From Bacteroidota bacterium (GTDB lineage: Bacteria; Bacteroidota; Bacteroidia; Chitinophagales; Chitinophagaceae): 64,000 nucleotides of DNA. The translations under genes and the position numbers were made by a program. The stretch's first letter is position 1. Each line of letters starts with the position of its first letter. The stretch covers positions 1 to 64,000 of the forward strand of contig JAIUNW010000001.1 of the NCBI GenBank assembly GCA_020161535.1, given 5' to 3'. Under the pieces are notes generated by a model that did not search any database, had not been told where the DNA came from, and saw only the letters and a program-made list of their open reading frames with translations. Positions 1 to 64,000 of the stretch are shown here, one piece after another.

Positions 1-53
1 GCCACTTTGGCTTTAAAAGCGGAAGAGAATTTTCTGCGTGTTTGCTTTTTCAT
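1..53 (-). mobile_element. IS3-family transposase OrfA, N-terminal fragment cut by the window edge
   Basis: Read leftward from the ATG at 53-51, the frame gives MKKQTRRKFSSAFKAKVA and then leaves the window. This basic start, with the FSxxFKAKVA signature of the helix-turn-helix region, is typical of OrfA of IS3-family elements (IS3/IS150 groups). In that family OrfA binds the inverted repeats and is fused to the OrfB integrase by frameshifting. Only 18 residues are visible, so whether the element is intact cannot be told. The outer end of the insertion sequence probably lies near position 100, where a truncated host frame begins. The family call is good; the subgroup is a guess. Confidence 0.75.
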
Positions 54-57
54 TTGT

Positions 58-89
58 GCTAGTTAAATTACGAAAGATTATTAACTAGC
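58..89. repeat. 9-bp inverted repeat in the insertion-sequence leader
   Basis: GCTAGTTAA at 58-66 is repeated in inverted orientation as TTAACTAGC at 81-89, with 14 bases between. It lies between the transposase start and the presumed outer end of the element. It could be a transposase or regulator site, or a hairpin that limits read-in transcription. The repeat is seen directly; the role is inferred. Confidence 0.45.
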
Positions 90-100
90 CCCGTGGCCCA

Positions 101-256
101 GATTTTGGGGAGTATTATACTGCTGAATTTATCAGAAATGGTAAAAGGGTTTCTTATGTTTCATCCTGTGATGTGTATGTGTTCGACAAAGACAATAAAA
201 TAGTAAATATTACTTCTTATTGCATAACACAAAGACCCAAAAAAGTCACTAACTAA
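101..256 (+). pseudogene. C-terminal remnant of a SnoaL/NTF2-like protein, 5' end lost at the IS3 junction
   Basis: From 101 the frame reads about 51 codons to TAA at 254-256. It contains EYYTAEFIRNGKRVSY, then DVYVFDKDNKIVNITSY. The pattern (ligand-cavity strands, a variable aromatic, then a D/G-K-I-x-x-I strand) resembles the last strands of SnoaL-like (NTF2-fold) proteins. No start codon exists in frame. A stop (86-88) lies just upstream inside the insertion-sequence leader, so the reading frame was most likely cut by insertion of the IS3 element. The fragment is certain; the family match is by pattern only. Confidence 0.4.
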
Positions 257-602
257 CCGGGCATGGCAGCAAGAGAGTGCCAATCGGATTGATGGAGTAT
301 ATGTTTTAGCTATCGACCGTTCCTCTATAGCAATTGCACAAGCGTAAAAAAATCTAAAAATATAATTGAGGAGGGTAAACTATAATCCAAATAATCTTTA
401 ATAGATGAATTCTAATTTACCTGAAAATGAAAACCATTTGACATAGCTTTTGACATTAGATGGGCAGCATTTTGAAATTGAAAAAGAAAGTTTGACCGGG
501 GTAATCTTTTAAAAAAAGTAGAACTGAATAGATAAAAGTTTTTACCATTAAACAGTAAATCACCGCTAGCTATTATAAAAATACAAAATACCTGGTTGAT
601 TG
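257..602. other. AT-rich degenerate stretch with short decayed frames
   Basis: No intact gene is visible. A plus-strand frame from about 258 to the TAA at 345-347 gives roughly 29 codons and ends IDRSSIAIAQA. A second broken plus frame around 405-515 is interrupted by a stop. A 69-codon minus-strand frame (412-621) is Phe/Ser/Asn-rich with no recognisable domain and is most likely chance. The composition, far more AT-rich than DNA beyond 4.2 kb, and the mixture of broken frames suggest decaying accessory DNA. Confidence 0.5.
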
Positions 603-734
603 ATGAAAATTCTATCTTCAATAACAGAATATTTTCGTGAAGTTAATTTGCCAGATCCAAAAGAAGCCCATTTTTATGTAGGCGGGTATGAAGATAATCT
701 TGAGAGGATTAAAAATGTTGTTTTTGCCAATTAA
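603..734 (+). CDS. Small open frame of 43 residues, possible remnant of an AraC-type regulator N-terminus
   Basis: ATG at 603 to TAA at 732-734. The product begins MKILSSITEYFREVNLPDP and contains FYVGGYEDNLERIKN. Many Bacteroidota AraC-family regulators start with a similar ISEY-x-P-x-P segment followed by a FEDN-like motif, so this may be the N-terminal stub of such a gene. No helix-turn-helix follows downstream in any frame. It could equally be a chance frame. Confidence 0.25.
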   Translation: MKILSSITEYFREVNLPDPKEAHFYVGGYEDNLERIKNVVFAN

Positions 735-837
735 ACATTAAAAACGAGTACGCCTACAACTTTGATTTATATCCATTTTTCTTCGGTTTACGTTGCCTTT
801 GATATTGATAAATCTTCACTTTTGAAAAAAAAATATT

Positions 838-1680
838 TTGAAAGAGTTTGTATTACATATAAAAGAATCTCTTGATAGTCAGTTACAGTTTATCCGATTA
901 GAAACGGGTAACAATATCAAAACAGCAGAAATGTCGATAGAAATTCTCCTGTCAATTATAGAAAGGATTAAGAAGTTTATTATAAAGTATAAATTCAAAA
1001 CCGAAACCGAAGAAATTTCGTTTTTTAAAAATCTAAAACCGCAATTTGTTTCACAATTAATTTACCAAAATGCGGTTCTCAATATTGAAACAAAAAAGCC
1101 TTATGGGGGTGAAAGCGTATTGAGAATCTATTTTCAAAATGAACTGGATAAATTGAAACGGTTCTTTGATAACAATCTTGAGTTTTATAAGTATTACCGT
1201 ACTAGCAGTACTTACCTTGATTATAAATATTTTATGCGTGGCAAACACGATATTAAGTTGGGATTAGATACATTTTATTTTGAGACAGACCACAGATTTT
1301 GCACTTCACACGACTATAAAGTAGCCAAAATTATAGCTAATGATTTAATACAGGTTTATATTGAGGACTTACTTGCGAGTTTAGATACAAAAGAAGCCAG
1401 TATAACATCAGTTACACCTTCATTAAAACTTCATTGGTCAGAAAATAAGACTTCACTAATTGAACTTATTTATGCTCTCTACTCTCAAAATGTTTTTGAT
1501 AACGGCAAAGCAGACATAAAAACAATTGCTGCATATTTTGAAAATGTCTTTAATATTGAGTTGGGTGATTATTATAGAACATACTTGGAATTAAGAACCC
1601 GTAAAACATCAAGAACAAAGTTTATTGATATTTTAAAAGTTAGCTTAGAGAAAAGAATGGATGAGGTGGAGGACAAATAA
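838..1680 (+). CDS. rteC: RteC-like regulator of a mobile element
   Basis: A 280-residue protein with the hallmark of the RteC family: LEFYKYYRTSSTYLDYKYF at about 114-132, followed by a C-terminal half (about 199-275) in which KLHWSENKTSLIEL opens the predicted winged-helix DNA-binding region. In the Bacteroides element CTnDOT, RteC is a DNA-binding activator of the excision operon, itself induced through the two-component pair RteA/RteB. Neither RteA nor RteB is visible here. The only start that keeps the full length is TTG at 838; an ATG at 931 would remove 31 residues. A strong hairpin follows at 1706. The AT-rich composition marks it as part of the acquired segment. The family call is firm; activity on a local excision module is inferred. 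Confidence 0.85.
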   Translation: MKEFVLHIKESLDSQLQFIRLETGNNIKTAEMSIEILLSIIERIKKFIIKYKFKTETEEISFFKNLKPQFVSQLIYQNAVLNIETKKPYGGESVLRIYFQNELDKLKRFFDNNLEFYKYYRTSSTYLDYKYFMRGKHDIKLGLDTFYFETDHRFCTSHDYKVAKIIANDLIQVYIEDLLASLDTKEASITSVTPSLKLHWSENKTSLIELIYALYSQNVFDNGKADIKTIAAYFENVFNIELGDYYRTYLELRTRKTSRTKFIDILKVSLEKRMDEVEDK

Positions 1681-1705
1681 ACTTTACCCAACTTGGGTTC
1701 GGCTT

Positions 1706-1750
1706 GGGTGCAAATATGTCTGACTATACTCATATTTGCACCCATTTTAA
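1706..1750 (+). terminator. Rho-independent terminator after rteC
   Basis: GGGTGCAAATATG (1706-1718) pairs perfectly with CATATTTGCACCC (1731-1743) across a 12-base loop, followed by the T-rich ATTTTAA. It starts 26 bases after the rteC stop and separates it from the next gene. Confidence 0.8.
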
Positions 1751-1777
1751 TTTCAATATTCTAAATTTTATCTTTAG

Positions 1778-1993
1778 ATGAACCACCAGAACCCTGTAGA
1801 GTTAAGACCCTACACAATTGCAGAGCTTGCCGACATGTACGGCGTATCCAAGAAAACCCTACGAAAATGGATGGAACCCTTTCAAGAACAAATTGGAGAA
1901 AGAATCGGATTCTTTTACTCAATAGTTCAGGTAAAAATCATTTTTGAAAAATTGGGAATGCCTGGCAGTTTCTTTAGTGAACAGGCAGCGTAA
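1778..1993 (+). CDS. Small helix-turn-helix (MerR/excisionase-like) protein
   Basis: 71 residues. The segment IAELADMYGVSKKTLRKWM (about 14-32) is a clear helix-turn-helix with an excisionase-type fold, followed by an ERIG...QVKIIFEKLG wing and tail. Proteins of this size and pattern occur next to recombinases and plasmid or transposon genes in Bacteroidota and may act as recombination directionality factors or local repressors. It stands alone between two terminators. A TATCTTTA box (1769-1776), one base from the -7 consensus, lies directly in front of the ATG, so the message may be nearly leaderless if that box is used. DNA binding is well supported; the role as directionality factor is inferred from context. 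Confidence 0.65.
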   Translation: MNHQNPVELRPYTIAELADMYGVSKKTLRKWMEPFQEQIGERIGFFYSIVQVKIIFEKLGMPGSFFSEQAA

Positions 1994-2001
1994 TGTAAAA
2001 G

Positions 2002-2025
2002 CCCGGTTTTATGCCGGGTTTTTAT
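2002..2025 (+). terminator. Terminator after the helix-turn-helix gene
   Basis: CCCGG (2002-2006) and CCGGG (2014-2018) form a short GC stem with a 7-base loop, followed by TTTTTATTT. It begins nine bases after the stop codon at 1991-1993. Confidence 0.75.
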
Positions 2026-2242
2026 TTAGATAGCGATAATGCTTCAATCCGTCTGCAACCAATTGCATCAAGTCAGTCTTAGTTGATACCTGTTTTCAAT
2101 CACTGCTGAATGAGTAATTGTTAGAACAGTGCAAAATAATCGAGCCAGTTTGAGTAATGTTGATAATGCTCAAAACCATTTAGCTTCAATTGGGAAACTG
2201 CTTATTTGGACTTTCTAACCTTTGTTTTTAAATCCTTATTCA

Positions 2243-2529
2243 ATGAAAAAAGCAAAGCTGTGGACATCCAAAAACATTGCAAACGAGATAGAGAACTACC
2301 TAATTAAAAGGACTGATTTAAAAAGCCGACCGCCATTAACTATAGAGTTGCTAAAAACCTTCCCAGGCTGTGAAAATTATACTGAGGAAGAAGCAGAGTT
2401 TAAGCTGAAAAGTTTTGCTGCAATCATTCCGATTTTAAGAGATTTTACCCCTCCAATTAAAATTATTTCAATTGACAATCAACAAGTTGTAAATTGTGCT
2501 AAGGATTTAAATGAATTAAAAAATGCAGC

Positions 2530-2533
<4 letters not shown>
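2243..2533 (+). CDS. Hypothetical protein coupled to the serine recombinase
   Basis: 96 residues from the ATG at 2243. A TTG at 2222 would add seven residues, but the ATG is the more natural start. The product begins MKKAKLWTSKNIANEIENYL and has a hydrophilic, mainly helical look with no signal peptide or membrane segment. I recognise no family. Its stop overlaps the recombinase start as ATGA (2530-2533), so the two are translationally coupled. A small partner directly ahead of a large serine recombinase could be an accessory or directionality protein; that is a guess from position alone. Confidence 0.6.
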
Positions 2534-4215
<1,682 letters not shown>

Positions 4216-4248
4216 GCAAAAGGATTTTGGCGCTGCGCCAAGCAGAAA

Positions 4249-5298
4249 TCAGGCGTCTTCAGCGCCAGCTTCATCAGGAAAAACGCCGGGCAAAAGGGTA
4301 ATGCCCAGGCCGGGACCTTGCGGCATGCTTACTTGGCCATAGTCGAACGTCAGGCCCGTTGCCAGGTCTTCGGCCAACAGCAGCGGACCATCCATATCAA
4401 GGTAGTCAACCAGCGGCGACAAATGGGCCAGCGCCGCCGAACCGATCGTTGATTCATTCATGCATCCCAACATAATCTGCAAGCCCTTTTGTCGGGCTTC
4501 GCTGATCATGCGCAATGCGGGCGTTATCCCGGTGCACTTGGTTAGCTTGATGTTGATGCCATGGAATCGACCTGCACATCGGGCCACATCATTTTCAAAC
4601 ACACAACTTTCATCCGCCATCAGGGGCAGCGGCGATCGCTCATAGAGCCAGGCCATGCCGTCCCAATCGTCTTTGGCCAGCGGCTGCTCAACAAATTCAA
4701 CTCCCAAATCAGCAAAGACTTTGATTTTTTCCAGGGCTTCTTCTTTGGTCCAGGCTGCATTGGCATCTACGCGCAAGGGCTTGTCGGTAGCGCTGCGCAG
4801 CGTGCGCAAAATGTCGATATCGCGGTCGGTACCCAGTTTGATTTTATACACCGGCCAGGGCATCTCCGCCATCTTGGCCAGCATCTTTTCGTTGCTGTCG
4901 ATGCCGATGGTATAATCGGTTATGGGCATCTTGGCGGGATCGGCATTGAAGAGTTGGTACAGTGGTGTGCGGCGCAATCGTCCATACATATCCCAGGAGG
5001 CGATATCCAACGCGCAAACCAGGAAGCCATTGTTGGGAAACAAGTGGTGCAGGTAGTGCCAATACCGCGCGGGCTCGGTGTAGGCAAATTTTTCTGCCAT
5101 TTGTTTACGGGCTTCGAGGTCGGCCTGCATTTTCTCCACCGGAATATTATAGTAACTGATGGCCGGCGCTTCGCCATAACCAATTTTGCCCATGAAGTCC
5201 AGTTCAACCAAAAAACTAGGCTGGTGCGTTTTGGTGCCTTTTGAAATAGTGAATGCATGCTTAAAGGGCAGGTTCGCCAACTGCGATCTCAGTTTCAT
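4249..5298 (-). CDS. Dipeptide epimerase (L-Ala-D/L-Glu type), enolase superfamily
   Basis: 349 residues with the enolase-superfamily capping domain (1-120) and barrel. Visible catalytic elements are KIK (Lys152, Lys154), metal ligands Asp178 (VDAN), Glu204 (VEQP) and Asp229 (ADES), and Lys251 in NIKLTK; GCMNES lies at 278-283. This set is typical of L-Ala-D/L-Glu epimerases, which interconvert stereoisomers of murein dipeptides so that peptidoglycan fragments can be used as amino acids. Other dipeptides are possible substrates in this family. The start overlaps the malQ stop (ATGA at 5298-5295), so the two are probably cotranscribed. The Ala- and Asp-rich tail after about residue 335 is ordinary. 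Confidence 0.85.
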   Translation of the reverse strand: MKLRSQLANLPFKHAFTISKGTKTHQPSFLVELDFMGKIGYGEAPAISYYNIPVEKMQADLEARKQMAEKFAYTEPARYWHYLHHLFPNNGFLVCALDIASWDMYGRLRRTPLYQLFNADPAKMPITDYTIGIDSNEKMLAKMAEMPWPVYKIKLGTDRDIDILRTLRSATDKPLRVDANAAWTKEEALEKIKVFADLGVEFVEQPLAKDDWDGMAWLYERSPLPLMADESCVFENDVARCAGRFHGINIKLTKCTGITPALRMISEARQKGLQIMLGCMNESTIGSAALAHLSPLVDYLDMDGPLLLAEDLATGLTFDYGQVSMPQGPGLGITLLPGVFPDEAGAEDA

Positions 5299-7967
5299 CT
5301 CTCGGCGGTTTTAATCATTTCTTTCAACGCGGCATTGAAATGTTTTTCCTTGCCCAGGGCTTCGAGAGTAATGGGCATGCGGTAGCGCCAATAATGCTGT
5401 GCAATGGCGGGGATATTGATGCGCTCATCATCCGGGTTCGGCAAACGCAATCCCTCGTCACAAGCCAGCAAATCCTGCAATTGGAAAATCGACCACATGG
5501 CAGGCGAATGTAAATGTTGGATCACGATGGCCTTGCTGATCCAGGGTTCACACTGCGTTGGTGCCTCGCCCCATTGACCCAGTTCTTCGTTGAAAAAGCG
5601 CTGGGTAAGCACGCGGTCTTCTTCCCACCAGCCGCGCACGGTGCTCATGTCGTGGGTGGAGGGTGTTACAACGCTCAGGTAGGGTGCATCGTTGGGATGG
5701 AAAAACGCGCGACCCGGGTCTTTCGGCATCCGCTGTAATTCAAGGCTGAGTATGCCCAATTGGGTCATCACCGTGGGTACGCAACCAGGTACCAGCCCCA
5801 GGTCCTCCCCACAAATCAGCATATTGGTCGATGCTTTTAAGGCAGGTAATATTTCCAGGGCATCGCGCTGCCAAAGCGCATCTTGCCGGCGGAAATAATA
5901 ATCGATATACAACTCTTTCAATGCCTGCTGGGTATGCCATTCCAATTGCTGGAACGACGATGTTTGTTCGATGGCAAAGCGAAAATGAAATGCCTGGCCA
6001 TTGGAGCCAGGTTCTTCAAAGAGAATGACGTTGGAAAGTAAATCGAAAAGAGATTGTTTGAGCCAGTGCCGATCGTCGTCGGGTTTCAATGCGGCGAACC
6101 AGGTGGCTACCTTGGCCTGGGTATCGAAGTCCGCCTTAAAGAAATATTCGCCAAAGCCGGTGGGCTCGAGAAATAGTTCTTCTACATACTGGCGGCTTTC
6201 CCCAAAAAGTTCATCGAGCATTTTTTCGGTGATATAGGGCCGGGTATAACGATGGTATTCAAACCAGGTATTGCGTTCGGTGAACTCCGAACGGCGCACC
6301 GGAATGGCAGGCACAAATTTGCCCATGATGCCTTCCACCGAATAAATGGGGATCGACCAAATCCGGAAAAAGCCAAGTATATGGTCAATGCGAAAGGCAT
6401 CGAAGTAACTGCTCATCTGCGCGAAGCGTTGTTTCCACCAGGCAAAGCCATCCAGTTTCATTTGCTCCCAGTTGTACGTGGGAAAGCCCCAGTTCTGGCC
6501 CTTGGTGGCAAAGGCATCGGGTGGCGCGCCGGCTTGTTGATCGAGGTGATAGAGCGAAGGGTTCACCCAGGCGTCGCAACTGTAACGGGCGATGCCAATG
6601 GGAATATCACCTTTGAGGATCACCCCCTGTTTGTGCGCGTATTTGGCGGCGGCGAGTAACTGCAGGTGCAGTTGGTACTGCATATAATAATAGAAGCGAA
6701 TCTGGTCGTAGTGCTTCAGTCGAGGCGACACATAGCGTTCAATGGCCGCCGCATCATATTGACGGTGTTGTTTCCATTGGTCGAAATGAGTGGTGCCGAA
6801 ACGATCGCGCAACTGGCAAAAGGCAGCATAAGGCAACAACCAGTGTTTGTTGGTGCTGTAAAAATCCTGAAAGGCGGCTTCTTCCAGCCACTCCCCGGCC
6901 GATGCTTCGTATAACAGGTGCAGGGCTTCCAGTTTATCGGTCATCACGGCTTCATAATCCACACCCTGCAGCGCATTCAGGGCCTCGCGCTTTTTCTTAA
7001 ATGGTTTCAAGAGCGCAGCGTGCTTTTTGCCCGCCACCGTTTCCAGGTTCAGGTACAGCGGATGCAAGGCAAAAGCCGAATTCGCATTGTAGGGATAGGA
7101 ATCGGTCCAGGTGCCGGTATTGGTGGTATCATTTACCGGCAGGAGTTGAATCAGCTTCATGCCCACTTCGGCTGCCCAATCAACCAACAAGGGAATATCG
7201 GTAAACTCACCCACGCCATGGCTCTTCTTGCTGCGCAGGCTGAACACCGGAATGGCTACGCCCGCCCCCCGCCAGGTATTGTTCAGGAAATGGGCAAAGC
7301 CATCGTGCACAATCGTCGTGGTATTGTCGGCATCGCCAAAGAGTTGCCGGTTTTCCCCTGCTTCAAAGTATTTGAATTTCTTACTGTTATGGTTATAAAC
7401 GCCATATTTATAGCTGATGGGGAGCGACTCTTTTGGGATGCTCAATGCCACCGTCCACCAATTGCCCTCGGGCTGCATTAATACGGCATGGTCGGTGTTC
7501 CAGTCGCCCAATTCCGGCCCCGACCCGCAAATGCAGAGTTGCTCCTGTTTGCCCAGGAGCGGCGCTTTTACGTTGAAAACCTGGGTAGCTTTTTTGTTTG
7601 CTTTCGCCTTTTTCGGCTTGTGTTCGGGCAGCAGGATCTCCTGAAACGGGGCGGTATAGAAGGCATTTTCGAACTCTCCCGGGTAATTCCAGGTATCCAC
7701 CAGGTGCAGATCGCGGTCGGGCAAGGTCGACAAAAAGAGCTGCCGGTCATCGCCCCATTCTTTTACCCGGCTGCCATCGGTATCCTGAAAAAGGTATTGG
7801 TATTGGAAACTTGCATCCCGGTCCAGCTCCACACTGGCGGTCCAATAATCATTGTTGAGGTAGGTCATTTCCAGCGGCGCAGCGGTCGATAGCAAGGATT
7901 CAAGCCCAGTCACAAATAGTTGCTGACCGAATTTGGTATGAAAACGGAGGTAAAATTGGATCTTCAT
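5295..7967 (-). CDS. malQ: 4-alpha-glucanotransferase (amylomaltase, GH77) with two N-terminal starch-binding modules
   Basis: 890 residues from the ATG at 7967. Two CBM20-like modules come first (about 1-105 and 125-220, the second with ICGSGPELGDWN), then the GH77 catalytic region. Catalytic landmarks are KGDIPIGIARYSCDAW, FRIDHILGFFR (nucleophile Asp), ICGEDLG (acid/base Glu) and TPSTHDMSTVRGW (transition-state Asp). The enzyme transfers maltosyl or longer glucan units between maltodextrins, releasing glucose. The tandem CBM20 arrangement and large size are those of the DPE2-type disproportionating enzymes of plants and many Bacteroidota, rather than the shorter E. coli MalQ. It fits the glycogen/maltodextrin genes at 24-39 kb. 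It is coupled to the downstream epimerase by ATGA. Confidence 0.92.
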   Translation of the reverse strand: MKIQFYLRFHTKFGQQLFVTGLESLLSTAAPLEMTYLNNDYWTASVELDRDASFQYQYLFQDTDGSRVKEWGDDRQLFLSTLPDRDLHLVDTWNYPGEFENAFYTAPFQEILLPEHKPKKAKANKKATQVFNVKAPLLGKQEQLCICGSGPELGDWNTDHAVLMQPEGNWWTVALSIPKESLPISYKYGVYNHNSKKFKYFEAGENRQLFGDADNTTTIVHDGFAHFLNNTWRGAGVAIPVFSLRSKKSHGVGEFTDIPLLVDWAAEVGMKLIQLLPVNDTTNTGTWTDSYPYNANSAFALHPLYLNLETVAGKKHAALLKPFKKKREALNALQGVDYEAVMTDKLEALHLLYEASAGEWLEEAAFQDFYSTNKHWLLPYAAFCQLRDRFGTTHFDQWKQHRQYDAAAIERYVSPRLKHYDQIRFYYYMQYQLHLQLLAAAKYAHKQGVILKGDIPIGIARYSCDAWVNPSLYHLDQQAGAPPDAFATKGQNWGFPTYNWEQMKLDGFAWWKQRFAQMSSYFDAFRIDHILGFFRIWSIPIYSVEGIMGKFVPAIPVRRSEFTERNTWFEYHRYTRPYITEKMLDELFGESRQYVEELFLEPTGFGEYFFKADFDTQAKVATWFAALKPDDDRHWLKQSLFDLLSNVILFEEPGSNGQAFHFRFAIEQTSSFQQLEWHTQQALKELYIDYYFRRQDALWQRDALEILPALKASTNMLICGEDLGLVPGCVPTVMTQLGILSLELQRMPKDPGRAFFHPNDAPYLSVVTPSTHDMSTVRGWWEEDRVLTQRFFNEELGQWGEAPTQCEPWISKAIVIQHLHSPAMWSIFQLQDLLACDEGLRLPNPDDERINIPAIAQHYWRYRMPITLEALGKEKHFNAALKEMIKTAER

Positions 7968-8032
7968 CAAACTTTGGTTTATTGAATGGCTGGCAGTGAA
8001 AAATCTCTATTAAATATAAATGATTTGTGTCT

Positions 8033-8791
8033 ATGTTACACATTAGTAAGCGCTTTTTGTGGATGATTTCCCTCTTGACAGCGGTATTCTTTGCCAGGGC
8101 GCAAGGTACGCAACCGCGGCTGTACGAACTACGGATTTATTACTGTGCACCGGGAAAATTGTCATTGCTGGTGGACCGGTTTGCCCGGCACACCACCAAA
8201 TTGTTCGAAAAACATGGCATGGAAAACGTCGGCTATTGGCTGCCGGTAAACAACAAAGACAGCGCCCTGTATTATATACTCGCCTATCCGTCGCGCAGGT
8301 TTCGCGATTCGTCCTGGTCGGCTTTTGGCGCAGATCCCGAATGGATAACCGTGCGCAATCGGTATGAAGCTGCTGGCAAAATAGTGGATAGTGCAAAATC
8401 GATCTTCCTGGAAACGACTGATTTCTCCCCTTCGCCCACCCCACTAACGGGCATGCATACCCGACTTTTTGAATGTCGCACCTACACTTCACCACCCGGT
8501 AAATTTGAGAACCTGCTGGCGCGCTTCCGACAGCATACCACCCAATTGTTTACCAAGGTGGGGATGGAAAATATTATCTATTTCCGCACAGTGCCCGCCG
8601 ATGGTTCGCAACCGCAGCTGTTGTACCTCTTGGGTCATGCAGACAGCGCCTCGGCCCGTGTAGCCTGGCAGCAATTCAATGCAGATCCGGTTTGGCAGGA
8701 AGTAAAAAAATTGTCGGAGCAACAGGGCCCGATTGTTTCATCGTTGTCGTCGGTGTACCTCAGCCCACTACCCTTTTCGAAAATCAGGTAG
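8033..8791 (+). CDS. Secreted NIPSNAP-family protein with two repeats
   Basis: 252 residues from the ATG at 8033; a GTG two codons earlier is less likely. An N-terminal signal segment ends near ARAQ. Two related domains follow, each opening with LYELRIYYCAPGK (about 30) or LFECRTYTSPPGK (about 148) and continuing into RF.RHTT.LF.K.GMEN and YLL.H.D-type strands. This is the duplicated ferredoxin-like fold of NIPSNAP proteins. Their biochemical role is poorly known. Export to the periplasm is inferred from the signal peptide. The 3' end overlaps the convergent glycerate kinase gene by eight bases. Confidence 0.8.
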   Translation: MLHISKRFLWMISLLTAVFFARAQGTQPRLYELRIYYCAPGKLSLLVDRFARHTTKLFEKHGMENVGYWLPVNNKDSALYYILAYPSRRFRDSSWSAFGADPEWITVRNRYEAAGKIVDSAKSIFLETTDFSPSPTPLTGMHTRLFECRTYTSPPGKFENLLARFRQHTTQLFTKVGMENIIYFRTVPADGSQPQLLYLLGHADSASARVAWQQFNADPVWQEVKKLSEQQGPIVSSLSSVYLSPLPFSKIR

Positions 8792-9932
8792 GGTTACCGC
8801 CGTTCCATGTATTGCCCAACATAAAACCCATCCGCTCCAAATCGGCTGCCGTATTGGCCATGGCCGTTTCCAGTGAAACCGGACCCGCACCAATCGCAAA
8901 CAAAGCATCGAACCAGGGGGCCAGGGCGGTATTAATAGTAGTTGGAATCTTGCCGGCCACCGCAATTACCGGCAGGTTTTTTTCTTTGGCGCGTTTGGCA
9001 ACACCAAAAGGCGCTTTGCCCTGCAGGGTTTGTTCGTCAATACTGCCTTCACCCGTTATCAACAAACAGGCATGCTCCATAGCCGCATCAAAATGGGTGA
9101 TGTCGAGAAAATAATCAATGCCATCCACCAATTGCGCATTGACCCAGGCCCATAAACCTGCCGCTGCACCACCGGCCGTGCCGGCGCCTTTTAATAAGCG
9201 CATATCCCTGCCCGTTAGTGCCGTGCTGATGGCCGCCCATTGGTCAAGCCATGCATCCAGTTGCGGCACCATGGCAGTGTCGGCGCCTTTCTGCGGACCA
9301 AAAACCGCGGCTGCCCCCTTTGGCCCAGTTAATGGATTGTCTACATCACAAAGTATAATGATCTCTAGTTGTTGACTAAGCTGTTTTACCGCACTGGCTT
9401 CCACCTGGTAAACACGTGGCATGGACGATAAACGCGCGGGCAATCTATTGCCATTTGCGTCGAGCAATACCAATCCCAGCGCCGACAACATACCCAGCGC
9501 GCCATCTACCGTGGCTGAGCCGCCCATGGCTAAAATAATTTTTTGCGCACCCGCCGCGATGGCTTGTTGCATTTGCAAGCCTGTTCCATACGAACTGGCC
9601 AACAGGGGATTTAACTCGGCGGTTGTCAGCAACCTGATTCCACTGGCATTGGCCATTTCAATAATGGCGGTCTTGTCTTTTTCGATCCAACCAAAATCGG
9701 TATCCAAAGCCCGGCCCAAGGGATCAAGCACCCTGCTTTTTTGCGATGCAGCCTGCAAATACTGCATCAATAAAGACGCTGTGCCGTCACCGCCATCGGC
9801 AATTGGAAACAAGGTGGGTTTGATCTGTGCCGACCGGCTTTTTTCCCACCCACGTGCCAGGGCTTCAGCCGCTGCGGTGGCCGAAAGTGCATGCTTGAAT
9901 GCATTGGGGGCGATAACGACGGTCGGTTTCAT
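8784..9932 (-). CDS. Glycerate kinase (GarK/GlxK family)
   Basis: 382 residues. The start KPTVVIAPNAFKHALSATA, the central AMGGSATVDGALGML and the GEGSIDEQTLQGKAP segment (about 295-310) are signatures of the type I glycerate kinase family, which phosphorylates D-glycerate with ATP, normally to 2-phosphoglycerate. Its start overlaps the end of the hydroxyacid dehydrogenase gene (ATGA, 9932-9929). The pair therefore forms a hydroxypyruvate/glyoxylate-derived route into lower glycolysis: reduction to glycerate, then phosphorylation. Confidence 0.9.
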   Translation of the reverse strand: MKPTVVIAPNAFKHALSATAAAEALARGWEKSRSAQIKPTLFPIADGGDGTASLLMQYLQAASQKSRVLDPLGRALDTDFGWIEKDKTAIIEMANASGIRLLTTAELNPLLASSYGTGLQMQQAIAAGAQKIILAMGGSATVDGALGMLSALGLVLLDANGNRLPARLSSMPRVYQVEASAVKQLSQQLEIIILCDVDNPLTGPKGAAAVFGPQKGADTAMVPQLDAWLDQWAAISTALTGRDMRLLKGAGTAGGAAAGLWAWVNAQLVDGIDYFLDITHFDAAMEHACLLITGEGSIDEQTLQGKAPFGVAKRAKEKNLPVIAVAGKIPTTINTALAPWFDALFAIGAGPVSLETAMANTAADLERMGFMLGNTWNGGNPT

Positions 9933-10888
9933 ATATTGACGACGTTTATGGGTTTGCCACTCATCCAGGCCTTGAGGTTTTCGGTGGAGGTTTGCATCAA
10001 ACGCTGTCGCGCAGCCGCACTGGCCCAGGCGATATGGGGCGTAACCAGGCAGTTGGGCGCGGTTAGCAGCGGGTTATCCGCCGCAGGCGGTTCAGCAGTC
10101 AATACATCAATGCCCGCACCGGCAACCTTGCCTTCGCGCAATGCATCGGCCAGGTCTTGTTCATTGACCAATGGTCCGCGCGAAGTATTGAGTAAAAATG
10201 CAGTTGGTTTCATCCATTGCAATAAACTTCGGTTAACCATGCCCGTGGTATCGGCGGTCAGCGGACAATGCAGACTAACCACATCGGCCTGTGCAAACAA
10301 TTCTTCTTTCGGCAACCATACTATCGGCGGCAAACCCGGTACCTGTTTTTGCATGCGGCTAAATGCCGCTACTTGCATACCAAATGCGGCCGCCACTTTC
10401 GCCATTTGCTGCCCGATGTTGCCGAAGCCAACAATGCCCATAGTTTTACCCGCCAGTTCTACCAACGGAAACAAATGATAACTAAAATCAGGGGAACGGC
10501 TCCAGCCACCGGCACGTACATCATCGCTGTGCCGCTGCACATGGTGGGTTAATTCCAGCAACAAAGCAAAGGCCATTTGTACCACCGAATCGGTGCTGTA
10601 CCCAGGCACATTGCAAACAACAATGCCCTGCGCTGATGCCGCTGCCGTGTCAATAATATTATAACCGGTGGCATGCACGCCGATGAATTTCAGCGCCGGC
10701 AATTGCGCCAGGGTTTCTTTATCCAACGGCACCTTATTGGTAAATACAACGGCTGCATCGCTCACGCGCTTAACCACTTCATCGGCTGATGTTCGGTCGT
10801 AGATTGTCACTGTGCCCAATGCTTCCAGGGGCGACCAATCCAGGTCGCCGGGATTTAATGTATGCCCGTCTAGCACAACAATTTTCAT
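9929..10888 (-). CDS. hprA: D-2-hydroxyacid dehydrogenase, probably hydroxypyruvate/glycerate dehydrogenase
   Basis: 319 residues. It has the NAD-binding GIVGFGNIGQQMAKVA motif (about 148-163), the substrate-binding VHATGYNIID loop, NTSRGPLVNE with the catalytic Arg, and the C-terminal TPHIAWAS with the catalytic His. Full length for the family. The coupled glycerate kinase makes hydroxypyruvate or glyoxylate reduction the most likely activity, although D-lactate or related substrates cannot be excluded by sequence. The family call is firm; the gene symbol rests on context. Confidence 0.85.
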   Translation of the reverse strand: MKIVVLDGHTLNPGDLDWSPLEALGTVTIYDRTSADEVVKRVSDAAVVFTNKVPLDKETLAQLPALKFIGVHATGYNIIDTAAASAQGIVVCNVPGYSTDSVVQMAFALLLELTHHVQRHSDDVRAGGWSRSPDFSYHLFPLVELAGKTMGIVGFGNIGQQMAKVAAAFGMQVAAFSRMQKQVPGLPPIVWLPKEELFAQADVVSLHCPLTADTTGMVNRSLLQWMKPTAFLLNTSRGPLVNEQDLADALREGKVAGAGIDVLTAEPPAADNPLLTAPNCLVTPHIAWASAAARQRLMQTSTENLKAWMSGKPINVVNI

Positions 10889-10903
10889 TGCCTAAAAATA
10901 AAA

Positions 10904-10930
10904 AAGCTGTCCCGTGAAACGAGACAGCTT
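10904..10930 (-). terminator. Strong intrinsic terminator after the 51-residue membrane protein gene
   Basis: AAGCTGTC (10904-10911) pairs with GACAGCTT (10923-10930). Read leftward the stem runs straight into TTTTTTATTTTT. It ends transcription of the small gene at 10951-11106 and shields the downstream hprA start at 10888. Confidence 0.85.
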
Positions 10931-10950
10931 ACAATATTTAATGCTGAAGA

Positions 10951-11106
10951 TCAGATAATATCGAGCGCTTTCACAAAACTGGTACAAACAAAAGGAATGA
11001 TCATGGTCAAATATTCCCAGTGCAAATAAATAGCAGCGATCAAAGCAGCGGTTGATACGAGGAATCCCAGCCACCACATACCGGTATTTTTATTAGTTGT
11101 CTCCAT
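10951..11106 (-). CDS. Small predicted inner-membrane protein, 51 residues
   Basis: ATG at 11106-11104, TGA at 10953-10951. The product starts METTNKNTGMWWLGF and has a hydrophobic helix at about 11-29 (WWLGFLVSTAALIAAIYL) and a second, shorter hydrophobic stretch at about 34-44 (TMIIPFVCTSF). It has its own strong terminator 21 bases after the stop and is read away from the sigma-factor gene at 11259. I recognise no family. The clean terminator placement and a plausible membrane topology argue for a real gene. Function is unknown. Confidence 0.6.
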   Translation of the reverse strand: METTNKNTGMWWLGFLVSTAALIAAIYLHWEYLTMIIPFVCTSFVKALDII

Positions 11107-11258
11107 GGAGTTGTTTGTATTTGAAGGCAAAAATAATGCAATTGATTCAAATTCAAAACCCCCAATGTAAAAGACAGCGGTCGCCGCCGGTCTATATCAG
11201 GATGTTTGTACAAAAAAAACCTTAGTTTGTGCCCAACCCCTAACGAGCTGCCACTAGC

Positions 11259-11861
11259 ATGGATTTTGCACCAGATGCCGACAATATTATAGAAGAATTC
11301 CGCCGACAAGATGCCGGGGCAGACCGTAAACTTTACGACCGATTTTATCACGCGCTATGCTATTATGCCGAGGGCATTGTACAACAACGGCAGGAAGCCG
11401 AAGACACCGTAGTAGAGAGCTTCATCAAGTTATTCGGCAAGCGCAAAGACTTTCAAAACATGGCCCAGGTAAGGGCCTTTTTGTATACCAGCACCCGCAA
11501 TGCCTGTATCGATTTTTTACGGAAACAAAAACGACGCGAGCAATCACGGCTTGAATTGGCATTTCTCGCCGATCAGTCTGCCCTGAACGATGAAACCGAC
11601 CTGGTGAATGCCGAAGTGCTGGCCGCGCTGTTCCGCGAAATTCAGCACCTGCCCCCACAGTGCGGCGAAGTGTTCAAATTACTTTTTTTCCAACAGCTCA
11701 GTACCGAACAGGCAGCCGAACAACTCCAGATTTCTCCCAAAACCGTGCTGAACCAAAAAGGCAAAGCGATTCAGTTGCTTCGCAAAGCCTTTCTGCAAAA
11801 AGGCCTGTTATCGGCACTGGCCATCCTGGTTGTGTTGGATCATCCCCTCCGGTTGAACTAG
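11259..11861 (+). CDS. ECF-type RNA polymerase sigma factor
   Basis: 200 residues with region 2 (about 20-90: YYAEGIVQQRQEAEDTVVESFIKLF, then AFLYTSTRNACIDFLRKQKR) and region 4 (about 130-185: LPPQCGEVFKLLFFQQLSTEQAAEQL-x-ISPKTV). It belongs to the FecI-like sigma factors typical of Bacteroidota polysaccharide-utilisation loci. The gene order sigma factor, FecR, SusC, SusD indicates that it is held by the adjacent anti-sigma factor and released when the SusC receptor signals substrate. The hydrophobic C-terminal tail (SALAILVVLDHP) is common in the group. Confidence 0.92.
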   Translation: MDFAPDADNIIEEFRRQDAGADRKLYDRFYHALCYYAEGIVQQRQEAEDTVVESFIKLFGKRKDFQNMAQVRAFLYTSTRNACIDFLRKQKRREQSRLELAFLADQSALNDETDLVNAEVLAALFREIQHLPPQCGEVFKLLFFQQLSTEQAAEQLQISPKTVLNQKGKAIQLLRKAFLQKGLLSALAILVVLDHPLRLN

Positions 11862-11977
11862 CCGGCGGGTACCATTGTCCGCAAAAAAATCTCGCCACCG
11901 CGTGGGAAAAATGTCATCCTGTTCGTGTTATACAATTACGAGCGATTCATCGCTATTATAGTACAAAAAAACATTAC

Positions 11978-13138
11978 ATGAGCGACCATATCAGCAAGGT
12001 CTCTTCGCTACTCACAAGCCGTTTGGAAGGCAAGGAATTGTCGCCTGCCGACCAGCAATACCTCGACGAATGGCTGGCAGCTTCACCCGGCAACCGCGAC
12101 CTGCTGTCGAAGTTGGATGACCCTGCTTACCTGCGCGAAGAATTACAGAAAATGGTTCGCTACGATGCCGAAGCCAGTTGGAACAAAATTCAGCCGGCAC
12201 CTGCTATCGGCCGGCAGCGCTGGAAATATTGGACTGCCGCCGCCGCGGTTTTGCTGGCGATCGCCGGCGTTGGGTATTATTTGTTGAGCAAGCCCCCCAA
12301 GCCGGTAGACCTCGCTGTTGAAAAACCAGCCAACGATGTTGCGGCGCCTGCCCAGACTAAAGCAACCATCACCCTGCACGATGGTCGGCGAATTACGATT
12401 GATAGTGTGAATACGGGCACCATGGTGGTACAGGGCGACATTGCGGTGCAGAAAACGGCCGGCGGACAAATCGTCTATTCCGGCGATGGCAGCGCGCCCC
12501 AGCCCGTGGGCTTCAATATCCTCAGCAACCCGCGCGGTAGTGGGGTGATCTCGCTGGTGTTAAGCGATGGCACCAAGGTTTGGTTGAATGCAGATTCAGA
12601 GATACGCTACCCGGTCAGCTTTCAAGGCGACCTACGAGAAGTACAAATGCAGGGCGAAGCGTTTTTTGAAGTAGCCCGCAACGAGAAACAGCCTTTTGTA
12701 GTAACAGCAAACGGTACTGTGGTGCAGGTAACCGGCACTCATTTTAACGTCAACGCCTACCAGGAGGAAGCATCCCTGAAAGTGACCCTGCTCGAGGGCG
12801 GTGTAAAAGTGTCGAAGAACCAACAAACGGTTTTATTAGCCCCCGGCCAGCAGGCCCAGGTCAGCGACCACATCAATATTGATAAGTCCGCCGATACCGA
12901 ACAGGTCATGGCCTGGAAGAATGGTTATTTCAGTTTCAAAGGCGCCGATATCTATACCGCGATGCGGCAGATGAGTCGCTGGTATGATGTAGATGTACAA
13001 TTCAACGACAACATCACGGAGCTTTTTTACGGCGATATTTCGCGCGATAAAAATATATCGAGCGTATTGAAAATGCTGGAAACAACCGGATCTGTTCGGT
13101 TTACGACCAAAGGAAAACTAATCGAAGTCAATAAATAG
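11978..13138 (+). CDS. FecR-type transmembrane anti-sigma factor
   Basis: 386 residues from the ATG at 11978. The open frame extends upstream to 11660, but that part overlaps the sigma gene out of frame and is not coding. A cytoplasmic N-terminal domain (1-80) is followed by one membrane helix (about 87-105, YWTAAAAVLLAIAGVGYYLL), the periplasmic FecR domain (about 185-285, with LSDGTKVWLNADSEIRYP and GEAFFEVARNE) and a C-terminal module (about 310-386: FSFKGADIYTAMRQMSRWY). It is expected to bind the STN domain of the SusC receptor and to hold or activate the sigma factor encoded just upstream. Confidence 0.92.
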   Translation: MSDHISKVSSLLTSRLEGKELSPADQQYLDEWLAASPGNRDLLSKLDDPAYLREELQKMVRYDAEASWNKIQPAPAIGRQRWKYWTAAAAVLLAIAGVGYYLLSKPPKPVDLAVEKPANDVAAPAQTKATITLHDGRRITIDSVNTGTMVVQGDIAVQKTAGGQIVYSGDGSAPQPVGFNILSNPRGSGVISLVLSDGTKVWLNADSEIRYPVSFQGDLREVQMQGEAFFEVARNEKQPFVVTANGTVVQVTGTHFNVNAYQEEASLKVTLLEGGVKVSKNQQTVLLAPGQQAQVSDHINIDKSADTEQVMAWKNGYFSFKGADIYTAMRQMSRWYDVDVQFNDNITELFYGDISRDKNISSVLKMLETTGSVRFTTKGKLIEVNK

Positions 13139-13188
13139 TTTATCTCAACTAAACAACCGCTATGTATTAAACAAACACATAAAAAAGC

Positions 13189-13211
13189 CGCTTCGTGAGT
13201 GAGACGAAGCG
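13189..13211. repeat. Hairpin in the leader of susC
   Basis: CGCTTCGT (13189-13196) and ACGAAGCG (13204-13211) form a perfect 8-bp stem with a 7-base loop, 51 bases after the fecR stop and 73 bases before the susC start. There is no T-run downstream on the plus strand. A run of T follows only on the minus strand, where no gene needs it. It could stabilise or separate the susC message, or act in attenuation. Confidence 0.55.
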
Positions 13212-13283
13212 ACGAACGTATGGATCGCAACAACAGCGAATCTTGGGAGACTGCTTATTATTTAACCCAAACTCTACAAATGT

Positions 13284-16200
13284 ATGAAATTACAGATGTT
13301 GAAAGAACGGCTGCCTGACAGCGGTAGCCTCATTACCAAAACTTGGCGAACTATGAAGCTGCTTGCCATTCTCATGATCTCCGGAAGCCTGGCCGCCTCG
13401 GCAGCAGGCTTTGGCCAGACTGTTACTATTTCGGGAAAGAATATTTCGATCGAAAAGACTTTCAGGCTGATTAAAAAACAAACCGGCTATTCGTTTCTCT
13501 ACACAAAAAGCCAGTTGCAATCATTTAACCCTGTTAGCCTTCAGGTAACAAACGAACCGCTGGAAAATGTGCTGAAGACCTGTTTCAGCAACCAGCCCTT
13601 CACCTATGCCATTATTGATAAAACCATTATCGTCAAAACGCCGATGGTAGCGCCGCCACAACCGGAGGCTGCACCCATTCAGGTATCGGGCCATGTAACC
13701 AATGCCGAGGGCAAACCACTTGCTGGTGCATCCGTGCGCGTGAAGGGCAGCACAGCCGGTACCAGTACCGCTGCCGATGGCTCATTTACCCTGAATGTGC
13801 CCTTGTCTGAATTTGTACTGGTTATTTCTTTTGTGGATTTTGAAACCAGGGAAGTGACCATTAGCGGTGATCAGTCGTCGCTGCAAATTGCGCTGAAAAA
13901 GAAAGACAGTGAACTGAACCAAATCGTAGTGGTCGGCTATGGTTCGCAACGCAAAAAAGATGTTACCGGAAGCTTGACTTCCATTTCATCGAAAGACCTG
14001 GAGAATCGCAGCAATTCGCAATTCGGTTATTCTATCGAGGGAAAAGCGGCTGGTGTGCAGGTATTGCGGTCTTCGGGCCAGCCCCAGGCCGGTGTATCCA
14101 TTCGTATCAGAGGAACATCCTCTATCACCGCAGGCAGTGATCCCTTGTACATTGTAGATGGTGTGCCGATGGAAGGCATCAACGATATCAATCCTTCTGA
14201 CATCGAAAATATTACGGTGTTGAAAGATGCGTCTTCGGCTGCCATTTATGGTAACCGCGGCGCGAATGGTGTTGTACTCGTGACCACCAAAAGAGGCCGG
14301 GTGCAGCCCTTGAAGTTGAGCTTCAATGCATCGTTGACATTGTCGAAAGCGGCTAAAAAAATGGATGTGCTGAACAGCAGTCAGTTCAAAGACCTGGCAA
14401 CGGAAATGGGCGCTACCACCGATTGGGCCAAGTACAATGCGAATACCAACTGGCAGGATGAAACATTCCGCAATGCGCTTTCGCAGAACTATCAGTTGTC
14501 GGCCACCGGCGGCATCAAATCCACCACCTATTATGTATCGGGTGCACTGGTAAACCAGAACGGTATCATTTTGAACAATAGCCTCAAGCGAGCCACTTTC
14601 AAAGCGAATGTTGACCAGAAGATCACTTCGTTTTTGAAAGCGAGTGTAAGCCTGGCTTATAGTAACTGGCGCGACCGCGATGCACCCGAGAACCAACGAA
14701 ATGGCGTTATTGCCAGGATGATTACGACGGTGCCGATCATCGGGCTTCGCGACCTCGACGATCCGCAGATGTATGGCCGCAGTCCCTTCATCAACGATTT
14801 GGAAAACCCGGTGTCGACGGTCTACCAGCCCGACCATATTTACAAGAACAATCGCTACAGTGGCAATGCCTATCTCGAAGCCGAGGTAACCAAGGGCCTG
14901 AAGTTGAAAAGCCTGTTCGGGTTCGAACAGTCCGATGGTAATTACACCGCCTTCCAGGATTCAGTGCAAACGCGTTATGGCCGAACCATGCACGGACTGG
15001 CCTGGTACAATCGCTATAAACTCACCAGTTGGATTTCAGAAAACACGGCCAACTACAATACCAAGATTAACAAACATACCATCGCGGCCTTGGCCGGCTT
15101 TATCGTTTCGCGACAGAAAAACGATAACCTCGCGCGCAGTTCATACAATTTCACCGATGCCAAAGCCGGTGATCAATCTGTTGAAGGAGGTTCGGTACAA
15201 AACATTCCAATTAAAACGATCAATACCATTTCATCGGTGGCCTTTATCGGCAGGTTGAACTACAACTACAATGAACGGTATTATGTGACAGCGAATTTCA
15301 GGCGCGATGCATCGGGCCGGTTCTCAGAAGGCAATAAATGGGGCAGCTTCCCCTCGTTCTCTGTTGGCTGGCGCATTTCTGAAGAAAAATTCTTTAACCG
15401 AAACGATGACTTCATTTCAGAATTGAAGATCCGAGCCGGTTGGGGTATTGTGGGCAATGATGCAGTACCGGTGAACGCGCGCTTCGGACTGGTCGATACC
15501 AGCAGTTCGAAATACCTGATCAACGACCAGGTGAAGACTGCGTACCTGCCGGCATCGCTCGAAAACGTGGACCTTACTTGGGAAAAAACGCACCAGGTAG
15601 ACATCGGTATCGACCTTGGTTTGTTCAACAACCGCTTGTTGATTACGGCCGATTACTATGATAAGAAAACGAGCGATATGTTGCTCGCCGTGCCGATACC
15701 AACCAGTACAGGTTATTCAAGCGCCTGGCAAAATGCCGGTAGCCTTCGCAACAAAGGATTTGAATTTTCGGTGAATACAAAGAACATCAACCGCAATCAT
15801 TTCAAGTGGACAACCGATGCCAATATTTCGTTCAACCGAAACACGGTGTTGGATATTGTGGGCACCCAATTGATTGTTGGTACTATCAATCCCGCAGGTT
15901 CAGATTACAATACAGCCCTTGTTAAAGAAGGCAAGCCCCTGGGTTCGTTCTACGGAAAAATTTCGCAGGGCGTTGATCCCGCCACCGGCAAAATCAAGTT
16001 CATGCAAAATGCGGCGGGTACGGCCGACAGCGTGGGCATTATCGGCAACGCCAATCCCCGCTTCTCTTATGGGTTTACCAACTCATTCACCTGGAAGAAT
16101 TTTACACTCGATATCTTTTTTCATGGGGTGAGTGGCAACCAGGTGATGAATGCAACACGCATCTTGTCTGAATCAATGGCCTTGGTGATGAACCAATCTG

Positions 16201-16574
16201 CCACTGTGTTGAACAGGTGGAAGAAACCCGGCGATATAACTGATATACCTGGGGTGTCGCCCAACAACTGGGACAATTCAACGCCGTCGACCCGTTATGT
16301 AGAGAAAGGTTCTTACCTGCGATTGAAAGCGCTCACCATTGGTTACAAGCTGCCGGAGAACATGATCAGTAAACTCAAGATGAGCCGGTGCCTGCTGTAT
16401 TTCACAGCCGAGAACCTGCTTACGTTTACAAATTACAGTGGCTTCGATCCCGAGCTCAGTGCTTTCACCAGCAAGAGCAGTTCTACCACCAACCAGAATG
16501 CGGCACCTGGCATTGACTGGGGCACTTATCCGCAATCGAGGGATTTCATTTTGGGTGTAAACATTTCTTTCTAA
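13284..16574 (+). CDS. SusC/RagA-type TonB-dependent outer-membrane receptor with STN signalling domain
   Basis: 1096 residues. After an unusually long basic leader, the signal segment (about 23-45) is followed by an STN domain (about 50-118, GKNISIEKTFRLIKKQTGYS), a carboxypeptidase-regulatory-like domain (about 130-210, VSGHVTNAEGKPLAGASVRV), a TonB plug (about 215-340, with IVVVGYGSQRKKDVTGSLT and the family's SDPLYIVDGVP) and a barrel ending in the aromatic terminus LGVNISF. The STN domain is the contact for FecR, so this receptor both transports and signals. It pairs with the SusD protein 18 bases downstream. The substrate cannot be deduced because no degrading enzyme is linked. Confidence 0.95.
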   Translation: MKLQMLKERLPDSGSLITKTWRTMKLLAILMISGSLAASAAGFGQTVTISGKNISIEKTFRLIKKQTGYSFLYTKSQLQSFNPVSLQVTNEPLENVLKTCFSNQPFTYAIIDKTIIVKTPMVAPPQPEAAPIQVSGHVTNAEGKPLAGASVRVKGSTAGTSTAADGSFTLNVPLSEFVLVISFVDFETREVTISGDQSSLQIALKKKDSELNQIVVVGYGSQRKKDVTGSLTSISSKDLENRSNSQFGYSIEGKAAGVQVLRSSGQPQAGVSIRIRGTSSITAGSDPLYIVDGVPMEGINDINPSDIENITVLKDASSAAIYGNRGANGVVLVTTKRGRVQPLKLSFNASLTLSKAAKKMDVLNSSQFKDLATEMGATTDWAKYNANTNWQDETFRNALSQNYQLSATGGIKSTTYYVSGALVNQNGIILNNSLKRATFKANVDQKITSFLKASVSLAYSNWRDRDAPENQRNGVIARMITTVPIIGLRDLDDPQMYGRSPFINDLENPVSTVYQPDHIYKNNRYSGNAYLEAEVTKGLKLKSLFGFEQSDGNYTAFQDSVQTRYGRTMHGLAWYNRYKLTSWISENTANYNTKINKHTIAALAGFIVSRQKNDNLARSSYNFTDAKAGDQSVEGGSVQNIPIKTINTISSVAFIGRLNYNYNERYYVTANFRRDASGRFSEGNKWGSFPSFSVGWRISEEKFFNRNDDFISELKIRAGWGIVGNDAVPVNARFGLVDTSSSKYLINDQVKTAYLPASLENVDLTWEKTHQVDIGIDLGLFNNRLLITADYYDKKTSDMLLAVPIPTSTGYSSAWQNAGSLRNKGFEFSVNTKNINRNHFKWTTDANISFNRNTVLDIVGTQLIVGTINPAGSDYNTALVKEGKPLGSFYGKISQGVDPATGKIKFMQNAAGTADSVGIIGNANPRFSYGFTNSFTWKNFTLDIFFHGVSGNQVMNATRILSESMALVMNQSATVLNRWKKPGDITDIPGVSPNNWDNSTPSTRYVEKGSYLRLKALTIGYKLPENMISKLKMSRCLLYFTAENLLTFTNYSGFDPELSAFTSKSSSTTNQNAAPGIDWGTYPQSRDFILGVNISF

Positions 16575-16592
16575 CCTGATTAAACAGCAAAC

Positions 16593-18146
16593 ATGAAAAA
16601 ACATACTTTTCAATATATCATTCCGTTGCTGCTGGGATTGCTGTCATTCGTTTCCTGCCAAAAATTTCTCGACGATAAGCCCCAAATTGCACTTACTACC
16701 GGTAATGCCTATACGACTGCAGAAGATATCGAGAACGCGCTTACGGGTTGTTACAATGCATTTTATAGCAGCGATTATTACCAGTGGGAAAATGTGATGC
16801 TGTCTGATGTGCGGTCTGACAATGCTTATCCGGGCGGCAACAACGAAGAGACCTTTTATGATTATGATCGGTTTATTCTTCCGGCAAGCAATACGCACAG
16901 CTATGCGCACTGGCGGATGTTTTACAATTCCATCGCCCGCAGCAATGTGTTGTTGAACAAGATAGCCGAGTTGCCCGATGGCACGCTCAGTGAAGACAGA
17001 AAAATGCAGATCATCGGTGAAGCCAGCTTTCTGCGGGCCTTTCATTATTACCAGTTGGTGAAATTGTATGGTGGTGTGCCGATAGAGCTCGAGTCTAATT
17101 CGGCTGATCCCGGCAAAACCAGGAAGGCGCGCGCCACTGAAAAAGAAGTGTATGACCAGATTGTGGCCGACTTGCAAATTGCGCTCGACAACCTGCCCGA
17201 TCATTTCAACGGACCGGCAGGTTCTGCAACCGAGAACCAACCCGCCGTCAACAAAGTAAGGGCAACCAAGGGCGCTGCCAATGCGCTATTGGCCAAAGTT
17301 TGGGCGCAAAGAAGCGACCGTGATTATGCGAAAGTGTTGGCCTACTGCAATGCCGTGATCGGCAGCAGCGAAGGTTATGCCTTGATGGGCAGCTATGCAG
17401 ATGTATTTGACGGCGACCACGATTTCAATACAGAGTCCATCTTAGAGATTCCGTATAAGGAAGGTGAGTCGGGTGTTTCGACCTGGGGTGTGCAGCTTTT
17501 CCTGGCGCCCGAAGACGGCTGGCAGAAATATTGTGTTCCGTCGAAAGACCTGGTAGCAGCTTATGATGCCGCTGGCGATACGCAACGAAAAAATGCGAAC
17601 ATCCTTTTTATGAAGACCGATGCCAATGGTGATCCGATTAGTTGGCCCGATGAGAACTGGAATCCCTGCCAGGATCCGGCTGTAGCGATTCCTTTCAACG
17701 ACAAACAAAAACACCCGGCGGGCTGGGCCAGCGGCGATGATTTTTATTTGTTGCGATTGGCCGATATCATCTTGTTGAAAGCCGAAGCGCAGAATGAAAC
17801 AGGTGCCACGGCCGAAGCGGTTACGACCCTTAACCAGGTGCGTACACGTGCCGGTTTGCCGGCTGTAGCCAGCGGTTCGAAAGAGCAAATTAAGCAGGCG
17901 ATTTTGCTGGAGCGAAGATTGGAGCTGGCTTTTGAAGGCCAACGTTGGGACGACCTGGTTCGCTCGGGCGAAGCTTCAACGGTGATGTTGGCGCTGAATG
18001 AATATACCTATACCTGCGGAAACGGTGTACCTGGTCCCGCAGTCAAAATGGATTATGCCAATTGCACGCAGCAAAGATGGATACTTCCCATACCGCAGAT
18101 CGAAATGGATGCCAATCCGAATCTAGTGCAGAATCCCGGCTATTGA
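16593..18146 (+). CDS. SusD/RagB-type substrate-binding outer-membrane lipoprotein
   Basis: 517 residues. A lipoprotein signal ends SFVSC with Cys22 as the lipidation site, followed by QKFLDDKPQ. The N-terminal helical SusD domain (LTGCYNAFYSSDYYQWENV; then FLRAFHYYQLVKLYGGVPI at about 150-168) and the C-terminal part (LLERRLELAFEGQRWDDLVR at about 445-464; RWILPIPQIEMDANPNLVQNPGY) are all canonical. SusD proteins cap the SusC barrel and capture glycans or other large ligands. The terminator at 18224 ends the unit. Confidence 0.95.
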   Translation: MKKHTFQYIIPLLLGLLSFVSCQKFLDDKPQIALTTGNAYTTAEDIENALTGCYNAFYSSDYYQWENVMLSDVRSDNAYPGGNNEETFYDYDRFILPASNTHSYAHWRMFYNSIARSNVLLNKIAELPDGTLSEDRKMQIIGEASFLRAFHYYQLVKLYGGVPIELESNSADPGKTRKARATEKEVYDQIVADLQIALDNLPDHFNGPAGSATENQPAVNKVRATKGAANALLAKVWAQRSDRDYAKVLAYCNAVIGSSEGYALMGSYADVFDGDHDFNTESILEIPYKEGESGVSTWGVQLFLAPEDGWQKYCVPSKDLVAAYDAAGDTQRKNANILFMKTDANGDPISWPDENWNPCQDPAVAIPFNDKQKHPAGWASGDDFYLLRLADIILLKAEAQNETGATAEAVTTLNQVRTRAGLPAVASGSKEQIKQAILLERRLELAFEGQRWDDLVRSGEASTVMLALNEYTYTCGNGVPGPAVKMDYANCTQQRWILPIPQIEMDANPNLVQNPGY

Positions 18147-18223
18147 GGAGTATGGTTACAGTGAGGCATTGTAGCAGCCTGCGCGCTGGCTAGACGGTGC
18201 TGCTGTGGGCAGGCTACAATGAA

Positions 18224-18256
18224 AAGAGGCCGTCTCCTTGGTTGAGACGGCCTCTT
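18224..18256. terminator. Bidirectional terminator between susD and dnaK
   Basis: AAGAGGCCGTCTC (18224-18236) pairs perfectly with GAGACGGCCTCTT (18244-18256) across a 7-base loop. The right side runs into TATATTTTTT on the plus strand, and the left side gives TTTT on the minus strand (CTCTTTTC). It serves both convergent units. Confidence 0.88.
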
Positions 18257-18276
18257 ATATTTTTTGTAAAACGAGC

Positions 18277-20184
18277 TTACTTCACTTCTTCAAACTCTGC
18301 ATCAGTTACATTTTCATCTGCACCTGCTGAAGATCCACCGGCATTACCTGCCTGCTGCTCAGCACCTGGTTGGGCACCGGCTTGTTGGGCTTTGTAGATA
18401 TCTTCAGAAGCAGCTGTCCACGCGCCATTCATTTCATTCACTGCCGTATCGATCGCGGCGATGTCCTGGCTCTTGTGTGCTTCTTTCAGTTTGTTGAGGG
18501 CTGTTTCAATCGCGCCTTTCTTATCGCCCGGAATCTTATCACCATAGTCTTTCAGTTGCTTTTCTGTTTGGAAAATCAAACTGTCGGCCTGGTTTACTTT
18601 CTCCACTTTTTCGCGGGCTTCTTTGTCGGCGCTTTCATTGGCTTTCGCCTCGGCCTTCATTTTTTCAATCTCGTCTTTGGTGAGACCCGAACCTGCTTCG
18701 ATGCGAATCTTTTGTTCTTTACCGGTGCCTTTGTCTTTAGCGGTAACATTGAGGATACCGTTGGCATCGATGTCAAAAATTACTTCGATCTGCGGTACAC
18801 CACGCGGTGCCGGCGGAATATCGTTCAGGTTGAACATACCCAGGCTCTTGTTTTGCGAAGCCATGGGGCGTTCGCCCTGCAATACATGGATCTGTACACC
18901 CGGCTGGTTATCGCTGGCCGTAGAGAAGGTTTCCGATTTTTTGGTTGGGATCGTGGTATTCGACTCGATGAGTTTGGTCATAACACCACCCATGGTTTCG
19001 ATACCCAGGCTCAGCGGGGTAACGTCGAGCAATAACACATCCTTCACTTCACCGGTTAACACTGCACCCTGGATGGCAGCACCGATGGCTACTACTTCGT
19101 CGGGGTTTACACTCTTGTTCGGTTTCTTGCCGAAGAATTTCTCTACAATCTCCTGCACTTTCGGAATACGGGTTGAACCACCAACCAGGATCACTTCATC
19201 GATCTGGTTCACGGTCATACCGGCATCTTTCAAGGCCGCTTCGCAAGGCTTCAGGCAACGCTCGAACAGTTTATCGGCCAGTTGCTCAAACTTGGCACGG
19301 GTCAGTTTTTTCACCAGGTGTTTGGGCACGCCATCCACTGCAGTGATATAGGGAAGGTTGATCTCGGTTTCGCTCGATGACGACAATTCGATTTTTGCTT
19401 TTTCAGCCGCTTCTTTCAAACGCTGCAGCGCCATCGGGTCTTTGCGCAGATCAATGTTTTCGTCTTTTTTGAATTCTTCTGCCAGCCAATCCATGATCAC
19501 TTTATCAAAGTCATCACCACCGAGGTGGGTATCACCATTGGTTGATTTTACTTCGAACACACCGTCGCCCAGTTCGAGCACGGAGATATCGAACGTACCA
19601 CCACCCAGGTCAAATACGGCGATTTTCTGGTCTTTGCTTTTCTTATCCAAACCATAAGCCAGGGCGGCTGCGGTAGGTTCGTTTACGATACGGCGTACAT
19701 TGAGGCCGGCGATTTCACCTGCTTCTTTGGTCGCCTGGCGCTGGGCATCGTTGAAATAAGCCGGAACGGTGATCACCGCTTCAGTCACTTCTTGTCCCAG
19801 GTAGTCTTCAGCCGTTTTCTTCATTTTTTGCAGGATCATCGCAGAGATTTCCTGCGGTGTGTACAACCTGCCTTCGATGTCGATCCGGACTGTATTGTTG
19901 TCGCCCTTCACCACTTTGTAGGCGAAATGGGTGATTTCTTCGGTCACTTCGTCAAAGCGACGGCCCATAAAACGTTTTACCGAAGCCACGGTGTTTTGCG
20001 GGTTGGTGATGGCTTGGCGTTTCGCCGGATCACCCACTTTACGCTCACCGTTTTTCAGGAAGGCGACCACAGAAGGCGTCGTGCGACGGCCTTCGTCGTT
20101 GGCGATAACAACGGGTTCATTACCCTCCATTACGGCCACGCAACTATTGGTGGTTCCTAAGTCAATGCCTATAATTTTTCCCAT
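18277..20184 (-). CDS. dnaK: Chaperone DnaK (Hsp70)
   Basis: 635 residues, full length. The ATPase domain opens with [18 protein letters not shown] and contains [34 protein letters not shown] and [14 protein letters not shown]. The substrate-binding domain contains [20 protein letters not shown] and the lid region. The C-terminus ends [12 protein letters not shown], close to the EEVD-like bacterial tail. It folds and protects proteins in the cytosol with DnaJ and GrpE, neither of which is encoded here. Monocistronic, between a strong bidirectional terminator and a spacer of about 300 bases. Confidence 0.98.
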
Positions 20185-20275
20185 ATAATTGATTTTCGTT
20201 TTTTAATGAATTAGATACGTTCTTACTTGTCAATCAATATGCCAACCGCGGTTCCTGCTGAAAAAATGGCAGGTT

Positions 20276-20344
20276 GTCAGTTTGTGACACCCGGGGGGTG
20301 TAAGCCTGTCACCCGACGGGTGCCACCCGACGGGTAAAACTGAC
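20276..20344. repeat. Compound palindromic (REP-like) element upstream of dnaK
   Basis: GTCAGTTT (20276-20283) and AAACTGAC (20337-20344) bracket a GC-rich core. The core contains ACACCC...GGGTGT and two tandem copies of the near-palindrome ACCCGACGGGT at 20311-20321 and 20325-20335. The whole can fold as a branched hairpin. It sits in the spacer between the dnaK start and the gtrA stop. The rest of the spacer (20185-20484) shows no gene. Confidence 0.6.
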
Positions 20345-20456
20345 GGAATTGCGGAATGGGCGACTAATGCGTTGATTATTAGCGTACTGCCGGTAGTTGG
20401 ACAAATTGGGAGGGGTTTGCGGGTTTCGCCTGCTGGCTTCCACCTGCAGGGCTTCC

Positions 20457-20481
20457 ACCCGACGGGTAGTACCCGTCGGGT
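20457..20481. repeat. Inverted pair of ACCCGACGGGT palindromes at the gtrA 3' end
   Basis: ACCCGACGGGT (20457-20467) is followed after three bases by its exact reverse complement ACCCGTCGGGT (20471-20481). This is an 11-bp stem with a 3-base loop, four bases beyond the gtrA stop. It is the same unit as the copies at 20311 and 20325. It may terminate gtrA or be a dispersed palindromic element. Confidence 0.65.
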
Positions 20482-20484
20482 AGA

Positions 20485-20991
20485 TTAGGAGGTCGATTTT
20501 CGGAAAGTGAAATAGCGCTGCGAGAGATAACTGAAGGTCACCACCAGCACCGTGGTCAATATCTTGGCCGGCGTCGGGTAAATGTGAAACTGCTCCACGA
20601 AAATTTTGATAAACAGGAAATTCAGCAGCAAGCAAATAGCCACTTGCACCAAATACCTAAAAAGCTGCACCCTACCTCGCAGGTCCGAATCATGAAACAC
20701 CACCGATCGCATCAGGAAGAAACCGGTGGGAAAACTGATACAGAAAGCAGTCATAACCGCCAGCGTGTACGGCTGGAAAGCGATCTCGCGGCTGCCCAGA
20801 AAAATCCCCGTATGCAGCACCTGCTGGTCGAATAAGTAATGGTAGCTTAGGTAAAATATAATGATGTCAAAAAGCGTATTCCCGCCACCGCAAGCCAGGT
20901 AGCGGAAGGTCTGAATGGGAATGAACCGCCTGAATGGCGGGTAAAAAAAATCGATCACGGCGGTGATCCAATCCGAAAAGCCTTTCAACAT
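20485..20991 (-). CDS. GtrA-family membrane protein
   Basis: 168 residues with four predicted membrane helices (about 28-50, 75-97, 108-127 and 135-160). The family pattern is FRYLACGGGNTLFDIIIFY near the start and FSYLSQRYFTFR at the end. GtrA proteins are thought to move or hold polyprenol-linked sugars during modification of cell-surface polysaccharides, often with a GT2 partner. No such partner is adjacent; a GT2 enzyme of the matching type lies at 62.2 kb. Divergent from argS with only 54 bases between the starts. Confidence 0.85.
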   Translation of the reverse strand: MLKGFSDWITAVIDFFYPPFRRFIPIQTFRYLACGGGNTLFDIIIFYLSYHYLFDQQVLHTGIFLGSREIAFQPYTLAVMTAFCISFPTGFFLMRSVVFHDSDLRGRVQLFRYLVQVAICLLLNFLFIKIFVEQFHIYPTPAKILTTVLVVTFSYLSQRYFTFRKSTS

Positions 20992-21018
20992 CGCCGCAAA
21001 GATAACCGGGCTTCTTAT

Positions 21019-21026
21019 TACTTTTG
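21019..21026 (+). promoter_or_regulatory. Probable -7 promoter box of argS
   Basis: TACTTTTG matches the TAnnTTTG consensus and ends 19 bases before the argS ATG. No clear TTTG lies at the -33 distance, so the assignment rests on one box and position. Confidence 0.4.
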
Positions 21027-21045
21027 CGACCCACTGTTGTTAAAT

Positions 21046-22854
21046 ATGTCAATTACCGCCCACTTAGAAAAGATAGTAGCCGAAGCCATCGCCGCCGCTT
21101 ACCCCGATGCCCCGGCCGGCACGAGCTTCCAAATCAACCAGACCAAACCTGAGTTTGAAGGCGATTACACCATTGTTTTGTTTTCGCTCGTAAAAGCGCT
21201 CAAAGCCAGTCCCGAAACCATCGGCAATACCCTGGGCGATTACCTGCTCAACAATAGCCAGGGACTGATCACCGGCTTCAACCTAATCAAAGGGTTTTTA
21301 AACCTAAGCGTGGCCGATCAATACTGGACCAATTTCCTGACGAAAAACTTCGCCGACATAACATTCGGACAAGCTACCGCCAGCCCCCAAAAAGTGATGG
21401 TCGAATATTCATCGCCCAACACCAATAAGCCACTGCACCTTGGTCATCTCCGCAATAATTTTCTGGGTTGGAGCATCGCGGCGATTTTAAAAGCCAACGG
21501 TGCCGAGGTAGTGAAATCCTGCATCGTCAACGATCGTGGCATCCATATCTGCAAAAGCATGATTGCCTGGCAACGCTTCGGCAACGGTGCTACTCCGCAA
21601 TCAACCGGCATGAAGGGTGATCATTTTGTGGGGGATTACTATGTCAGGTTCAACGATGAATTGAAGGCGGAAGTGGATCAATTGGTCAACGTCGGCAAAA
21701 CCAAAGAGGAGGCCGAAAAAGCGGCGCCGATCATGCAGGAGGCCCAGCAGATGTTGGTCGACTGGGAAGCCGGCAAACCCGATACCATCAATCTCTGGAA
21801 AAAAATGAATGGCTGGGTCTATGAAGGGTTTGACAGCACGTACAAAACCATTGGCAGCGATTTCGATGTGGTGTATTATGAAAGCGATACCTATTTGTTG
21901 GGAAAGAAAACCGTACAGGAAGGCCTGGCCAAGGGGGTGTTTTTTCAGAAAGAAGATGGCAGTGTGTGGATTGACCTGACGGCCGACGGACTCGACCAAA
22001 AACTGGTACAAAGAAAAGACGGCACATCGGTGTACATTACGCAAGACATCGGCCTTGCACAGGAAAAATACAACCAGTACAAACTCGACCAGAGCATCTA
22101 TGTTGTTGGCGATGAACAGAACTATCATTTCAAAGTACTGAAACTGATTGCCGAAAAACTGGGGCTGCCCAAGGCCGATGGCATCTACCATCTCTCCTAT
22201 GGCATGGTTGAACTGCCCACCGGCAAAATGAAGAGTCGCGAAGGCACGGTTGTGGATGCCGATGACCTGGTAGCTGATATGTTGAAAATCGCCGAAACCC
22301 ATACCGCTGCCCTGGGTAAAACCGAAGGCTTTTCAGCAGATGAACTGACAACATTGTACAACACCATCGCGCTTGGCGCCCTGAAGTTTTATCTCTTGCG
22401 GGTAGACCCCAAAAAGAAAATGATCTTCAACCCCGAAGAATCGATCGATATTCACGGTTACACCGGTCCTTTCATTCAATACAGCTACGCGCGAATCCAA
22501 TCAATTCTGCGCAAAGAGTTTGATGGCCAGGCCGAAAAAGCCACTGCTACTTTACAAGCAACGAAATCAGATTTCTCCGCTGCGCTATTACCACTCGAAA
22601 AGGAACTGTTACTGCAGCTCGAGCAATATCCCGCCGCGATCAACCAGGCAGCCAGCGAGCACAATCCATCATTGGTCGCCAACTATATTTACCAACTGGC
22701 GAAAACCTTTAACTCGTTTTACGCAGAACATTCTATTAGCCGCGCTGAGTCAAGTGAGAAAAAGCAACTTCGCTTACGCATCGCCGTTATGACAGCCAAT
22801 GTCATCCGTTCGGGCATGTCAATGCTCGGTATTGCTGTGCCGGAAAAAATGTAA
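21046..22854 (+). CDS. argS: Arginyl-tRNA synthetase
   Basis: 602 residues from the ATG at 21046; in-frame TTG codons just upstream are not needed. It is a class I synthetase with an N-terminal Add-1-type domain (1-100), the HIGH-type motif in SSPNTNKPLHLGHLRNNFLG (about 117-136), the signature loop at KMKSREGTVVDADDL (about 395-410) and the anticodon-binding helices at the end, with NYIYQLAKTFNSFY. It charges tRNA-Arg with arginine. The stop is one base from the end of the convergent TPR gene, with no terminator between. Confidence 0.97.
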   Translation: MSITAHLEKIVAEAIAAAYPDAPAGTSFQINQTKPEFEGDYTIVLFSLVKALKASPETIGNTLGDYLLNNSQGLITGFNLIKGFLNLSVADQYWTNFLTKNFADITFGQATASPQKVMVEYSSPNTNKPLHLGHLRNNFLGWSIAAILKANGAEVVKSCIVNDRGIHICKSMIAWQRFGNGATPQSTGMKGDHFVGDYYVRFNDELKAEVDQLVNVGKTKEEAEKAAPIMQEAQQMLVDWEAGKPDTINLWKKMNGWVYEGFDSTYKTIGSDFDVVYYESDTYLLGKKTVQEGLAKGVFFQKEDGSVWIDLTADGLDQKLVQRKDGTSVYITQDIGLAQEKYNQYKLDQSIYVVGDEQNYHFKVLKLIAEKLGLPKADGIYHLSYGMVELPTGKMKSREGTVVDADDLVADMLKIAETHTAALGKTEGFSADELTTLYNTIALGALKFYLLRVDPKKKMIFNPEESIDIHGYTGPFIQYSYARIQSILRKEFDGQAEKATATLQATKSDFSAALLPLEKELLLQLEQYPAAINQAASEHNPSLVANYIYQLAKTFNSFYAEHSISRAESSEKKQLRLRIAVMTANVIRSGMSMLGIAVPEKM

Positions 22855-22855
22855 A

Positions 22856-23881
22856 CTAGTCGACCTGGTTGAAGTATTTCTGGCGCATTTTGGCCAACCG
22901 GCTGTCCATCGTGATGGCTTTTTCGCAAAGGGCTTCCCCTTTGGCTTTCTCGCCCGATTGAATGGTTGCTACGCCCGACATATACAAACTGCGTGCATTT
23001 TTGGGATCCTGTTGCAGAATGCCATTATAGGTTTTGATGGCATCCACATATTGTTTGGCGTGCAACTGACATTCGCCCAGCAAAAACTGCCGGTCGATAT
23101 CCGTCGGACTTTCCTTCAATAATTCTTTTACCATACCGACGGCTTTATCATACATACCGGCCGAGGTATACGCCGTCACCATATTGTCTTTCATTTCGCT
23201 GCTCAGCGGATAACCCTTTGCCAGTGCCGCTTCCAGCCATTTCACCGAGGCGGCAGGGTCGGGCACCGCGAGATTGGTCATCCCCAATTCAAACATCCAC
23301 TGCGCTTTAGACGGGTCGCGTTGCAAGGCACTGTTGTAGTAAGCAGCAGCTTTTACATAATTGTTCATCTCCAACTGACAACGTGCCATCACATAATGCA
23401 TCTCGGCGAGTGAACTGTCTTCTTTGAATGCTTTGTCGAGGTATTCAAGCGTACTTCTATACTCACCCATTTCAAAATAAGACTTGGCGATGATCCAGTT
23501 CTGGTGATCACCGAGCCCCAATGCTTTGGCCCGTTTGGCCATATCAACGGCTTCGGGCCATTGGTGTGTATTGAAATGCAATACCATCAGGTTGCGGATG
23601 GATGCCGTATCGTTATAATTTTCAACTAAAATTTTTTTGTAGGTCTCGCGCGCGATGGCATAGTAGCGGAGCTCATTGGCTGCATTGGCCATGCCGCGCA
23701 AAGCAGTCAGGTTGCGACTGTCTTGGGCGATAGCACTGCGATAACTGTTGTAAGCAACCAGGGTTTGTCCGCGGCTGGCGGCATCCTCGCCCTGCCGCAA
23801 ATAATACGACAGGCTATCTGTTTGTGCGGGGGAAACAAAAAAATACCCCACCCAGAGCAGGGTTAGGAGCAGGTGTTTCAT
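22856..23881 (-). CDS. Periplasmic tetratricopeptide-repeat protein
   Basis: 341 residues. A signal peptide (MKHLLLTLLWVGYFFVSPAQ) is followed by about seven to eight TPR units spanning residues 30-325. Recurring pieces include AYNSYRSAIAQDSRNLTALR, KAAAYYNSALQRDPSKAQW and AIKTYNGILQQDPKNARSLY. No enzymatic domain is visible. Such proteins are scaffolds. It follows glgB by 14 bases on the same strand and is probably cotranscribed, but nothing else ties it to glycogen synthesis. Confidence 0.8.
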   Translation of the reverse strand: MKHLLLTLLWVGYFFVSPAQTDSLSYYLRQGEDAASRGQTLVAYNSYRSAIAQDSRNLTALRGMANAANELRYYAIARETYKKILVENYNDTASIRNLMVLHFNTHQWPEAVDMAKRAKALGLGDHQNWIIAKSYFEMGEYRSTLEYLDKAFKEDSSLAEMHYVMARCQLEMNNYVKAAAYYNSALQRDPSKAQWMFELGMTNLAVPDPAASVKWLEAALAKGYPLSSEMKDNMVTAYTSAGMYDKAVGMVKELLKESPTDIDRQFLLGECQLHAKQYVDAIKTYNGILQQDPKNARSLYMSGVATIQSGEKAKGEALCEKAITMDSRLAKMRQKYFNQVD

Positions 23882-23895
23882 AGCTCGGCATTTAG

Positions 23896-25848
23896 TTAAC
23901 GCAATACAATAGCCCCTAACGGCGGCAACTGCACATTTATTTCGAACAAGGCACTGTTTTTATCCAGTTCGGTTACCAGGATCTCCGGGTTGAAAACATC
24001 ACCAGTGCCCCAATACTTTTTGTCGTTGCTGTTGAAGATTTCCTGCCAAATTTCTTTGCCGTAAACCTGAACTTTCCAGTCGTGCCGCACTTCTGGCGTC
24101 ATATTTAAAATAACCAGCAAGTCATTTTTGGGATCAGTGCCTTTTCGGCGATACACGATCACCGATTCGGGTCGATGGTTTAAATCGATCCACTCAAATC
24201 CATGGGTGTGAAACTGTTCTTCATACATGGCAGGTTGTTCCCGCAACAGAAAGCACAAATCTTTTACACAGGTTTGCAGGCCTTTGTGGGGTTCAAATTG
24301 CAGCAATTCCCAGGGCAATTCTGATTTATAATTCCATTCTTGGGTGGTACCAAATTCATTGCCCATGAACAACAGCTTGCCCCCCGGGTGCGTGAACATA
24401 TAACTGTATAGCAGGCGGAGGTTGGCAAATTTCTGCCATTCATCGCCGGGCATTTTATAGATCATCGGGCTCTTGCCATGCACTACTTCATCGTGACTCA
24501 GGGGCAGCATGAAATTTTCATCATAGTAATACATCATGCTGAACGTAAAACTATCCTGGTGGTGCTGGCGATGAATGGGATCCATTTTAAAATAGCGCAG
24601 CGTATCATGCATCCAACCCATCATCCATTTCATGCCAAAACCGAGCCCGTCGTCGAAAGTAGGTTTCGAAATGCCCGGCCAATCGGTCGCTTCCTCCGCA
24701 ATGGTCTGCACATCGGGGAAATCGCGAAAGATCGTTTCGTTTAAATCTTTGATGAAGGCGATCGCTTCCAAATTACCATCACCGCCGAACTCATTGGGCT
24801 CCCACTCCCCTTCGTTGCGCGAATAATTCAGCTTCAGCATCGATGAAACTGCATCTACCCGTAAGCCGTCAACATGAAATTCTTCCAACCAGAAACGCGC
24901 ATTGCTGATGAGAAAAGATTTTACTTCACCGCGTTTATAATTGAAGATATACGAGTTCCAATCGGGATGAAAGCCTTTGCGCATATCGGCATACTCATAG
25001 GTATGTGTGCCGTCGAACATAAAAAGCCCATGCGCATCATAGGGAAAATGCGAGGGCACCCAATCGAGAATGACGCCAATGCCAGCGGCATGAAAAGCAT
25101 CTACCATGGCTTTGAATTCCTGCGGCGAACCAAATCGCGAGGTGGGTGCAAAATAACCCGCGCCCTGGTAACCCCAACTGCCATCAAAGGGATGCTCCAT
25201 CACGGGCATCAATTCAATGTGGGTGAAACCCATCTCTTTCACATAAGGCACCAGTCGCTCGGTGATTTGTGGATAGGTATTATACGATTCTTCATCGTGT
25301 TTATCGGGTCGCATCCAACTGGCCAGGTGTACTTCATATACCGACCAGGGCGCATTGAGCGCGTTGTGTTTTTTACGGGTCTGCATCCATTCAGCATCCT
25401 GCCAATCGTAGTGCATATCCCAAGTAATGGACGCCGTCAAAGGTCGCTTCTCCCAGAAATTGGCCAGCGGATCACCCTTGTCCACCGCCAGCCCGTCGCT
25501 GCTAATGATATGGTATTTGTATACTTCACCTAAATGAAAATCAGGAATAAAGCCTTCCCAGATGCCACTTTTATCCCATCGCGGATACAAAGCATATTCA
25601 TTGTTTTGCCAATCATTGAAATTGCCTTTAACCGAAACCTGCGCCGCGTTGGGTGCCCACACAGCGAAATACATGCCCCAACGCTCCATCACCTGAATGG
25701 AATGAGATCCCATTTTCTGGTAAATGCGATAGTTGGTGCCTGCCTGAAAATTTCGGATATCCTCCTCCGTTAGTATAGAATAGTTCCAAACATTCCGGCT
25801 GGTGTCAATGAAATTATCTTGTTCGTAGGTGGATTTCTGCATAGACAT
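23896..25848 (-). CDS. glgB: 1,4-alpha-glucan branching enzyme (GH13)
   Basis: 650 residues; the true start is the ATG at 25848 or 25842. An N-terminal CBM48-type domain (about 60-140, MYFAVWAPNAAQVSVKGNFN) precedes the barrel. Catalytic segments are HVDGLRVDAVSSM (nucleophile Asp), TIAEEATDWPG (acid/base Glu) and PLSHDEVVHGK (third Asp). The MDPIHRQHHQDS stretch and C-terminal beta domain are those of branching enzymes. It makes the alpha-1,6 branches of glycogen. Together with glgC and glgA at 33.6-36.3 kb it completes the synthesis pathway. It is divergent from the outer-membrane gene at 25951 across 102 AT-rich bases that should hold both promoters. Confidence 0.95.
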   Translation of the reverse strand: MSMQKSTYEQDNFIDTSRNVWNYSILTEEDIRNFQAGTNYRIYQKMGSHSIQVMERWGMYFAVWAPNAAQVSVKGNFNDWQNNEYALYPRWDKSGIWEGFIPDFHLGEVYKYHIISSDGLAVDKGDPLANFWEKRPLTASITWDMHYDWQDAEWMQTRKKHNALNAPWSVYEVHLASWMRPDKHDEESYNTYPQITERLVPYVKEMGFTHIELMPVMEHPFDGSWGYQGAGYFAPTSRFGSPQEFKAMVDAFHAAGIGVILDWVPSHFPYDAHGLFMFDGTHTYEYADMRKGFHPDWNSYIFNYKRGEVKSFLISNARFWLEEFHVDGLRVDAVSSMLKLNYSRNEGEWEPNEFGGDGNLEAIAFIKDLNETIFRDFPDVQTIAEEATDWPGISKPTFDDGLGFGMKWMMGWMHDTLRYFKMDPIHRQHHQDSFTFSMMYYYDENFMLPLSHDEVVHGKSPMIYKMPGDEWQKFANLRLLYSYMFTHPGGKLLFMGNEFGTTQEWNYKSELPWELLQFEPHKGLQTCVKDLCFLLREQPAMYEEQFHTHGFEWIDLNHRPESVIVYRRKGTDPKNDLLVILNMTPEVRHDWKVQVYGKEIWQEIFNSNDKKYWGTGDVFNPEILVTELDKNSALFEINVQLPPLGAIVLR

Positions 25849-25950
25849 AACATCGCGTTCAATTAAAAATACGTTTTAACTATAAATTAAATATGGAAAA
25901 AAAAGAAATCTGCATCATTTGCTCAATTTCGAAGCTACCACCAAAGCGTT

Positions 25951-28716
25951 ATGAGAAAACCAACCTGCCTTATCCTGGCCTTGCTTTGCTATGCATTTTC
26001 GTTTGCCCAATCGGTCACCGTTAAGGGTACGGTAACGGATACAGCCGAGCACAAACCGCTGGTGAATGCGGCCGTGGTGCTGCTTTCAAAAGACTCCATC
26101 ATTCTCAAACATGCCCGAACCGATGCCCAGGGCCATTTTGAACTTGCCGCGCCAGTAAAAGAAGGCGCTTCCATTCTTATCTCCTTTCCCAAATTTGCCG
26201 ATTATGCCGATGTGTTGAAATCGGGCGAGCCGGTGCTGGATCTTGGATCGCTGAAAATGATTCGCAAATCGGCCTTGCTGGAAGAAGTAATTGTTTCCCA
26301 AAAAATAGGTGCCATCCGCATGAAGGGCGATACACTCGAGTTCAAAGCCGACAGTTTTGCGGTGCGACCAGGGGCTACAGTGGATGAGATGCTGAAAAGG
26401 CTGCCTGGCTTACAGGTGAACAGCAAGGGGGAAATCACCGCACAGGGCGAGAAAGTGCAAAAAGTGCTGGTGGACGGTGAGGAGTTTTTCAGCGACGACC
26501 CGGCTGTGGTAACCCAAAACCTGCGGGCAGATGCCATCGACAAAGTGCAGGTGTATGACAAAAAGAGCGACCAGGCCACTTTTACCGGTATCGATGATGG
26601 GGAGAAACAAAAGACGATTAACCTGCAGATGAAGGAAGACAAGAAAAAGGGGTATTTCGGTAAGGCAAAGCTGGGCGGCGGACTACCGGGTTATTTCGAA
26701 AACGAGGCCATGTTCAACCTCTTCAAAGGGAGAAGAAAAATGTCTGCTTATGGTACCATGTCAAATACCGGTAAAGCAGGCCTGGACTGGGGCGATGCAG
26801 ACCGGTTTGGTGGCGGCAACGACATGGAGTTTGATGAAGAAAACGGGTATTGGTTCAGTTATGGCGACGGTGATGATATGAACACCTGGGGCGGCCGCTA
26901 CAATGGCGAAGGCTTGCCCAAGGCCTGGACGGCCGGTGCGCATTTTTCCAACAAATGGGATACCGATAAAAAGAACGTGAATGGCAATTACCAGTTTTAC
27001 AAACAGGATATAGAAAATAATTCAACCAATGCCAGCCAGTATATTCTGCCAGACACTTTGTACTACAATAACCAGCGGGCAAGCAGTTCGAGCCAGAATC
27101 TGCTGCAAAAACTTAGCGGCTATTATGACTTGAAGTTGGATTCCAGCGCCAGTGTAAAAATAAAAGTGAATGGCAGCAAAGGAAACGCCAAGAACGAATC
27201 CTTTTTCAATGCCGAATCTTTGTCGGAAGAAAGGCTGCCGGTGAACAACCAACTGCGTAGCATCGCTTCACAGGGCGACCGGCAGAAATACATGATCGAT
27301 GCCATCTGGCGCAAGAAATTTGCCAAAAAAGGTCGTACCATGTCATTGACGGCGAATAGTTCTTATACAGACAACAATACCAATGGCCAGGTCTATTCCA
27401 TCACCAACTATTTTGATGTAACGGGCAATATCACCCACACCGATACCATCGACCAGCGCAAACTGCATTACCAGCAGAGCAATGGTTTTGCCGGTAAAAT
27501 TTCTTATACGGAGCCACTAAGTAAAAAATGGTTTCTAGAACTGAACTACGGCTATGTGATGAGCAATAGCAAGGCTTACCGAACATCGTTTAACCCCAAC
27601 GCTTCGGGCAAGTACGATCAATATGACAGCCTGTACAGCAATAATTTCAGTTTCGACTATGGCACCCACAGTGGTGGTGTCAATTTCCGGTTTAACGGCG
27701 ACAAAATCACCGCTTCTTTTGGCAGCAATATTGCCAATGCCCGGTTTAAGCAAAATGACCTGCTGCATGATAGCTTGTACAGCTACAACTTCACCAACCT
27801 TTTTCCCAAAGCATCCATTCGCTTTAAAATGGGCGCGCAAACGGGCCTGAACATACGCTACAATGGTTCTACCACTCAACCATCGGTACAGCAATTACAA
27901 CCGATTCGCGACAATACCGATAACCTGAATATTTCTTTTGGCAACCCCAACCTGCGGCAACAGTTCACCCACAATATCAATATCTTTTTCAATGACTATA
28001 AAGTGATCTCCGGCCGCAACTTGTATATGAGTGGCAATATCAGTCAATCTGACAATGCCATCAGTGGTTACGACGCTGTAGATGCAAACGGCAAACGAAC
28101 CTATACCTATGTAAATATTGACGGCAACCTGAATTATAATGTATATGGTGGTATATGGAAGCAGTTCAAAAAGGCGAAGTTGAATAGCTTTGCCAATCTA
28201 CAATTCAATGGTGGCCGTGTCAACAACTACATCAATACCTTGCGAAACACCAATAAATATTATACAGTTGGCACCAATTTCGGGTTAATGAAAGACAAGG
28301 AAAACAAATACAATGTAGAATTAAATATAAGCCCAAGTTATACCTGGAGCCGTACTTCCCTTCGCCCCGACGTTGTTACCAAATATTGGACCATCGACTA
28401 TGCAGCTAATGCCCGCTACCAGTTTAAATGGAAGATCGAATTGCAAACTGATCTACGTTACAATTGGCGGCAAGCAACCGATGTTTTCGGTCAGAACCGA
28501 AATGTATTTATTTGGAATGCCTGGATTGGTAAAAAATTCTGGAAAAACAACAACGGAGAGCTTCGGTTCAGCATCAACGATATCCTGAACCAGAATATCG
28601 GCTTCCAGCGAAACGCTTCCAGCAATTTTATCTCTGAACGAACCTACTCAACCCTTAAGCGATATTGGCTGGTGAGTTTTGCCTGGAATTTTAATAAAAC
28701 ACCTGGATCAAGATGA
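25951..28716 (+). CDS. Outer-membrane beta-barrel protein with carboxypeptidase-like N-terminal domain
   Basis: 921 residues. A signal peptide ends near SFAQ. A regulatory-like beta-sandwich (about 22-105, VKGTVTDTAEHKPLVNAAVV) is followed by a plug-like region (about 125-215: GATVDEMLKRLPGLQVNSKG, VLVDGEEFFSDDP) and a large barrel rich in alternating aromatic strands, ending VSFAWNFNKTPGSR. This matches the outer_membrane_beta-barrel (OMP_b-brl_3) group of TonB-receptor relatives that usually lack a SusD partner. The ligand is unknown. The gene is coupled by ATGA to a GLPGLI protein. Confidence 0.88.
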   Translation: MRKPTCLILALLCYAFSFAQSVTVKGTVTDTAEHKPLVNAAVVLLSKDSIILKHARTDAQGHFELAAPVKEGASILISFPKFADYADVLKSGEPVLDLGSLKMIRKSALLEEVIVSQKIGAIRMKGDTLEFKADSFAVRPGATVDEMLKRLPGLQVNSKGEITAQGEKVQKVLVDGEEFFSDDPAVVTQNLRADAIDKVQVYDKKSDQATFTGIDDGEKQKTINLQMKEDKKKGYFGKAKLGGGLPGYFENEAMFNLFKGRRKMSAYGTMSNTGKAGLDWGDADRFGGGNDMEFDEENGYWFSYGDGDDMNTWGGRYNGEGLPKAWTAGAHFSNKWDTDKKNVNGNYQFYKQDIENNSTNASQYILPDTLYYNNQRASSSSQNLLQKLSGYYDLKLDSSASVKIKVNGSKGNAKNESFFNAESLSEERLPVNNQLRSIASQGDRQKYMIDAIWRKKFAKKGRTMSLTANSSYTDNNTNGQVYSITNYFDVTGNITHTDTIDQRKLHYQQSNGFAGKISYTEPLSKKWFLELNYGYVMSNSKAYRTSFNPNASGKYDQYDSLYSNNFSFDYGTHSGGVNFRFNGDKITASFGSNIANARFKQNDLLHDSLYSYNFTNLFPKASIRFKMGAQTGLNIRYNGSTTQPSVQQLQPIRDNTDNLNISFGNPNLRQQFTHNINIFFNDYKVISGRNLYMSGNISQSDNAISGYDAVDANGKRTYTYVNIDGNLNYNVYGGIWKQFKKAKLNSFANLQFNGGRVNNYINTLRNTNKYYTVGTNFGLMKDKENKYNVELNISPSYTWSRTSLRPDVVTKYWTIDYAANARYQFKWKIELQTDLRYNWRQATDVFGQNRNVFIWNAWIGKKFWKNNNGELRFSINDILNQNIGFQRNASSNFISERTYSTLKRYWLVSFAWNFNKTPGSR

Positions 28717-29462
28717 AAAAATTTATCATAAGCGCCTTTTTTTTGCTGTCCGCCTTTATGGCCATGAGTCAACAACAGTTTGTTGTCAATGGGGTGATCG
28801 AATACGAGCGTCACATCAATGTGCATAGGCAGTTTGAAACCGATGACGATGATGGCGGATTTTGGAAAGACTTTCTCAGTAAGCAACCAAAATTTTATAA
28901 TTCGTATTTCAACCTGAGTTTCAATAAAGAGCAGTCGGTATACAAACCAGGTCGTGAAGGCGATAAAGACATGGAGCCTTGGCTGATTGGACCCGCGAAA
29001 AAAAATATAGTGTATACCAATTTCAATTCCCTCGAATACCGCAGTCGCCGCAAGGTTTTTGAAGAAAATTTTGAAATAGTGGATACGCTTTCGAAAATCA
29101 AATGGCGACTAACTACTGAAACCAGAACCATAGCCGGTTTTGAATGCAGAAAGGCGGTGGGTATTATTTGTGATTCCGTGTATATCACGGCATTTTACAC
29201 CGATGAAATTCCGGTTAGCGGCGGACCAGAATCGTTCGGTGGCTTGCCCGGTATGATATTGGGCCTTGCCGTGCCCCGGCTCTATAGCACCTGGTTTGCT
29301 ACCAAAGTAGAATTGACTGACCCCCCTGCGGCTAGTTTCGAACCGGTAAAGGCCGGTAAGCAGAAAAAAATGACGGCTGCTGCCTTTGCACCATTCTTGA
29401 AAGATACCTTTACCGATTGGGGAGCGCGGGGGGCCAAAAACATTTGGTGGTCGATGCTTTGA
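28713..29462 (+). CDS. GLPGLI-family secreted protein
   Basis: 249 residues with a signal peptide (ends SAFMAMSQ), the early strand VNGVIEYERHIN, a cysteine in TIAGFECRKAVG (about 143-154) and the defining motif SFGGLPGMILGL (about 177-188). Families with this motif are restricted to Bacteroidota and have no known function. They recur downstream of outer-membrane barrels of the kind found here, as in this ATGA-coupled pair. The stop codon touches the end of the convergent GH13 gene. Confidence 0.88.
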   Translation: MKKFIISAFFLLSAFMAMSQQQFVVNGVIEYERHINVHRQFETDDDDGGFWKDFLSKQPKFYNSYFNLSFNKEQSVYKPGREGDKDMEPWLIGPAKKNIVYTNFNSLEYRSRRKVFEENFEIVDTLSKIKWRLTTETRTIAGFECRKAVGIICDSVYITAFYTDEIPVSGGPESFGGLPGMILGLAVPRLYSTWFATKVELTDPPAASFEPVKAGKQKKMTAAAFAPFLKDTFTDWGARGAKNIWWSML

Positions 29463-31319
29463 TCAGTTCGACAGCTCCAGCACCAGCATTGATAAGCCAC
29501 GCACAGCAAAAGGTTGATTGAGTGATAGGTTGATGCCGGTAGGAATATCCCTTCCCGTTTGGTGGTTTTTGATGATTTCTTTGAACCGTGCCGGATCTAC
29601 TTGTTTGGCGTCGGCATTGCTGTTCATGACACACATGATGGTTTTGCGGTTGTCATAACGGAAATAAACATATACCCCGTCGTCGGGCACATATTGCATC
29701 AGCTTTCCGGTTTGCAAAGCACTTGTTTGCTGCCGGTATTTCGCCAGTGAACGCAGGTGGTTGAATATGGCATTTTCTTTCTCCGTTCTACCGGCAGCCG
29801 TAAATTTATTTACAGCATCACCCGGCCATCCGCCTTTAAAATCAAGCCGAACCCAGCCATCGGGGTTGGTGAAACCCGTCATCAGGTTTTCATTCCCATA
29901 GTACAATTGCGGTACACCCCTGAAGGTCAGCAACCAACTGAGGGCCATTTTATATTTGGCCGTGTCTTCCCCCAGTACCGAATAAAAGCGGGGCAGGTCG
30001 TGGTTGTCGAGAAAGATGACTTCCCGCGAGGCATCTTTATACAGGTAGTCCTGCGCCGTAGTGGTGTACAATCGGTTCACACCCTCTGTCCAGCCAAATG
30101 GTTTGGTCAAGGCTTCTTGTATACCGTAAAACAGCAGTTGAAAATCGGTAGTGGCGGGCAGGTTGCTTTTAAAAGGCGCGTTTACGGTATTCTCGCAAAA
30201 ATAGCTTTGGTTGGGCACACCATGCACCCAGGTTTCACCGAAGATCGACAGATTGGGGTATTCCTGCAATAAGGCCGCATTACAGCGGTTCATAAAGGCA
30301 AGGTCGTTGTAGATATAGGTGTCGATCCTGAATCCATCTATGCCGAATTCTTCCACCGTCCAGATGGCATGTTGGATTAGAAAAGTAGCCAGGAGCGGAT
30401 TGCCCTGGTTGAGATCGGGCATCATGGGCGTGAACCAGCCGTCGACCAATTTCTTTTGGTCAGACGGTGCGGCATATGGATCAAAAAGGGTTTGGTCTTT
30501 GTAATTCGTATTGGTATAACTGGGCCAATTGTGCAACCAGTCTTTGGTTGGCTTGTCCTGCACGAAAAAATGATAAAGGCCGGTATGATTGTACACCGCA
30601 TCTTGCACCAGTTTCATGCCGCGTTTGTGCAAGGAATCACTCAGGGCCGCATAGTCGGCATTGCTTCCCAATCGAGGTTCAATTTTGTAATGATTGGTGA
30701 TAGCATAGCCGTGTTCGGTACGATCTGGCATATTGTTCTGCCAAACCGGCAACAACCATAAGCTGGTAACGCCCAGGTCTTGCAGGTAATCGAGGTGATT
30801 GATAATGCCTTTCAAATCGCCCCCATGGCGGTGAAAAATCGAATCGCGGTTGAGCGACTGGTCTAGTAAGCCCGGTATCTTATCGTTCGAAACATCGCCA
30901 TTGCTAAAGCGATCGGGAATCAACAAATACATCAGGTCTTTCGATGTAACCCCTTGTGCATACCGGGTTCCTTTTCCCGCACGACGCGGTTGAAGTGTGT
31001 AGTCCAATTGTTCAACACCACCACCAGGATGTGTAATCGTAAACCGAACGCGCCCAGGCCGGGCGGCAAGCCCGATGTGAAGATCTAAGAACAAGTAATT
31101 CTCACTGTCCACTTTTCGGCTACCCGTTAACGTTATACCAGTATAGGCCTGCATTTTAACACTTGCCTTGCCAATATTAGGTGCATGCAGCATGATCTGT
31201 AGGCGATCATTTTTCATTCCCACCCACCAATTGCTGGGATAACATTCAATGGTTTGGGCGTTGCTGTACAAACCATGCAGCAGGCAAAGCAACACCAATA
31301 GTTGTTTCATTGGCTTCAT
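29463..31319 (-). CDS. Periplasmic alpha-amylase family enzyme (GH13), cyclomaltodextrinase/neopullulanase type
   Basis: 618 residues. The signal peptide MKPMKQLLVLLCLLHGLYSNA is followed by an N-terminal beta domain (about 22-115, ECYPSNWWVGMKNDRLQIML), as in cyclomaltodextrinases, and then the catalytic barrel. Key segments are KGIINHLDYLQDLGVTSLWL, QDAVYNHTG, DGFRIDTYIYND (nucleophile Asp), IFGETWVHG (acid/base Glu) and FLDNHDLPRF (third Asp). This is the SusA-like arrangement that trims imported maltodextrins in the periplasm. It lies 15 bases downstream of a sugar symporter gene on the same strand, and the two form a degrade-and-import unit. Confidence 0.9.
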   Translation of the reverse strand: MKPMKQLLVLLCLLHGLYSNAQTIECYPSNWWVGMKNDRLQIMLHAPNIGKASVKMQAYTGITLTGSRKVDSENYLFLDLHIGLAARPGRVRFTITHPGGGVEQLDYTLQPRRAGKGTRYAQGVTSKDLMYLLIPDRFSNGDVSNDKIPGLLDQSLNRDSIFHRHGGDLKGIINHLDYLQDLGVTSLWLLPVWQNNMPDRTEHGYAITNHYKIEPRLGSNADYAALSDSLHKRGMKLVQDAVYNHTGLYHFFVQDKPTKDWLHNWPSYTNTNYKDQTLFDPYAAPSDQKKLVDGWFTPMMPDLNQGNPLLATFLIQHAIWTVEEFGIDGFRIDTYIYNDLAFMNRCNAALLQEYPNLSIFGETWVHGVPNQSYFCENTVNAPFKSNLPATTDFQLLFYGIQEALTKPFGWTEGVNRLYTTTAQDYLYKDASREVIFLDNHDLPRFYSVLGEDTAKYKMALSWLLTFRGVPQLYYGNENLMTGFTNPDGWVRLDFKGGWPGDAVNKFTAAGRTEKENAIFNHLRSLAKYRQQTSALQTGKLMQYVPDDGVYVYFRYDNRKTIMCVMNSNADAKQVDPARFKEIIKNHQTGRDIPTGINLSLNQPFAVRGLSMLVLELSN

Positions 31320-31334
31320 GTCGGTAAAGAATTA

Positions 31335-32702
31335 TTAATCCGCTTGTCTGATTCGCACTGCACCGGCATCATATACAAACAAAACGCTGATGGCTGCACA
31401 GATCAGGAAAAAGCCGGCCAGTACAATGGCGTATATGGGCTGACCGCCATATAAATGTTTAACGATCCACCCGCCGAACAAACCATTTACAATTTGCGGC
31501 AGGGTGATGAAGAAATTAAAGATACCCATGTAGATGCCCAGTTTTCCGGCGGGTATAGAACCCGACAAAATTACATAGGGCATGGCCAAAATACTTGCCC
31601 AGGCCAGCCCCACGCCTACCATCGAGTACTTAAGCATTTCCGGGTCTTTGACAAAGAAAATGGAGATCAGACCGATGCCTCCCGCCAACAGCGACACGGC
31701 GTGTGTCATCTTTCGACCAATCACAGCCGCAATGGCCGGCAACGCCAGCGCATAAATCATCGCAATGAAATTATAGACACCGAAAGCCGAGCTTACTTTG
31801 TTACCCGCTTCGTTGTAGGCCACTGTTTTGGAGTAATCGCCCGTAAGTCCATAAATATGTGTTGCCACTGCATCGGTAGTGAACACCCACATGCTGAAGA
31901 GGGCGAACCAGGAAAAGAATTGAACAAGACCCAATTGCCGCATGGTGCGGGGCATACGCTTGAAATCACGCAAGATGGATGATAGTCCGCTGGCCTGTTC
32001 ATGGCTTTCCGGTTTGCCGTGATACTGTTCATATTCTGCCGGCGGATATTCTTTGGAAAAGAAAATAGTGACGAGAATGGCTGCCATAAACACGGCGGCA
32101 CCAATATAAAATGAGTAGCGAATATTGTCTGCAACGCCACTCGGGCCGGCTTCCATGCTCACTCCATTTGACGCCAGCCATTCGGGCAGAAATGAACCGG
32201 CAACGGCACCAAGCCCAATTAAAAAGGTCTGAATACTGAAACCGGTGGTACGCTGGCTATCGGGCAGGTTATCGGCCACCAGGGCGCGAAATGGCTCCAT
32301 GGCCACATTAAACGATGCATCCATCACCATCACCATGCCTGCGCCAATCCACAATGCCGGAATCAATCCCGCCATGCTACCGGCATTGGGCAGAAAAACC
32401 AGGGCCAGCGATGATAAAATGGCACCCGTCAGAAAATAAGGCTTACGCCTGCCCAATCGGTTCCAGGTTTTGTCGCTATAGTGGCCAATGATCGGCTGTA
32501 CAATCATACCCACCACCGGTGCCACCAACCAAAACATAGGCAGTTGCTCCACATCGGCGCCGAAACTTCGCAAAATGCGACTGGTATTGCCATTTTGCAA
32601 GGCAAAGCCAAACTGGATACCCAAAAATCCCATACTCATGGTAAAGATCTGCGAAACGGTTAGCCGGGGGGAGCCATGGGTTGAATGCTGATTAGCAGAC
32701 AT
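31335..32702 (-). CDS. MFS sugar symporter (SLC45/GPH-like), probable maltose/maltodextrin transporter
   Basis: 455 residues from the ATG at 32702; the frame opens slightly earlier at a TTG. Twelve membrane segments are apparent. Family marks are GIQFGFALQNGNTSRILRSF near the start, then IIGHYSDKTWNRLGRRKPYF, the cytoplasmic loop signature of proton-coupled disaccharide symporters related to plant sucrose carriers. In Bacteroidota, members linked to GH13 genes carry maltose across the inner membrane. Here it precedes a periplasmic GH13 enzyme in one unit and follows the repeat island that separates it from glgC. Confidence 0.85.
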   Translation of the reverse strand: MSANQHSTHGSPRLTVSQIFTMSMGFLGIQFGFALQNGNTSRILRSFGADVEQLPMFWLVAPVVGMIVQPIIGHYSDKTWNRLGRRKPYFLTGAILSSLALVFLPNAGSMAGLIPALWIGAGMVMVMDASFNVAMEPFRALVADNLPDSQRTTGFSIQTFLIGLGAVAGSFLPEWLASNGVSMEAGPSGVADNIRYSFYIGAAVFMAAILVTIFFSKEYPPAEYEQYHGKPESHEQASGLSSILRDFKRMPRTMRQLGLVQFFSWFALFSMWVFTTDAVATHIYGLTGDYSKTVAYNEAGNKVSSAFGVYNFIAMIYALALPAIAAVIGRKMTHAVSLLAGGIGLISIFFVKDPEMLKYSMVGVGLAWASILAMPYVILSGSIPAGKLGIYMGIFNFFITLPQIVNGLFGGWIVKHLYGGQPIYAIVLAGFFLICAAISVLFVYDAGAVRIRQAD

Positions 32703-32731
32703 AAGCAAGGGTTTAAGGTTTCATGTTTAAG

Positions 32732-32757
32732 GTTTAAGGTTGCTGCCGCGTGAGAGG
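32732..32757 (+). repeat. Left terminal inverted repeat of the island
   Basis: This 26-base segment is centred on TGCTGCCGCGTG and preceded by two further TTTAAGG units (32711 and 32725). It matches the reverse complement of 33491-33516 with three mismatches. It begins 30 bases upstream of the symporter ATG. Confidence 0.75.
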
Positions 32758-32986
32758 TGAGTAATGAATTTGGAATGTTTTGAGAGTGTTAGTTTTTTGT
32801 GTGCGGGAGTGGTTATTGACATGTTTAAAGTTTGATGCTATTGAGTGTTTTTTACGCTACTAATTTATAGTACTAAAAGTTTTTTTATACTACTATAAGG
32901 TTTATTGATACGGCTATAAATACTATTGATGCGACAAGTTATTTCATTCACATTACTAATTGGAAATGGGATGAGGTGTTGTTGCC

Positions 32987-33151
32987 TGACATTACTTGCA
33001 TTGTCTAAACTAACATTACCTACACCTGCATTACCTATACTAGTAGTACCTATACTAACATTGTCTGTATTAGCATTACCTATACCTGCATTACTTATAC
33101 TAGCATGGCCTATTCTAGAACTACCTACACTAACATTACATATACACCTTA
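32987..33151 (+). repeat. Degenerate 15-bp tandem array, 11 units
   Basis: Eleven consecutive 15-base units with consensus TACCTATACTAGCAT, for example TACCTATACTAACAT (33047), TACCTATACCTGCAT (33077) and TACCTACACTAACAT (33122). Because 15 is divisible by three, both strands stay open. The plus strand would encode LALPI-like pentads (open frame 32926-33315) and the minus strand GNASI-like pentads (open frame 32865-33215). I see no reason to believe either is translated. Confidence 0.8.
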
Positions 33152-33161
33152 CAAATTCCTT

Positions 33162-33471
33162 GCTTTTTAAAATTGAAAGCGATAGGTGTAATTCAAAGCG
33201 GTCTGCACAATTCATAGTGATAAGTATATTTCAAAACGACAAGTATATTTCAAAGCGAAACGTAAAATTGAAAGCGTCAAGTTCATTTGTAAGTGTATGC
33301 GACAAGTTCATTTGAAAGTGACAAGTTCATTTGAAAGTGACACGTTCATATGTAAGAGACAACTACAATTATAAATGACGGCTACAATAATAAATGACAT
33401 CTATAATCAAAAGCCACTATTACTTTTGCAAGCGATAGCTACAATTGATTGCGCTACATCCATTTTGACTT
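33162..33471 (+). repeat. Degenerate 19-bp tandem array, about 16 units
   Basis: The units are in 19-base register. The best-conserved is GACAAGTTCATTTGAAAGT, present twice in identical form (33301-33319 and 33320-33338). One 6-base slip occurs at 33295-33300. Divergence grows towards both ends. A 19-base period cannot keep a reading frame, so this array is not protein coding. Confidence 0.8.
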
Positions 33472-33490
33472 TGACACCCACCTTGAAAAT

Positions 33491-33516
33491 ACTCGCACGC
33501 GGCAGCAACTTTAAAC
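33491..33516 (-). repeat. Right terminal inverted repeat of the island
   Basis: This is the inverted partner of 32732-32757, centred on CACGCGGCAGCA and followed by TTTAAACTTTAAACCTTAAA up to about 33530. It lies 51 bases beyond the glgC stop. Confidence 0.75.
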
Positions 33517-33567
33517 TTTAAACCTTAAATATTAAACACTAAGCTTGAACTGTGTCAACACTGCTCA

Positions 33568-34845
33568 TCATATAACAAACCCGTTCGGGATTATTGCTCC
33601 TTTTTTTACCACTACAATGCCGTCTTTGACGGTGTAAAGGGCGTGGTCGCTGTTTTCGAGGTGGTTGCCACCATTGATGCGCACATCGTCGCCGATGCGC
33701 ACATTTTTGTCGATGATCGCATTCTTGATATAACATCGATCACCAATGCCCAAGGTCGGATGCCCGTTTTTACGCGATTCATTCATTTCGGAGATGGTCT
33801 CAAAAAAGTCGTTGCCCATCAGGTAGCAGTTGACCACCGTGGTGCCATGGCCAATGCGGGAACGTATCCCCACTACGGTATTTTCAACCCGCGAGGCATT
33901 GATGATACAGCCTTCGGCAATCACGGTTTTCTCCAGCATGGAGCCGCTGATCTTACCCGGCGGCAGCATGCGTGCCCGTGTGTAAATGGCGTTGTTGTTA
34001 TCGAAAAGATTAAAGTCGGGAATGTCCTGACAAAGGTTCAGGTTTGATTCGAAGAAGGAATAGATATTTCCAATATCGGTCCAGTAACCATCATACTGGT
34101 AACTGGCCACTCTGTATTTATCGATCGATTCGGGAATGATTTCTTTGCCAAAATCAGTGGCGTCTTTTTTTTCATTTTCGAGCAGGTCGAACAACAACTT
34201 GCGGTTGAAAATATAGATACCCATGCTCGCCAGGTAAATGCGACCAGCATTGCGCATCTCATCGCCCGTATCACTTACCCAATCGGGCAATAGTTCTTTT
34301 TTCGGCTTCTCGATGAAAGAAGAGATCATGCCGTCTTTGGTTTTCAAAATGCCAAATTCAGGCGCTTCCCGATCGGCTACCGGAATGGTGGCAATAGAAA
34401 TATCGGCGCCATGTTTCTTGTGGTTCTCCAGCATGTCGCTGAAATCCATCTGGTACAATTGGTCGCCGCTTAATATCAAAATATATTCACTGTCGAACGG
34501 ATTGATATGCCGCAAACTCTGCCGCACTGCATCGGCCGTACCCTGGAACCAGGTCGGGTTATCGGGGGTTTGTTCTGCTGCCAGGATATCGACAAAAGCG
34601 GTACTGAAGGCACTGAAATGATACGTGTTTTTGATGTGCCGGTTCAGCGATGCCGAGTTGAACTGTGTCAACACGAACATCCGGTTGATATTTGAGTTTA
34701 TGCAATTGGAAATGGGAATATCTACCAGTCGGTATTTACCTGCAATCGGAACGGCTGGTTTACTTCTGCTGGCGGTAAGCGGATACAAACGGGTTCCGGC
34801 ACCACCACCCAGGATTACGGCAAGGACTTCTTTACTAATTGACAT
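33568..34845 (-). CDS. glgC: Glucose-1-phosphate adenylyltransferase (ADP-glucose pyrophosphorylase)
   Basis: 425 residues. The nucleotidyl-transferase start AVILGGGAGTRLYPLTASRS, then AGKYRLVDIPISNCINS, GTADAVRQSL (substrate loop) and the IEKPKKE segment are all typical of GlgC. The C-terminal left-handed beta-helix has hexapeptides (CIINASRVENTVVGIRSRIG and on). The enzyme makes ADP-glucose from glucose-1-phosphate and ATP, the regulated step of bacterial glycogen synthesis. It starts 24 bases after the glgA stop, so transcription probably runs glgA-glgC. Confidence 0.96.
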   Translation of the reverse strand: MSISKEVLAVILGGGAGTRLYPLTASRSKPAVPIAGKYRLVDIPISNCINSNINRMFVLTQFNSASLNRHIKNTYHFSAFSTAFVDILAAEQTPDNPTWFQGTADAVRQSLRHINPFDSEYILILSGDQLYQMDFSDMLENHKKHGADISIATIPVADREAPEFGILKTKDGMISSFIEKPKKELLPDWVSDTGDEMRNAGRIYLASMGIYIFNRKLLFDLLENEKKDATDFGKEIIPESIDKYRVASYQYDGYWTDIGNIYSFFESNLNLCQDIPDFNLFDNNNAIYTRARMLPPGKISGSMLEKTVIAEGCIINASRVENTVVGIRSRIGHGTTVVNCYLMGNDFFETISEMNESRKNGHPTLGIGDRCYIKNAIIDKNVRIGDDVRINGGNHLENSDHALYTVKDGIVVVKKGAIIPNGFVI

Positions 34846-34869
34846 ATGGCTAGCTTTGAATTCTTGAAC

Positions 34870-36288
34870 TTAAGGTACTAAAGATTTATACAGATCGATG
34901 TATTGTTCGGTACTTATATCCCAACTGAAATCTTTCTCCATCAATTGTCTCCTGATCACATCAAACTGCATCTGGTTCTGGTACAATTCCACACCGCGGT
35001 ACACGGCCTGCGTGATATCGCCCACACTGGCTGCATTAAAACAAATGCCATAACCATTTGGCTCACCAAAATCGATCACGGTATCTCTTAATCCACCGGT
35101 TCTTCTCACCACCGGCACTGTTCCATAGCGCATCGAATACATTTGGTTCAATCCGCAGGGCTCTACCCGGCTGGGCATTAGTAGAAAATCGGCGCCGGCA
35201 TACATCCGGTGACTCAATTGCTCATTGTAACCGATGCGCGCATTGTACACGCCCGGCCAGTAATGGGTCATGTGCGACAATTCCGCTTCTATATGCGGTT
35301 CACCACTGCCCAATACCAGGAAATTCATGCGTTGGTTGATATAATACAGTGAGTCGCCAATGGCTCTTGGTAACAGGTCGGCTGCCTTCTCGCCCACTAG
35401 GCGACCAATAAATATGAAGAGGGGCTTATCGGGTTGTAAACCGAACTCGGCACACAGCCATTCTTTGTTGGCCCGCTTGCCACTTGCCATGGTATCGATA
35501 TCAAAATGCTGTTCGAGGTATTTGTCGGTCGACGGATCCCAAACCTTGGTATCGATCCCATTTAATATCCCGACACATTTGCCGCGTTCGTATTCAAACA
35601 AGGCTTCGAGTCCATTGCTTTCCATCCGCATCTCTTCGAGGTAGCTCCAACTTACCGTCGTTACTTTCCAGGCGCTGCGAATGCCGGCTGCCAGCGGATT
35701 GATCATATTATGCCAATCGAGTATGCCCCATTGCCAGCCATCCCAATGGGGAATATAATTGCTGCGGCTCCAGTCCATCTGTCCCTGGTACTGAGCATTG
35801 TGAATGGTCAGCACCGTTGGAATGCTTGCCAGTTGCTGGTAGCTGTAACAATACTTGATCATGAACGGGATCAATGCGGTATGGTGATCGTGCACATGGA
35901 TGATGTCAGGATGGTGTTGCCAGTTGGCCAACCAGTCGACCACCGCAATCTGGAACGACATAAACCGCTCGGTGTCGTCGCTATACCCATAAACCTTTTC
36001 CCGGTCGGTCAAGCCATTGATATCGACCAGGTACAGATCGAAGCCAAGCACGTTGTCGCGCTCTTTAATAACGGTGTAGTCGAACCAGGTAGCGCCCAGG
36101 TAGGCACTCGATTTATGCACTACATCCCACTTGTTTTCGTACAGGAATTTGGTCCTGTACATAGGCAAAACAACTTTGGCTATATGTCCGGCGGCAACCT
36201 GGTATTTCGGAAGGGCACCTACTACATCGCCCAACCCCCCTGCTTTGGCAACCGGATAACATTCGGCTGAAACATGAATGATCTCCAT
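34870..36288 (-). CDS. glgA: Glycogen synthase (ADP-glucose, GT5)
   Basis: 472 residues from the ATG at 36288. The frame is open to 36318, but MEIIHVSAECYPVAKAGGLG is the canonical N-terminus, whose KAGGLGD motif binds ADP-glucose. Other marks are HVHDHHTALIPFMIKYC, the GRLVGEKAADLL region and SRVEPCGLNQMYSMRYGTVP (GT-B C-terminal site). It transfers glucose from ADP-glucose to the growing alpha-1,4 chain. It is divergent from the FucP-type transporter gene; the 155-base spacer (36289-36443) is AT-rich, and I could not fix promoters in it. Confidence 0.95.
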   Translation of the reverse strand: MEIIHVSAECYPVAKAGGLGDVVGALPKYQVAAGHIAKVVLPMYRTKFLYENKWDVVHKSSAYLGATWFDYTVIKERDNVLGFDLYLVDINGLTDREKVYGYSDDTERFMSFQIAVVDWLANWQHHPDIIHVHDHHTALIPFMIKYCYSYQQLASIPTVLTIHNAQYQGQMDWSRSNYIPHWDGWQWGILDWHNMINPLAAGIRSAWKVTTVSWSYLEEMRMESNGLEALFEYERGKCVGILNGIDTKVWDPSTDKYLEQHFDIDTMASGKRANKEWLCAEFGLQPDKPLFIFIGRLVGEKAADLLPRAIGDSLYYINQRMNFLVLGSGEPHIEAELSHMTHYWPGVYNARIGYNEQLSHRMYAGADFLLMPSRVEPCGLNQMYSMRYGTVPVVRRTGGLRDTVIDFGEPNGYGICFNAASVGDITQAVYRGVELYQNQMQFDVIRRQLMEKDFSWDISTEQYIDLYKSLVP

Positions 36289-36443
36289 AGAAACAATTGC
36301 CATTGAATATAACAACAAAAATCAATGGGTTGATTGTCAGGCGAAAAAATTTCAAACAAATAAAATCTTGTGCTATTTTCACCCACCCTTTGGGGCTCCA
36401 CGTCCTCTGCCGAACCATTCATCCAAAACCAAATTGATGCTTC

Positions 36444-38054
36444 ATGGCTCAATCTAAACAACCCACCAACACTGGTGCGCTGGCGACGCTTGTCATTGTA
36501 TTTTTCTTTTGGGGATTTATTGCCGCATCCAACAGCATTTTTATCCCTTTCTGTAAAAGCCATTTTGGGCTTAGCCAGTTCCAGAGTCAACTGATCGGAT
36601 CAGCTTTCTACGGCGCTTATTTTGTCGGATCGCTGCTCTTGTTCATTATTTCAAATGTATTCGGCTATGATATCCTGAACCGGATCGGCTTTAAAAAAGG
36701 AATTATTTACGGCTTGTGGATCTCGGTGGTTGGCGCCCTGCTGATTGTGCCATCTGCCCATGCCAATTCCTTTCCCGCCATCCTGGCTTCGTTTTTTGTG
36801 GTGGCACTCGGTTTCTCCTTGCAACAGACTGCTGCCCAACCCTTTGCCATTAGTCTCGGCGATCCGGCAACGGGTTCACACCGCCTCAGCCTGGCCGGTG
36901 GCGTAAACTCACTCGGTACCACCCTGGGGCCCATCATTGTTAGCTTATTCTTATTTGGCACCGTGGGTGGTGAACACAAAGAACCCACCGTAACCAATAT
37001 CAGTAACCTGTATTATATCGTTGCTGCATTTTTCGCATTGGTAGCCTTGTTTTTTACTTTCTCGAAACTGCCCGACGGCAAAAACAATGAGAAGTTTGAA
37101 AAGGCGAATAAAGCATCGCAATCGTTGCTGATCATGACGGGCCTTATCGGCGCCATCATAGTGGTGGGTCAATTGACCGACGTCAGCAAAGTGACCCTCC
37201 TGCTAGCCACCCTGGTGATTGTGGTGGGCATCCTGTTCTATTCCAACGGTCAGGCAAAAACGAATGCCGATGGTTGGGGTGCCATGCGCTACCAACAATT
37301 GATTCTTGGTATGCTGGGCATCTTCCTGTATGTGGGTGTGGAAGTGACGATCGATAATAATTTTGGCGCCTTATTGATGCAACCAGGCTACCTGACCGAT
37401 GCCGGCTTACAGGAAAGCCAGATTTCTAAATACATTTCTTTGTATTGGGGCAGTTTGATGATCGGCCGGTGGACGGGTGCGATTGGTGCTTTTGAGATGT
37501 CGCCCGGTACCAAAAAAATTGCCACGTTCGTGGTGCCTTTTATTGCCTTTGCCGTGATATTGGGCGTAAACCATGCGTATGGCAATGATGTAACCGATTT
37601 ATACGCGTATTCGATTGTGGTATTGATTGGCATTATGGCCTTTTTGTTTGGCCAGGAAAAACCGGTTAAAACCCTGCTGACGGTGGCCACCCTGGGCACG
37701 ATCTTTATGTTGGTAGGGGTGTTTACGAAGGGATTGGTGAGCGTTTATGCCTTTATGGCCGGTGGATTATGCTGTTCGGTCATGTGGCCCAGCATATTTG
37801 CGTTGGCGGTGGCCGGATTGGGCAAATACACCAGCCAGGGCTCGGCCTTTTTGATTATGATGATTTTGGGTGGCGCGGTGATTCCACCCTTGCAGGGGTC
37901 ATTGGGCGATATGAAAGACGTGGTTGGCATTCACAACTCTTATTTGCTGGCAGCCGCTTGTTTTGCCTGCCTCGCTTACCTGGCGTTGAAATTGAGAAGT
38001 GTATTGGTTTCGCAGGGACTGGATTTCGATAGCCAGGTTTCTGGTGGCCACTAA
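36444..38054 (+). CDS. FucP-type MFS sugar permease (glucose/galactose/fucose family)
   Basis: 536 residues with about 12 membrane helices. Family features are the start LATLVIVFFFWGFIAASNS, QSQLIGSAFYGAYFVGSLL and AQPFAISLGDPATGSHRLSL (helix 4 region, with the QPF segment of the FucP group). This is longer than E. coli FucP (about 440), with extra sequence between helices 6 and 7. It is followed after 24 bases by a ROK-family sugar kinase, so import of glucose and its phosphorylation is the simplest reading; fucose or galactose remain possible for the transporter. Confidence 0.88.
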   Translation: MAQSKQPTNTGALATLVIVFFFWGFIAASNSIFIPFCKSHFGLSQFQSQLIGSAFYGAYFVGSLLLFIISNVFGYDILNRIGFKKGIIYGLWISVVGALLIVPSAHANSFPAILASFFVVALGFSLQQTAAQPFAISLGDPATGSHRLSLAGGVNSLGTTLGPIIVSLFLFGTVGGEHKEPTVTNISNLYYIVAAFFALVALFFTFSKLPDGKNNEKFEKANKASQSLLIMTGLIGAIIVVGQLTDVSKVTLLLATLVIVVGILFYSNGQAKTNADGWGAMRYQQLILGMLGIFLYVGVEVTIDNNFGALLMQPGYLTDAGLQESQISKYISLYWGSLMIGRWTGAIGAFEMSPGTKKIATFVVPFIAFAVILGVNHAYGNDVTDLYAYSIVVLIGIMAFLFGQEKPVKTLLTVATLGTIFMLVGVFTKGLVSVYAFMAGGLCCSVMWPSIFALAVAGLGKYTSQGSAFLIMMILGGAVIPPLQGSLGDMKDVVGIHNSYLLAAACFACLAYLALKLRSVLVSQGLDFDSQVSGGH

Positions 38055-38078
38055 AAATTTAATACTAGTTTACCTATT

Positions 38079-39068
38079 ATGAGTAAAATACCTATGGAGT
38101 ACGCGGTAGGCGTTGATATTGGTGGTACCAATACGAAATGTGGCATTGTAAACCGCCGCGGTGAGGTGTTGCAATATGAACAATTGTCTACGCCGGAATA
38201 TGAAACGGCCGAATTATTTGTGGATGCACTTTGTGTACGGTTGAACCTGATGATTGAGAAGGTCGGCGGACATGAACATATCAAAGGCATCGGTATTGGT
38301 GCGCCAAATGGCAACTATTACACGGGTACGATTGAATACGCACCTAACCTACGGTGGACGGGCGTAATTCCCCTGGCCGATATGGTGTCGGCTAAAACCA
38401 ACCTGCCAACCGCCCTCACCAATGATGCGAATGCAGCCGCCGTAGGCGAAATGCAATACGGTGCCGCTCGTGGCATGCGCGATTTTATTACCATTACCTT
38501 GGGAACAGGTGTGGGCTCGGGTATTGTGGCCAATGGCCAACTAATCTATGGACACGATGGTTTTGCCGGCGAATTGGGACATACGATTATTCGTCCGGGA
38601 GGGCGACCACACTGGTCGACCGAAATAGCCGGCTCATTGGAAGCCTATGCCTCGGCCACCGGTGTAGCCCTAACAGCCCGCGAAATGCTGGCTGAAAATC
38701 CAGGTAAAGACAGTTTGCTACGTAAATACAAACCCGAAGAAATCACCAGTAAAAATGTATTTGAATGCGCTATGCTGGGCGATAGCATTTCGAAGGAAGT
38801 GTACCGCTTCACGGGTCAAATTCTCGGTGAATCACTGGCGAATTTTGTGATGTTTTCTTCGCCGGAAGCGATCATTTTGTTCGGTGGACTCATCAAAGCA
38901 GGTAAACTGATTTTTGATCCAACGATTGAGCACATGGAGAAAAACCTGCTGCCCATCTTTAAGAACAAAGTGAAGGTGATCAAGAGTGATTTACACGAAG
39001 CCGACGCAGCGATTCTCGGCGCCAGTGCGCTGGTGTGGGAAATGAAGCAGAGTCACGCAAGTCTGTAA
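38079..39068 (+). CDS. ROK-family sugar kinase, probable glucokinase, without the usual zinc-cysteine motif
   Basis: 329 residues. The phosphate loop is VDIGGTNTK (12-20), the catalytic Asp116 lies in LTNDANAAAVGE, the second loop is TLGTGVGSGIV (140-150), and the sugar-binding residues are Glu165, His168 and Glu188 (GELGHTI, SLEAY). In most ROK kinases His168 is followed by a CxCGxxGC zinc site. Here the equivalent stretch, about residues 176-186, reads RPHWSTEIAGS and has no cysteine. Sugar contacts remain, so activity is plausible. Position behind a sugar permease supports glucose phosphorylation. The stop is 13 bases from the convergent lipA end. Confidence 0.85.
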   Translation: MSKIPMEYAVGVDIGGTNTKCGIVNRRGEVLQYEQLSTPEYETAELFVDALCVRLNLMIEKVGGHEHIKGIGIGAPNGNYYTGTIEYAPNLRWTGVIPLADMVSAKTNLPTALTNDANAAAVGEMQYGAARGMRDFITITLGTGVGSGIVANGQLIYGHDGFAGELGHTIIRPGGRPHWSTEIAGSLEAYASATGVALTAREMLAENPGKDSLLRKYKPEEITSKNVFECAMLGDSISKEVYRFTGQILGESLANFVMFSSPEAIILFGGLIKAGKLIFDPTIEHMEKNLLPIFKNKVKVIKSDLHEADAAILGASALVWEMKQSHASL

Positions 39069-39080
39069 GACTGCGGTGTC

Positions 39081-40004
39081 TTATGCCTGCTCTTGCAACC
39101 ATTTGTCGCGACCCCAACCGGGTATCACGTGTTTTTCTGAATGGTAACTGGAACGCACCAGCGGACCGCTTTCTACATAGTCTAACCCGATCGTATAGCC
39201 GATTTCGCGGTATTCAGCAAACTCGTCGGGATGTACAAAACGATCTACCGGCAGGTGTTTGCGCGTAGGTTGAAGGTATTGGCCAATGGTCACTACGTCA
39301 GCGCCATTGTCTTTCAGGTCGTGCAGGGTTTGAATTACTTCTTCGCGGGTTTCACCCAAGCCGAGCATAATGCCCGATTTTACCCGCATGCCGCCTTCTT
39401 TAAGGGTGCGTAGCACTTCCATGCTACGCCAGTATTTGGCCTGGATGCGCACTCTCTTGGTGAGGCGCTCAACGGTTTCAATATTGTGCGACACTACTTC
39501 GGGTGCCGCGTCGATGATGCGTTGCACCTGGTCTTTATTGCCTTTGAAGTCAGGGATCAGGGTTTCAAGGGTGGTATCGGGACTTAATTGCTTTACCGCC
39601 CGAATGGTATTGTACCAGATGGTGGAGCCGCCGTCTTTGAGTTCATCGCGGTCAACCGAGGTCAGTACAGCATGTTTTACTTTCATCAGGAAAATCGCTT
39701 CTGCAACGCGTTGTGGTTCGTCCCAGTCAACTGCTTCCGGGCGACCAGTTGCTACTGCACAAAATCCGCAGCTACGCGTGCACACATTACCCAAAATCAT
39801 GAAGGTGGCCGTGCCCGCGCCCCAGCACTCACCCATATTGGGACAGTTGCCGCTTTCGCAAATAGTATGAAGTTTGTGCGTGTCTACCAGTCCCCTGACC
39901 TGCTTGAAGTTTTCGCCGGTGGGTAGCTTAACGCGAAGCCAGCTCGGCTTCTTGATTCTCGATTCCGTTTCGGGTACAGCCGATACTACGGGTAATTCCT
40001 GCAT
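39081..40004 (-). CDS. lipA: Lipoyl synthase
   Basis: 307 residues from the ATG at 40004. A GTG at 40022 would add six residues and overlap the preceding gene. The auxiliary cluster cysteines Cys49, Cys54 and Cys60 ([12 protein letters not shown]) and the radical-SAM cysteines Cys75, Cys79 and Cys82 (CTRSCGFC) are all present, as is the C-terminal RSSYH. The enzyme inserts two sulfurs into protein-bound octanoyl groups to form lipoyl cofactor for the 2-oxoacid dehydrogenases. It begins 15 bases after the stop of the outer-membrane gene behind it. Confidence 0.97.
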
Positions 40005-40018
40005 GCTGCAAAAATACG

Positions 40019-40825
40019 TCACTTCCGTTTACCAAACAGAATGCTCACATAGGCATTGAAAAACAGGTGTTTTTCATCATTTTGCACCATTTGCAGCACA
40101 CCCTTGGTATAGTATTCCAGGTTTACGCCCGCTTCAATGGCCGATACCACTTCGTTGAAACGGCCATAATCGAACCGCAGGGCCGCTTTGGCATGCACGC
40201 CGGGGTCGAGCTTCAGTTCGCCCCAGCCCACGGTAAATCCGCTGGCGCCGAGATAGGCATATTTAGAAAAATCGTCAACGTCTTCAAATTTTACGCGCGC
40301 GCGTTGTTGGGTGTTCACATCTTGTACATCCACATAATAGGGCTTCAGCAGACCCAGGGTTACGCCACCCGCCCACAATGCCGATACCGATACCCCGTTT
40401 TTATTGCTCTTGCCACCAATCAGGTATTGATAGCCGTAAGCGCCTTTCAACTGGAAGAAATTATTGGCCTTGCCGAAAATAAACTGGTTCACATTGCCGA
40501 AAATGTCGAAGCTACCAGCGTCTTTGTCTTCTTTGGGATGCTTCTTTTCGTTGAGCTCAAACATCAGCAAACGGGTCTTTTTGGGCGTCAGGAACCGACC
40601 CTTCTCATACGAAATGCCATACCCGTCGGTATTTAACTTGATGCCGAAAATGGAGTGTTTATCGAAGATGAGTTGCCCCTCTTCTTCCATCTTCACCATG
40701 GCATTGATGCGCTCTTTCTTTTCCGCTTTTTTCTTGTCTTTTTTGGGGTCAACCGGATTCTGTGCCCATACCATCACGGTAGTACTTACACAAAGGGCAA
40801 CCAGGAGTATTTTTTTCACGCTCAT
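40019..40825 (-). CDS. Hypothetical outer-membrane/periplasmic protein upstream of lipA
   Basis: 268 residues. A signal peptide (ends TTVMVWAQ) is followed by a lysine-rich linker ([18 protein letters not shown]). Then come alternating strands with glycine and aromatic residues, ending [12 protein letters not shown], which suggests a small outer-membrane barrel. I do not recognise a named domain. The gene is probably cotranscribed with lipA, but no functional link to lipoylation is visible. Confidence 0.7.
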
Positions 40826-40868
40826 GTATTTAAAATAGCCGCCTCGTAAATTTAGGCAAATTTATATC

Positions 40869-41273
40869 ATGACAGCATCTGTAGTGTACAACGGGCAATT
40901 GCGCTGCCAGGCCACCCACAACCAAAGCGGCTCCATCATCGAAACCGATGCCCCCACCGATAACCGGGGCAAGGGTGAGCGTTTCTCACCCACTGATATG
41001 GTATGTGTTGCCCTCGGTACCTGTGTAATTACGACCATGGGCATTAAGGCGCAGGATATGGGCATCGACCTCAGCGGAACCACCCAGGATATCCAAAAAC
41101 ACATGGTCAGTGATCCCCGTCGCATCGGCAAAATCGACCTTATTGTGCGTCTGCCAAAAACGTTAAACCTAAGTGAAAAAGATAAAACCATCCTGCAAAG
41201 AGTAGGCGATAACTGCCCGGTGATGAAAAGTTTGTCGCCTGATCTGACAGTCAACCTCGTTTACGAATGGTAG
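40869..41273 (+). CDS. OsmC-family peroxiredoxin-like protein
   Basis: 134 residues, the usual OsmC length. Both redox cysteines are present: Cys52 in ALGTCVITTMG and Cys116 in GDNCPVMKSL. The FSPTDMVCVAL segment precedes the first. OsmC/Ohr proteins reduce organic hydroperoxides as intertwined dimers. The sequence fits the YhfA-like OsmC branch rather than Ohr, judged by pattern only. The convergent DUF2851 gene ends 29 bases downstream. Confidence 0.88.
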   Translation: MTASVVYNGQLRCQATHNQSGSIIETDAPTDNRGKGERFSPTDMVCVALGTCVITTMGIKAQDMGIDLSGTTQDIQKHMVSDPRRIGKIDLIVRLPKTLNLSEKDKTILQRVGDNCPVMKSLSPDLTVNLVYEW

Positions 41274-41302
41274 TAGCCGGTATGTAAACGCCTGCCCTTC
41301 GG

Positions 41303-42583
41303 CTAATGACCGATGATATATTGACCTATGCGGCAATCCAGGCATTTCTTCAACAGGCAATAATGTTTTGTTAGTTCAAGCAAGGCCTGGCCATCGGCTG
41401 CCGTACTAACGGTGAGGCCTAACCGCTGCCAGCCCTGTAATACCTGGTTGGTTTCGGCAGGCATATTCTGCAACCAGTTGATGGCTGTTTGTCGCAGGGC
41501 AGGCATCGACATTGTTTGCGCGTAGGCAAACAACATGGGCACCACGGCATTGATGAGCAAATAATGAATGGCGTCTTCGCCGAGTTTTTTCGGCTGCCAG
41601 GGCGAGGCTTCGGCGGGTTGGTAATGATAGTCCCAGAAAGCACTGGCGGTAACAGCCAGCATGGTTGCCGCTTCTTTCCAATGCCCACAAGTAATCCAAT
41701 GCCGGTGGATATCAGGGTATTGCTGAATAAGCGCAGCCAATTGCGCCAGTCGGATATCGGGAAAAGAGGCGGGCCGCATGCGAAGCCGGCTGGCCTGTCC
41801 ATGTACGGGTGGAAACGACCGCAATTGTTGTGCAGCCGCATATTCCTGCGCCAGCAATTGCAAGTACGGATCGGCCGGATCGCTGGGTAGCAGCCCAGCT
41901 TGACCCAGCAATACCGCTTCTACTTTGGTAAGCTGTTGCCGTTGGCGGATCAGCCACTTCCAGTCGAGGCTGCTGCCAAGCCGCTCGAAGAAATCGCCAT
42001 TCACCGGTCCGCCGAAATGCCTTGTCAACCAACACCAGCCGGCTTTCTCCCAATCATTGCCCGTTTCTTTCAGTAAAGAAGTAAAAGCAGCGGCATTTCG
42101 CTGTAAGCGCTCCACCACCAATTGCTCTTTCCAGGCCACCCAATAATCGGGCTTTACCATGTCTAACTGGTTACTGCAGGCGATGGTTTGGCCCGGCGAA
42201 GCGGTCATCAGCGCTTCATAACGGTTAAGCATACACGAAGAAATCCGGTCTTGTAGTTCGATGGTTGGCATACTGGCCGACAAAGTCTTGTCATCGTCTT
42301 CCCAAACCACATGCAGAATCACATTGGAGTAGAAAGGATCGCCACTGTGTTTGTGCTGGTTCCAGTGTGAACAGCGCGTATGTATTTCCACGTGCCCTGC
42401 CCAACGAATGCCGTCAATCAAAATTCGGGCGTTTAAAAAATCGGGGCCCTGGTGTTTGTTCCATTGGCCACTGTCCTGGATAACGATCTGCTCGCCCGTT
42501 TGGGTAACCAACCCGCGGGCGTCAAAATATTTCTGGTGCCAGATATATTGCAACAGTCTCTCCTGCATGGTTGCAATATGCAT
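41303..42583 (-). CDS. DUF2851 family protein
   Basis: 426 residues; the start is the ATG at 42583 or, equally plausible, at 42568. The N-terminal pattern ERLLQYIWHQKYFDARGLVT, the NKHQGPDFLNARI segment and GHVEIHTRCSHWNQHKH are typical of DUF2851, a Bacteroidota family of unknown function whose conserved acidic/His residues look enzyme-like. The C-terminal half is helical, with a CLLKKCLDCRIG cysteine cluster near the end. It is the last gene of the kdsC-ubiA-maf run. Confidence 0.88.
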   Translation of the reverse strand: MHIATMQERLLQYIWHQKYFDARGLVTQTGEQIVIQDSGQWNKHQGPDFLNARILIDGIRWAGHVEIHTRCSHWNQHKHSGDPFYSNVILHVVWEDDDKTLSASMPTIELQDRISSCMLNRYEALMTASPGQTIACSNQLDMVKPDYWVAWKEQLVVERLQRNAAAFTSLLKETGNDWEKAGWCWLTRHFGGPVNGDFFERLGSSLDWKWLIRQRQQLTKVEAVLLGQAGLLPSDPADPYLQLLAQEYAAAQQLRSFPPVHGQASRLRMRPASFPDIRLAQLAALIQQYPDIHRHWITCGHWKEAATMLAVTASAFWDYHYQPAEASPWQPKKLGEDAIHYLLINAVVPMLFAYAQTMSMPALRQTAINWLQNMPAETNQVLQGWQRLGLTVSTAADGQALLELTKHYCLLKKCLDCRIGQYIIGH

Positions 42584-42616
42584 GTCAGGCAGCCGCCAAA
42601 CAAGCGTGAAATAACC

Positions 42617-43180
42617 CTATTTAAAATGTTGCAAGGCCTGCACTACCCGGCTCACGGGCAGCCCCATCACATTGTAGAAATCCCCCGATACCGACTGAAT
42701 ACCTACTACCCCAATCCATTCCTGGATGGCATAGGCACCGGCTTTGTCGTAGGGTTTGTATTTCTGCACATACCACCTGATCTGGTCGGCGGTGAGCGCA
42801 TGAAATTGCACCCGCGTAACATCAGCAAACGCGATTTCATCGGCACCGCGTCTGATGACCACGCCGGTAATAACGCGGTGCTCGCGACCCGACAAGGAGG
42901 CAAGTATCCGAATGGCATCGGCTTCGTTTGCTGGTTTGCCAATCACCATATCGTCCAACACCACAATGGTATCGGCGGCAATGACGATATCTTCTTCATC
43001 TGCTTGCTGCTGTACGGCTATACATTTGTTTCGGGCGATAAAAACCGGCACTTCTTCCACGGGCATGTTTGCCGGAAAATTTTCTTCCGTTGGCAATACC
43101 TGCACAGTAAAATCTATTTCGGCCCATTCCAGTAATTGTTTACGGCGGGGCGACTGCGAGGCCAGTATGATTTTTTTCAT
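42617..43180 (-). CDS. maf: Maf-family nucleotide pyrophosphatase
   Basis: 187 residues. ILASQSPRRKQLL (4-16) is the Maf signature, and AADTIVVLDDMVIGKP (about 69-84) carries the catalytic Asp. The ITGVVIRRG and YDKAGAYAIQEWIG segments complete the fold. Maf proteins hydrolyse non-canonical or regular nucleoside triphosphates (dTTP/UTP in the YhdE branch), acting in pool sanitation or septum control. It lies 19 bases after the prenyltransferase gene and before DUF2851 on the same strand. Confidence 0.93.
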   Translation of the reverse strand: MKKIILASQSPRRKQLLEWAEIDFTVQVLPTEENFPANMPVEEVPVFIARNKCIAVQQQADEEDIVIAADTIVVLDDMVIGKPANEADAIRILASLSGREHRVITGVVIRRGADEIAFADVTRVQFHALTADQIRWYVQKYKPYDKAGAYAIQEWIGVVGIQSVSGDFYNVMGLPVSRVVQALQHFK

Positions 43181-43199
43181 TGGTTACGGAATTTTTGCA

Positions 43200-44150
43200 T
43201 CAGAGATACCATTTGAAGAAAAGCATGGTCAGGATGCCGGCCAGCATAATGCCCTTGATCAAACCACTGAGTTGATGGTAGTCTTCTTTGCTTTCCGCCT
43301 TTTGCAAACCAGTGAATAATTTGATCAGCGGAATGATAATAAAGGCGATGCAATAAACAGCACCCAGCCACCAGCCTTTGAGCAGGCCATATAACAATAC
43401 AATTAACAAAGCTGCGCCGAGTATAAACAGCCAAACCATGATAAAATATTTGGTGGCTGGAACGCCCCACACAATCGGCATGGTTTTGCAACCATATCGG
43501 GCGTCGCCCTCCCGGTCTTCGATGTCTTTTACCAATTCCCTGATCAATGAAATGATAAAAGCGAAACTGCTGTAGATCACCGTAAACTTAAAAATAGCTT
43601 TGATCGAATCGCGATAAGGCGCTTCGTCAAACCGGGAGATACTCAGTTCGGCAAAATAGATAACGAGTATTACCCAGGCCGTGAGCAATGAGATCAGGAT
43701 ATTCCCTACCAATAATTTTTTCTTCAAACTGGTACTGTACAGCCATAACAGCAATACACAACCAAAATTGGCGATTCCGATCACCGGGTTGCGAAATTTC
43801 CAGCTCAGGTAAAATGCTATCACGACACCCACCGTCGACAAAATGCCATGCCAGGCAATGGCCCAGCGCCGGCTGATATGCTTTTGGATAACGATCGAAT
43901 CAGGCTTGTTTACCTGGTCGATATTCAGGTCGAAATAGTCGTTAATGATATATCCCGCGGCTGCGATAAAAACCGACGATATCACCAACAGGATAAAATA
44001 AAAAGGATCCAGTTTGAGACCCGGGTCATACCAGTTCAGCTCGTTGCCGTCGGTCATGGCTGGCAACAACAGGCACAGGTAAAACAATACCTGGGTAACT
44101 ATTATAAAAAACAGGTTAGGCCATCGTATCAGGCGGAAAAATGCAATCAT
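43200..44150 (-). CDS. UbiA-family prenyltransferase (geranylgeranylglycerol-phosphate geranylgeranyltransferase-like)
   Basis: 316 residues with eight to nine membrane helices. The two Asp-rich sites are IINDYFDLNIDQVNKPDS (about 68-85) and LVKDIEDREGDARYGCKTMP (about 211-230), which bind magnesium and the prenyl diphosphate. Bacteroidota members in this neighbourhood (kdsC-ubiA-maf) are usually annotated as digeranylgeranylglyceryl-phosphate synthase-like; the lipid acceptor is not established. The gene begins eight bases after the kdsC stop. Confidence 0.85.
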   Translation of the reverse strand: MIAFFRLIRWPNLFFIIVTQVLFYLCLLLPAMTDGNELNWYDPGLKLDPFYFILLVISSVFIAAAGYIINDYFDLNIDQVNKPDSIVIQKHISRRWAIAWHGILSTVGVVIAFYLSWKFRNPVIGIANFGCVLLLWLYSTSLKKKLLVGNILISLLTAWVILVIYFAELSISRFDEAPYRDSIKAIFKFTVIYSSFAFIISLIRELVKDIEDREGDARYGCKTMPIVWGVPATKYFIMVWLFILGAALLIVLLYGLLKGWWLGAVYCIAFIIIPLIKLFTGLQKAESKEDYHQLSGLIKGIMLAGILTMLFFKWYL

Positions 44151-44157
44151 TACCAGG

Positions 44158-44679
44158 TCATTTGGAAGTCACTGAAGCGTCGTTCATCCAATCGCCTCTT
44201 AGCTTCATCACTTTTTCGATGATTTGGCGTACACATCCATGTCCGCCGGCAATCGGCGAAATATAAGCCGCCATTTGCCGCACTTCCGGCGCAGCATCGG
44301 CTGGTGCCACGGCCAGTCCGGCTACGGCCATTACTTCCAGATCAGGAATATCATCGCCCATAAACAACAGCTCGTTTAGCGCAATGCCATGCGTTTGCCG
44401 GTATTGTTCCAATACGGCGAGTTTATTATGTACGCCAAGATAAACATCGTTGATACCGAGTTTTTGCAATCGAATGCGAACAGCTTCTGACTGTCCGCCT
44501 GAAATAACCAACACCCGGTAGCCCTTTTTAACCGCGAGTTGTAAAGCATAGCCATCGCGCACATTCATTCGCCGCATTTGCTGACCATCATCCAGCAGCC
44601 AAACGCCGCTATCGGTCAACACACCGTCTACGTCAAACACAAAGCTGGTTATTTGCCGAAACTGTTGCAGAATTGTCAT
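44158..44679 (-). CDS. kdsC: KdsC-like HAD phosphatase (3-deoxy-D-manno-octulosonate 8-phosphate phosphatase)
   Basis: 173 residues from the ATG at 44679. It is a cap-less HAD phosphatase with FVFDVDGVLTDSGVW (motif I, DxD), VLVISGGQSEAVRIR (motif II), the Lys in GVHNKLAVLEQ and GDDIPDLEVM (motif IV). It releases phosphate from KDO-8-P for lipopolysaccharide core synthesis; family relatives act on N-acylneuraminate-9-P. It heads the ubiA-maf-DUF2851 run. Confidence 0.88.
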   Translation of the reverse strand: MTILQQFRQITSFVFDVDGVLTDSGVWLLDDGQQMRRMNVRDGYALQLAVKKGYRVLVISGGQSEAVRIRLQKLGINDVYLGVHNKLAVLEQYRQTHGIALNELLFMGDDIPDLEVMAVAGLAVAPADAAPEVRQMAAYISPIAGGHGCVRQIIEKVMKLRGDWMNDASVTSK

Positions 44680-44685
44680 GGCCGA

Positions 44686-44693
44686 CAAAAATA
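44686..44693 (-). promoter_or_regulatory. Probable -7 promoter box of the kdsC-ubiA-maf unit
   Basis: On the minus strand TATTTTTG (44693-44686) matches TAnnTTTG and ends six bases before the kdsC ATG. No TTTG occurs at the expected -33 distance. Confidence 0.4.
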
Positions 44694-44741
44694 GCTGATT
44701 TTGCTCCTTGTTTCTATCTTTAGAGAATCTAAAACTGCTAT

Positions 44742-45758
44742 ATGAAAAGGCTTTTGAAAATATTGGGTTGGCTGCTGGCCGTTGTTGTACTCATTATTTG
44801 TGTGGGATTTTTCTTTCCGGCCACGGTATCGATCAGTCGGTCGACCGAAATCAAGGCCGCGCCCGACCAGGTGTACGAAGTACTTACCGACCTCAGTACC
44901 TATAATGAATGGATGACCTGGAACCAGGTAGACCCTGCCATGAAAATAGAATGGGGCGCCAGCAAAAAAGGTAAGGGTGCCAGCTATAAATGGTTTAGCA
45001 CAAACCGGCAGGTGGGCAATGGCTCTTTAACCATTACTGATGTGGAGCCCAATAAAAAAGTAACCACGACTATGCTATTTGGTGAATCACCTGAACCCAC
45101 AATGGCCAGTTGGTTGCTGGTACCCGGCAATGGAAGTACCGGATTGACCTGGAACCTCAACATGAATATGGGCATGAATCCCCTGGCCCGCTGGTTCGGC
45201 AAATTGATGAAGGGTTCCATGGAAAAAGATTTTGAAAAAGGACTGGCTCAACTCAAAGAGAAAATTGAATCGGGCAAGCTGGGCGTGCTATCTCCTACTA
45301 TGACCATTGAAAAAACACGTGTGGGTGATATGCAGCTACTAACGGTGATGGATACCGCCCAAACCATGGCCGATATCGGACTGGTGTTGCAAAAGGCTTA
45401 TGGCGAAATGGGCGACCTGATGAAGGCGCAAAAACTCGAATTTGCATCTGCGCCGATGGCTACCTATTTAACGATGGGAAATCCGTATGTGATTGAAGCA
45501 TCCATTGCCGTTACGGGAAAACCTGGCAATACAATGGGTCGGGTAAAAATGCGATCGGTAACAGGCGGTGATGCAGTGGTGGTTCGTTATTATGGGCCCT
45601 ACGAAAAATCAGATACTGCCTATGCGTTGATTGCCGACTGGCTCAAGAACAACAATCGCAAGGCACGTGGAAAAGCTTTTGATCAGTATGTAGATGATCC
45701 CACTACCAAAGCATCTATGTATGAGGTACGCACAGATATTATTCAGTTGCTGGATTAA
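44742..45758 (+). CDS. Membrane-anchored SRPBCC protein with C-terminal GyrI-like domain
   Basis: 338 residues. One N-terminal membrane helix (about 5-28, ILGWLLAVVVLIICVGFFF) is followed by an SRPBCC/polyketide-cyclase-like domain (about 30-180, with APDQVYEVLTDLSTYNEWMTWN). The C-terminal part (about 185-338) resembles the effector-binding domain of AraC/GyrI proteins, with YYGPYEKSDTAYALIADWL near the end. Both halves are hydrophobic-ligand folds. The ligand is unknown. The last 20 bases overlap the convergent DUF2520 gene. Confidence 0.8.
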   Translation: MKRLLKILGWLLAVVVLIICVGFFFPATVSISRSTEIKAAPDQVYEVLTDLSTYNEWMTWNQVDPAMKIEWGASKKGKGASYKWFSTNRQVGNGSLTITDVEPNKKVTTTMLFGESPEPTMASWLLVPGNGSTGLTWNLNMNMGMNPLARWFGKLMKGSMEKDFEKGLAQLKEKIESGKLGVLSPTMTIEKTRVGDMQLLTVMDTAQTMADIGLVLQKAYGEMGDLMKAQKLEFASAPMATYLTMGNPYVIEASIAVTGKPGNTMGRVKMRSVTGGDAVVVRYYGPYEKSDTAYALIADWLKNNNRKARGKAFDQYVDDPTTKASMYEVRTDIIQLLD

Positions 45759-46506
45759 AGTTGGCAATCGCTTCGCTTAGTTGTTTATACAAGACCTGGG
45801 CTTCGGGATAGGCTGCTAACAATTGCAAATGCGTTTCGATGGTGGATTTGTCGTTTCGTACCGCCGGACCGGTTTGCCAATGCCAGGGATCATCTGCAGC
45901 CACTCTATGAACCGTTTCTCGAAGCAAGGGCATTAGCAACCCAAAGTCCTGCCCTTCTGCCTTACAATAGCGATACGCAACAGCATACAACAGGTTCGGA
46001 AAGTTGTTTACCCAAATAGCACCCACGTGCAATCGCTTTCTGTCTTCGGCCGAACAGTATTGCCAGGGGCAACCCATATCGATGGCCAATCTCGACAAGA
46101 TATTTTCATCTGCAGCACTGGCTGCTTCCAGTAAAAGCGGTACTTCGGCTGCGGGTAAATCTGGACGCCGAATACTTTGCAAATGATAAAAAACGCCGTT
46201 CCTGTTTGTAACGGGTAACAATATTTCTCGCGAAACCGAACCCGCTGTATGTACCACCAATTTTCCTGGTAATGACAAAGCCTGTAATTCGCTGAGCGCT
46301 GCATCACTCAATGCAATTAGGTAGAGATCGGCTTCTTTTACGATATCGGCCCATTCACTGCAATGGTTAGCACCCCAGGCAGCGGCCAACGCCGCAGCCT
46401 TTGTGGGGTTTCGGCCAAAAACCTGGATCACCTGGTGGTTGGTGGTTCGCAGCAGGCGACTGAACAAAGTGGCTACATTGCCGGTTCCGATGATAACAAT
46501 TTGCAT
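45739..46506 (-). CDS. Rossmann-fold oxidoreductase-like protein with DUF2520
   Basis: 255 residues from the ATG at 46506; the frame extends to 46536 without need. The N-terminal NADP-binding fold begins MQIVIIGTGNVATLF, followed by HTAGSVSREIL. The C-terminal all-helical DUF2520 part (about 130-250) contains LHVGAIWVNNFPNLLYAVAY. It resembles pyrroline-5-carboxylate reductase/ketopantoate reductase relatives, but its substrate is not known. In other Bacteroidota it neighbours kdsC and ubiA; here the SRPBCC gene lies between them. Divergent from the hydrolase gene across 17 bases. Confidence 0.82.
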   Translation of the reverse strand: MQIVIIGTGNVATLFSRLLRTTNHQVIQVFGRNPTKAAALAAAWGANHCSEWADIVKEADLYLIALSDAALSELQALSLPGKLVVHTAGSVSREILLPVTNRNGVFYHLQSIRRPDLPAAEVPLLLEAASAADENILSRLAIDMGCPWQYCSAEDRKRLHVGAIWVNNFPNLLYAVAYRYCKAEGQDFGLLMPLLRETVHRVAADDPWHWQTGPAVRNDKSTIETHLQLLAAYPEAQVLYKQLSEAIANFNPATE

Positions 46507-46510
46507 GTTG

Positions 46511-46518
46511 TATTTTTG
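46511..46518 (+). promoter_or_regulatory. Probable -7 promoter box of the alpha/beta hydrolase gene
   Basis: TATTTTTG matches the TAnnTTTG consensus and ends five bases before the ATG at 46524, predicting a very short leader. No clear -33 element. Confidence 0.4.
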
Positions 46519-46523
46519 GCGCC

Positions 46524-47405
46524 ATGAAATTAGCACAAAAGCTGGCCCTGCATTCCATCCGTGCCAAACTCAATATGCTGGCCTTGTTTTCAAAGCAGCG
46601 CGCTGCCGAGCAGGCTTTCGCTATTTTCTGCACACCGTTCCGCCGTACCCGAAAGCCCGAACCGCCGATTTTCAAACAGGCTGAGCGACTGCCACTATTG
46701 GTCGATAATATCCGCGTAGCGGGCTATCGCTGGAACAAGGGCCAGGGCGAAAGGATCATGATCATTCATGGCTTTGAATCGGCGGCACGCAATTTTGAAC
46801 GGTATATTGTGCCGCTGGTAAAGATGGGTTATGAAGTAATTAGTTTGGATGCACCGGCGCATGGTGCTTCTGGCGGCAAACAAATCACCTTGCCATTGTA
46901 CCTGAAGAGCATCGACGCCTTGATTGCCGAAACGGGTTTGCCGGTGGCGGCCATGGCGCATTCATTCGGCGCCCTCACGCTGATGCTTTACCTGGAAAAA
47001 AATGCAATGGCCAACAGTTGTAGAACGGTATTGCTGGCACCGGCTACTGAATCCAATACTGCTATTAAAAGTCTTTTCCGTCTATTGCATTTAAGTGACA
47101 ACCTGCGGCCTGCCTTTGATGCAGTGTCGAAGCAGAAAGGCTATCAAGGGCATGGGTATTATTCGATACCGCGTATTCTGCAAGTGATACAGCCACCGAT
47201 TTTATGGGTGCACGATGAAGAGGATGAAATCACACCGATCAAAGATGTGCAGCCAATCATTGCAAAGGCGCCTGCTCATATTGAATTCATGATCACCCGC
47301 GGCTGGGGCCACCGGCAGATCTACCGCGAAAACAAAGTGCAGAAGAAAGTGATTTCGTTTTTAACCGGCCTTCCCATCCCGACCGCCCAACATAGGCACA
47401 AATGA
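46524..47405 (+). CDS. Alpha/beta hydrolase
   Basis: 293 residues. The oxyanion strand MIIHGFESAARNFERYI leads to the nucleophile elbow MAHSFGAL with Ser147. DEEDEITP carries the likely acid, and RGWGHRQIY near residue 270 supplies the His. The N-terminal 70 residues are an Arg/Phe-rich extension. This is a serine-hydrolase fold with no clue to substrate. The 3' end overlaps the convergent pcm gene by 45 bases, which leaves no room for a terminator. Confidence 0.88.
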   Translation: MKLAQKLALHSIRAKLNMLALFSKQRAAEQAFAIFCTPFRRTRKPEPPIFKQAERLPLLVDNIRVAGYRWNKGQGERIMIIHGFESAARNFERYIVPLVKMGYEVISLDAPAHGASGGKQITLPLYLKSIDALIAETGLPVAAMAHSFGALTLMLYLEKNAMANSCRTVLLAPATESNTAIKSLFRLLHLSDNLRPAFDAVSKQKGYQGHGYYSIPRILQVIQPPILWVHDEEDEITPIKDVQPIIAKAPAHIEFMITRGWGHRQIYRENKVQKKVISFLTGLPIPTAQHRHK

Positions 47406-48026
47406 AAAATTGTCGAAGATTTCTTCGTGGTAACTGCCATCGGCAGTTTTTGTGAGGCGCAACATGCGTTGTACAGCACCTTCACCCACGGGGATTACCA
47501 TATTCCCGCCGGTTTTTAACTGCGCGATGAGTTTCTCCGGAATATAAGGTGCGGCCGCCGTGATCAACACTTTATCAAAAGGCGCGAAAGTAGGCAGGCC
47601 TTCAAAACCATCGCCGTAAAAAAATTTAATCTGGTTGTATTTTTTTAGCCAGGGAAAAGTTTTCAGTGCATCAAACAAGGCTTTCTGTCGCTCGATGGTA
47701 AATACCTGTACGCCGATTTCACCGAGTACCGCCGCCTGGTAACCACTGCCAGTGCCGATCTCCAATACTTTATCAAAAGGCTTGGGTTCAAGTAACTGGG
47801 TTTGATAGGCCACTGTATATGGCTGTGAAATGGTTTGACCTACTGCAATGGGAAAAGCTTTGTCTTCGTAGGCCTTTTCATCAAAAGCCGAATCGAGAAA
47901 AAAGTGTCGGGGGATATTGTTAATAGCCGCCAACACCCGCTCATCGCTAATCCCCTTGGATTGCAGCAGGTCAACCAGTTTTTTTCTAAGACCTTTGTGC
48001 CGGTAACTGTCTTCGTAGGTTCGCAT
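47361..48026 (-). CDS. pcm: Protein-L-isoaspartate O-methyltransferase
   Basis: 221 residues. The SAM-binding motif VLEIGTGSGYQAAVLGEIG (about 88-106), the upstream PIAVGQTISQPYTVAYQ motif that holds isoaspartate, and VLITAAAPYIPEKLIAQLK are those of Pcm. It methylates damaged isoaspartyl residues so they can revert to aspartate. The gene begins 17 bases after the phosphomutase stop. Confidence 0.94.
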   Translation of the reverse strand: MRTYEDSYRHKGLRKKLVDLLQSKGISDERVLAAINNIPRHFFLDSAFDEKAYEDKAFPIAVGQTISQPYTVAYQTQLLEPKPFDKVLEIGTGSGYQAAVLGEIGVQVFTIERQKALFDALKTFPWLKKYNQIKFFYGDGFEGLPTFAPFDKVLITAAAPYIPEKLIAQLKTGGNMVIPVGEGAVQRMLRLTKTADGSYHEEIFDNFSFVPMLGGRDGKAG

Positions 48027-48043
48027 ACCGGGCGCAAAATAAT

Positions 48044-49768
48044 CTAAAGCTTCATATCTGCAATGATGCCTTTGATCCTGGCATCGAGCGCGGCACTTTC
48101 TTTGTCGAATGATTTTGCATCAGCCAGTGTGGTATTGACACTGAAATAAAATTTGATCTTTGGCTCAGTACCACTGGGGCGCGCAGAAATTTTACTATCG
48201 TCTTCCAGCACAAACTGCAACACATTGCTTTTGGGCAGGTCGATGGTCCACTCCTCGCCTGTTTGTGGGTTTTTGCCCTTTTGTAATTCATAATCGAGCA
48301 GCATAACTACAGGCGATCCGTTGATCGTTTTAGGCGGGTTGTTGCGATACCCCTCCATCATCGCCGCAATTTGTTGTTGACCATCCATGCCTTTCTTGGT
48401 GATGGAGATCAGGTGTTCTTTATAGAAACCATATTCTACATAGAGGTCGATGAGTTTCTGGTACAATGAACGGCCCTTGTCTTTTTCGTAAGCAGCCATT
48501 TCACACAACAGGGCCACTGCGCTCACCGCATCTTTATCGCGAATCTGGGAACCGATCATGAGTCCGTAGCTTTCTTCTCCACCCACTACATAATTTTCTT
48601 TGCCTTCTTTTTCTTTGATCAGTTCGGCAATCCACTTGAAACCCGTCAAAACATTGTAACAATTGATGTCATTCTGCCGGGCGATTTCATCGATCAGTTC
48701 GGTGGTTACAATGGTTTTCACCACCATATCATTGGGCGCAGCCAGTCCCTTGGCCTTGCGCGCTTCGATCATATAATTGAAAGCGAGCACAGCGGTCTGG
48801 TTGCCATTCATCAACACCCAATTGCCGCTATCATCTTTCACGCCAATGCCCACCCGATCGGCATCGGGGTCGGTACCGAGCAGGATATCTGCATCCAATT
48901 GTTTGGCCAATTTGAGTCCGTAAGCCATGGCATCGGCTTCTTCGGGGTTTGGATAATTCACCGTGGGAAAATTGCCATCGGGCTTCGACTGCTCTTCTAC
49001 CACATGTACATTGGTAAAGCCGAAAGTTTCCAACACTTTTGGCACCAACATAATACCGGTACCATGAATGGGTGTGTACACAATCTTGAGGTCTTTTTGG
49101 CGCGCGATCACATCGGGATACACACTGAGACCCTTTACCATCTCGGTGTATAGGTCGTCAATTTCTTTGCCGATCAGGGTAATATTGGCTTCGCCACCCG
49201 ACCATTTCACTTCGTCGACCGACGATATTTTGTCTACTTCGGTAATAACATTTTTGTCGTGGGGTGGTACAAGTTGTCCGCCGTCGTTCCAATAGGCTTT
49301 ATACCCATTGTATTCTTTCGGATTGTGCGAAGCAGTACAAACCACACCGCCCTGGCAGCCAAAATGCCTGATCGTGAAACTCAATTCTGGCGTGGGCCGC
49401 AATGCTTCAAACAGGTACACTTTGATATCATTGGCGGCAAACACGTTTGCTGTTGTTTCTGCAAAAAACCGGCTGTTGTTGCGGCTGTCGTGTGCAATGG
49501 CCACTTTAATTTCTTTGCCGGGATAAGTGGCTTTCAGGTAATTGGAAAATCCCTGCGTGGCCATACCCACGGTATACTTGTTCATGCGGTTCGAGCCAAC
49601 GCCCATGATGCCGCGAAGGCCACCGGTACCGAACTCGAGGTTACGGTAAAAAGAGTCGGTCAGTTCGGTCGGATTTTTTTCCGCCAGTTCTTTAATGGTC
49701 GCTTTTGTTTGTTGGTCGTAGTTGCCGTTGAGCCATTGGTCAATTTTTGCCTGAATGCCTGCATCCAT
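48044..49768 (-). CDS. Phosphohexomutase (phosphoglucomutase/phosphomannomutase family)
   Basis: 574 residues from the ATG at 49768. The open frame reaches 49996, but the extra 76 codons overlap the divergent gene and lack family features. Markers are FGTGGLRGIMGVGSNRMN (about 46-63), the phosphoserine loop CTASHNPKEYNGYK, the metal loop GTDPDADRVGIG and the sugar loop GGEESYG, with SARPSGTEPKIKFY in the phosphate-binding domain. It interconverts hexose-6- and hexose-1-phosphates and so can supply glucose-1-phosphate to GlgC. Mannose activity cannot be ruled out. Confidence 0.93.
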   Translation of the reverse strand: MDAGIQAKIDQWLNGNYDQQTKATIKELAEKNPTELTDSFYRNLEFGTGGLRGIMGVGSNRMNKYTVGMATQGFSNYLKATYPGKEIKVAIAHDSRNNSRFFAETTANVFAANDIKVYLFEALRPTPELSFTIRHFGCQGGVVCTASHNPKEYNGYKAYWNDGGQLVPPHDKNVITEVDKISSVDEVKWSGGEANITLIGKEIDDLYTEMVKGLSVYPDVIARQKDLKIVYTPIHGTGIMLVPKVLETFGFTNVHVVEEQSKPDGNFPTVNYPNPEEADAMAYGLKLAKQLDADILLGTDPDADRVGIGVKDDSGNWVLMNGNQTAVLAFNYMIEARKAKGLAAPNDMVVKTIVTTELIDEIARQNDINCYNVLTGFKWIAELIKEKEGKENYVVGGEESYGLMIGSQIRDKDAVSAVALLCEMAAYEKDKGRSLYQKLIDLYVEYGFYKEHLISITKKGMDGQQQIAAMMEGYRNNPPKTINGSPVVMLLDYELQKGKNPQTGEEWTIDLPKSNVLQFVLEDDSKISARPSGTEPKIKFYFSVNTTLADAKSFDKESAALDARIKGIIADMKL

Positions 49769-49801
49769 AATATTCAGTTTTATATAGGCGTTGAAGATAT
49801 G

Positions 49802-49809
49802 TATTTTTG
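49802..49809 (+). promoter_or_regulatory. Probable -7 promoter box of the DUF2279 gene
   Basis: TATTTTTG fits TAnnTTTG. If used, transcription begins after about 49813, which excludes the TTG at 49791 as a start and points to the TTG at 49815. Confidence 0.35.
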
Positions 49810-49814
49810 ATTCA

Positions 49815-50762
49815 TTGAAAACCATATCGTTATTGTCAATCCGGCACAGATCCACCGGACTATTGGCGGCCTGCTTCACCATGGTTGGCTCGCTGTCTGC
49901 GCAAGATTCGATCCCGGCGCCCAAGCCCGGACGTGTATGGGGTGTAACCGGTGCCCATGCCCTGATGTGGACCGGTAGTTTCATCGCATTGAACAAGGCC
50001 TGGTATGCCGACTACCCCCGAAGCGCCTTTCACTTTTTCAACGATGGTGCTGAATGGAACCAGGTCGATAAGGCGGGCCATGCGTGGACAGCCTATCAAT
50101 TGGCGCGCGGATCGGCTGCTACCTGGCAATGGGCGGGAATGAATCGCCGAAAAGCAGCCTGGCTGGGTGCTGCGAGCGCCCTGGCTTTTCAAAGCGTTGT
50201 AGAGATTCAGGATGGCTATTCGGCAGAATGGGGTTTTAGTGCCTGGGATATGGCGGCTAATCTCGGGGGTGCCAGCAGCTTCCTGGTGCAGGAACTGGCC
50301 TGGCAGGAACAGCGACTACATATAAAAATGGGCTATTGGCCGCATGACTATCCCGATGGTTTGGAAACGCGCAGAAATGATTTATTCGGCAAGGGATTTT
50401 CAGAACGAATCCTAAAAGACTATAATAGCCAGACCTATTGGATCAGCGGCAATATCCATTCGTTTTTTCCCAACAGCCGCTGGCCAAAATGGCTAATTCT
50501 GTCTGTTGGTTATGGCAGTGATATCATGTTGGGCGCGCACAGCAATCGTTGGCAAAACGACGAGAATACAACCATTGATCGGAGCGACCTCGCGCGCACC
50601 CGGCGGTTTTATTTGTCCGCCGATATTGATCTAACGCAGATCCCTACCCGAAGCAGGGCCTTGAAGACCGTTTTCTTTCTTTTCAATGCAGTGAAAATTC
50701 CTGCCCCTGCCCTGGAATGGAATACCAGCAATGGTTTCCGCGGGCATTGGCTGCACGAATGA
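49815..50762 (+). CDS. DUF2279 family envelope protein
   Basis: 315 residues if started at the TTG at 49815, which gives a signal peptide ending TMVGSLSAQ. No ATG with a usable signal peptide exists; the first ATG (49881) falls inside that segment. The frame is open from 49791, but a -7 box lies at 49802. The DUF2279 pattern is clear: NKAWYADYPRSAFHFFNDGA and WNQVDKAGHAWTAYQLARG (about 59-100), followed by WDMAANLGGASSFLVQELAW. It has several weak hydrophobic stretches. The function of the family is unknown; the conserved His/Asp/Lys residues suggest an envelope enzyme or channel. Confidence 0.78.
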   Translation: MKTISLLSIRHRSTGLLAACFTMVGSLSAQDSIPAPKPGRVWGVTGAHALMWTGSFIALNKAWYADYPRSAFHFFNDGAEWNQVDKAGHAWTAYQLARGSAATWQWAGMNRRKAAWLGAASALAFQSVVEIQDGYSAEWGFSAWDMAANLGGASSFLVQELAWQEQRLHIKMGYWPHDYPDGLETRRNDLFGKGFSERILKDYNSQTYWISGNIHSFFPNSRWPKWLILSVGYGSDIMLGAHSNRWQNDENTTIDRSDLARTRRFYLSADIDLTQIPTRSRALKTVFFLFNAVKIPAPALEWNTSNGFRGHWLHE

Positions 50763-50780
50763 TTTAATCTTTTAGGCCGA

Positions 50781-51284
50781 TCAAATCATATAGGCACCGG
50801 TTACCCGATCGCCCGACACTTCTACATAGATATGCTCCTGCAGGGTGGTTGCCAGGCTAATGCCTACATAGTCGGCTTTAACGGGAAATGCTTTGTGGGT
50901 ACGTTCAATAAGGGTCAGCAATTGTATTTGCCGGGGATGGCTGTTCAAGAAAGGCTTCAGCGCATAAAGGCTGGTTTTGCCACTGTTCACCACATCGTCT
51001 ACCACAATGATGATGCGATTGTTGAAATCAGGTTCCCGGTTCAGGGTTACGGGACCAGGCCGGCGTTTGTCGAGCGCAAGTTCGATGATCTCTGATTCGA
51101 GGCCGGCGATTTCTTTGATCAAACGGGCAAGTATATGCGCCATTACCACACCGTTGTCGCGAACCCCTGCCAGTATGATCGTCTCGCTGGTATCGCCCAG
51201 TTCTTCGGCAATTTCATACGCCATCCGCTCCAGTTTCACAGCTGCCGAAGTTTCATCGAGGATGTATTTTTTTTCCGTGTCCAT
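50781..51284 (-). CDS. PyrR-like phosphoribosyltransferase
   Basis: 167 residues. The PRPP-binding signature IIIVVDDVVNSGKTS (about 90-104), the ILAGVRDNGVVMAHILA segment and the hood residues match the small type I phosphoribosyltransferases related to PyrR. PyrR proteins regulate pyrimidine operons by RNA binding and have weak uracil phosphoribosyltransferase activity. No PyrR RNA site is visible nearby, so a simple base-salvage role is equally possible. Confidence 0.82.
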   Translation of the reverse strand: MDTEKKYILDETSAAVKLERMAYEIAEELGDTSETIILAGVRDNGVVMAHILARLIKEIAGLESEIIELALDKRRPGPVTLNREPDFNNRIIIVVDDVVNSGKTSLYALKPFLNSHPRQIQLLTLIERTHKAFPVKADYVGISLATTLQEHIYVEVSGDRVTGAYMI

Positions 51285-51365
51285 GCCTGATTTTAAGGCC
51301 GAAAAATTACAACAAAACCCCGAGCCAATCGGAAATCACTTAATTTAGTTTTCACAAAGCCGTCT

Positions 51366-52643
51366 ATGCAACTCCTATCCCAAATAGCTTTTTTCCTACT
51401 GGCAACTACGGCCATCTACCTTTTTACGCGCCGGATCACCCGCATCAGACGCAATATCCTATTGGGCAAGGAGTCAGACTATAGTAACGACAAACCAGCT
51501 CGGTGGCGCAACCTGTTGTTGCTGGCCTTTGGACAGAAAAAAATGTTTGCCAATCCGTTGGTAGCAGTGATGCACTTCGTGATCTATGCGGGTTTTATCA
51601 TTATTAATATCGAAGTATTGGAAATTATGCTCGATGGTTTGCTCGGTACCCACCGGCTTTTCGCCAAACCACTCGGGGACTTTTATTTTTTCCTGATCGA
51701 TGTTTTTGAATGGCTGGCGGTGGGTGTAATAACGGTATGTATCGTTTTTTTAGCCCGGCGCAACCTGCTAAAGATAAAACGATTTATTAGCCATGATCTC
51801 GATGGATGGCCCCGTTCAGATGCGAATTATATTTTATTGTCGGAGATTTTCCTGATGAGTTTGTTCCTGTTGATGAATGCGGCTGATCCTTCGTTCTCCT
51901 TCTCTGTTTCGCATTGGTTGAAGCCCTTGTTCAATGGCTGGTCAGCGCATTCGCTGCATGTTTTTGAACGTGTATGCTGGTGGTTACACATTGCGGGTAT
52001 TTTTGCTTTTCTCAACTACCTGCCTTTCTCCAAACACCTGCATATTTTGCTGGCATTTCCCAATGCCTGGTACGCTCGACTGCAGCCGCCTGGTAAGATG
52101 AACAATATGCCGGCAATTCAGCAAGAGGTTTTATATGCCATGCAACCTGAACTTGCACCGGCTGATGTGGTTGCGCCTACTTCTTTTGGTGCCAAAGATG
52201 TTACCGACCTGTCATGGCGCAACCTGCTCGATGCCTACACTTGCACCGAATGTGGGCGTTGTTCGGCTGCTTGTCCGGCGACCCTCACCGGCAAAAAATT
52301 ATCGCCCAGAAAAATAATGATGGACACCCGCGATCGGCTGGAAAGTCTTGGTCGCGCTATTGACGCCGGCGATGACTCATCCGCCGAAGGCAAAACTTTA
52401 TTGTATCATTATATAAGTGTGGAAGAGCTCCGGGCCTGTACCTCCTGCAATGCCTGCGTGCAGGCTTGCCCGGCGAGTATTAGTCCGCTGGAAATCATAC
52501 TCGAACTTCGCCGCTGCCTGATCATGGAAGAAAGCAGTGCGCCGCAAGAATGGAATGTGCTGTTCGGAAACGTCGAAAACAATTTTGCGCCCTGGAAATT
52601 TTCACCCGACGACCGGGATGCCTGGGTGCAGGCGGGTAGTTGA
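51366..52643 (+). CDS. Membrane-bound 4Fe-4S electron-transfer protein (HdrC/Fe-S oxidoreductase type)
   Basis: 425 residues. Five or so membrane helices occupy 1-230 (FLLATTAIYLF, MHFVIYAGFIIINIEV and others). They are followed by two ferredoxin-type clusters: CTECGRCSAACPA starting at Cys293 and CTSCNACVQACPA starting at Cys358. This is the cytochrome-b-like plus dicluster half of Bacteroidota Fe-S oxidoreductases. Its usual downstream partner, a soluble protein with two CCG domains, is not next to it here. It probably moves electrons at the inner membrane. The 223 bases after it (52644-52866) show no gene. Confidence 0.85.
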   Translation: MQLLSQIAFFLLATTAIYLFTRRITRIRRNILLGKESDYSNDKPARWRNLLLLAFGQKKMFANPLVAVMHFVIYAGFIIINIEVLEIMLDGLLGTHRLFAKPLGDFYFFLIDVFEWLAVGVITVCIVFLARRNLLKIKRFISHDLDGWPRSDANYILLSEIFLMSLFLLMNAADPSFSFSVSHWLKPLFNGWSAHSLHVFERVCWWLHIAGIFAFLNYLPFSKHLHILLAFPNAWYARLQPPGKMNNMPAIQQEVLYAMQPELAPADVVAPTSFGAKDVTDLSWRNLLDAYTCTECGRCSAACPATLTGKKLSPRKIMMDTRDRLESLGRAIDAGDDSSAEGKTLLYHYISVEELRACTSCNACVQACPASISPLEIILELRRCLIMEESSAPQEWNVLFGNVENNFAPWKFSPDDRDAWVQAGS

Positions 52644-52866
52644 GGGCCGGCCCTTGCCGATCTGTTTATCGAAAAAAATCTACTTGCCGTACATACTAAA
52701 AAGCCGAAAATAAGCGTTGGGTCGGCCGTTTTGGTCGACGGATGCCGTTCCCCTGCGCCTTTTTAGACGAACGGGCTCCTTGCCGGAAAACGAGTTTTAA
52801 TGTGATTTAGTCTGTCGCTGAACAACATTTGTTTTTCGAGGCCGTTTTTACAGGAAATACGGTCTG

Positions 52867-54366
52867 ATGCGTCATTTTTTTCTCTTATCACTGCTTTTTT
52901 TGGCAATATCTACTACTTCTTATGCACAGCCATGTACACCGCAGGGAGATGAAGTAACATACGGCACTGGCAATATTTGGCGCGGCTATGTCTATAACAA
53001 TAGCAATTTGGGAAATTACCGCGGTTACGTAACGGAGGGGTCAGCCAGCTCGCCCAATTTTGACGAGAATTTCGGCGGCGACGATGTTACGTATGCCACG
53101 AATGGTTGCGGCACACAAACCGAAACTTTTAGTGTTCGATATAAACTCAGAAAGAATTTCGCGGCGGGCACTTATACATTCACCATTGGTGGCGATGATG
53201 GTTACCGGTTTAGTGTTACTGGCGGTAGTTCCTGGCTGATCGACAATTGGGTAGACCAGGGGTATACGACCTCTACGGCTACGGTTACCTTAAGTGGAAA
53301 TACTGATTTGGTACTGGAATACTATGAACGGAACGGTGCGAACCGAATTAGCTTCAACGTAACCACCGCTTGTACTAATGGCACTGAGAATACAGGCATT
53401 TACGGTACCAATAATGTATGGCGTGGCTATTTGTACGACGGCACCAATTTCAATACTTATTATGGCATGGTGACCGAGGGTTCGGCATCGAGCCCCAATT
53501 TCGATGAAAGTTTCACGGGTAACTATGCGAACTACGCTACCAGTGGATGCCCCATCTATACAGAAACCTTTAGCGCCCGCTACCGGCTTACCAAAAACTT
53601 TCCAACAGGCACCTATCGCTTCACCGTGGGTGGTGATGATGGTTATCGTTTGAGTGTGTCTGGGGTTAGCGGCTGGCTTATAGATGGCTGGGTCGACCAG
53701 GCGTATACTACCCGTACCGCAACAGTCAATTTGAGTGGAAATGTCGATATCGTATTGGAGTTTTATGAGAATGCAGGTGGTAACCGGCTGAGTTTCGATT
53801 TAACAACGATAAGTGTTTTGCCGATCGATCTGCTGCATTTTAATGGCCAACAAATAAATAACCAGGTAAGGCTGAACTGGTCGGTAACGCCCGAAAGCAC
53901 ACCCAAGGTTTTTGGGGTGGAACGGTCGGCTGAGAATGGCAACTTCCAGCAAATTGGCGAGGTGAATCCGACATTTGCATCCAAAACAACGTATCAATAT
54001 GTGGATCCTACCCCTGTTACGGGTCGCTCGTCTTATCGATTGAAGATGACCGATGAAAACGGTCGGATTACTTATTCAAATAATATCTCATTCAATACGG
54101 CCAACAATAGTTCGTCGTGGCGCATTTTCCCAACCCTGGTTACCAATGGTACGGTGCAATTGCAGGCCGGCAATTCAGTGAGTTCGGGTGTTTTGCAGGT
54201 GAGTGATATCAGTGGCCGGTTGCTTATTCGTCGGGTATTGACGGGCGTGCAGGCAGGTAGCCAGTTTAAAGTTGATCTGTCGGCCATCAGTCATACACCA
54301 GGCATTTACACGGTGCAGGTGATACAAGACAATGATATGTTTACCAGCCGAATAGTAGTTCCCTGA
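52867..54366 (+). CDS. Secreted protein with duplicated PA14-like domain and type IX sorting domain
   Basis: 499 residues. The signal peptide ends TTSYAQ. Two homologous modules follow, about 28-172 and 177-318. Each has W-R-G-Y-(V/L)-Y near its start, TEGSASSPNFDE, then YTFTIGGDDGYRFSV or YRFTVGGDDGYRLSV, SWLID/GWLID and LVLEYYE/IVLEFYE. The GDDGYR core resembles PA14-type carbohydrate-binding folds. A fibronectin-like stretch (about 318-415) precedes the C-terminal type IX secretion signal (about 420-499, with DISGRLLIRRVL and PGIYTVQVIQDN). It is expected to be exported by the type IX system and attached to the cell surface or released. Ligand unknown. Confidence 0.82.
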   Translation: MRHFFLLSLLFLAISTTSYAQPCTPQGDEVTYGTGNIWRGYVYNNSNLGNYRGYVTEGSASSPNFDENFGGDDVTYATNGCGTQTETFSVRYKLRKNFAAGTYTFTIGGDDGYRFSVTGGSSWLIDNWVDQGYTTSTATVTLSGNTDLVLEYYERNGANRISFNVTTACTNGTENTGIYGTNNVWRGYLYDGTNFNTYYGMVTEGSASSPNFDESFTGNYANYATSGCPIYTETFSARYRLTKNFPTGTYRFTVGGDDGYRLSVSGVSGWLIDGWVDQAYTTRTATVNLSGNVDIVLEFYENAGGNRLSFDLTTISVLPIDLLHFNGQQINNQVRLNWSVTPESTPKVFGVERSAENGNFQQIGEVNPTFASKTTYQYVDPTPVTGRSSYRLKMTDENGRITYSNNISFNTANNSSSWRIFPTLVTNGTVQLQAGNSVSSGVLQVSDISGRLLIRRVLTGVQAGSQFKVDLSAISHTPGIYTVQVIQDNDMFTSRIVVP

Positions 54367-54427
54367 TAATTATTTTGCAGGGGGTGCAATGGTTTTTCCA
54401 CTTATATTGTCAAAGGGAAAAACGGCT

Positions 54428-55669
54428 ATGAACAGTCTAACCAAAACATTGCCGGTACTGCTGCTGGCTTTATCGCTCACAGGATGTGTAAAAGACAAGG
54501 TTTCCCGAACCTATACCTTATTCAAGCCGGTATATGAGCGCAAGGAAAATGTGTTGGCGACCATTAAAAGTGAACCCGGAAAGGCGCTGGAAAAACCAGG
54601 CAAAATCTATGTTTATGGCCACTATCTATTTGTAAATGAGGTCAACGAAGGGGTGCATGTTTTCAACTATGCCGACCCTGCCAAACCGGTAAACCAGGCC
54701 TTTATTCGCATTCCTGGTAACCTTGATATCGCGGTACGTGGCAATACGCTTTATGCCGATGTATACAGTGATATGTTAACCATCGATATCAGCGATCTCA
54801 TGGCAGCCAAGGTTACCCATAGTTACCCGAATGTATTTCCGGAACGAACCTATAGTAGTGGATTTATTGCCGATAGTACGCAGTACATCGTGGGCTGGGA
54901 ACAGCGCGACACAACGATCGCCTATGATGATCCCAACCCCTGTTTTGGCTGTGTGCCCGGTGTGATTTGGATGAACGACGCCGCTGAATTTGCCGCTTCA
55001 ACAGCAACCAAGTCGGCCGTTGGCGTTGCTGGTTCGATGGCCCGCTTTAGTATAGTCGACAATTTCCTTTACCTCGTGAATGCCTATAGCTTACAAGCTT
55101 TTGATATTTCTACGCCGGCTACGCCGGTAAAATCGACCGAGCCTTTATTTTTTTTTGACGAGCTTGAAACCATCTACCCGTTCCGCGACAAGTTATTCAT
55201 CGGTGCTACCACCGGCATGTTTATCTATGATATCAGTACTTCCGGTCAGCCGGTATACGTAAGTCATCTTGCCCATTTTCGGGTATGCGACCCTGTTATA
55301 ACAGATGGCGACTTTGCCTATGCAACCCTGCGCGCAACAGCCTTATGTGGCGGTATACAGGAAAGCCAACTACAGGTAGTTGATGTACATGATATCCAGC
55401 AACCAACACTGCTGACAACGGTACCCATGAAAGATCCGTATGGGTTGGGTAAGTCGGGCAACCTGCTTTGGGTTTGCGATGGTGAAGCGGGATTGAAAAT
55501 TTTGGACATCAGCAATCCCAAATCGCCCAGCCTGGTGAAGCAAATCAATGGAATCAATCCATATGATATTATTCCGATCAATGGAATCATGTTGGTTTCG
55601 GCAAAAGAAGGCATCTTTCTGTACAATGCTGACCCTGCCAATATTCACCTTGAAAGCAAACTTCAATGA
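54428..55669 (+). CDS. Lipoprotein with LVIVD-type beta-propeller repeats
   Basis: 413 residues from the ATG at 54428; the frame is open 39 bases further upstream. The lipoprotein signal MNSLTKTLPVLLLALSLTGC gives Cys20 as the lipidated residue. Repeats of about 40 residues follow, each ending in a strand and DxS turn such as HVFNYADPAKPV, LTIDISDL, FDISTPATPV, LQVVDVHDIQQPT and LKILDISNPKSPS. This is the LVIVD pattern, predicted to form a propeller. It is coupled by ATGA to the next gene, which together with it and the type IX cargo gene upstream forms a surface-protein group. Confidence 0.82.
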   Translation: MNSLTKTLPVLLLALSLTGCVKDKVSRTYTLFKPVYERKENVLATIKSEPGKALEKPGKIYVYGHYLFVNEVNEGVHVFNYADPAKPVNQAFIRIPGNLDIAVRGNTLYADVYSDMLTIDISDLMAAKVTHSYPNVFPERTYSSGFIADSTQYIVGWEQRDTTIAYDDPNPCFGCVPGVIWMNDAAEFAASTATKSAVGVAGSMARFSIVDNFLYLVNAYSLQAFDISTPATPVKSTEPLFFFDELETIYPFRDKLFIGATTGMFIYDISTSGQPVYVSHLAHFRVCDPVITDGDFAYATLRATALCGGIQESQLQVVDVHDIQQPTLLTTVPMKDPYGLGKSGNLLWVCDGEAGLKILDISNPKSPSLVKQINGINPYDIIPINGIMLVSAKEGIFLYNADPANIHLESKLQ

Positions 55670-56226
55670 CCATTCGGCCATTGCTGTTAGCAGTTAGTGT
55701 TAGCTTGCTTTTTTGTACGGTTCACGCACAACAAGGCTGGACATACCGTGCATTCAATTATGCGGGTGCCATCTTTGGTGATGGCCCAAGGGGTTTGCAG
55801 ATCACGAGTATGCACGGCTTTTACCGGGCAAGACAATATGCTGCCTTGGGAACAGGCTATGAGTATTATCATCGAAGTTCGGTACCGCTTTTCCTGGCAT
55901 ACAAACTGTCGTTGGTGCCCAAGTTTCATCTGTATGGCAATGCCAATGCAGGACTAAGTTTCCTCCTGAGTAAGTCGCCCAATACCCCATTTGGCAACTT
56001 GCAAACAAAAGCTCCGCCAGGTTTTTTGGGTGAGGCGGGCATCGATTGGTTTAAAACTGTCCAATCGTCGCGTTACGGTTTTTCGCTGGGCGGCTGGTAT
56101 TCTTACCGGCAATTCCAGGAAAAATTCAGAACAGAACAATGCATTACCCGCCCTTGTTCCGATGTGTGGGAAGAATACCGCTACCAGTATTCACGCTGGA
56201 TTATCAAAGCGGGTTTTGTGTTTTGA
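55666..56226 (+). CDS. Small outer-membrane beta-barrel-like protein
   Basis: 186 residues. The signal peptide ends FCTVHAQ. Short alternating strands rich in Tyr/Gly/Phe follow (YAALGTGYEYYHRSS, FHLYGNANAGLSFLLSKSP, GFSLGGWYSYRQF), ending in an aromatic WIIKAGFVF, the typical last strand of an outer-membrane barrel. There is a Cys pair in EQCITRPCSDVW. No named family is recognised. The start overlaps the LVIVD gene stop (ATGA), so the two are coupled. Confidence 0.68.
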   Translation: MTIRPLLLAVSVSLLFCTVHAQQGWTYRAFNYAGAIFGDGPRGLQITSMHGFYRARQYAALGTGYEYYHRSSVPLFLAYKLSLVPKFHLYGNANAGLSFLLSKSPNTPFGNLQTKAPPGFLGEAGIDWFKTVQSSRYGFSLGGWYSYRQFQEKFRTEQCITRPCSDVWEEYRYQYSRWIIKAGFVF

Positions 56227-56230
56227 TGGT

Positions 56231-59200
56231 TTATTTAAAAGCAATGTATTTGGATTCGATCTTAACGATCTTGTTCATAAATTCTTTGAATGCGTTGTAT
56301 TCTGCCGGACCAATATTCTTTCGGTCAAGCCTGGCTTTTCTGACAACCCGAACGGTTGAGTCGTTGACACGGATGAAGTCAATTGAATATACACTTCCCG
56401 CAAATTGATAGTTTGCCGAAGCCGGTACTTCCATCAGCTTCTTACCAGCAGGCGCTTCTATGTTGATGTCGGTTAAATAGTCGTCGACTTCCTCATAACG
56501 CCAATATTCCAGGGGAAAAGCACGCAGATCTTTGGAAAAATTATCAAGGGTGGCAATGATATCGCCGTAGGGCACACGAACCATATTCATATCTCCTACC
56601 TCAATTAACTCGTTTTTGACAACAGCAGAATAATTATAAGACACCCTTTCTGCTGTATTGTCCAGTCCATTAAATTCTACGCTTGTAATGGTTATTGCGT
56701 TTTTAAAACTACCGCCAATGGCTTCTTGCAATTTTTCCTTTTGTTTTTCGGCGCTCAGGTTTTTATAAGCAGAACGAATGGAACTGCTCAATGCAGCTGT
56801 TTTGGTAACATTGACTTTCAGTTGCATATCGGTCCCCTCAAAACGGATGGTCGCTTTGCGCGCTACGCTATCTATCAGGCGATTTGGTGATACAATGGGC
56901 TGCAGTCCGGTTTTACTGGCTTCTTTTTGCGCGGCAGGAATGAAGAGCGACATGGAACCGGGAAGATTATAGGGCAAACCGGCGAATGGCAATTCATTGT
57001 CTGTTAATTCCAGGTAAAAGGGTTTGCCATCCACTTGTAACAGTACAATGCAGTGGTTGAATTCCAAACTGGGTAAAAGCATTTCGTTGGTTCCATTGTC
57101 GCGCGTTGCCACCAAAACCAGGTTGGCTTCCAGTCCCGCCAGTTCTGCTAGTGACACAAACAAAGCTGACAAGTCTTTGCAATCACCCAGCCTGGTGTTC
57201 AAGGTAACCGAAGGTTTTTGTGGAATATAAGCGCCTTGTCTGAACGAAACATGGCTATATCGAATATTCTGCTGAATATACTGGTATATTTTTTCAGCTT
57301 TTTCTAAGGCCGACAGTTTTGCAGTATTGGCGAACAACGAATCATATACTTCTTTCAGTTCGTATTCTCCATCCAACTGGAAATGACTGATATCGCTGTA
57401 CCAGTCTACAATTTTATCCCAGGAAGAAACCGTTGAAATATGTAAAGTGGGTGATACATCTGTTAGATTCGGCATGTATGGCTCCTCGTCTATTGGTTTG
57501 GGGTCATTTACCTGCCAGGTGTATAATTTAAATTCGTCCACCTCTTTAATGGTCGGTTTTGTACTGCCATTGCTCACCGCTTGTTTAAAAGGAATAGACT
57601 TGTCAATTAACAGGCTGTATCGTAAGGTGGTTGCCGGTTGAAATGAACAAAGTAGAAAACGGTCCCAGAAATCGGCTGCCAACCGACCGGTTGCATAGTT
57701 CTGTATTCGGTATTTGATAACAACTGCATCACCGGCTTCAAGAGAGGTGAACACCATTTCGTTGCCGTTTTTTTCTGCCTGGTGTTTGCTGCCGTTTTTC
57801 TTCACGACTTCTGCCTTTTCTATCAGCAGGGTTTGTGTGTATTCATTGTATGAAATATAGCTTTCTTTCCACTTGTCGATACCCGCCGCAGTGTTGATCT
57901 TGATCACCATGGTCGTAAACTCTTCCACAGCACCTTCTCCATACACGATCACTTGTCTTTCGTTGAGGAGATACGAAAAGCTATAATTTCCCGACACTAC
58001 ATTATTTTCATTCTTCTTAATGAGGTCGTACACGTCGGTTTCAGGGAACTGTTTGGCAAGGTCTTTTTTGTTTGATAGTGCTCTTATCTTTTTCCGGGTT
58101 TCATAATTATTGGGATCAAAAAGCAAAGCATTCTTATAGGCAGCCAATGCTTGCTCGCTCAAGGCTTCCTGTTCTTTAACCACGCCCTTGTTATTCCAAT
58201 AAGTTGCAACAAAAGGCGCTATTCCCAACACGGTGTCGCAATATAGAGCGGCAGTTTTATAATCCTGTTGTTGGTAATAATAACTCACCAGGTCGGTCTG
58301 AAGATTAGTCTCGTAAGGGAATATCGATAGTAGTTTCTGAAAGCAGGCCAGGGCTTGTTCTTTCTTTCCCTGTGCCAAATACTCGTTGCCGAGTTTTTTA
58401 AGCATGTCGTATGCAAAATTGCTGTCCAGGTATTTTTTATAAACGTTTATCGCGCCATCTATATTCTTGTAAGCGTTTTTTTGTACGTCCACAGCCAGGT
58501 CAATAATAGACTGGTTTTCGGGGTATTTTTCATAGGCCGTCTGAATCAGCTTGATGGCTTCGTCGTGTTTTTTTCTCGCATTTAATATTTCGATATGCAG
58601 TTGAATTAAATCGCTGTTTTCGGCATATTTCTTTACCATATTTGCGTATTGCTCTTCTGCCTCTTCGTATTTCTCCTCATTCATCAATTGCCTTAGGCCC
58701 AGTTGTAATGCAATCAGACAATTAGGGTCTTTTTCTTTCATGCGTTCAACTTCTTGCGAAAGCAATGTTTGGTTTTGCGCTTTTAATAAACACTGAATCA
58801 ACTCAAAGCGTAGCAACGAATTGTTAGGGTATTTTTTGAGTATGGGTTCTATCGCCTTTCGCGCTTCAAAACTGCGTTGGTTTCTTAGATATGCCTGCGA
58901 CAACAGCAAATAGTTCACCGGATTGGTTGGATCTGACTTTATTTTTTCCTGAAAAAAGGTTTCAGCAAAGTGCTTTATTTCAGTTGTTGTGTTGCCTGAA
59001 GCCGCTTTTTGATATGGCTGTACAAGGTTGCTATCTTTTAGCGCTTCCAGGACATTCCCGTTTTTATCGGTACATCGAATGATAAAATTGGCGGTTGCGC
59101 TATTTGTGTAGCCTATCTGTACTAAAATTCGGTTATACCCTTTTTGCAAGTGACAAGCCGATTTATAGTAATCGAGTTCGGTAATTATTTCTTTCGCGGT

Positions 59201-59983
59201 TGAAATAACGAGGGCGTCGTTTACCCAAACTTTTAGAGAGCCACCACCACCTGCATTGAGCAGAATGTCGGCTTCTTCGGGAGAATAAACAAATGATTGT
59301 GCATAAACGATGGCAGTGTTATCAGGGATATATGTGTTGACCGACATCCATGCATCCTTGTCTGAAGAAGCGGGAACGAACCAGTGAATGGGGGCTTTAT
59401 TTTTTCCTGAAAAGCTGGCGGTTGATTCTGGATGTGCCAGGGGGCCGTAGTCTTTGTAAAAACCTGTTCCCGACAAGTTTTCAAAAGGACCGGCATATTG
59501 CCATTGCATAATACTCCCCATTTGTTTCCATTCAGCCAAGGCCTGCTCAAAATGGTTGGTTGCCAGGTTATGAGACGCCTTTACATAATGTGCTGCTGCC
59601 TTAATAGAGCCATTAGGTTGCTTGCTTTGGAAAATATGTTGCAAAAGCGCCATTTGACTAGCCTGTTTTTTACCATATGGGCCCAATACGCCAGCTTCAA
59701 ACCACATGGAATAGAGATATGGGTCAGGTGCATTTACTTTTTGCATGACCAGGTCGTAGAAACCAGGATCAGCCTTATCGTTGCCGTTAAATTTGTCGAG
59801 ATATAAGAGGGTTATATACGCATCAGCCGCGGTGGCCGGGTTCTTCAAGGCTTTCTGTAAATATTCTATCGCTTTCTGTCGATCGTTGCGATGCAGCGCT
59901 TCCCAGGCTTTGTCGTAGTCGTTTGCAAAGGCAAATTGAACAAAAGCAGTTAACAGGAGGGCAAGGAATAAGGGTTTACGCAT
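56231..59983 (-). CDS. Large TPR protein with DUF3857 and transglutaminase-like domain
   Basis: 1250 residues, exported (signal ends VQFAFA). A TPR region covers about 20-640, with units such as KALKNPATAADAYITLLYLD and AYKNALLFDPNNYETRKKIR and a jelly-roll-like insert near 230-310. DUF3857 follows (about 665-850), then a transglutaminase-like core whose predicted triad is Cys935 (RLGDCKDLSALF), His977 (FNHCIVLL) and Asp995 (LELTDNELP). The C-terminal about 250 residues are beta-rich. DUF3857/transglutaminase proteins are widespread in Bacteroidota; the intact triad suggests a cysteine-type amidase, protease or crosslinker, but no substrate is known. It converges on the barrel gene with only four bases between. 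Confidence 0.88.
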   Translation of the reverse strand: MRKPLFLALLLTAFVQFAFANDYDKAWEALHRNDRQKAIEYLQKALKNPATAADAYITLLYLDKFNGNDKADPGFYDLVMQKVNAPDPYLYSMWFEAGVLGPYGKKQASQMALLQHIFQSKQPNGSIKAAAHYVKASHNLATNHFEQALAEWKQMGSIMQWQYAGPFENLSGTGFYKDYGPLAHPESTASFSGKNKAPIHWFVPASSDKDAWMSVNTYIPDNTAIVYAQSFVYSPEEADILLNAGGGGSLKVWVNDALVISTAKEIITELDYYKSACHLQKGYNRILVQIGYTNSATANFIIRCTDKNGNVLEALKDSNLVQPYQKAASGNTTTEIKHFAETFFQEKIKSDPTNPVNYLLLSQAYLRNQRSFEARKAIEPILKKYPNNSLLRFELIQCLLKAQNQTLLSQEVERMKEKDPNCLIALQLGLRQLMNEEKYEEAEEQYANMVKKYAENSDLIQLHIEILNARKKHDEAIKLIQTAYEKYPENQSIIDLAVDVQKNAYKNIDGAINVYKKYLDSNFAYDMLKKLGNEYLAQGKKEQALACFQKLLSIFPYETNLQTDLVSYYYQQQDYKTAALYCDTVLGIAPFVATYWNNKGVVKEQEALSEQALAAYKNALLFDPNNYETRKKIRALSNKKDLAKQFPETDVYDLIKKNENNVVSGNYSFSYLLNERQVIVYGEGAVEEFTTMVIKINTAAGIDKWKESYISYNEYTQTLLIEKAEVVKKNGSKHQAEKNGNEMVFTSLEAGDAVVIKYRIQNYATGRLAADFWDRFLLCSFQPATTLRYSLLIDKSIPFKQAVSNGSTKPTIKEVDEFKLYTWQVNDPKPIDEEPYMPNLTDVSPTLHISTVSSWDKIVDWYSDISHFQLDGEYELKEVYDSLFANTAKLSALEKAEKIYQYIQQNIRYSHVSFRQGAYIPQKPSVTLNTRLGDCKDLSALFVSLAELAGLEANLVLVATRDNGTNEMLLPSLEFNHCIVLLQVDGKPFYLELTDNELPFAGLPYNLPGSMSLFIPAAQKEASKTGLQPIVSPNRLIDSVARKATIRFEGTDMQLKVNVTKTAALSSSIRSAYKNLSAEKQKEKLQEAIGGSFKNAITITSVEFNGLDNTAERVSYNYSAVVKNELIEVGDMNMVRVPYGDIIATLDNFSKDLRAFPLEYWRYEEVDDYLTDINIEAPAGKKLMEVPASANYQFAGSVYSIDFIRVNDSTVRVVRKARLDRKNIGPAEYNAFKEFMNKIVKIESKYIAFK

Positions 59984-60166
59984 GGGCTTAAGGTTTGGTT
60001 TACAAATATAACAGGCGATACAATTCTCCTATAGCGTACTAACGACTTTTTCCAATAATCCAGTATTTTCTATTGAGATTTGACCAAATTAAAATACCAT
60101 TTTGCCGGCGACGGCGTTTGGGTGGCGATATGGTTAGGTAAAAGCAAAGATAGTTGTAGGTAAAAG

Positions 60167-60204
60167 TAAAATGGCGCCACGTTTTTAGACGCGGCGCCAT
60201 TTTA
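60167..60204 (-). terminator. Terminator of tRNA-Pro(GGG)
   Basis: TAAAATGGCGCC (60167-60178) pairs perfectly with GGCGCCATTTTA (60193-60204). Read leftward from the tRNA it starts seven bases after the discriminator base and continues into CTTTTACC. Confidence 0.8.
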
Positions 60205-60210
60205 CTTAAG

Positions 60211-60284
60211 TCGGGACGACTGGATTCGAACCAGCGACCTCTTGCACCCCATGCAAACGCGCTACCGGGCTGCGCTACGTCCCG
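60211..60284 (-). tRNA. tRNA-Pro, anticodon GGG
   Basis: On the minus strand the acceptor stem CGGGACG/CGTCCCG, D-arm GCGC...GCGC, anticodon stem TTTGC/GCAAG (one G-T pair) with loop ATGGGGT (anticodon GGG) and T-arm GCTGG-TTCGAAT-CCAGT form a full cloverleaf. The discriminator is A and no CCA is encoded. It is the sister of the CGG isoacceptor at 4.1 kb and shares most of its arms. Confidence 0.95.
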
Positions 60285-60320
60285 CAAACAAAAGCCAGAT
60301 TTTCTAACTTTTGCGGTCGG

Positions 60321-60350
60321 CAAAGCTAACCCAAAATTTCAATACACAAA
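60321..60350 (-). promoter_or_regulatory. Promoter of tRNA-Pro(GGG)
   Basis: On the minus strand TTTG (60350-60347) is followed after 18 bases by TAGCTTTG (60328-60321), fitting the TTTG/TAnnTTTG consensus. The leader to the tRNA 5' end is about 36 bases. Confidence 0.6.
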
Positions 60351-60389
60351 AATCAAATAACAGTCCTAATTTCGCGGAACTTTACTGCG

Positions 60390-61661
60390 ATGAAAGTATT
60401 ACTCCGGCAGGTACTCATCAACGATCCACTCTCGCCTTTTGCGGGCTCCGTTCAGGACATCATCGTTGACAATGGAAAAATTAGTCAGATAGGAAATGAA
60501 TTGGCAGACAGCCATGCCAAGGAGTATAGCCATGCCGGTTGGCAGGCCATGCCCGGATTTGTTGACTCCTTTGCACATTTTAATGACCCGGGTATGGAAT
60601 ACCGGGAAACCATCGAAACCGGTGCCGCCGCGGCCGCTGCGGGTGGCTTCACCACGGTGATGGTCGTACCCAATACCAAACCCGTTATTGATACCAAATC
60701 GGCGGTGGAATACATCGTGGCCAAAAACACACAACTGCCCGCCCGGGTGTTGCCCCTGGGCGCCGTTACCAGGCAGACCGATGGCAAAGAACTGGCCGAA
60801 ATGTATGATATGTTTGCCAATGGCGCCATCGCCTTTAGCGATGGCATTCAACCCATACAAAGTGCCGGCCTGCTGGTTAAAGCGCTCCAATACATCAAGG
60901 CCATCGACGCCGTCTTGATCCAGGTGCCGGATGATACCAGCATCGCGTCCCATGGACTGATAAACGAAGGCATTGTGTCCACCCGGCTCGGCTTACCTGG
61001 CAAACCCATGATGGGTGAAGAATTGATCGTGGCGCGCGATATCAAACTCGCGCGGTATGCCGACAGCAAGATCCATTTCACGGGGGTGAGTTCACCCAAA
61101 TCGATTGAGTATATCCGGCGGGCAAAAGACGGCGGACTCAATGTAACCTGCTCCGTAACCCCCTATCATCTTTTTTTCAACGACGAAGACCTTCTGCAAT
61201 ACGATACCAACCTGAAAGTAAATCCGCCGTTAAGGCGCAAAGAAGATATGTTGTTGTTGCGCAAGGCAGTGCTGGACGGCACCGTCGATTGCATCGCCAC
61301 CCACCACCTGCCACACAATTATGACGCAAAAGTGTTGGAATTCGAATACGCGAAATTTGGGATGATTGGTTTGGAGTCGGCCTACGCTGCTGTGAAAACG
61401 GCCATACCCGAATTGAGCGACAAGCAACTAACCAACCTGTTTTCACGCAATGCCCGCACCATTTTTAAACTGCCTGCGGCTAAGATAGCCTTGGGGCAAG
61501 ACATAGAACTCACGTTGGTGGATCCGCAAGCATCTGCCGTTTTTTCGGCGGCTGATATCCGCTCCAAATCGCGCAATTCAGCCTTTATCGGTCGGGAATT
61601 AAAAGGAAAAATAATCGGCACCCTGTGTGGCAACCGGATGCAAATGAACGCCGGACTATGA
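60390..61661 (+). CDS. pyrC: Dihydroorotase-family amidohydrolase with altered metal-site residues
   Basis: 423 residues with the fold and flanking motifs of dihydroorotase: PGFVDSFAHFNDPGMEYRET, GGFTTVMVVPNTKPVID, GEELIVARDIKLARYADSKI and a C-terminal NARTIFKLPAAKIALGQD. Dihydroorotase closes carbamoyl-aspartate to dihydroorotate in pyrimidine synthesis. However, the usual HxH of strand one is FxH here (Phe61, His63), the usual H in HxxHxS is Gly232 (HFTGVSS), and the catalytic Asp of ATDHAPH is His305 (ATHHLPH). This suggests either a divergent Bacteroidota dihydroorotase or an inactive partner of aspartate transcarbamoylase. The stop overlaps the next start (ATGA). Confidence 0.75.
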   Translation: MKVLLRQVLINDPLSPFAGSVQDIIVDNGKISQIGNELADSHAKEYSHAGWQAMPGFVDSFAHFNDPGMEYRETIETGAAAAAAGGFTTVMVVPNTKPVIDTKSAVEYIVAKNTQLPARVLPLGAVTRQTDGKELAEMYDMFANGAIAFSDGIQPIQSAGLLVKALQYIKAIDAVLIQVPDDTSIASHGLINEGIVSTRLGLPGKPMMGEELIVARDIKLARYADSKIHFTGVSSPKSIEYIRRAKDGGLNVTCSVTPYHLFFNDEDLLQYDTNLKVNPPLRRKEDMLLLRKAVLDGTVDCIATHHLPHNYDAKVLEFEYAKFGMIGLESAYAAVKTAIPELSDKQLTNLFSRNARTIFKLPAAKIALGQDIELTLVDPQASAVFSAADIRSKSRNSAFIGRELKGKIIGTLCGNRMQMNAGL

Positions 61662-62185
61662 CCACAGGAAAATTATCATTGATTACCGGCCTTGGTGCCG
61701 GTGTTTTGTACACGGCTGGTCTGCTTATCAGTCACCAGATGGGCACCGAAGCCCTGTCGGCTTTTCTAAGTGCGTATGCTTTTTTGCCATTGGTGCTAAT
61801 CATCATTGGGCTGGGGGCGGTTTGGCTGCGTAAAAATTTTTCACCTGCACCCGAGTTAAAAGAATTGCTGAAATATGCCTTCCTCGCCTATTTTATTTTA
61901 GAACTCTGTTACGCCCTGTCAAATCTCTTGGTTTTTCGATGGATGGATCCCGAAGCCAATGATGCCGTGATGAAATATTTATACGCCCAAACCGAACAAA
62001 AATTAAAAGACGGCCAGGGTGGCAAAGAAAAACTAGAAGCGATTAAAAAAATGGCCGATTCGGTTAAAGGCCCAATCACCTACACCCAGGTATTGATTGG
62101 GATGGGGCAGCAACTGATTGTCGATTTTATCAAGTCGCTCTTTATTGCTACTATTACCAAACAAACCATTCAACCGAAGCAATAA
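61658..62185 (+). CDS. DUF4199 family membrane protein
   Basis: 175 residues from the ATG at 61658, which overlaps the pyrC stop. Membrane helices are predicted at about 6-25, 35-55, 72-95 and, after a polar loop (110-140), 145-167. The order and spacing match DUF4199, a Bacteroidota membrane family of unknown role. It is followed without any gap by a GT2 glycosyltransferase, an arrangement seen widely in the phylum, which suggests a link to glycolipid synthesis. Confidence 0.78.
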   Translation: MTTGKLSLITGLGAGVLYTAGLLISHQMGTEALSAFLSAYAFLPLVLIIIGLGAVWLRKNFSPAPELKELLKYAFLAYFILELCYALSNLLVFRWMDPEANDAVMKYLYAQTEQKLKDGQGGKEKLEAIKKMADSVKGPITYTQVLIGMGQQLIVDFIKSLFIATITKQTIQPKQ

Positions 62186-63127
62186 ATGGATCTGTCGATC
62201 GTCATACCCTTACTCAACGAAGCCGAATCCTTACCGGAACTAGCGGCCTGGATAGCTCGTGTGATGAAAGAACATGGGTATAGCTATGAAGTCATTTTTG
62301 TGGACGATGGCAGTACCGACAATTCCTGGCAGGTTATACTCGACTTGAAGGCTGAAAACCCGCATATCAAAGGCATCAAATTTCAGCGCAACTACGGAAA
62401 ATCGGCCGCCCTCAACGAAGCTTTTCGCGCCGCTACGGGCGATGTGGTCATTACCATGGATGCCGACCTGCAAGACTCACCCGATGAGATCCCCGGACTG
62501 CGAGCCATGATCCTCGACGATGGTTATGACCTGGTGAGTGGTTGGAAAAAGAAGCGATACGACAATACCCTGACCAAAAACCTGCCTTCCAAATTGTTCA
62601 ATGCCGCTACGCGCAAAGTGAGCGGCATCTACTTGCATGATTTCAACTGCGGGCTAAAATCATACCGACTTAAAACGGTTAAAAGTATTGAAGTATATGG
62701 CGAGATGCATCGCTATATACCGGTGATTGCCAAATGGGCGGGCTTTCGAAAGATTGGTGAGAAAGTAGTAGAGCACCGGGCACGTAAATATGGCGTTACC
62801 AAATTTGGCCTGGATCGTTTTATCAACGGATTTCTTGACCTGGCATCCATCACCTTTGTGGGTAAATATGCCAAAAAGCCCATGCACTTTTTTGGCGTTT
62901 GGGGTACCCTGTTTTTCTTTCTTGGTTTTGTGGCGGTGGTGTACCTGGCCATTGCAAAAATTGTTGATCCAACCGTCAGCTTAAGCAATAAGCCGGTTTT
63001 TTTCATTGCACTCACCGCCATGGTGATTGGTTCGCAAATGTTTTTATCGGGATTTATTGGTGAACTGATCGCGCGCAACGCACCTGGCCGCAACGCCTAC
63101 CTGATAGAAGAAAAAACCGGTTTCTGA
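62186..63127 (+). CDS. GT2 glycosyltransferase, polyprenyl-phosphate sugar transferase type
   Basis: 313 residues. The GT-A core has LSIVIPLLNEAESLPEL, VIFVDDGSTDNSW and ITMDADLQDSPDEIP (DxD metal site). DFNCGLKSYRLKTVK and the RARKYGVTKFG segment precede two C-terminal membrane helices (about 230-255 and 270-293). This is the DPM1/GtrB/ArnC architecture that transfers glucose, mannose or aminoarabinose to polyprenyl phosphate. The start directly follows the DUF4199 stop, and the stop overlaps the next start (ATGA). Confidence 0.92.
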   Translation: MDLSIVIPLLNEAESLPELAAWIARVMKEHGYSYEVIFVDDGSTDNSWQVILDLKAENPHIKGIKFQRNYGKSAALNEAFRAATGDVVITMDADLQDSPDEIPGLRAMILDDGYDLVSGWKKKRYDNTLTKNLPSKLFNAATRKVSGIYLHDFNCGLKSYRLKTVKSIEVYGEMHRYIPVIAKWAGFRKIGEKVVEHRARKYGVTKFGLDRFINGFLDLASITFVGKYAKKPMHFFGVWGTLFFFLGFVAVVYLAIAKIVDPTVSLSNKPVFFIALTAMVIGSQMFLSGFIGELIARNAPGRNAYLIEEKTGF

Positions 63128-64000
63128 TGAAGATAGTGCTCATTGGTTCTGCACATCCTTTTCGCGGTGGTGGTATGACCAGTTTCAACGAGCGACTGGC
63201 AACTGAATTACAAGCGCAGGGCCATGACATTTACATCCTCAATTTCACCACCCAATACCCTGCTTTTCTCTTTCCCGGTAAAACCCAATTCACCAGCGAC
63301 CCCGTACCAAAGCACTTAAAAATAGTGCGAAAATTACATGCCTTCAATCCCTTCAATTGGATCAGCGTCGGTCGGATGCTCAGGAAAGAATCCCCCGACC
63401 TGGTGATCGTTCGTTTTTGGCTGCCGCTGATGGCCCCCGCATTTGGCACGGTACTCAGGTTGGTTCGTGGCAACCACCACACCCGTATAATTGCCATCAC
63501 CGATAATATTCGTCCACACGAAAAACGACTGGGCGACCAGGCATTAACGCGTTATTTTCTACGCGCCTGCGATGCATTTGTGTGCATGAGTAAAAAAGTG
63601 TACCTCGACCTGCAAAGTTTTCGGGTAGCCGGCCCCGTTAGACTGCTGGCGCATCCCCTGTATGATGCATTTGGTGAAAAAGCCGACCAGAGGCAAGCCC
63701 GGGAAAAACTCAACTTACCGGCTGACAAAAACATCCTACTCTTTTTTGGCTTCATTCGCAAATACAAGGGACTAGACATCTTACTCCAGGCCATGCAGCA
63801 ATTGAACGACGACTCCATCGTATTGGTGGTTGCAGGCGAGTTTTATGAGAGTAAAGCGGTTTATGAACCGTTCATCAGTGCGTTACAGTCAACGGGTAAA
63901 TTGATTTTGCACGAAAGCTTTATTCCCAATGAAGCTATCCGCTATTATTTTAGCGCGGCCAATGGGTTGATCCAACCTTACCGCTCGGCTACCCAAAGCG
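63127..64000 (+). CDS. GT4-type glycosyltransferase, 3' end beyond the window
   Basis: Starts with the ATG at 63127, overlapping the GT2 stop, and stays open to the window edge (291 codons visible). The N-terminal Rossmann domain begins MKIVLIGSAHPFRGGGMTSF. The second domain begins near LPADKNILLFFGFIRKYKGL (about 198-217), the usual phosphate-binding entry of GT-B enzymes, and continues to QPYRSATQS, the start of the family's donor-site motif. It probably adds a sugar in surface polysaccharide or glycolipid assembly together with the GT2 enzyme. Donor and acceptor are unknown. Confidence 0.88.
   Translation, partial: MKIVLIGSAHPFRGGGMTSFNERLATELQAQGHDIYILNFTTQYPAFLFPGKTQFTSDPVPKHLKIVRKLHAFNPFNWISVGRMLRKESPDLVIVRFWLPLMAPAFGTVLRLVRGNHHTRIIAITDNIRPHEKRLGDQALTRYFLRACDAFVCMSKKVYLDLQSFRVAGPVRLLAHPLYDAFGEKADQRQAREKLNLPADKNILLFFGFIRKYKGLDILLQAMQQLNDDSIVLVVAGEFYESKAVYEPFISALQSTGKLILHESFIPNEAIRYYFSAANGLIQPYRSATQS

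Follow-up and report, generated by a model that had tools for sequence, protein, structure and literature searches.

A dihydroorotase homologue with a degenerate active site as a probable non-catalytic chain of aspartate transcarbamoylase in a Bacteroidota genome

The stretch of DNA analysed here, the first 64,000 nucleotides of contig JAIUNW010000001.1 from a Bacteroidota bacterium (hereafter the window), contains near its end a plus-strand open reading frame at 60390..61661. Its 423 aa product, read from an ATG start, has the family matches, the alignment and the predicted fold of a dihydroorotase and lacks several of the residues expected in the active site of that enzyme. The locus therefore raises the question of what such a protein, called the pseudo-dihydroorotase below, is retained for.

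The pseudo-dihydroorotase and its active site

Every family model that matched the protein is named for dihydroorotase or a related hydrolase. Its score was 343.8 bits with TIGR00857 pyrC_multi, for which the cut-off is 279.05, and 351.5 with NF006836, the latter under that model's equivalog cut-off of 538 bits. Among solved structures, the nearest in sequence are chains of A. aeolicus dihydroorotase (DHO), namely 4bjh, 3d6n, 6gde and 1xrf (E ~1e-80), and the alignment with that enzyme extends from one end of the protein to the other, making the protein a type-I dihydroorotase homologue over its whole length. An AF2 model built from 59 sequences shows a full dihydroorotase fold (pLDDT 85.9, pTM 0.89) with poorly predicted loops at residues 128-132, 188-204 and 314-317.

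In the alignment to A. aeolicus DHO, five of the eight sites checked differ, with Aquifex His61, Arg65, His180, His232 and Asp305 replaced by Phe61, Asn65, Val179, Gly232 and His305, while His63, Asp151 (Aquifex Asp153) and Asn278 are retained. Counted from the start of the ORF and placed by the same alignment, codons 61-65 (60570..60584, plus strand) read F-A-H-F-N at the site of the HxHxR metal and substrate motif, and codons 305-306 (61302..61307, plus strand) read H-H, the first in place of the catalytic Asp. The protein thus fails the signature of an active type-I dihydroorotase (HxHxR, Asp153, His180, His232 and Asp305). The initial annotation had named the replacements at Phe61, Gly232 and His305, all three of which are exact in this alignment; it had overlooked that Val179 stands in place of His180 and Asn65 in place of the HxHxR Arg.

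These losses do not all carry the same weight. A study of the Aquifex enzyme describes an alpha-site zinc bound by His61, His63 and Asp153, Asp305 being close by, and reports that the activity of a His180Ala/His232Ala double mutant, which removes the beta-site pair, was unimpaired (PMC3880350). Gly232 alone would prove nothing, because A. aeolicus DHO with both beta-site His residues as Ala stays active; the metal argument of the initial annotation is weakened at this position, and the losses of His61 and Asp305 count for more. As judged from the alignment, the loss of the alpha-site residues His61, Arg65 and Asp305 would be the stronger part of the case and would outweigh that of the beta pair, Arg65 of Aquifex DHO being, as we take it, a substrate-binding residue. 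A conserved substrate-binding Arg is described for dihydroorotases in PMC12524618.

The gene is not decaying, as had been noted from its well-kept family sequence, and is under purifying selection. Close same-genus pairs of the gene give dN/dS of 0.06-0.09 at dS of 0.29-0.69, a ratio taken from other pairs in the genus, the window's own pairs being saturated (best dS 2.19, the rest beyond the method). In an alignment of the window protein with 58 near relatives, F61, D151, H305 and H306 are identical in all 59 sequences, and by this alignment the near relatives appear to hold a fixed, refilled pocket. Position 63 of the same alignment departs from His in 29 of these sequences, and none of the 59 has Arg65. 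The picture widens across the class to which the carriers belong, where 45 degenerate copies differ greatly from one another at positions 61, 63, 179 and 305. Among them the entropy at site 63 lies at the 90th percentile of all columns, as against zero in 43 intact copies. Simple loosening is countered by D151 in 44 of the 45 copies, D305 in 21 and H306 in all of them; altogether 19 columns are invariant over these divergent sequences, including E193, G201, E210, H306 and K314.

Such a pattern bears on whether the protein could be a working dihydroorotase with a different set of metals, as the initial annotation had allowed, or one that needs no metal and might serve, for instance, when zinc is scarce. 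An active enzyme of this kind is on record, a Zur-regulated PyrC paralogue without zinc residues being credited with activity in PMC2770081 (citing Brichta 2004), and the constancy of Asp151 and His306 across the class, and of F61 and H305 among the near relatives, would suit it. Nevertheless, the replacement of His63 in about half of the near relatives and of Arg65 in every one makes a conserved metal site built from the remaining His unlikely, the class-wide variation at 61, 63, 179 and 305 argues in the same direction, and no zinc-regulon gene was found among the neighbours scanned. We consider a variant-metal enzyme very improbable.

A second dihydroorotase and the remaining pyrimidine genes

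The window genome holds one other full-length dihydroorotase candidate, of the PRK09236 type, on a separate contig (G000:C18:318531-319868; loci L002 and L389), which scored 659.8 bits against NF006688/PRK09236 (cut-off 535). It had been proposed that the active enzyme lies elsewhere and could be sought as a second dihydroorotase with an intact HxH; a second copy exists, so that the window protein is not the only dihydroorotase of this genome, and its motif is QxH rather than HxH. The Gln is usual for the type, being found in this copy and in 46 of 47 aligned PRK09236 copies; all 47 keep Arg, His, His, Asn and Asp, and 46 of them keep Lys. The solved relative 2GWN from P. gingivalis, which the copy matches at 447 bits, shares the Gln, and a published table (PMC12524618) lists it as having two zinc ions. 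The PRK09236 type belongs to the same superfamily as the window protein, and with its Arg, Lys, His, His, Asn and Asp kept beside QxH we propose it as the active enzyme; by its sequence the copy on contig C18 is presumably a working dihydroorotase. That reading fits three genomes (G012, G095 and G109) in which PRK09236 is the sole dihydroorotase, with no other TIGR00857-type copy at 1e-15. On the residues kept and lost in the two alignments, it is almost certain that the pseudo-dihydroorotase is catalytically dead and that a second enzyme stands beside it.

No type-II PyrC (E. coli type, TIGR00856) was found over cut-off in 52 genomes including the window's own, the sub-threshold matches (43 bits at most) all falling on dihydroorotases already known. 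PyrI (PF01948) was not found in the window genome. Across the phylum sample PyrI occurs in 1 of 198 genomes (G196), whose dihydroorotase copy is intact, and mutual exclusion with PyrI was dropped as a test, being powerless at that frequency. The PyrI of that genome (L041, L273) adjoins one of its ATCase-type genes.

Aspartate transcarbamoylase (ATCase) is represented in the window genome by one gene, on contig C8 in the order pyrR-pyrB-coaD, with a PyrB ORF of 312 aa. This PyrB matched 6pnz, which we take to be the S. aureus ATCase, at 202 bits, and 2at2 and 3r7d, presumably both the B. subtilis ATCase, at 194 and 193 bits, followed by the ATCases of A. aeolicus (180 bits) and E. coli (139 bits). 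The B. subtilis enzyme is described as functioning as a trimer (PMC4581275). The window genome's PyrB is thus at least as close to a set of ATCases that includes partnerless trimers as it is to A. aeolicus PyrB, and its type alone demands no partner. It is also shorter than the P. aeruginosa chain, for which N- and C-terminal extensions are described (PMC7053772).

Distribution, association with PyrB and gene neighbourhood

We surveyed 198 genomes of the phylum, 183 of which match the pseudo-dihydroorotase at 1e-20. The active-site columns were read in the 130 best copies and then in a few more, leaving about 47 matched genomes, mostly weaker matches to other families, outside the count; a copy counted as intact if it kept at least 7 of the 8 sites, and none of the 130 kept 4 to 6. 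In genomes with a PRK09236 match over cut-off, 44 of 44 copies are degenerate (3 or fewer of 8 sites), as against 83 of 86 intact copies in the other genomes. The three exceptions (G001, G006 and G016) and their relative G011 all belong to one family, labelled f11, and pair a degenerate copy with a further dihydroorotase, of a third type, in which HxH is intact. Outside these counts, one more genome (G041) carries a degenerate copy, and another (G087) has an intact copy besides PRK09236. Within the class of the carriers, inferred from named relatives to be Bacteroidia, a degenerate copy is present in 45 of 49 sampled genomes, and all 45 have a PRK09236-type dihydroorotase. Another dihydroorotase was present in every one of the 49 degenerate carriers read (45 of the class and 4 of f11), and this confinement likewise speaks against a working enzyme with an altered metal set.

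The 45 degenerate class copies form one clade (SH-aLRT 100). The f11 copies stand apart from them in a quick tree; an AU test leaves a single clade unrejected (p 0.80), with the constrained tree scoring higher, and two independent losses of catalysis, one in the class and one in f11, were therefore dropped as a set result. In the genus of the window the gene is present in 13 of 15 genomes, its own included, and is missing from G210 (75% complete) and from G207 (96% complete), the latter showing no copy at 1e-50. At three loci from the same genus the gene is identical to that in records of Flavihumibacter solisilvae, Flavihumibacter fluminis and Flavihumibacter cheonanensis, which places the window genome in or near Flavihumibacter. 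Metagenome bins titled Williamsia sp. and Sphingomonadales bacterium (L122, L136) also hold a Chitinophagaceae-like copy and are probably mislabelled or mis-binned.

The presence of the pseudo-dihydroorotase follows the identity of PyrB. The PyrB proteins of all 45 carriers fall in one clade (in a quick tree with 24 of them and in FastTree with all 45), a count that does not amount to 45 independent tests, as the carriers may stem from one or two ancestral events. Against the window genome's own PyrB, the carriers score 421-639 bits, and 37 PyrB rows from genomes with intact copies score 404 at most. Four class genomes are without the pseudo-copy. Two of them (G012 and G095, of one genus) have a PyrB scoring 204 bits to the window genome's own, in G012 (L384) with pyrB lying between argH and carAB; a third (G072) has a PyrB scoring 296 bits and an intact dihydroorotase 225 bases behind pyrB; and the fourth (G166) yielded no PyrB at 1e-50. 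Where the pseudo-copy is missing, then, the native PyrB is missing too, in what we weigh as about two events. The long branches of these odd PyrBs make their place in the tree unsure, an uncertainty that leaves the bit scores unaffected.

Gene order adds to this in f11, where the degenerate copies lie directly behind pyrB in all four genomes with a gap of 23-89 bases. By the measure of pyrB directly upstream on the same strand with a gap under 300 bases, the arrangement occurs in 4 of 4 f11 copies, in 30 of 79 intact copies (81 entered, 79 having both coordinates) and in 0 of 45 class copies. Tree distances over the 45 genomes did not single out PyrB: the rank partial correlation of the pseudo-dihydroorotase was 0.24 with PyrB given the second dihydroorotase and 0.25 with the second dihydroorotase given PyrB, the leave-one-out difference running from -0.111 to 0.061.

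The mean tree distance of the pseudo-dihydroorotase is 1.75 as compared to 0.54 for PyrB, meaning that it evolves faster. Together with active-site columns that are free to vary and the missing copy in the nearly complete G207, this would be expected of a former partner now drifting, selected just for its fold and without a present role. The low dN/dS, the 19 invariant columns and the retention of the gene in most of the class all oppose such drift, which we regard as the least probable of the readings considered.

A different role could be read from the genes that follow. The stop codon of the pseudo-dihydroorotase overlaps by four bases (ATGA) the start of a gene for a DUF4199 protein (61658..62185, plus strand), which is abutted by a gene for a family 2 glycosyltransferase (GT2; 62186..63127, plus strand), with more polysaccharide genes beyond. 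Of 80 named relatives, 79 have GT2 downstream in the same orientation, with a gap of 126-743 bases; in the remaining one (L140) the record stops shortly beyond the gene. DUF4199 was recognised in 10 of the 80 at the threshold used. At 23 loci from the wider class, GT2 lies downstream in 12 (57-69% identity), is absent from 9 and is represented by a weak upstream match alone in 2. On the other side of the gene, just upstream, there is a tRNA-Pro (GGG) on the minus strand (60210-60284), and further up a minus-strand gene (56231-59983) encodes a 1250-aa protein with TPR repeats, DUF3857 and a transglutaminase-like domain.

The DUF4199-GT2 string may be inherited order or may mark a real functional tie. 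If the latter, the protein could have left pyrimidine synthesis for envelope glycan synthesis with the adjoining glycosyltransferases, acting for instance as a scaffold or, through its refilled pocket, as a new enzyme, and the overlapping and abutting frames in the window, the polysaccharide genes that follow and the GT2 linkage would all suit that role. The gene persists, however, at the wider-class loci where the linkage is missing or reduced to a weak upstream match, its co-retention follows PyrB, and the f11 copies sit behind pyrB; a move to glycan synthesis is in our estimation improbable.

A candidate non-catalytic chain of aspartate transcarbamoylase

The known systems that come closest are ATCases with a dihydroorotase-like partner. 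In class A2 ATCase of Pseudomonas an inactive dihydroorotase chain is included, and the PyrB of P. aeruginosa is reported to be inactive without its pDHO (PMC7053772). In S. meliloti, disruption of smc01361, annotated as a dihydroorotase and lying beside pyrB, is reported to cause pyrimidine auxotrophy despite an essential PyrC, and the gene was proposed to be PyrX (PMC5929573). Dead dihydroorotase domains beside ATCase are also described in fungal CAD-like proteins (PMC7053772). The fungal pseudo-DHO is a domain fused into one multifunctional eukaryotic chain, unlike the window protein.

The window protein resembles the PyrC' and PyrX chains in being an inactive type-I homologue of about 45 kDa in a genome with the active dihydroorotase elsewhere and no PyrI. 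Set against the definition of class A2, it has the type-I homology, the lost zinc and substrate residues, the separate dihydroorotase and the lack of PyrI, and it lacks adjacency to pyrB. Unlike the described cases, its gene lies far from pyrB in a DUF4199-glycosyltransferase string, and the association with PyrB is read here from sequence. We would add that adjacency to pyrB, while usual in the described PyrC' and PyrX cases, is no biochemical requirement. Cyanobacteria may have a comparable pair, in which a degenerate PRK07369 copy is accompanied by a QxH enzyme. Within the open-access literature we found no genetic data or paper on such an arrangement in this bacterial group.

In structural comparisons the protein comes closest to a homologue solved with its partner. 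Foldseek and VIA-align both rank 4bjh_A and 3d6n_A first, the Aquifex DHO with ATC bound, with Z of 52.1 and 51.5, which count as tied, being within 1 Z; VIA-align covers just the chains ranked by Foldseek, so that the absence of a chain from it means nothing. The 4bjh_A match has an rmsd of 2.4 over 413 aligned residues, and the Aquifex chains are 34-35% identical to the protein over the whole length. The best whole-length structural match is thus the DHO of the A. aeolicus DHO-ATC complex (3d6n, 4bjh; class A1), a chain that, unlike the window protein, is catalytic with one zinc.

The loops poorly predicted in the model may be of relevance here. Codons 188-208 (60951..61013, plus strand) encode a candidate PyrB contact, of which residues 188-204 have a pLDDT below 50 and lie inside the most conserved stretch of the 45 degenerate copies; the most conserved 26-residue segment in that set begins at 192-193, whereas the whole stretch 181-206 ranks only 108th of 397 such segments. 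In A. aeolicus DHO, three loops including loop A are described as disordered in the free chain and ordered with ATC (PMC3880350). The correspondence between a conserved loop of low pLDDT and a partner-bound loop is only suggestive, and to name the low-pLDDT loops of a predicted model as the PyrB interface is a guess.

With these comparisons in hand, we consider it probable that the pseudo-dihydroorotase is a PyrC'/PyrX-like non-catalytic chain of a class A2-like ATCase, and its partnership with PyrB is, to our minds, a likely one. A structural PyrC'-like partner was one of the two options of the initial annotation, and it gains support from the second dihydroorotase, from the lack of PyrI and type-II PyrC and from the way in which the pseudo-copy follows PyrB identity. 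We infer PyrB binding, stoichiometry, regulation and the inactivity as such. In the proposed arrangement, a dead type-I dihydroorotase (PyrC') would be retained as a non-catalytic ATCase chain, and two trimers of PyrB would be linked by PyrC' dimers in a 6:6 dodecamer. The analogues for this are A. aeolicus, where the partner is active, and Pseudomonas, where it is inactive. PyrC' may be needed for the stability, the activity or the nucleotide feedback of PyrB, and the cyclisation of carbamoyl-aspartate would fall to the separate enzyme of the PRK09236 type.

A more speculative extension, which we hold to be unlikely, is that the pseudo-subunit moved from a pyr cluster to the glycosyltransferase string, its level coupling ATCase assembly, and with it UTP supply, to the envelope's demand for nucleotide sugars while the QxH enzyme took over the chemistry.

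Returning to the PyrC'-like chain, the names of the matching family models mean that such proteins are likely to be annotated as dihydroorotases. If the proposed role is true, the wrong enzyme is named in the metabolic models and essentiality maps that cover a large environmental bacterial group. As compared to the known PyrC' cases, the one proposed here would be new in extending across a class, in having its gene apart from pyrB and in its pairing with a QxH dihydroorotase. It would also offer a case of an enzyme turned structural subunit in which a single phylum contains both intact and dead forms, with genes that are linked to pyrB in some genomes and unlinked in others.
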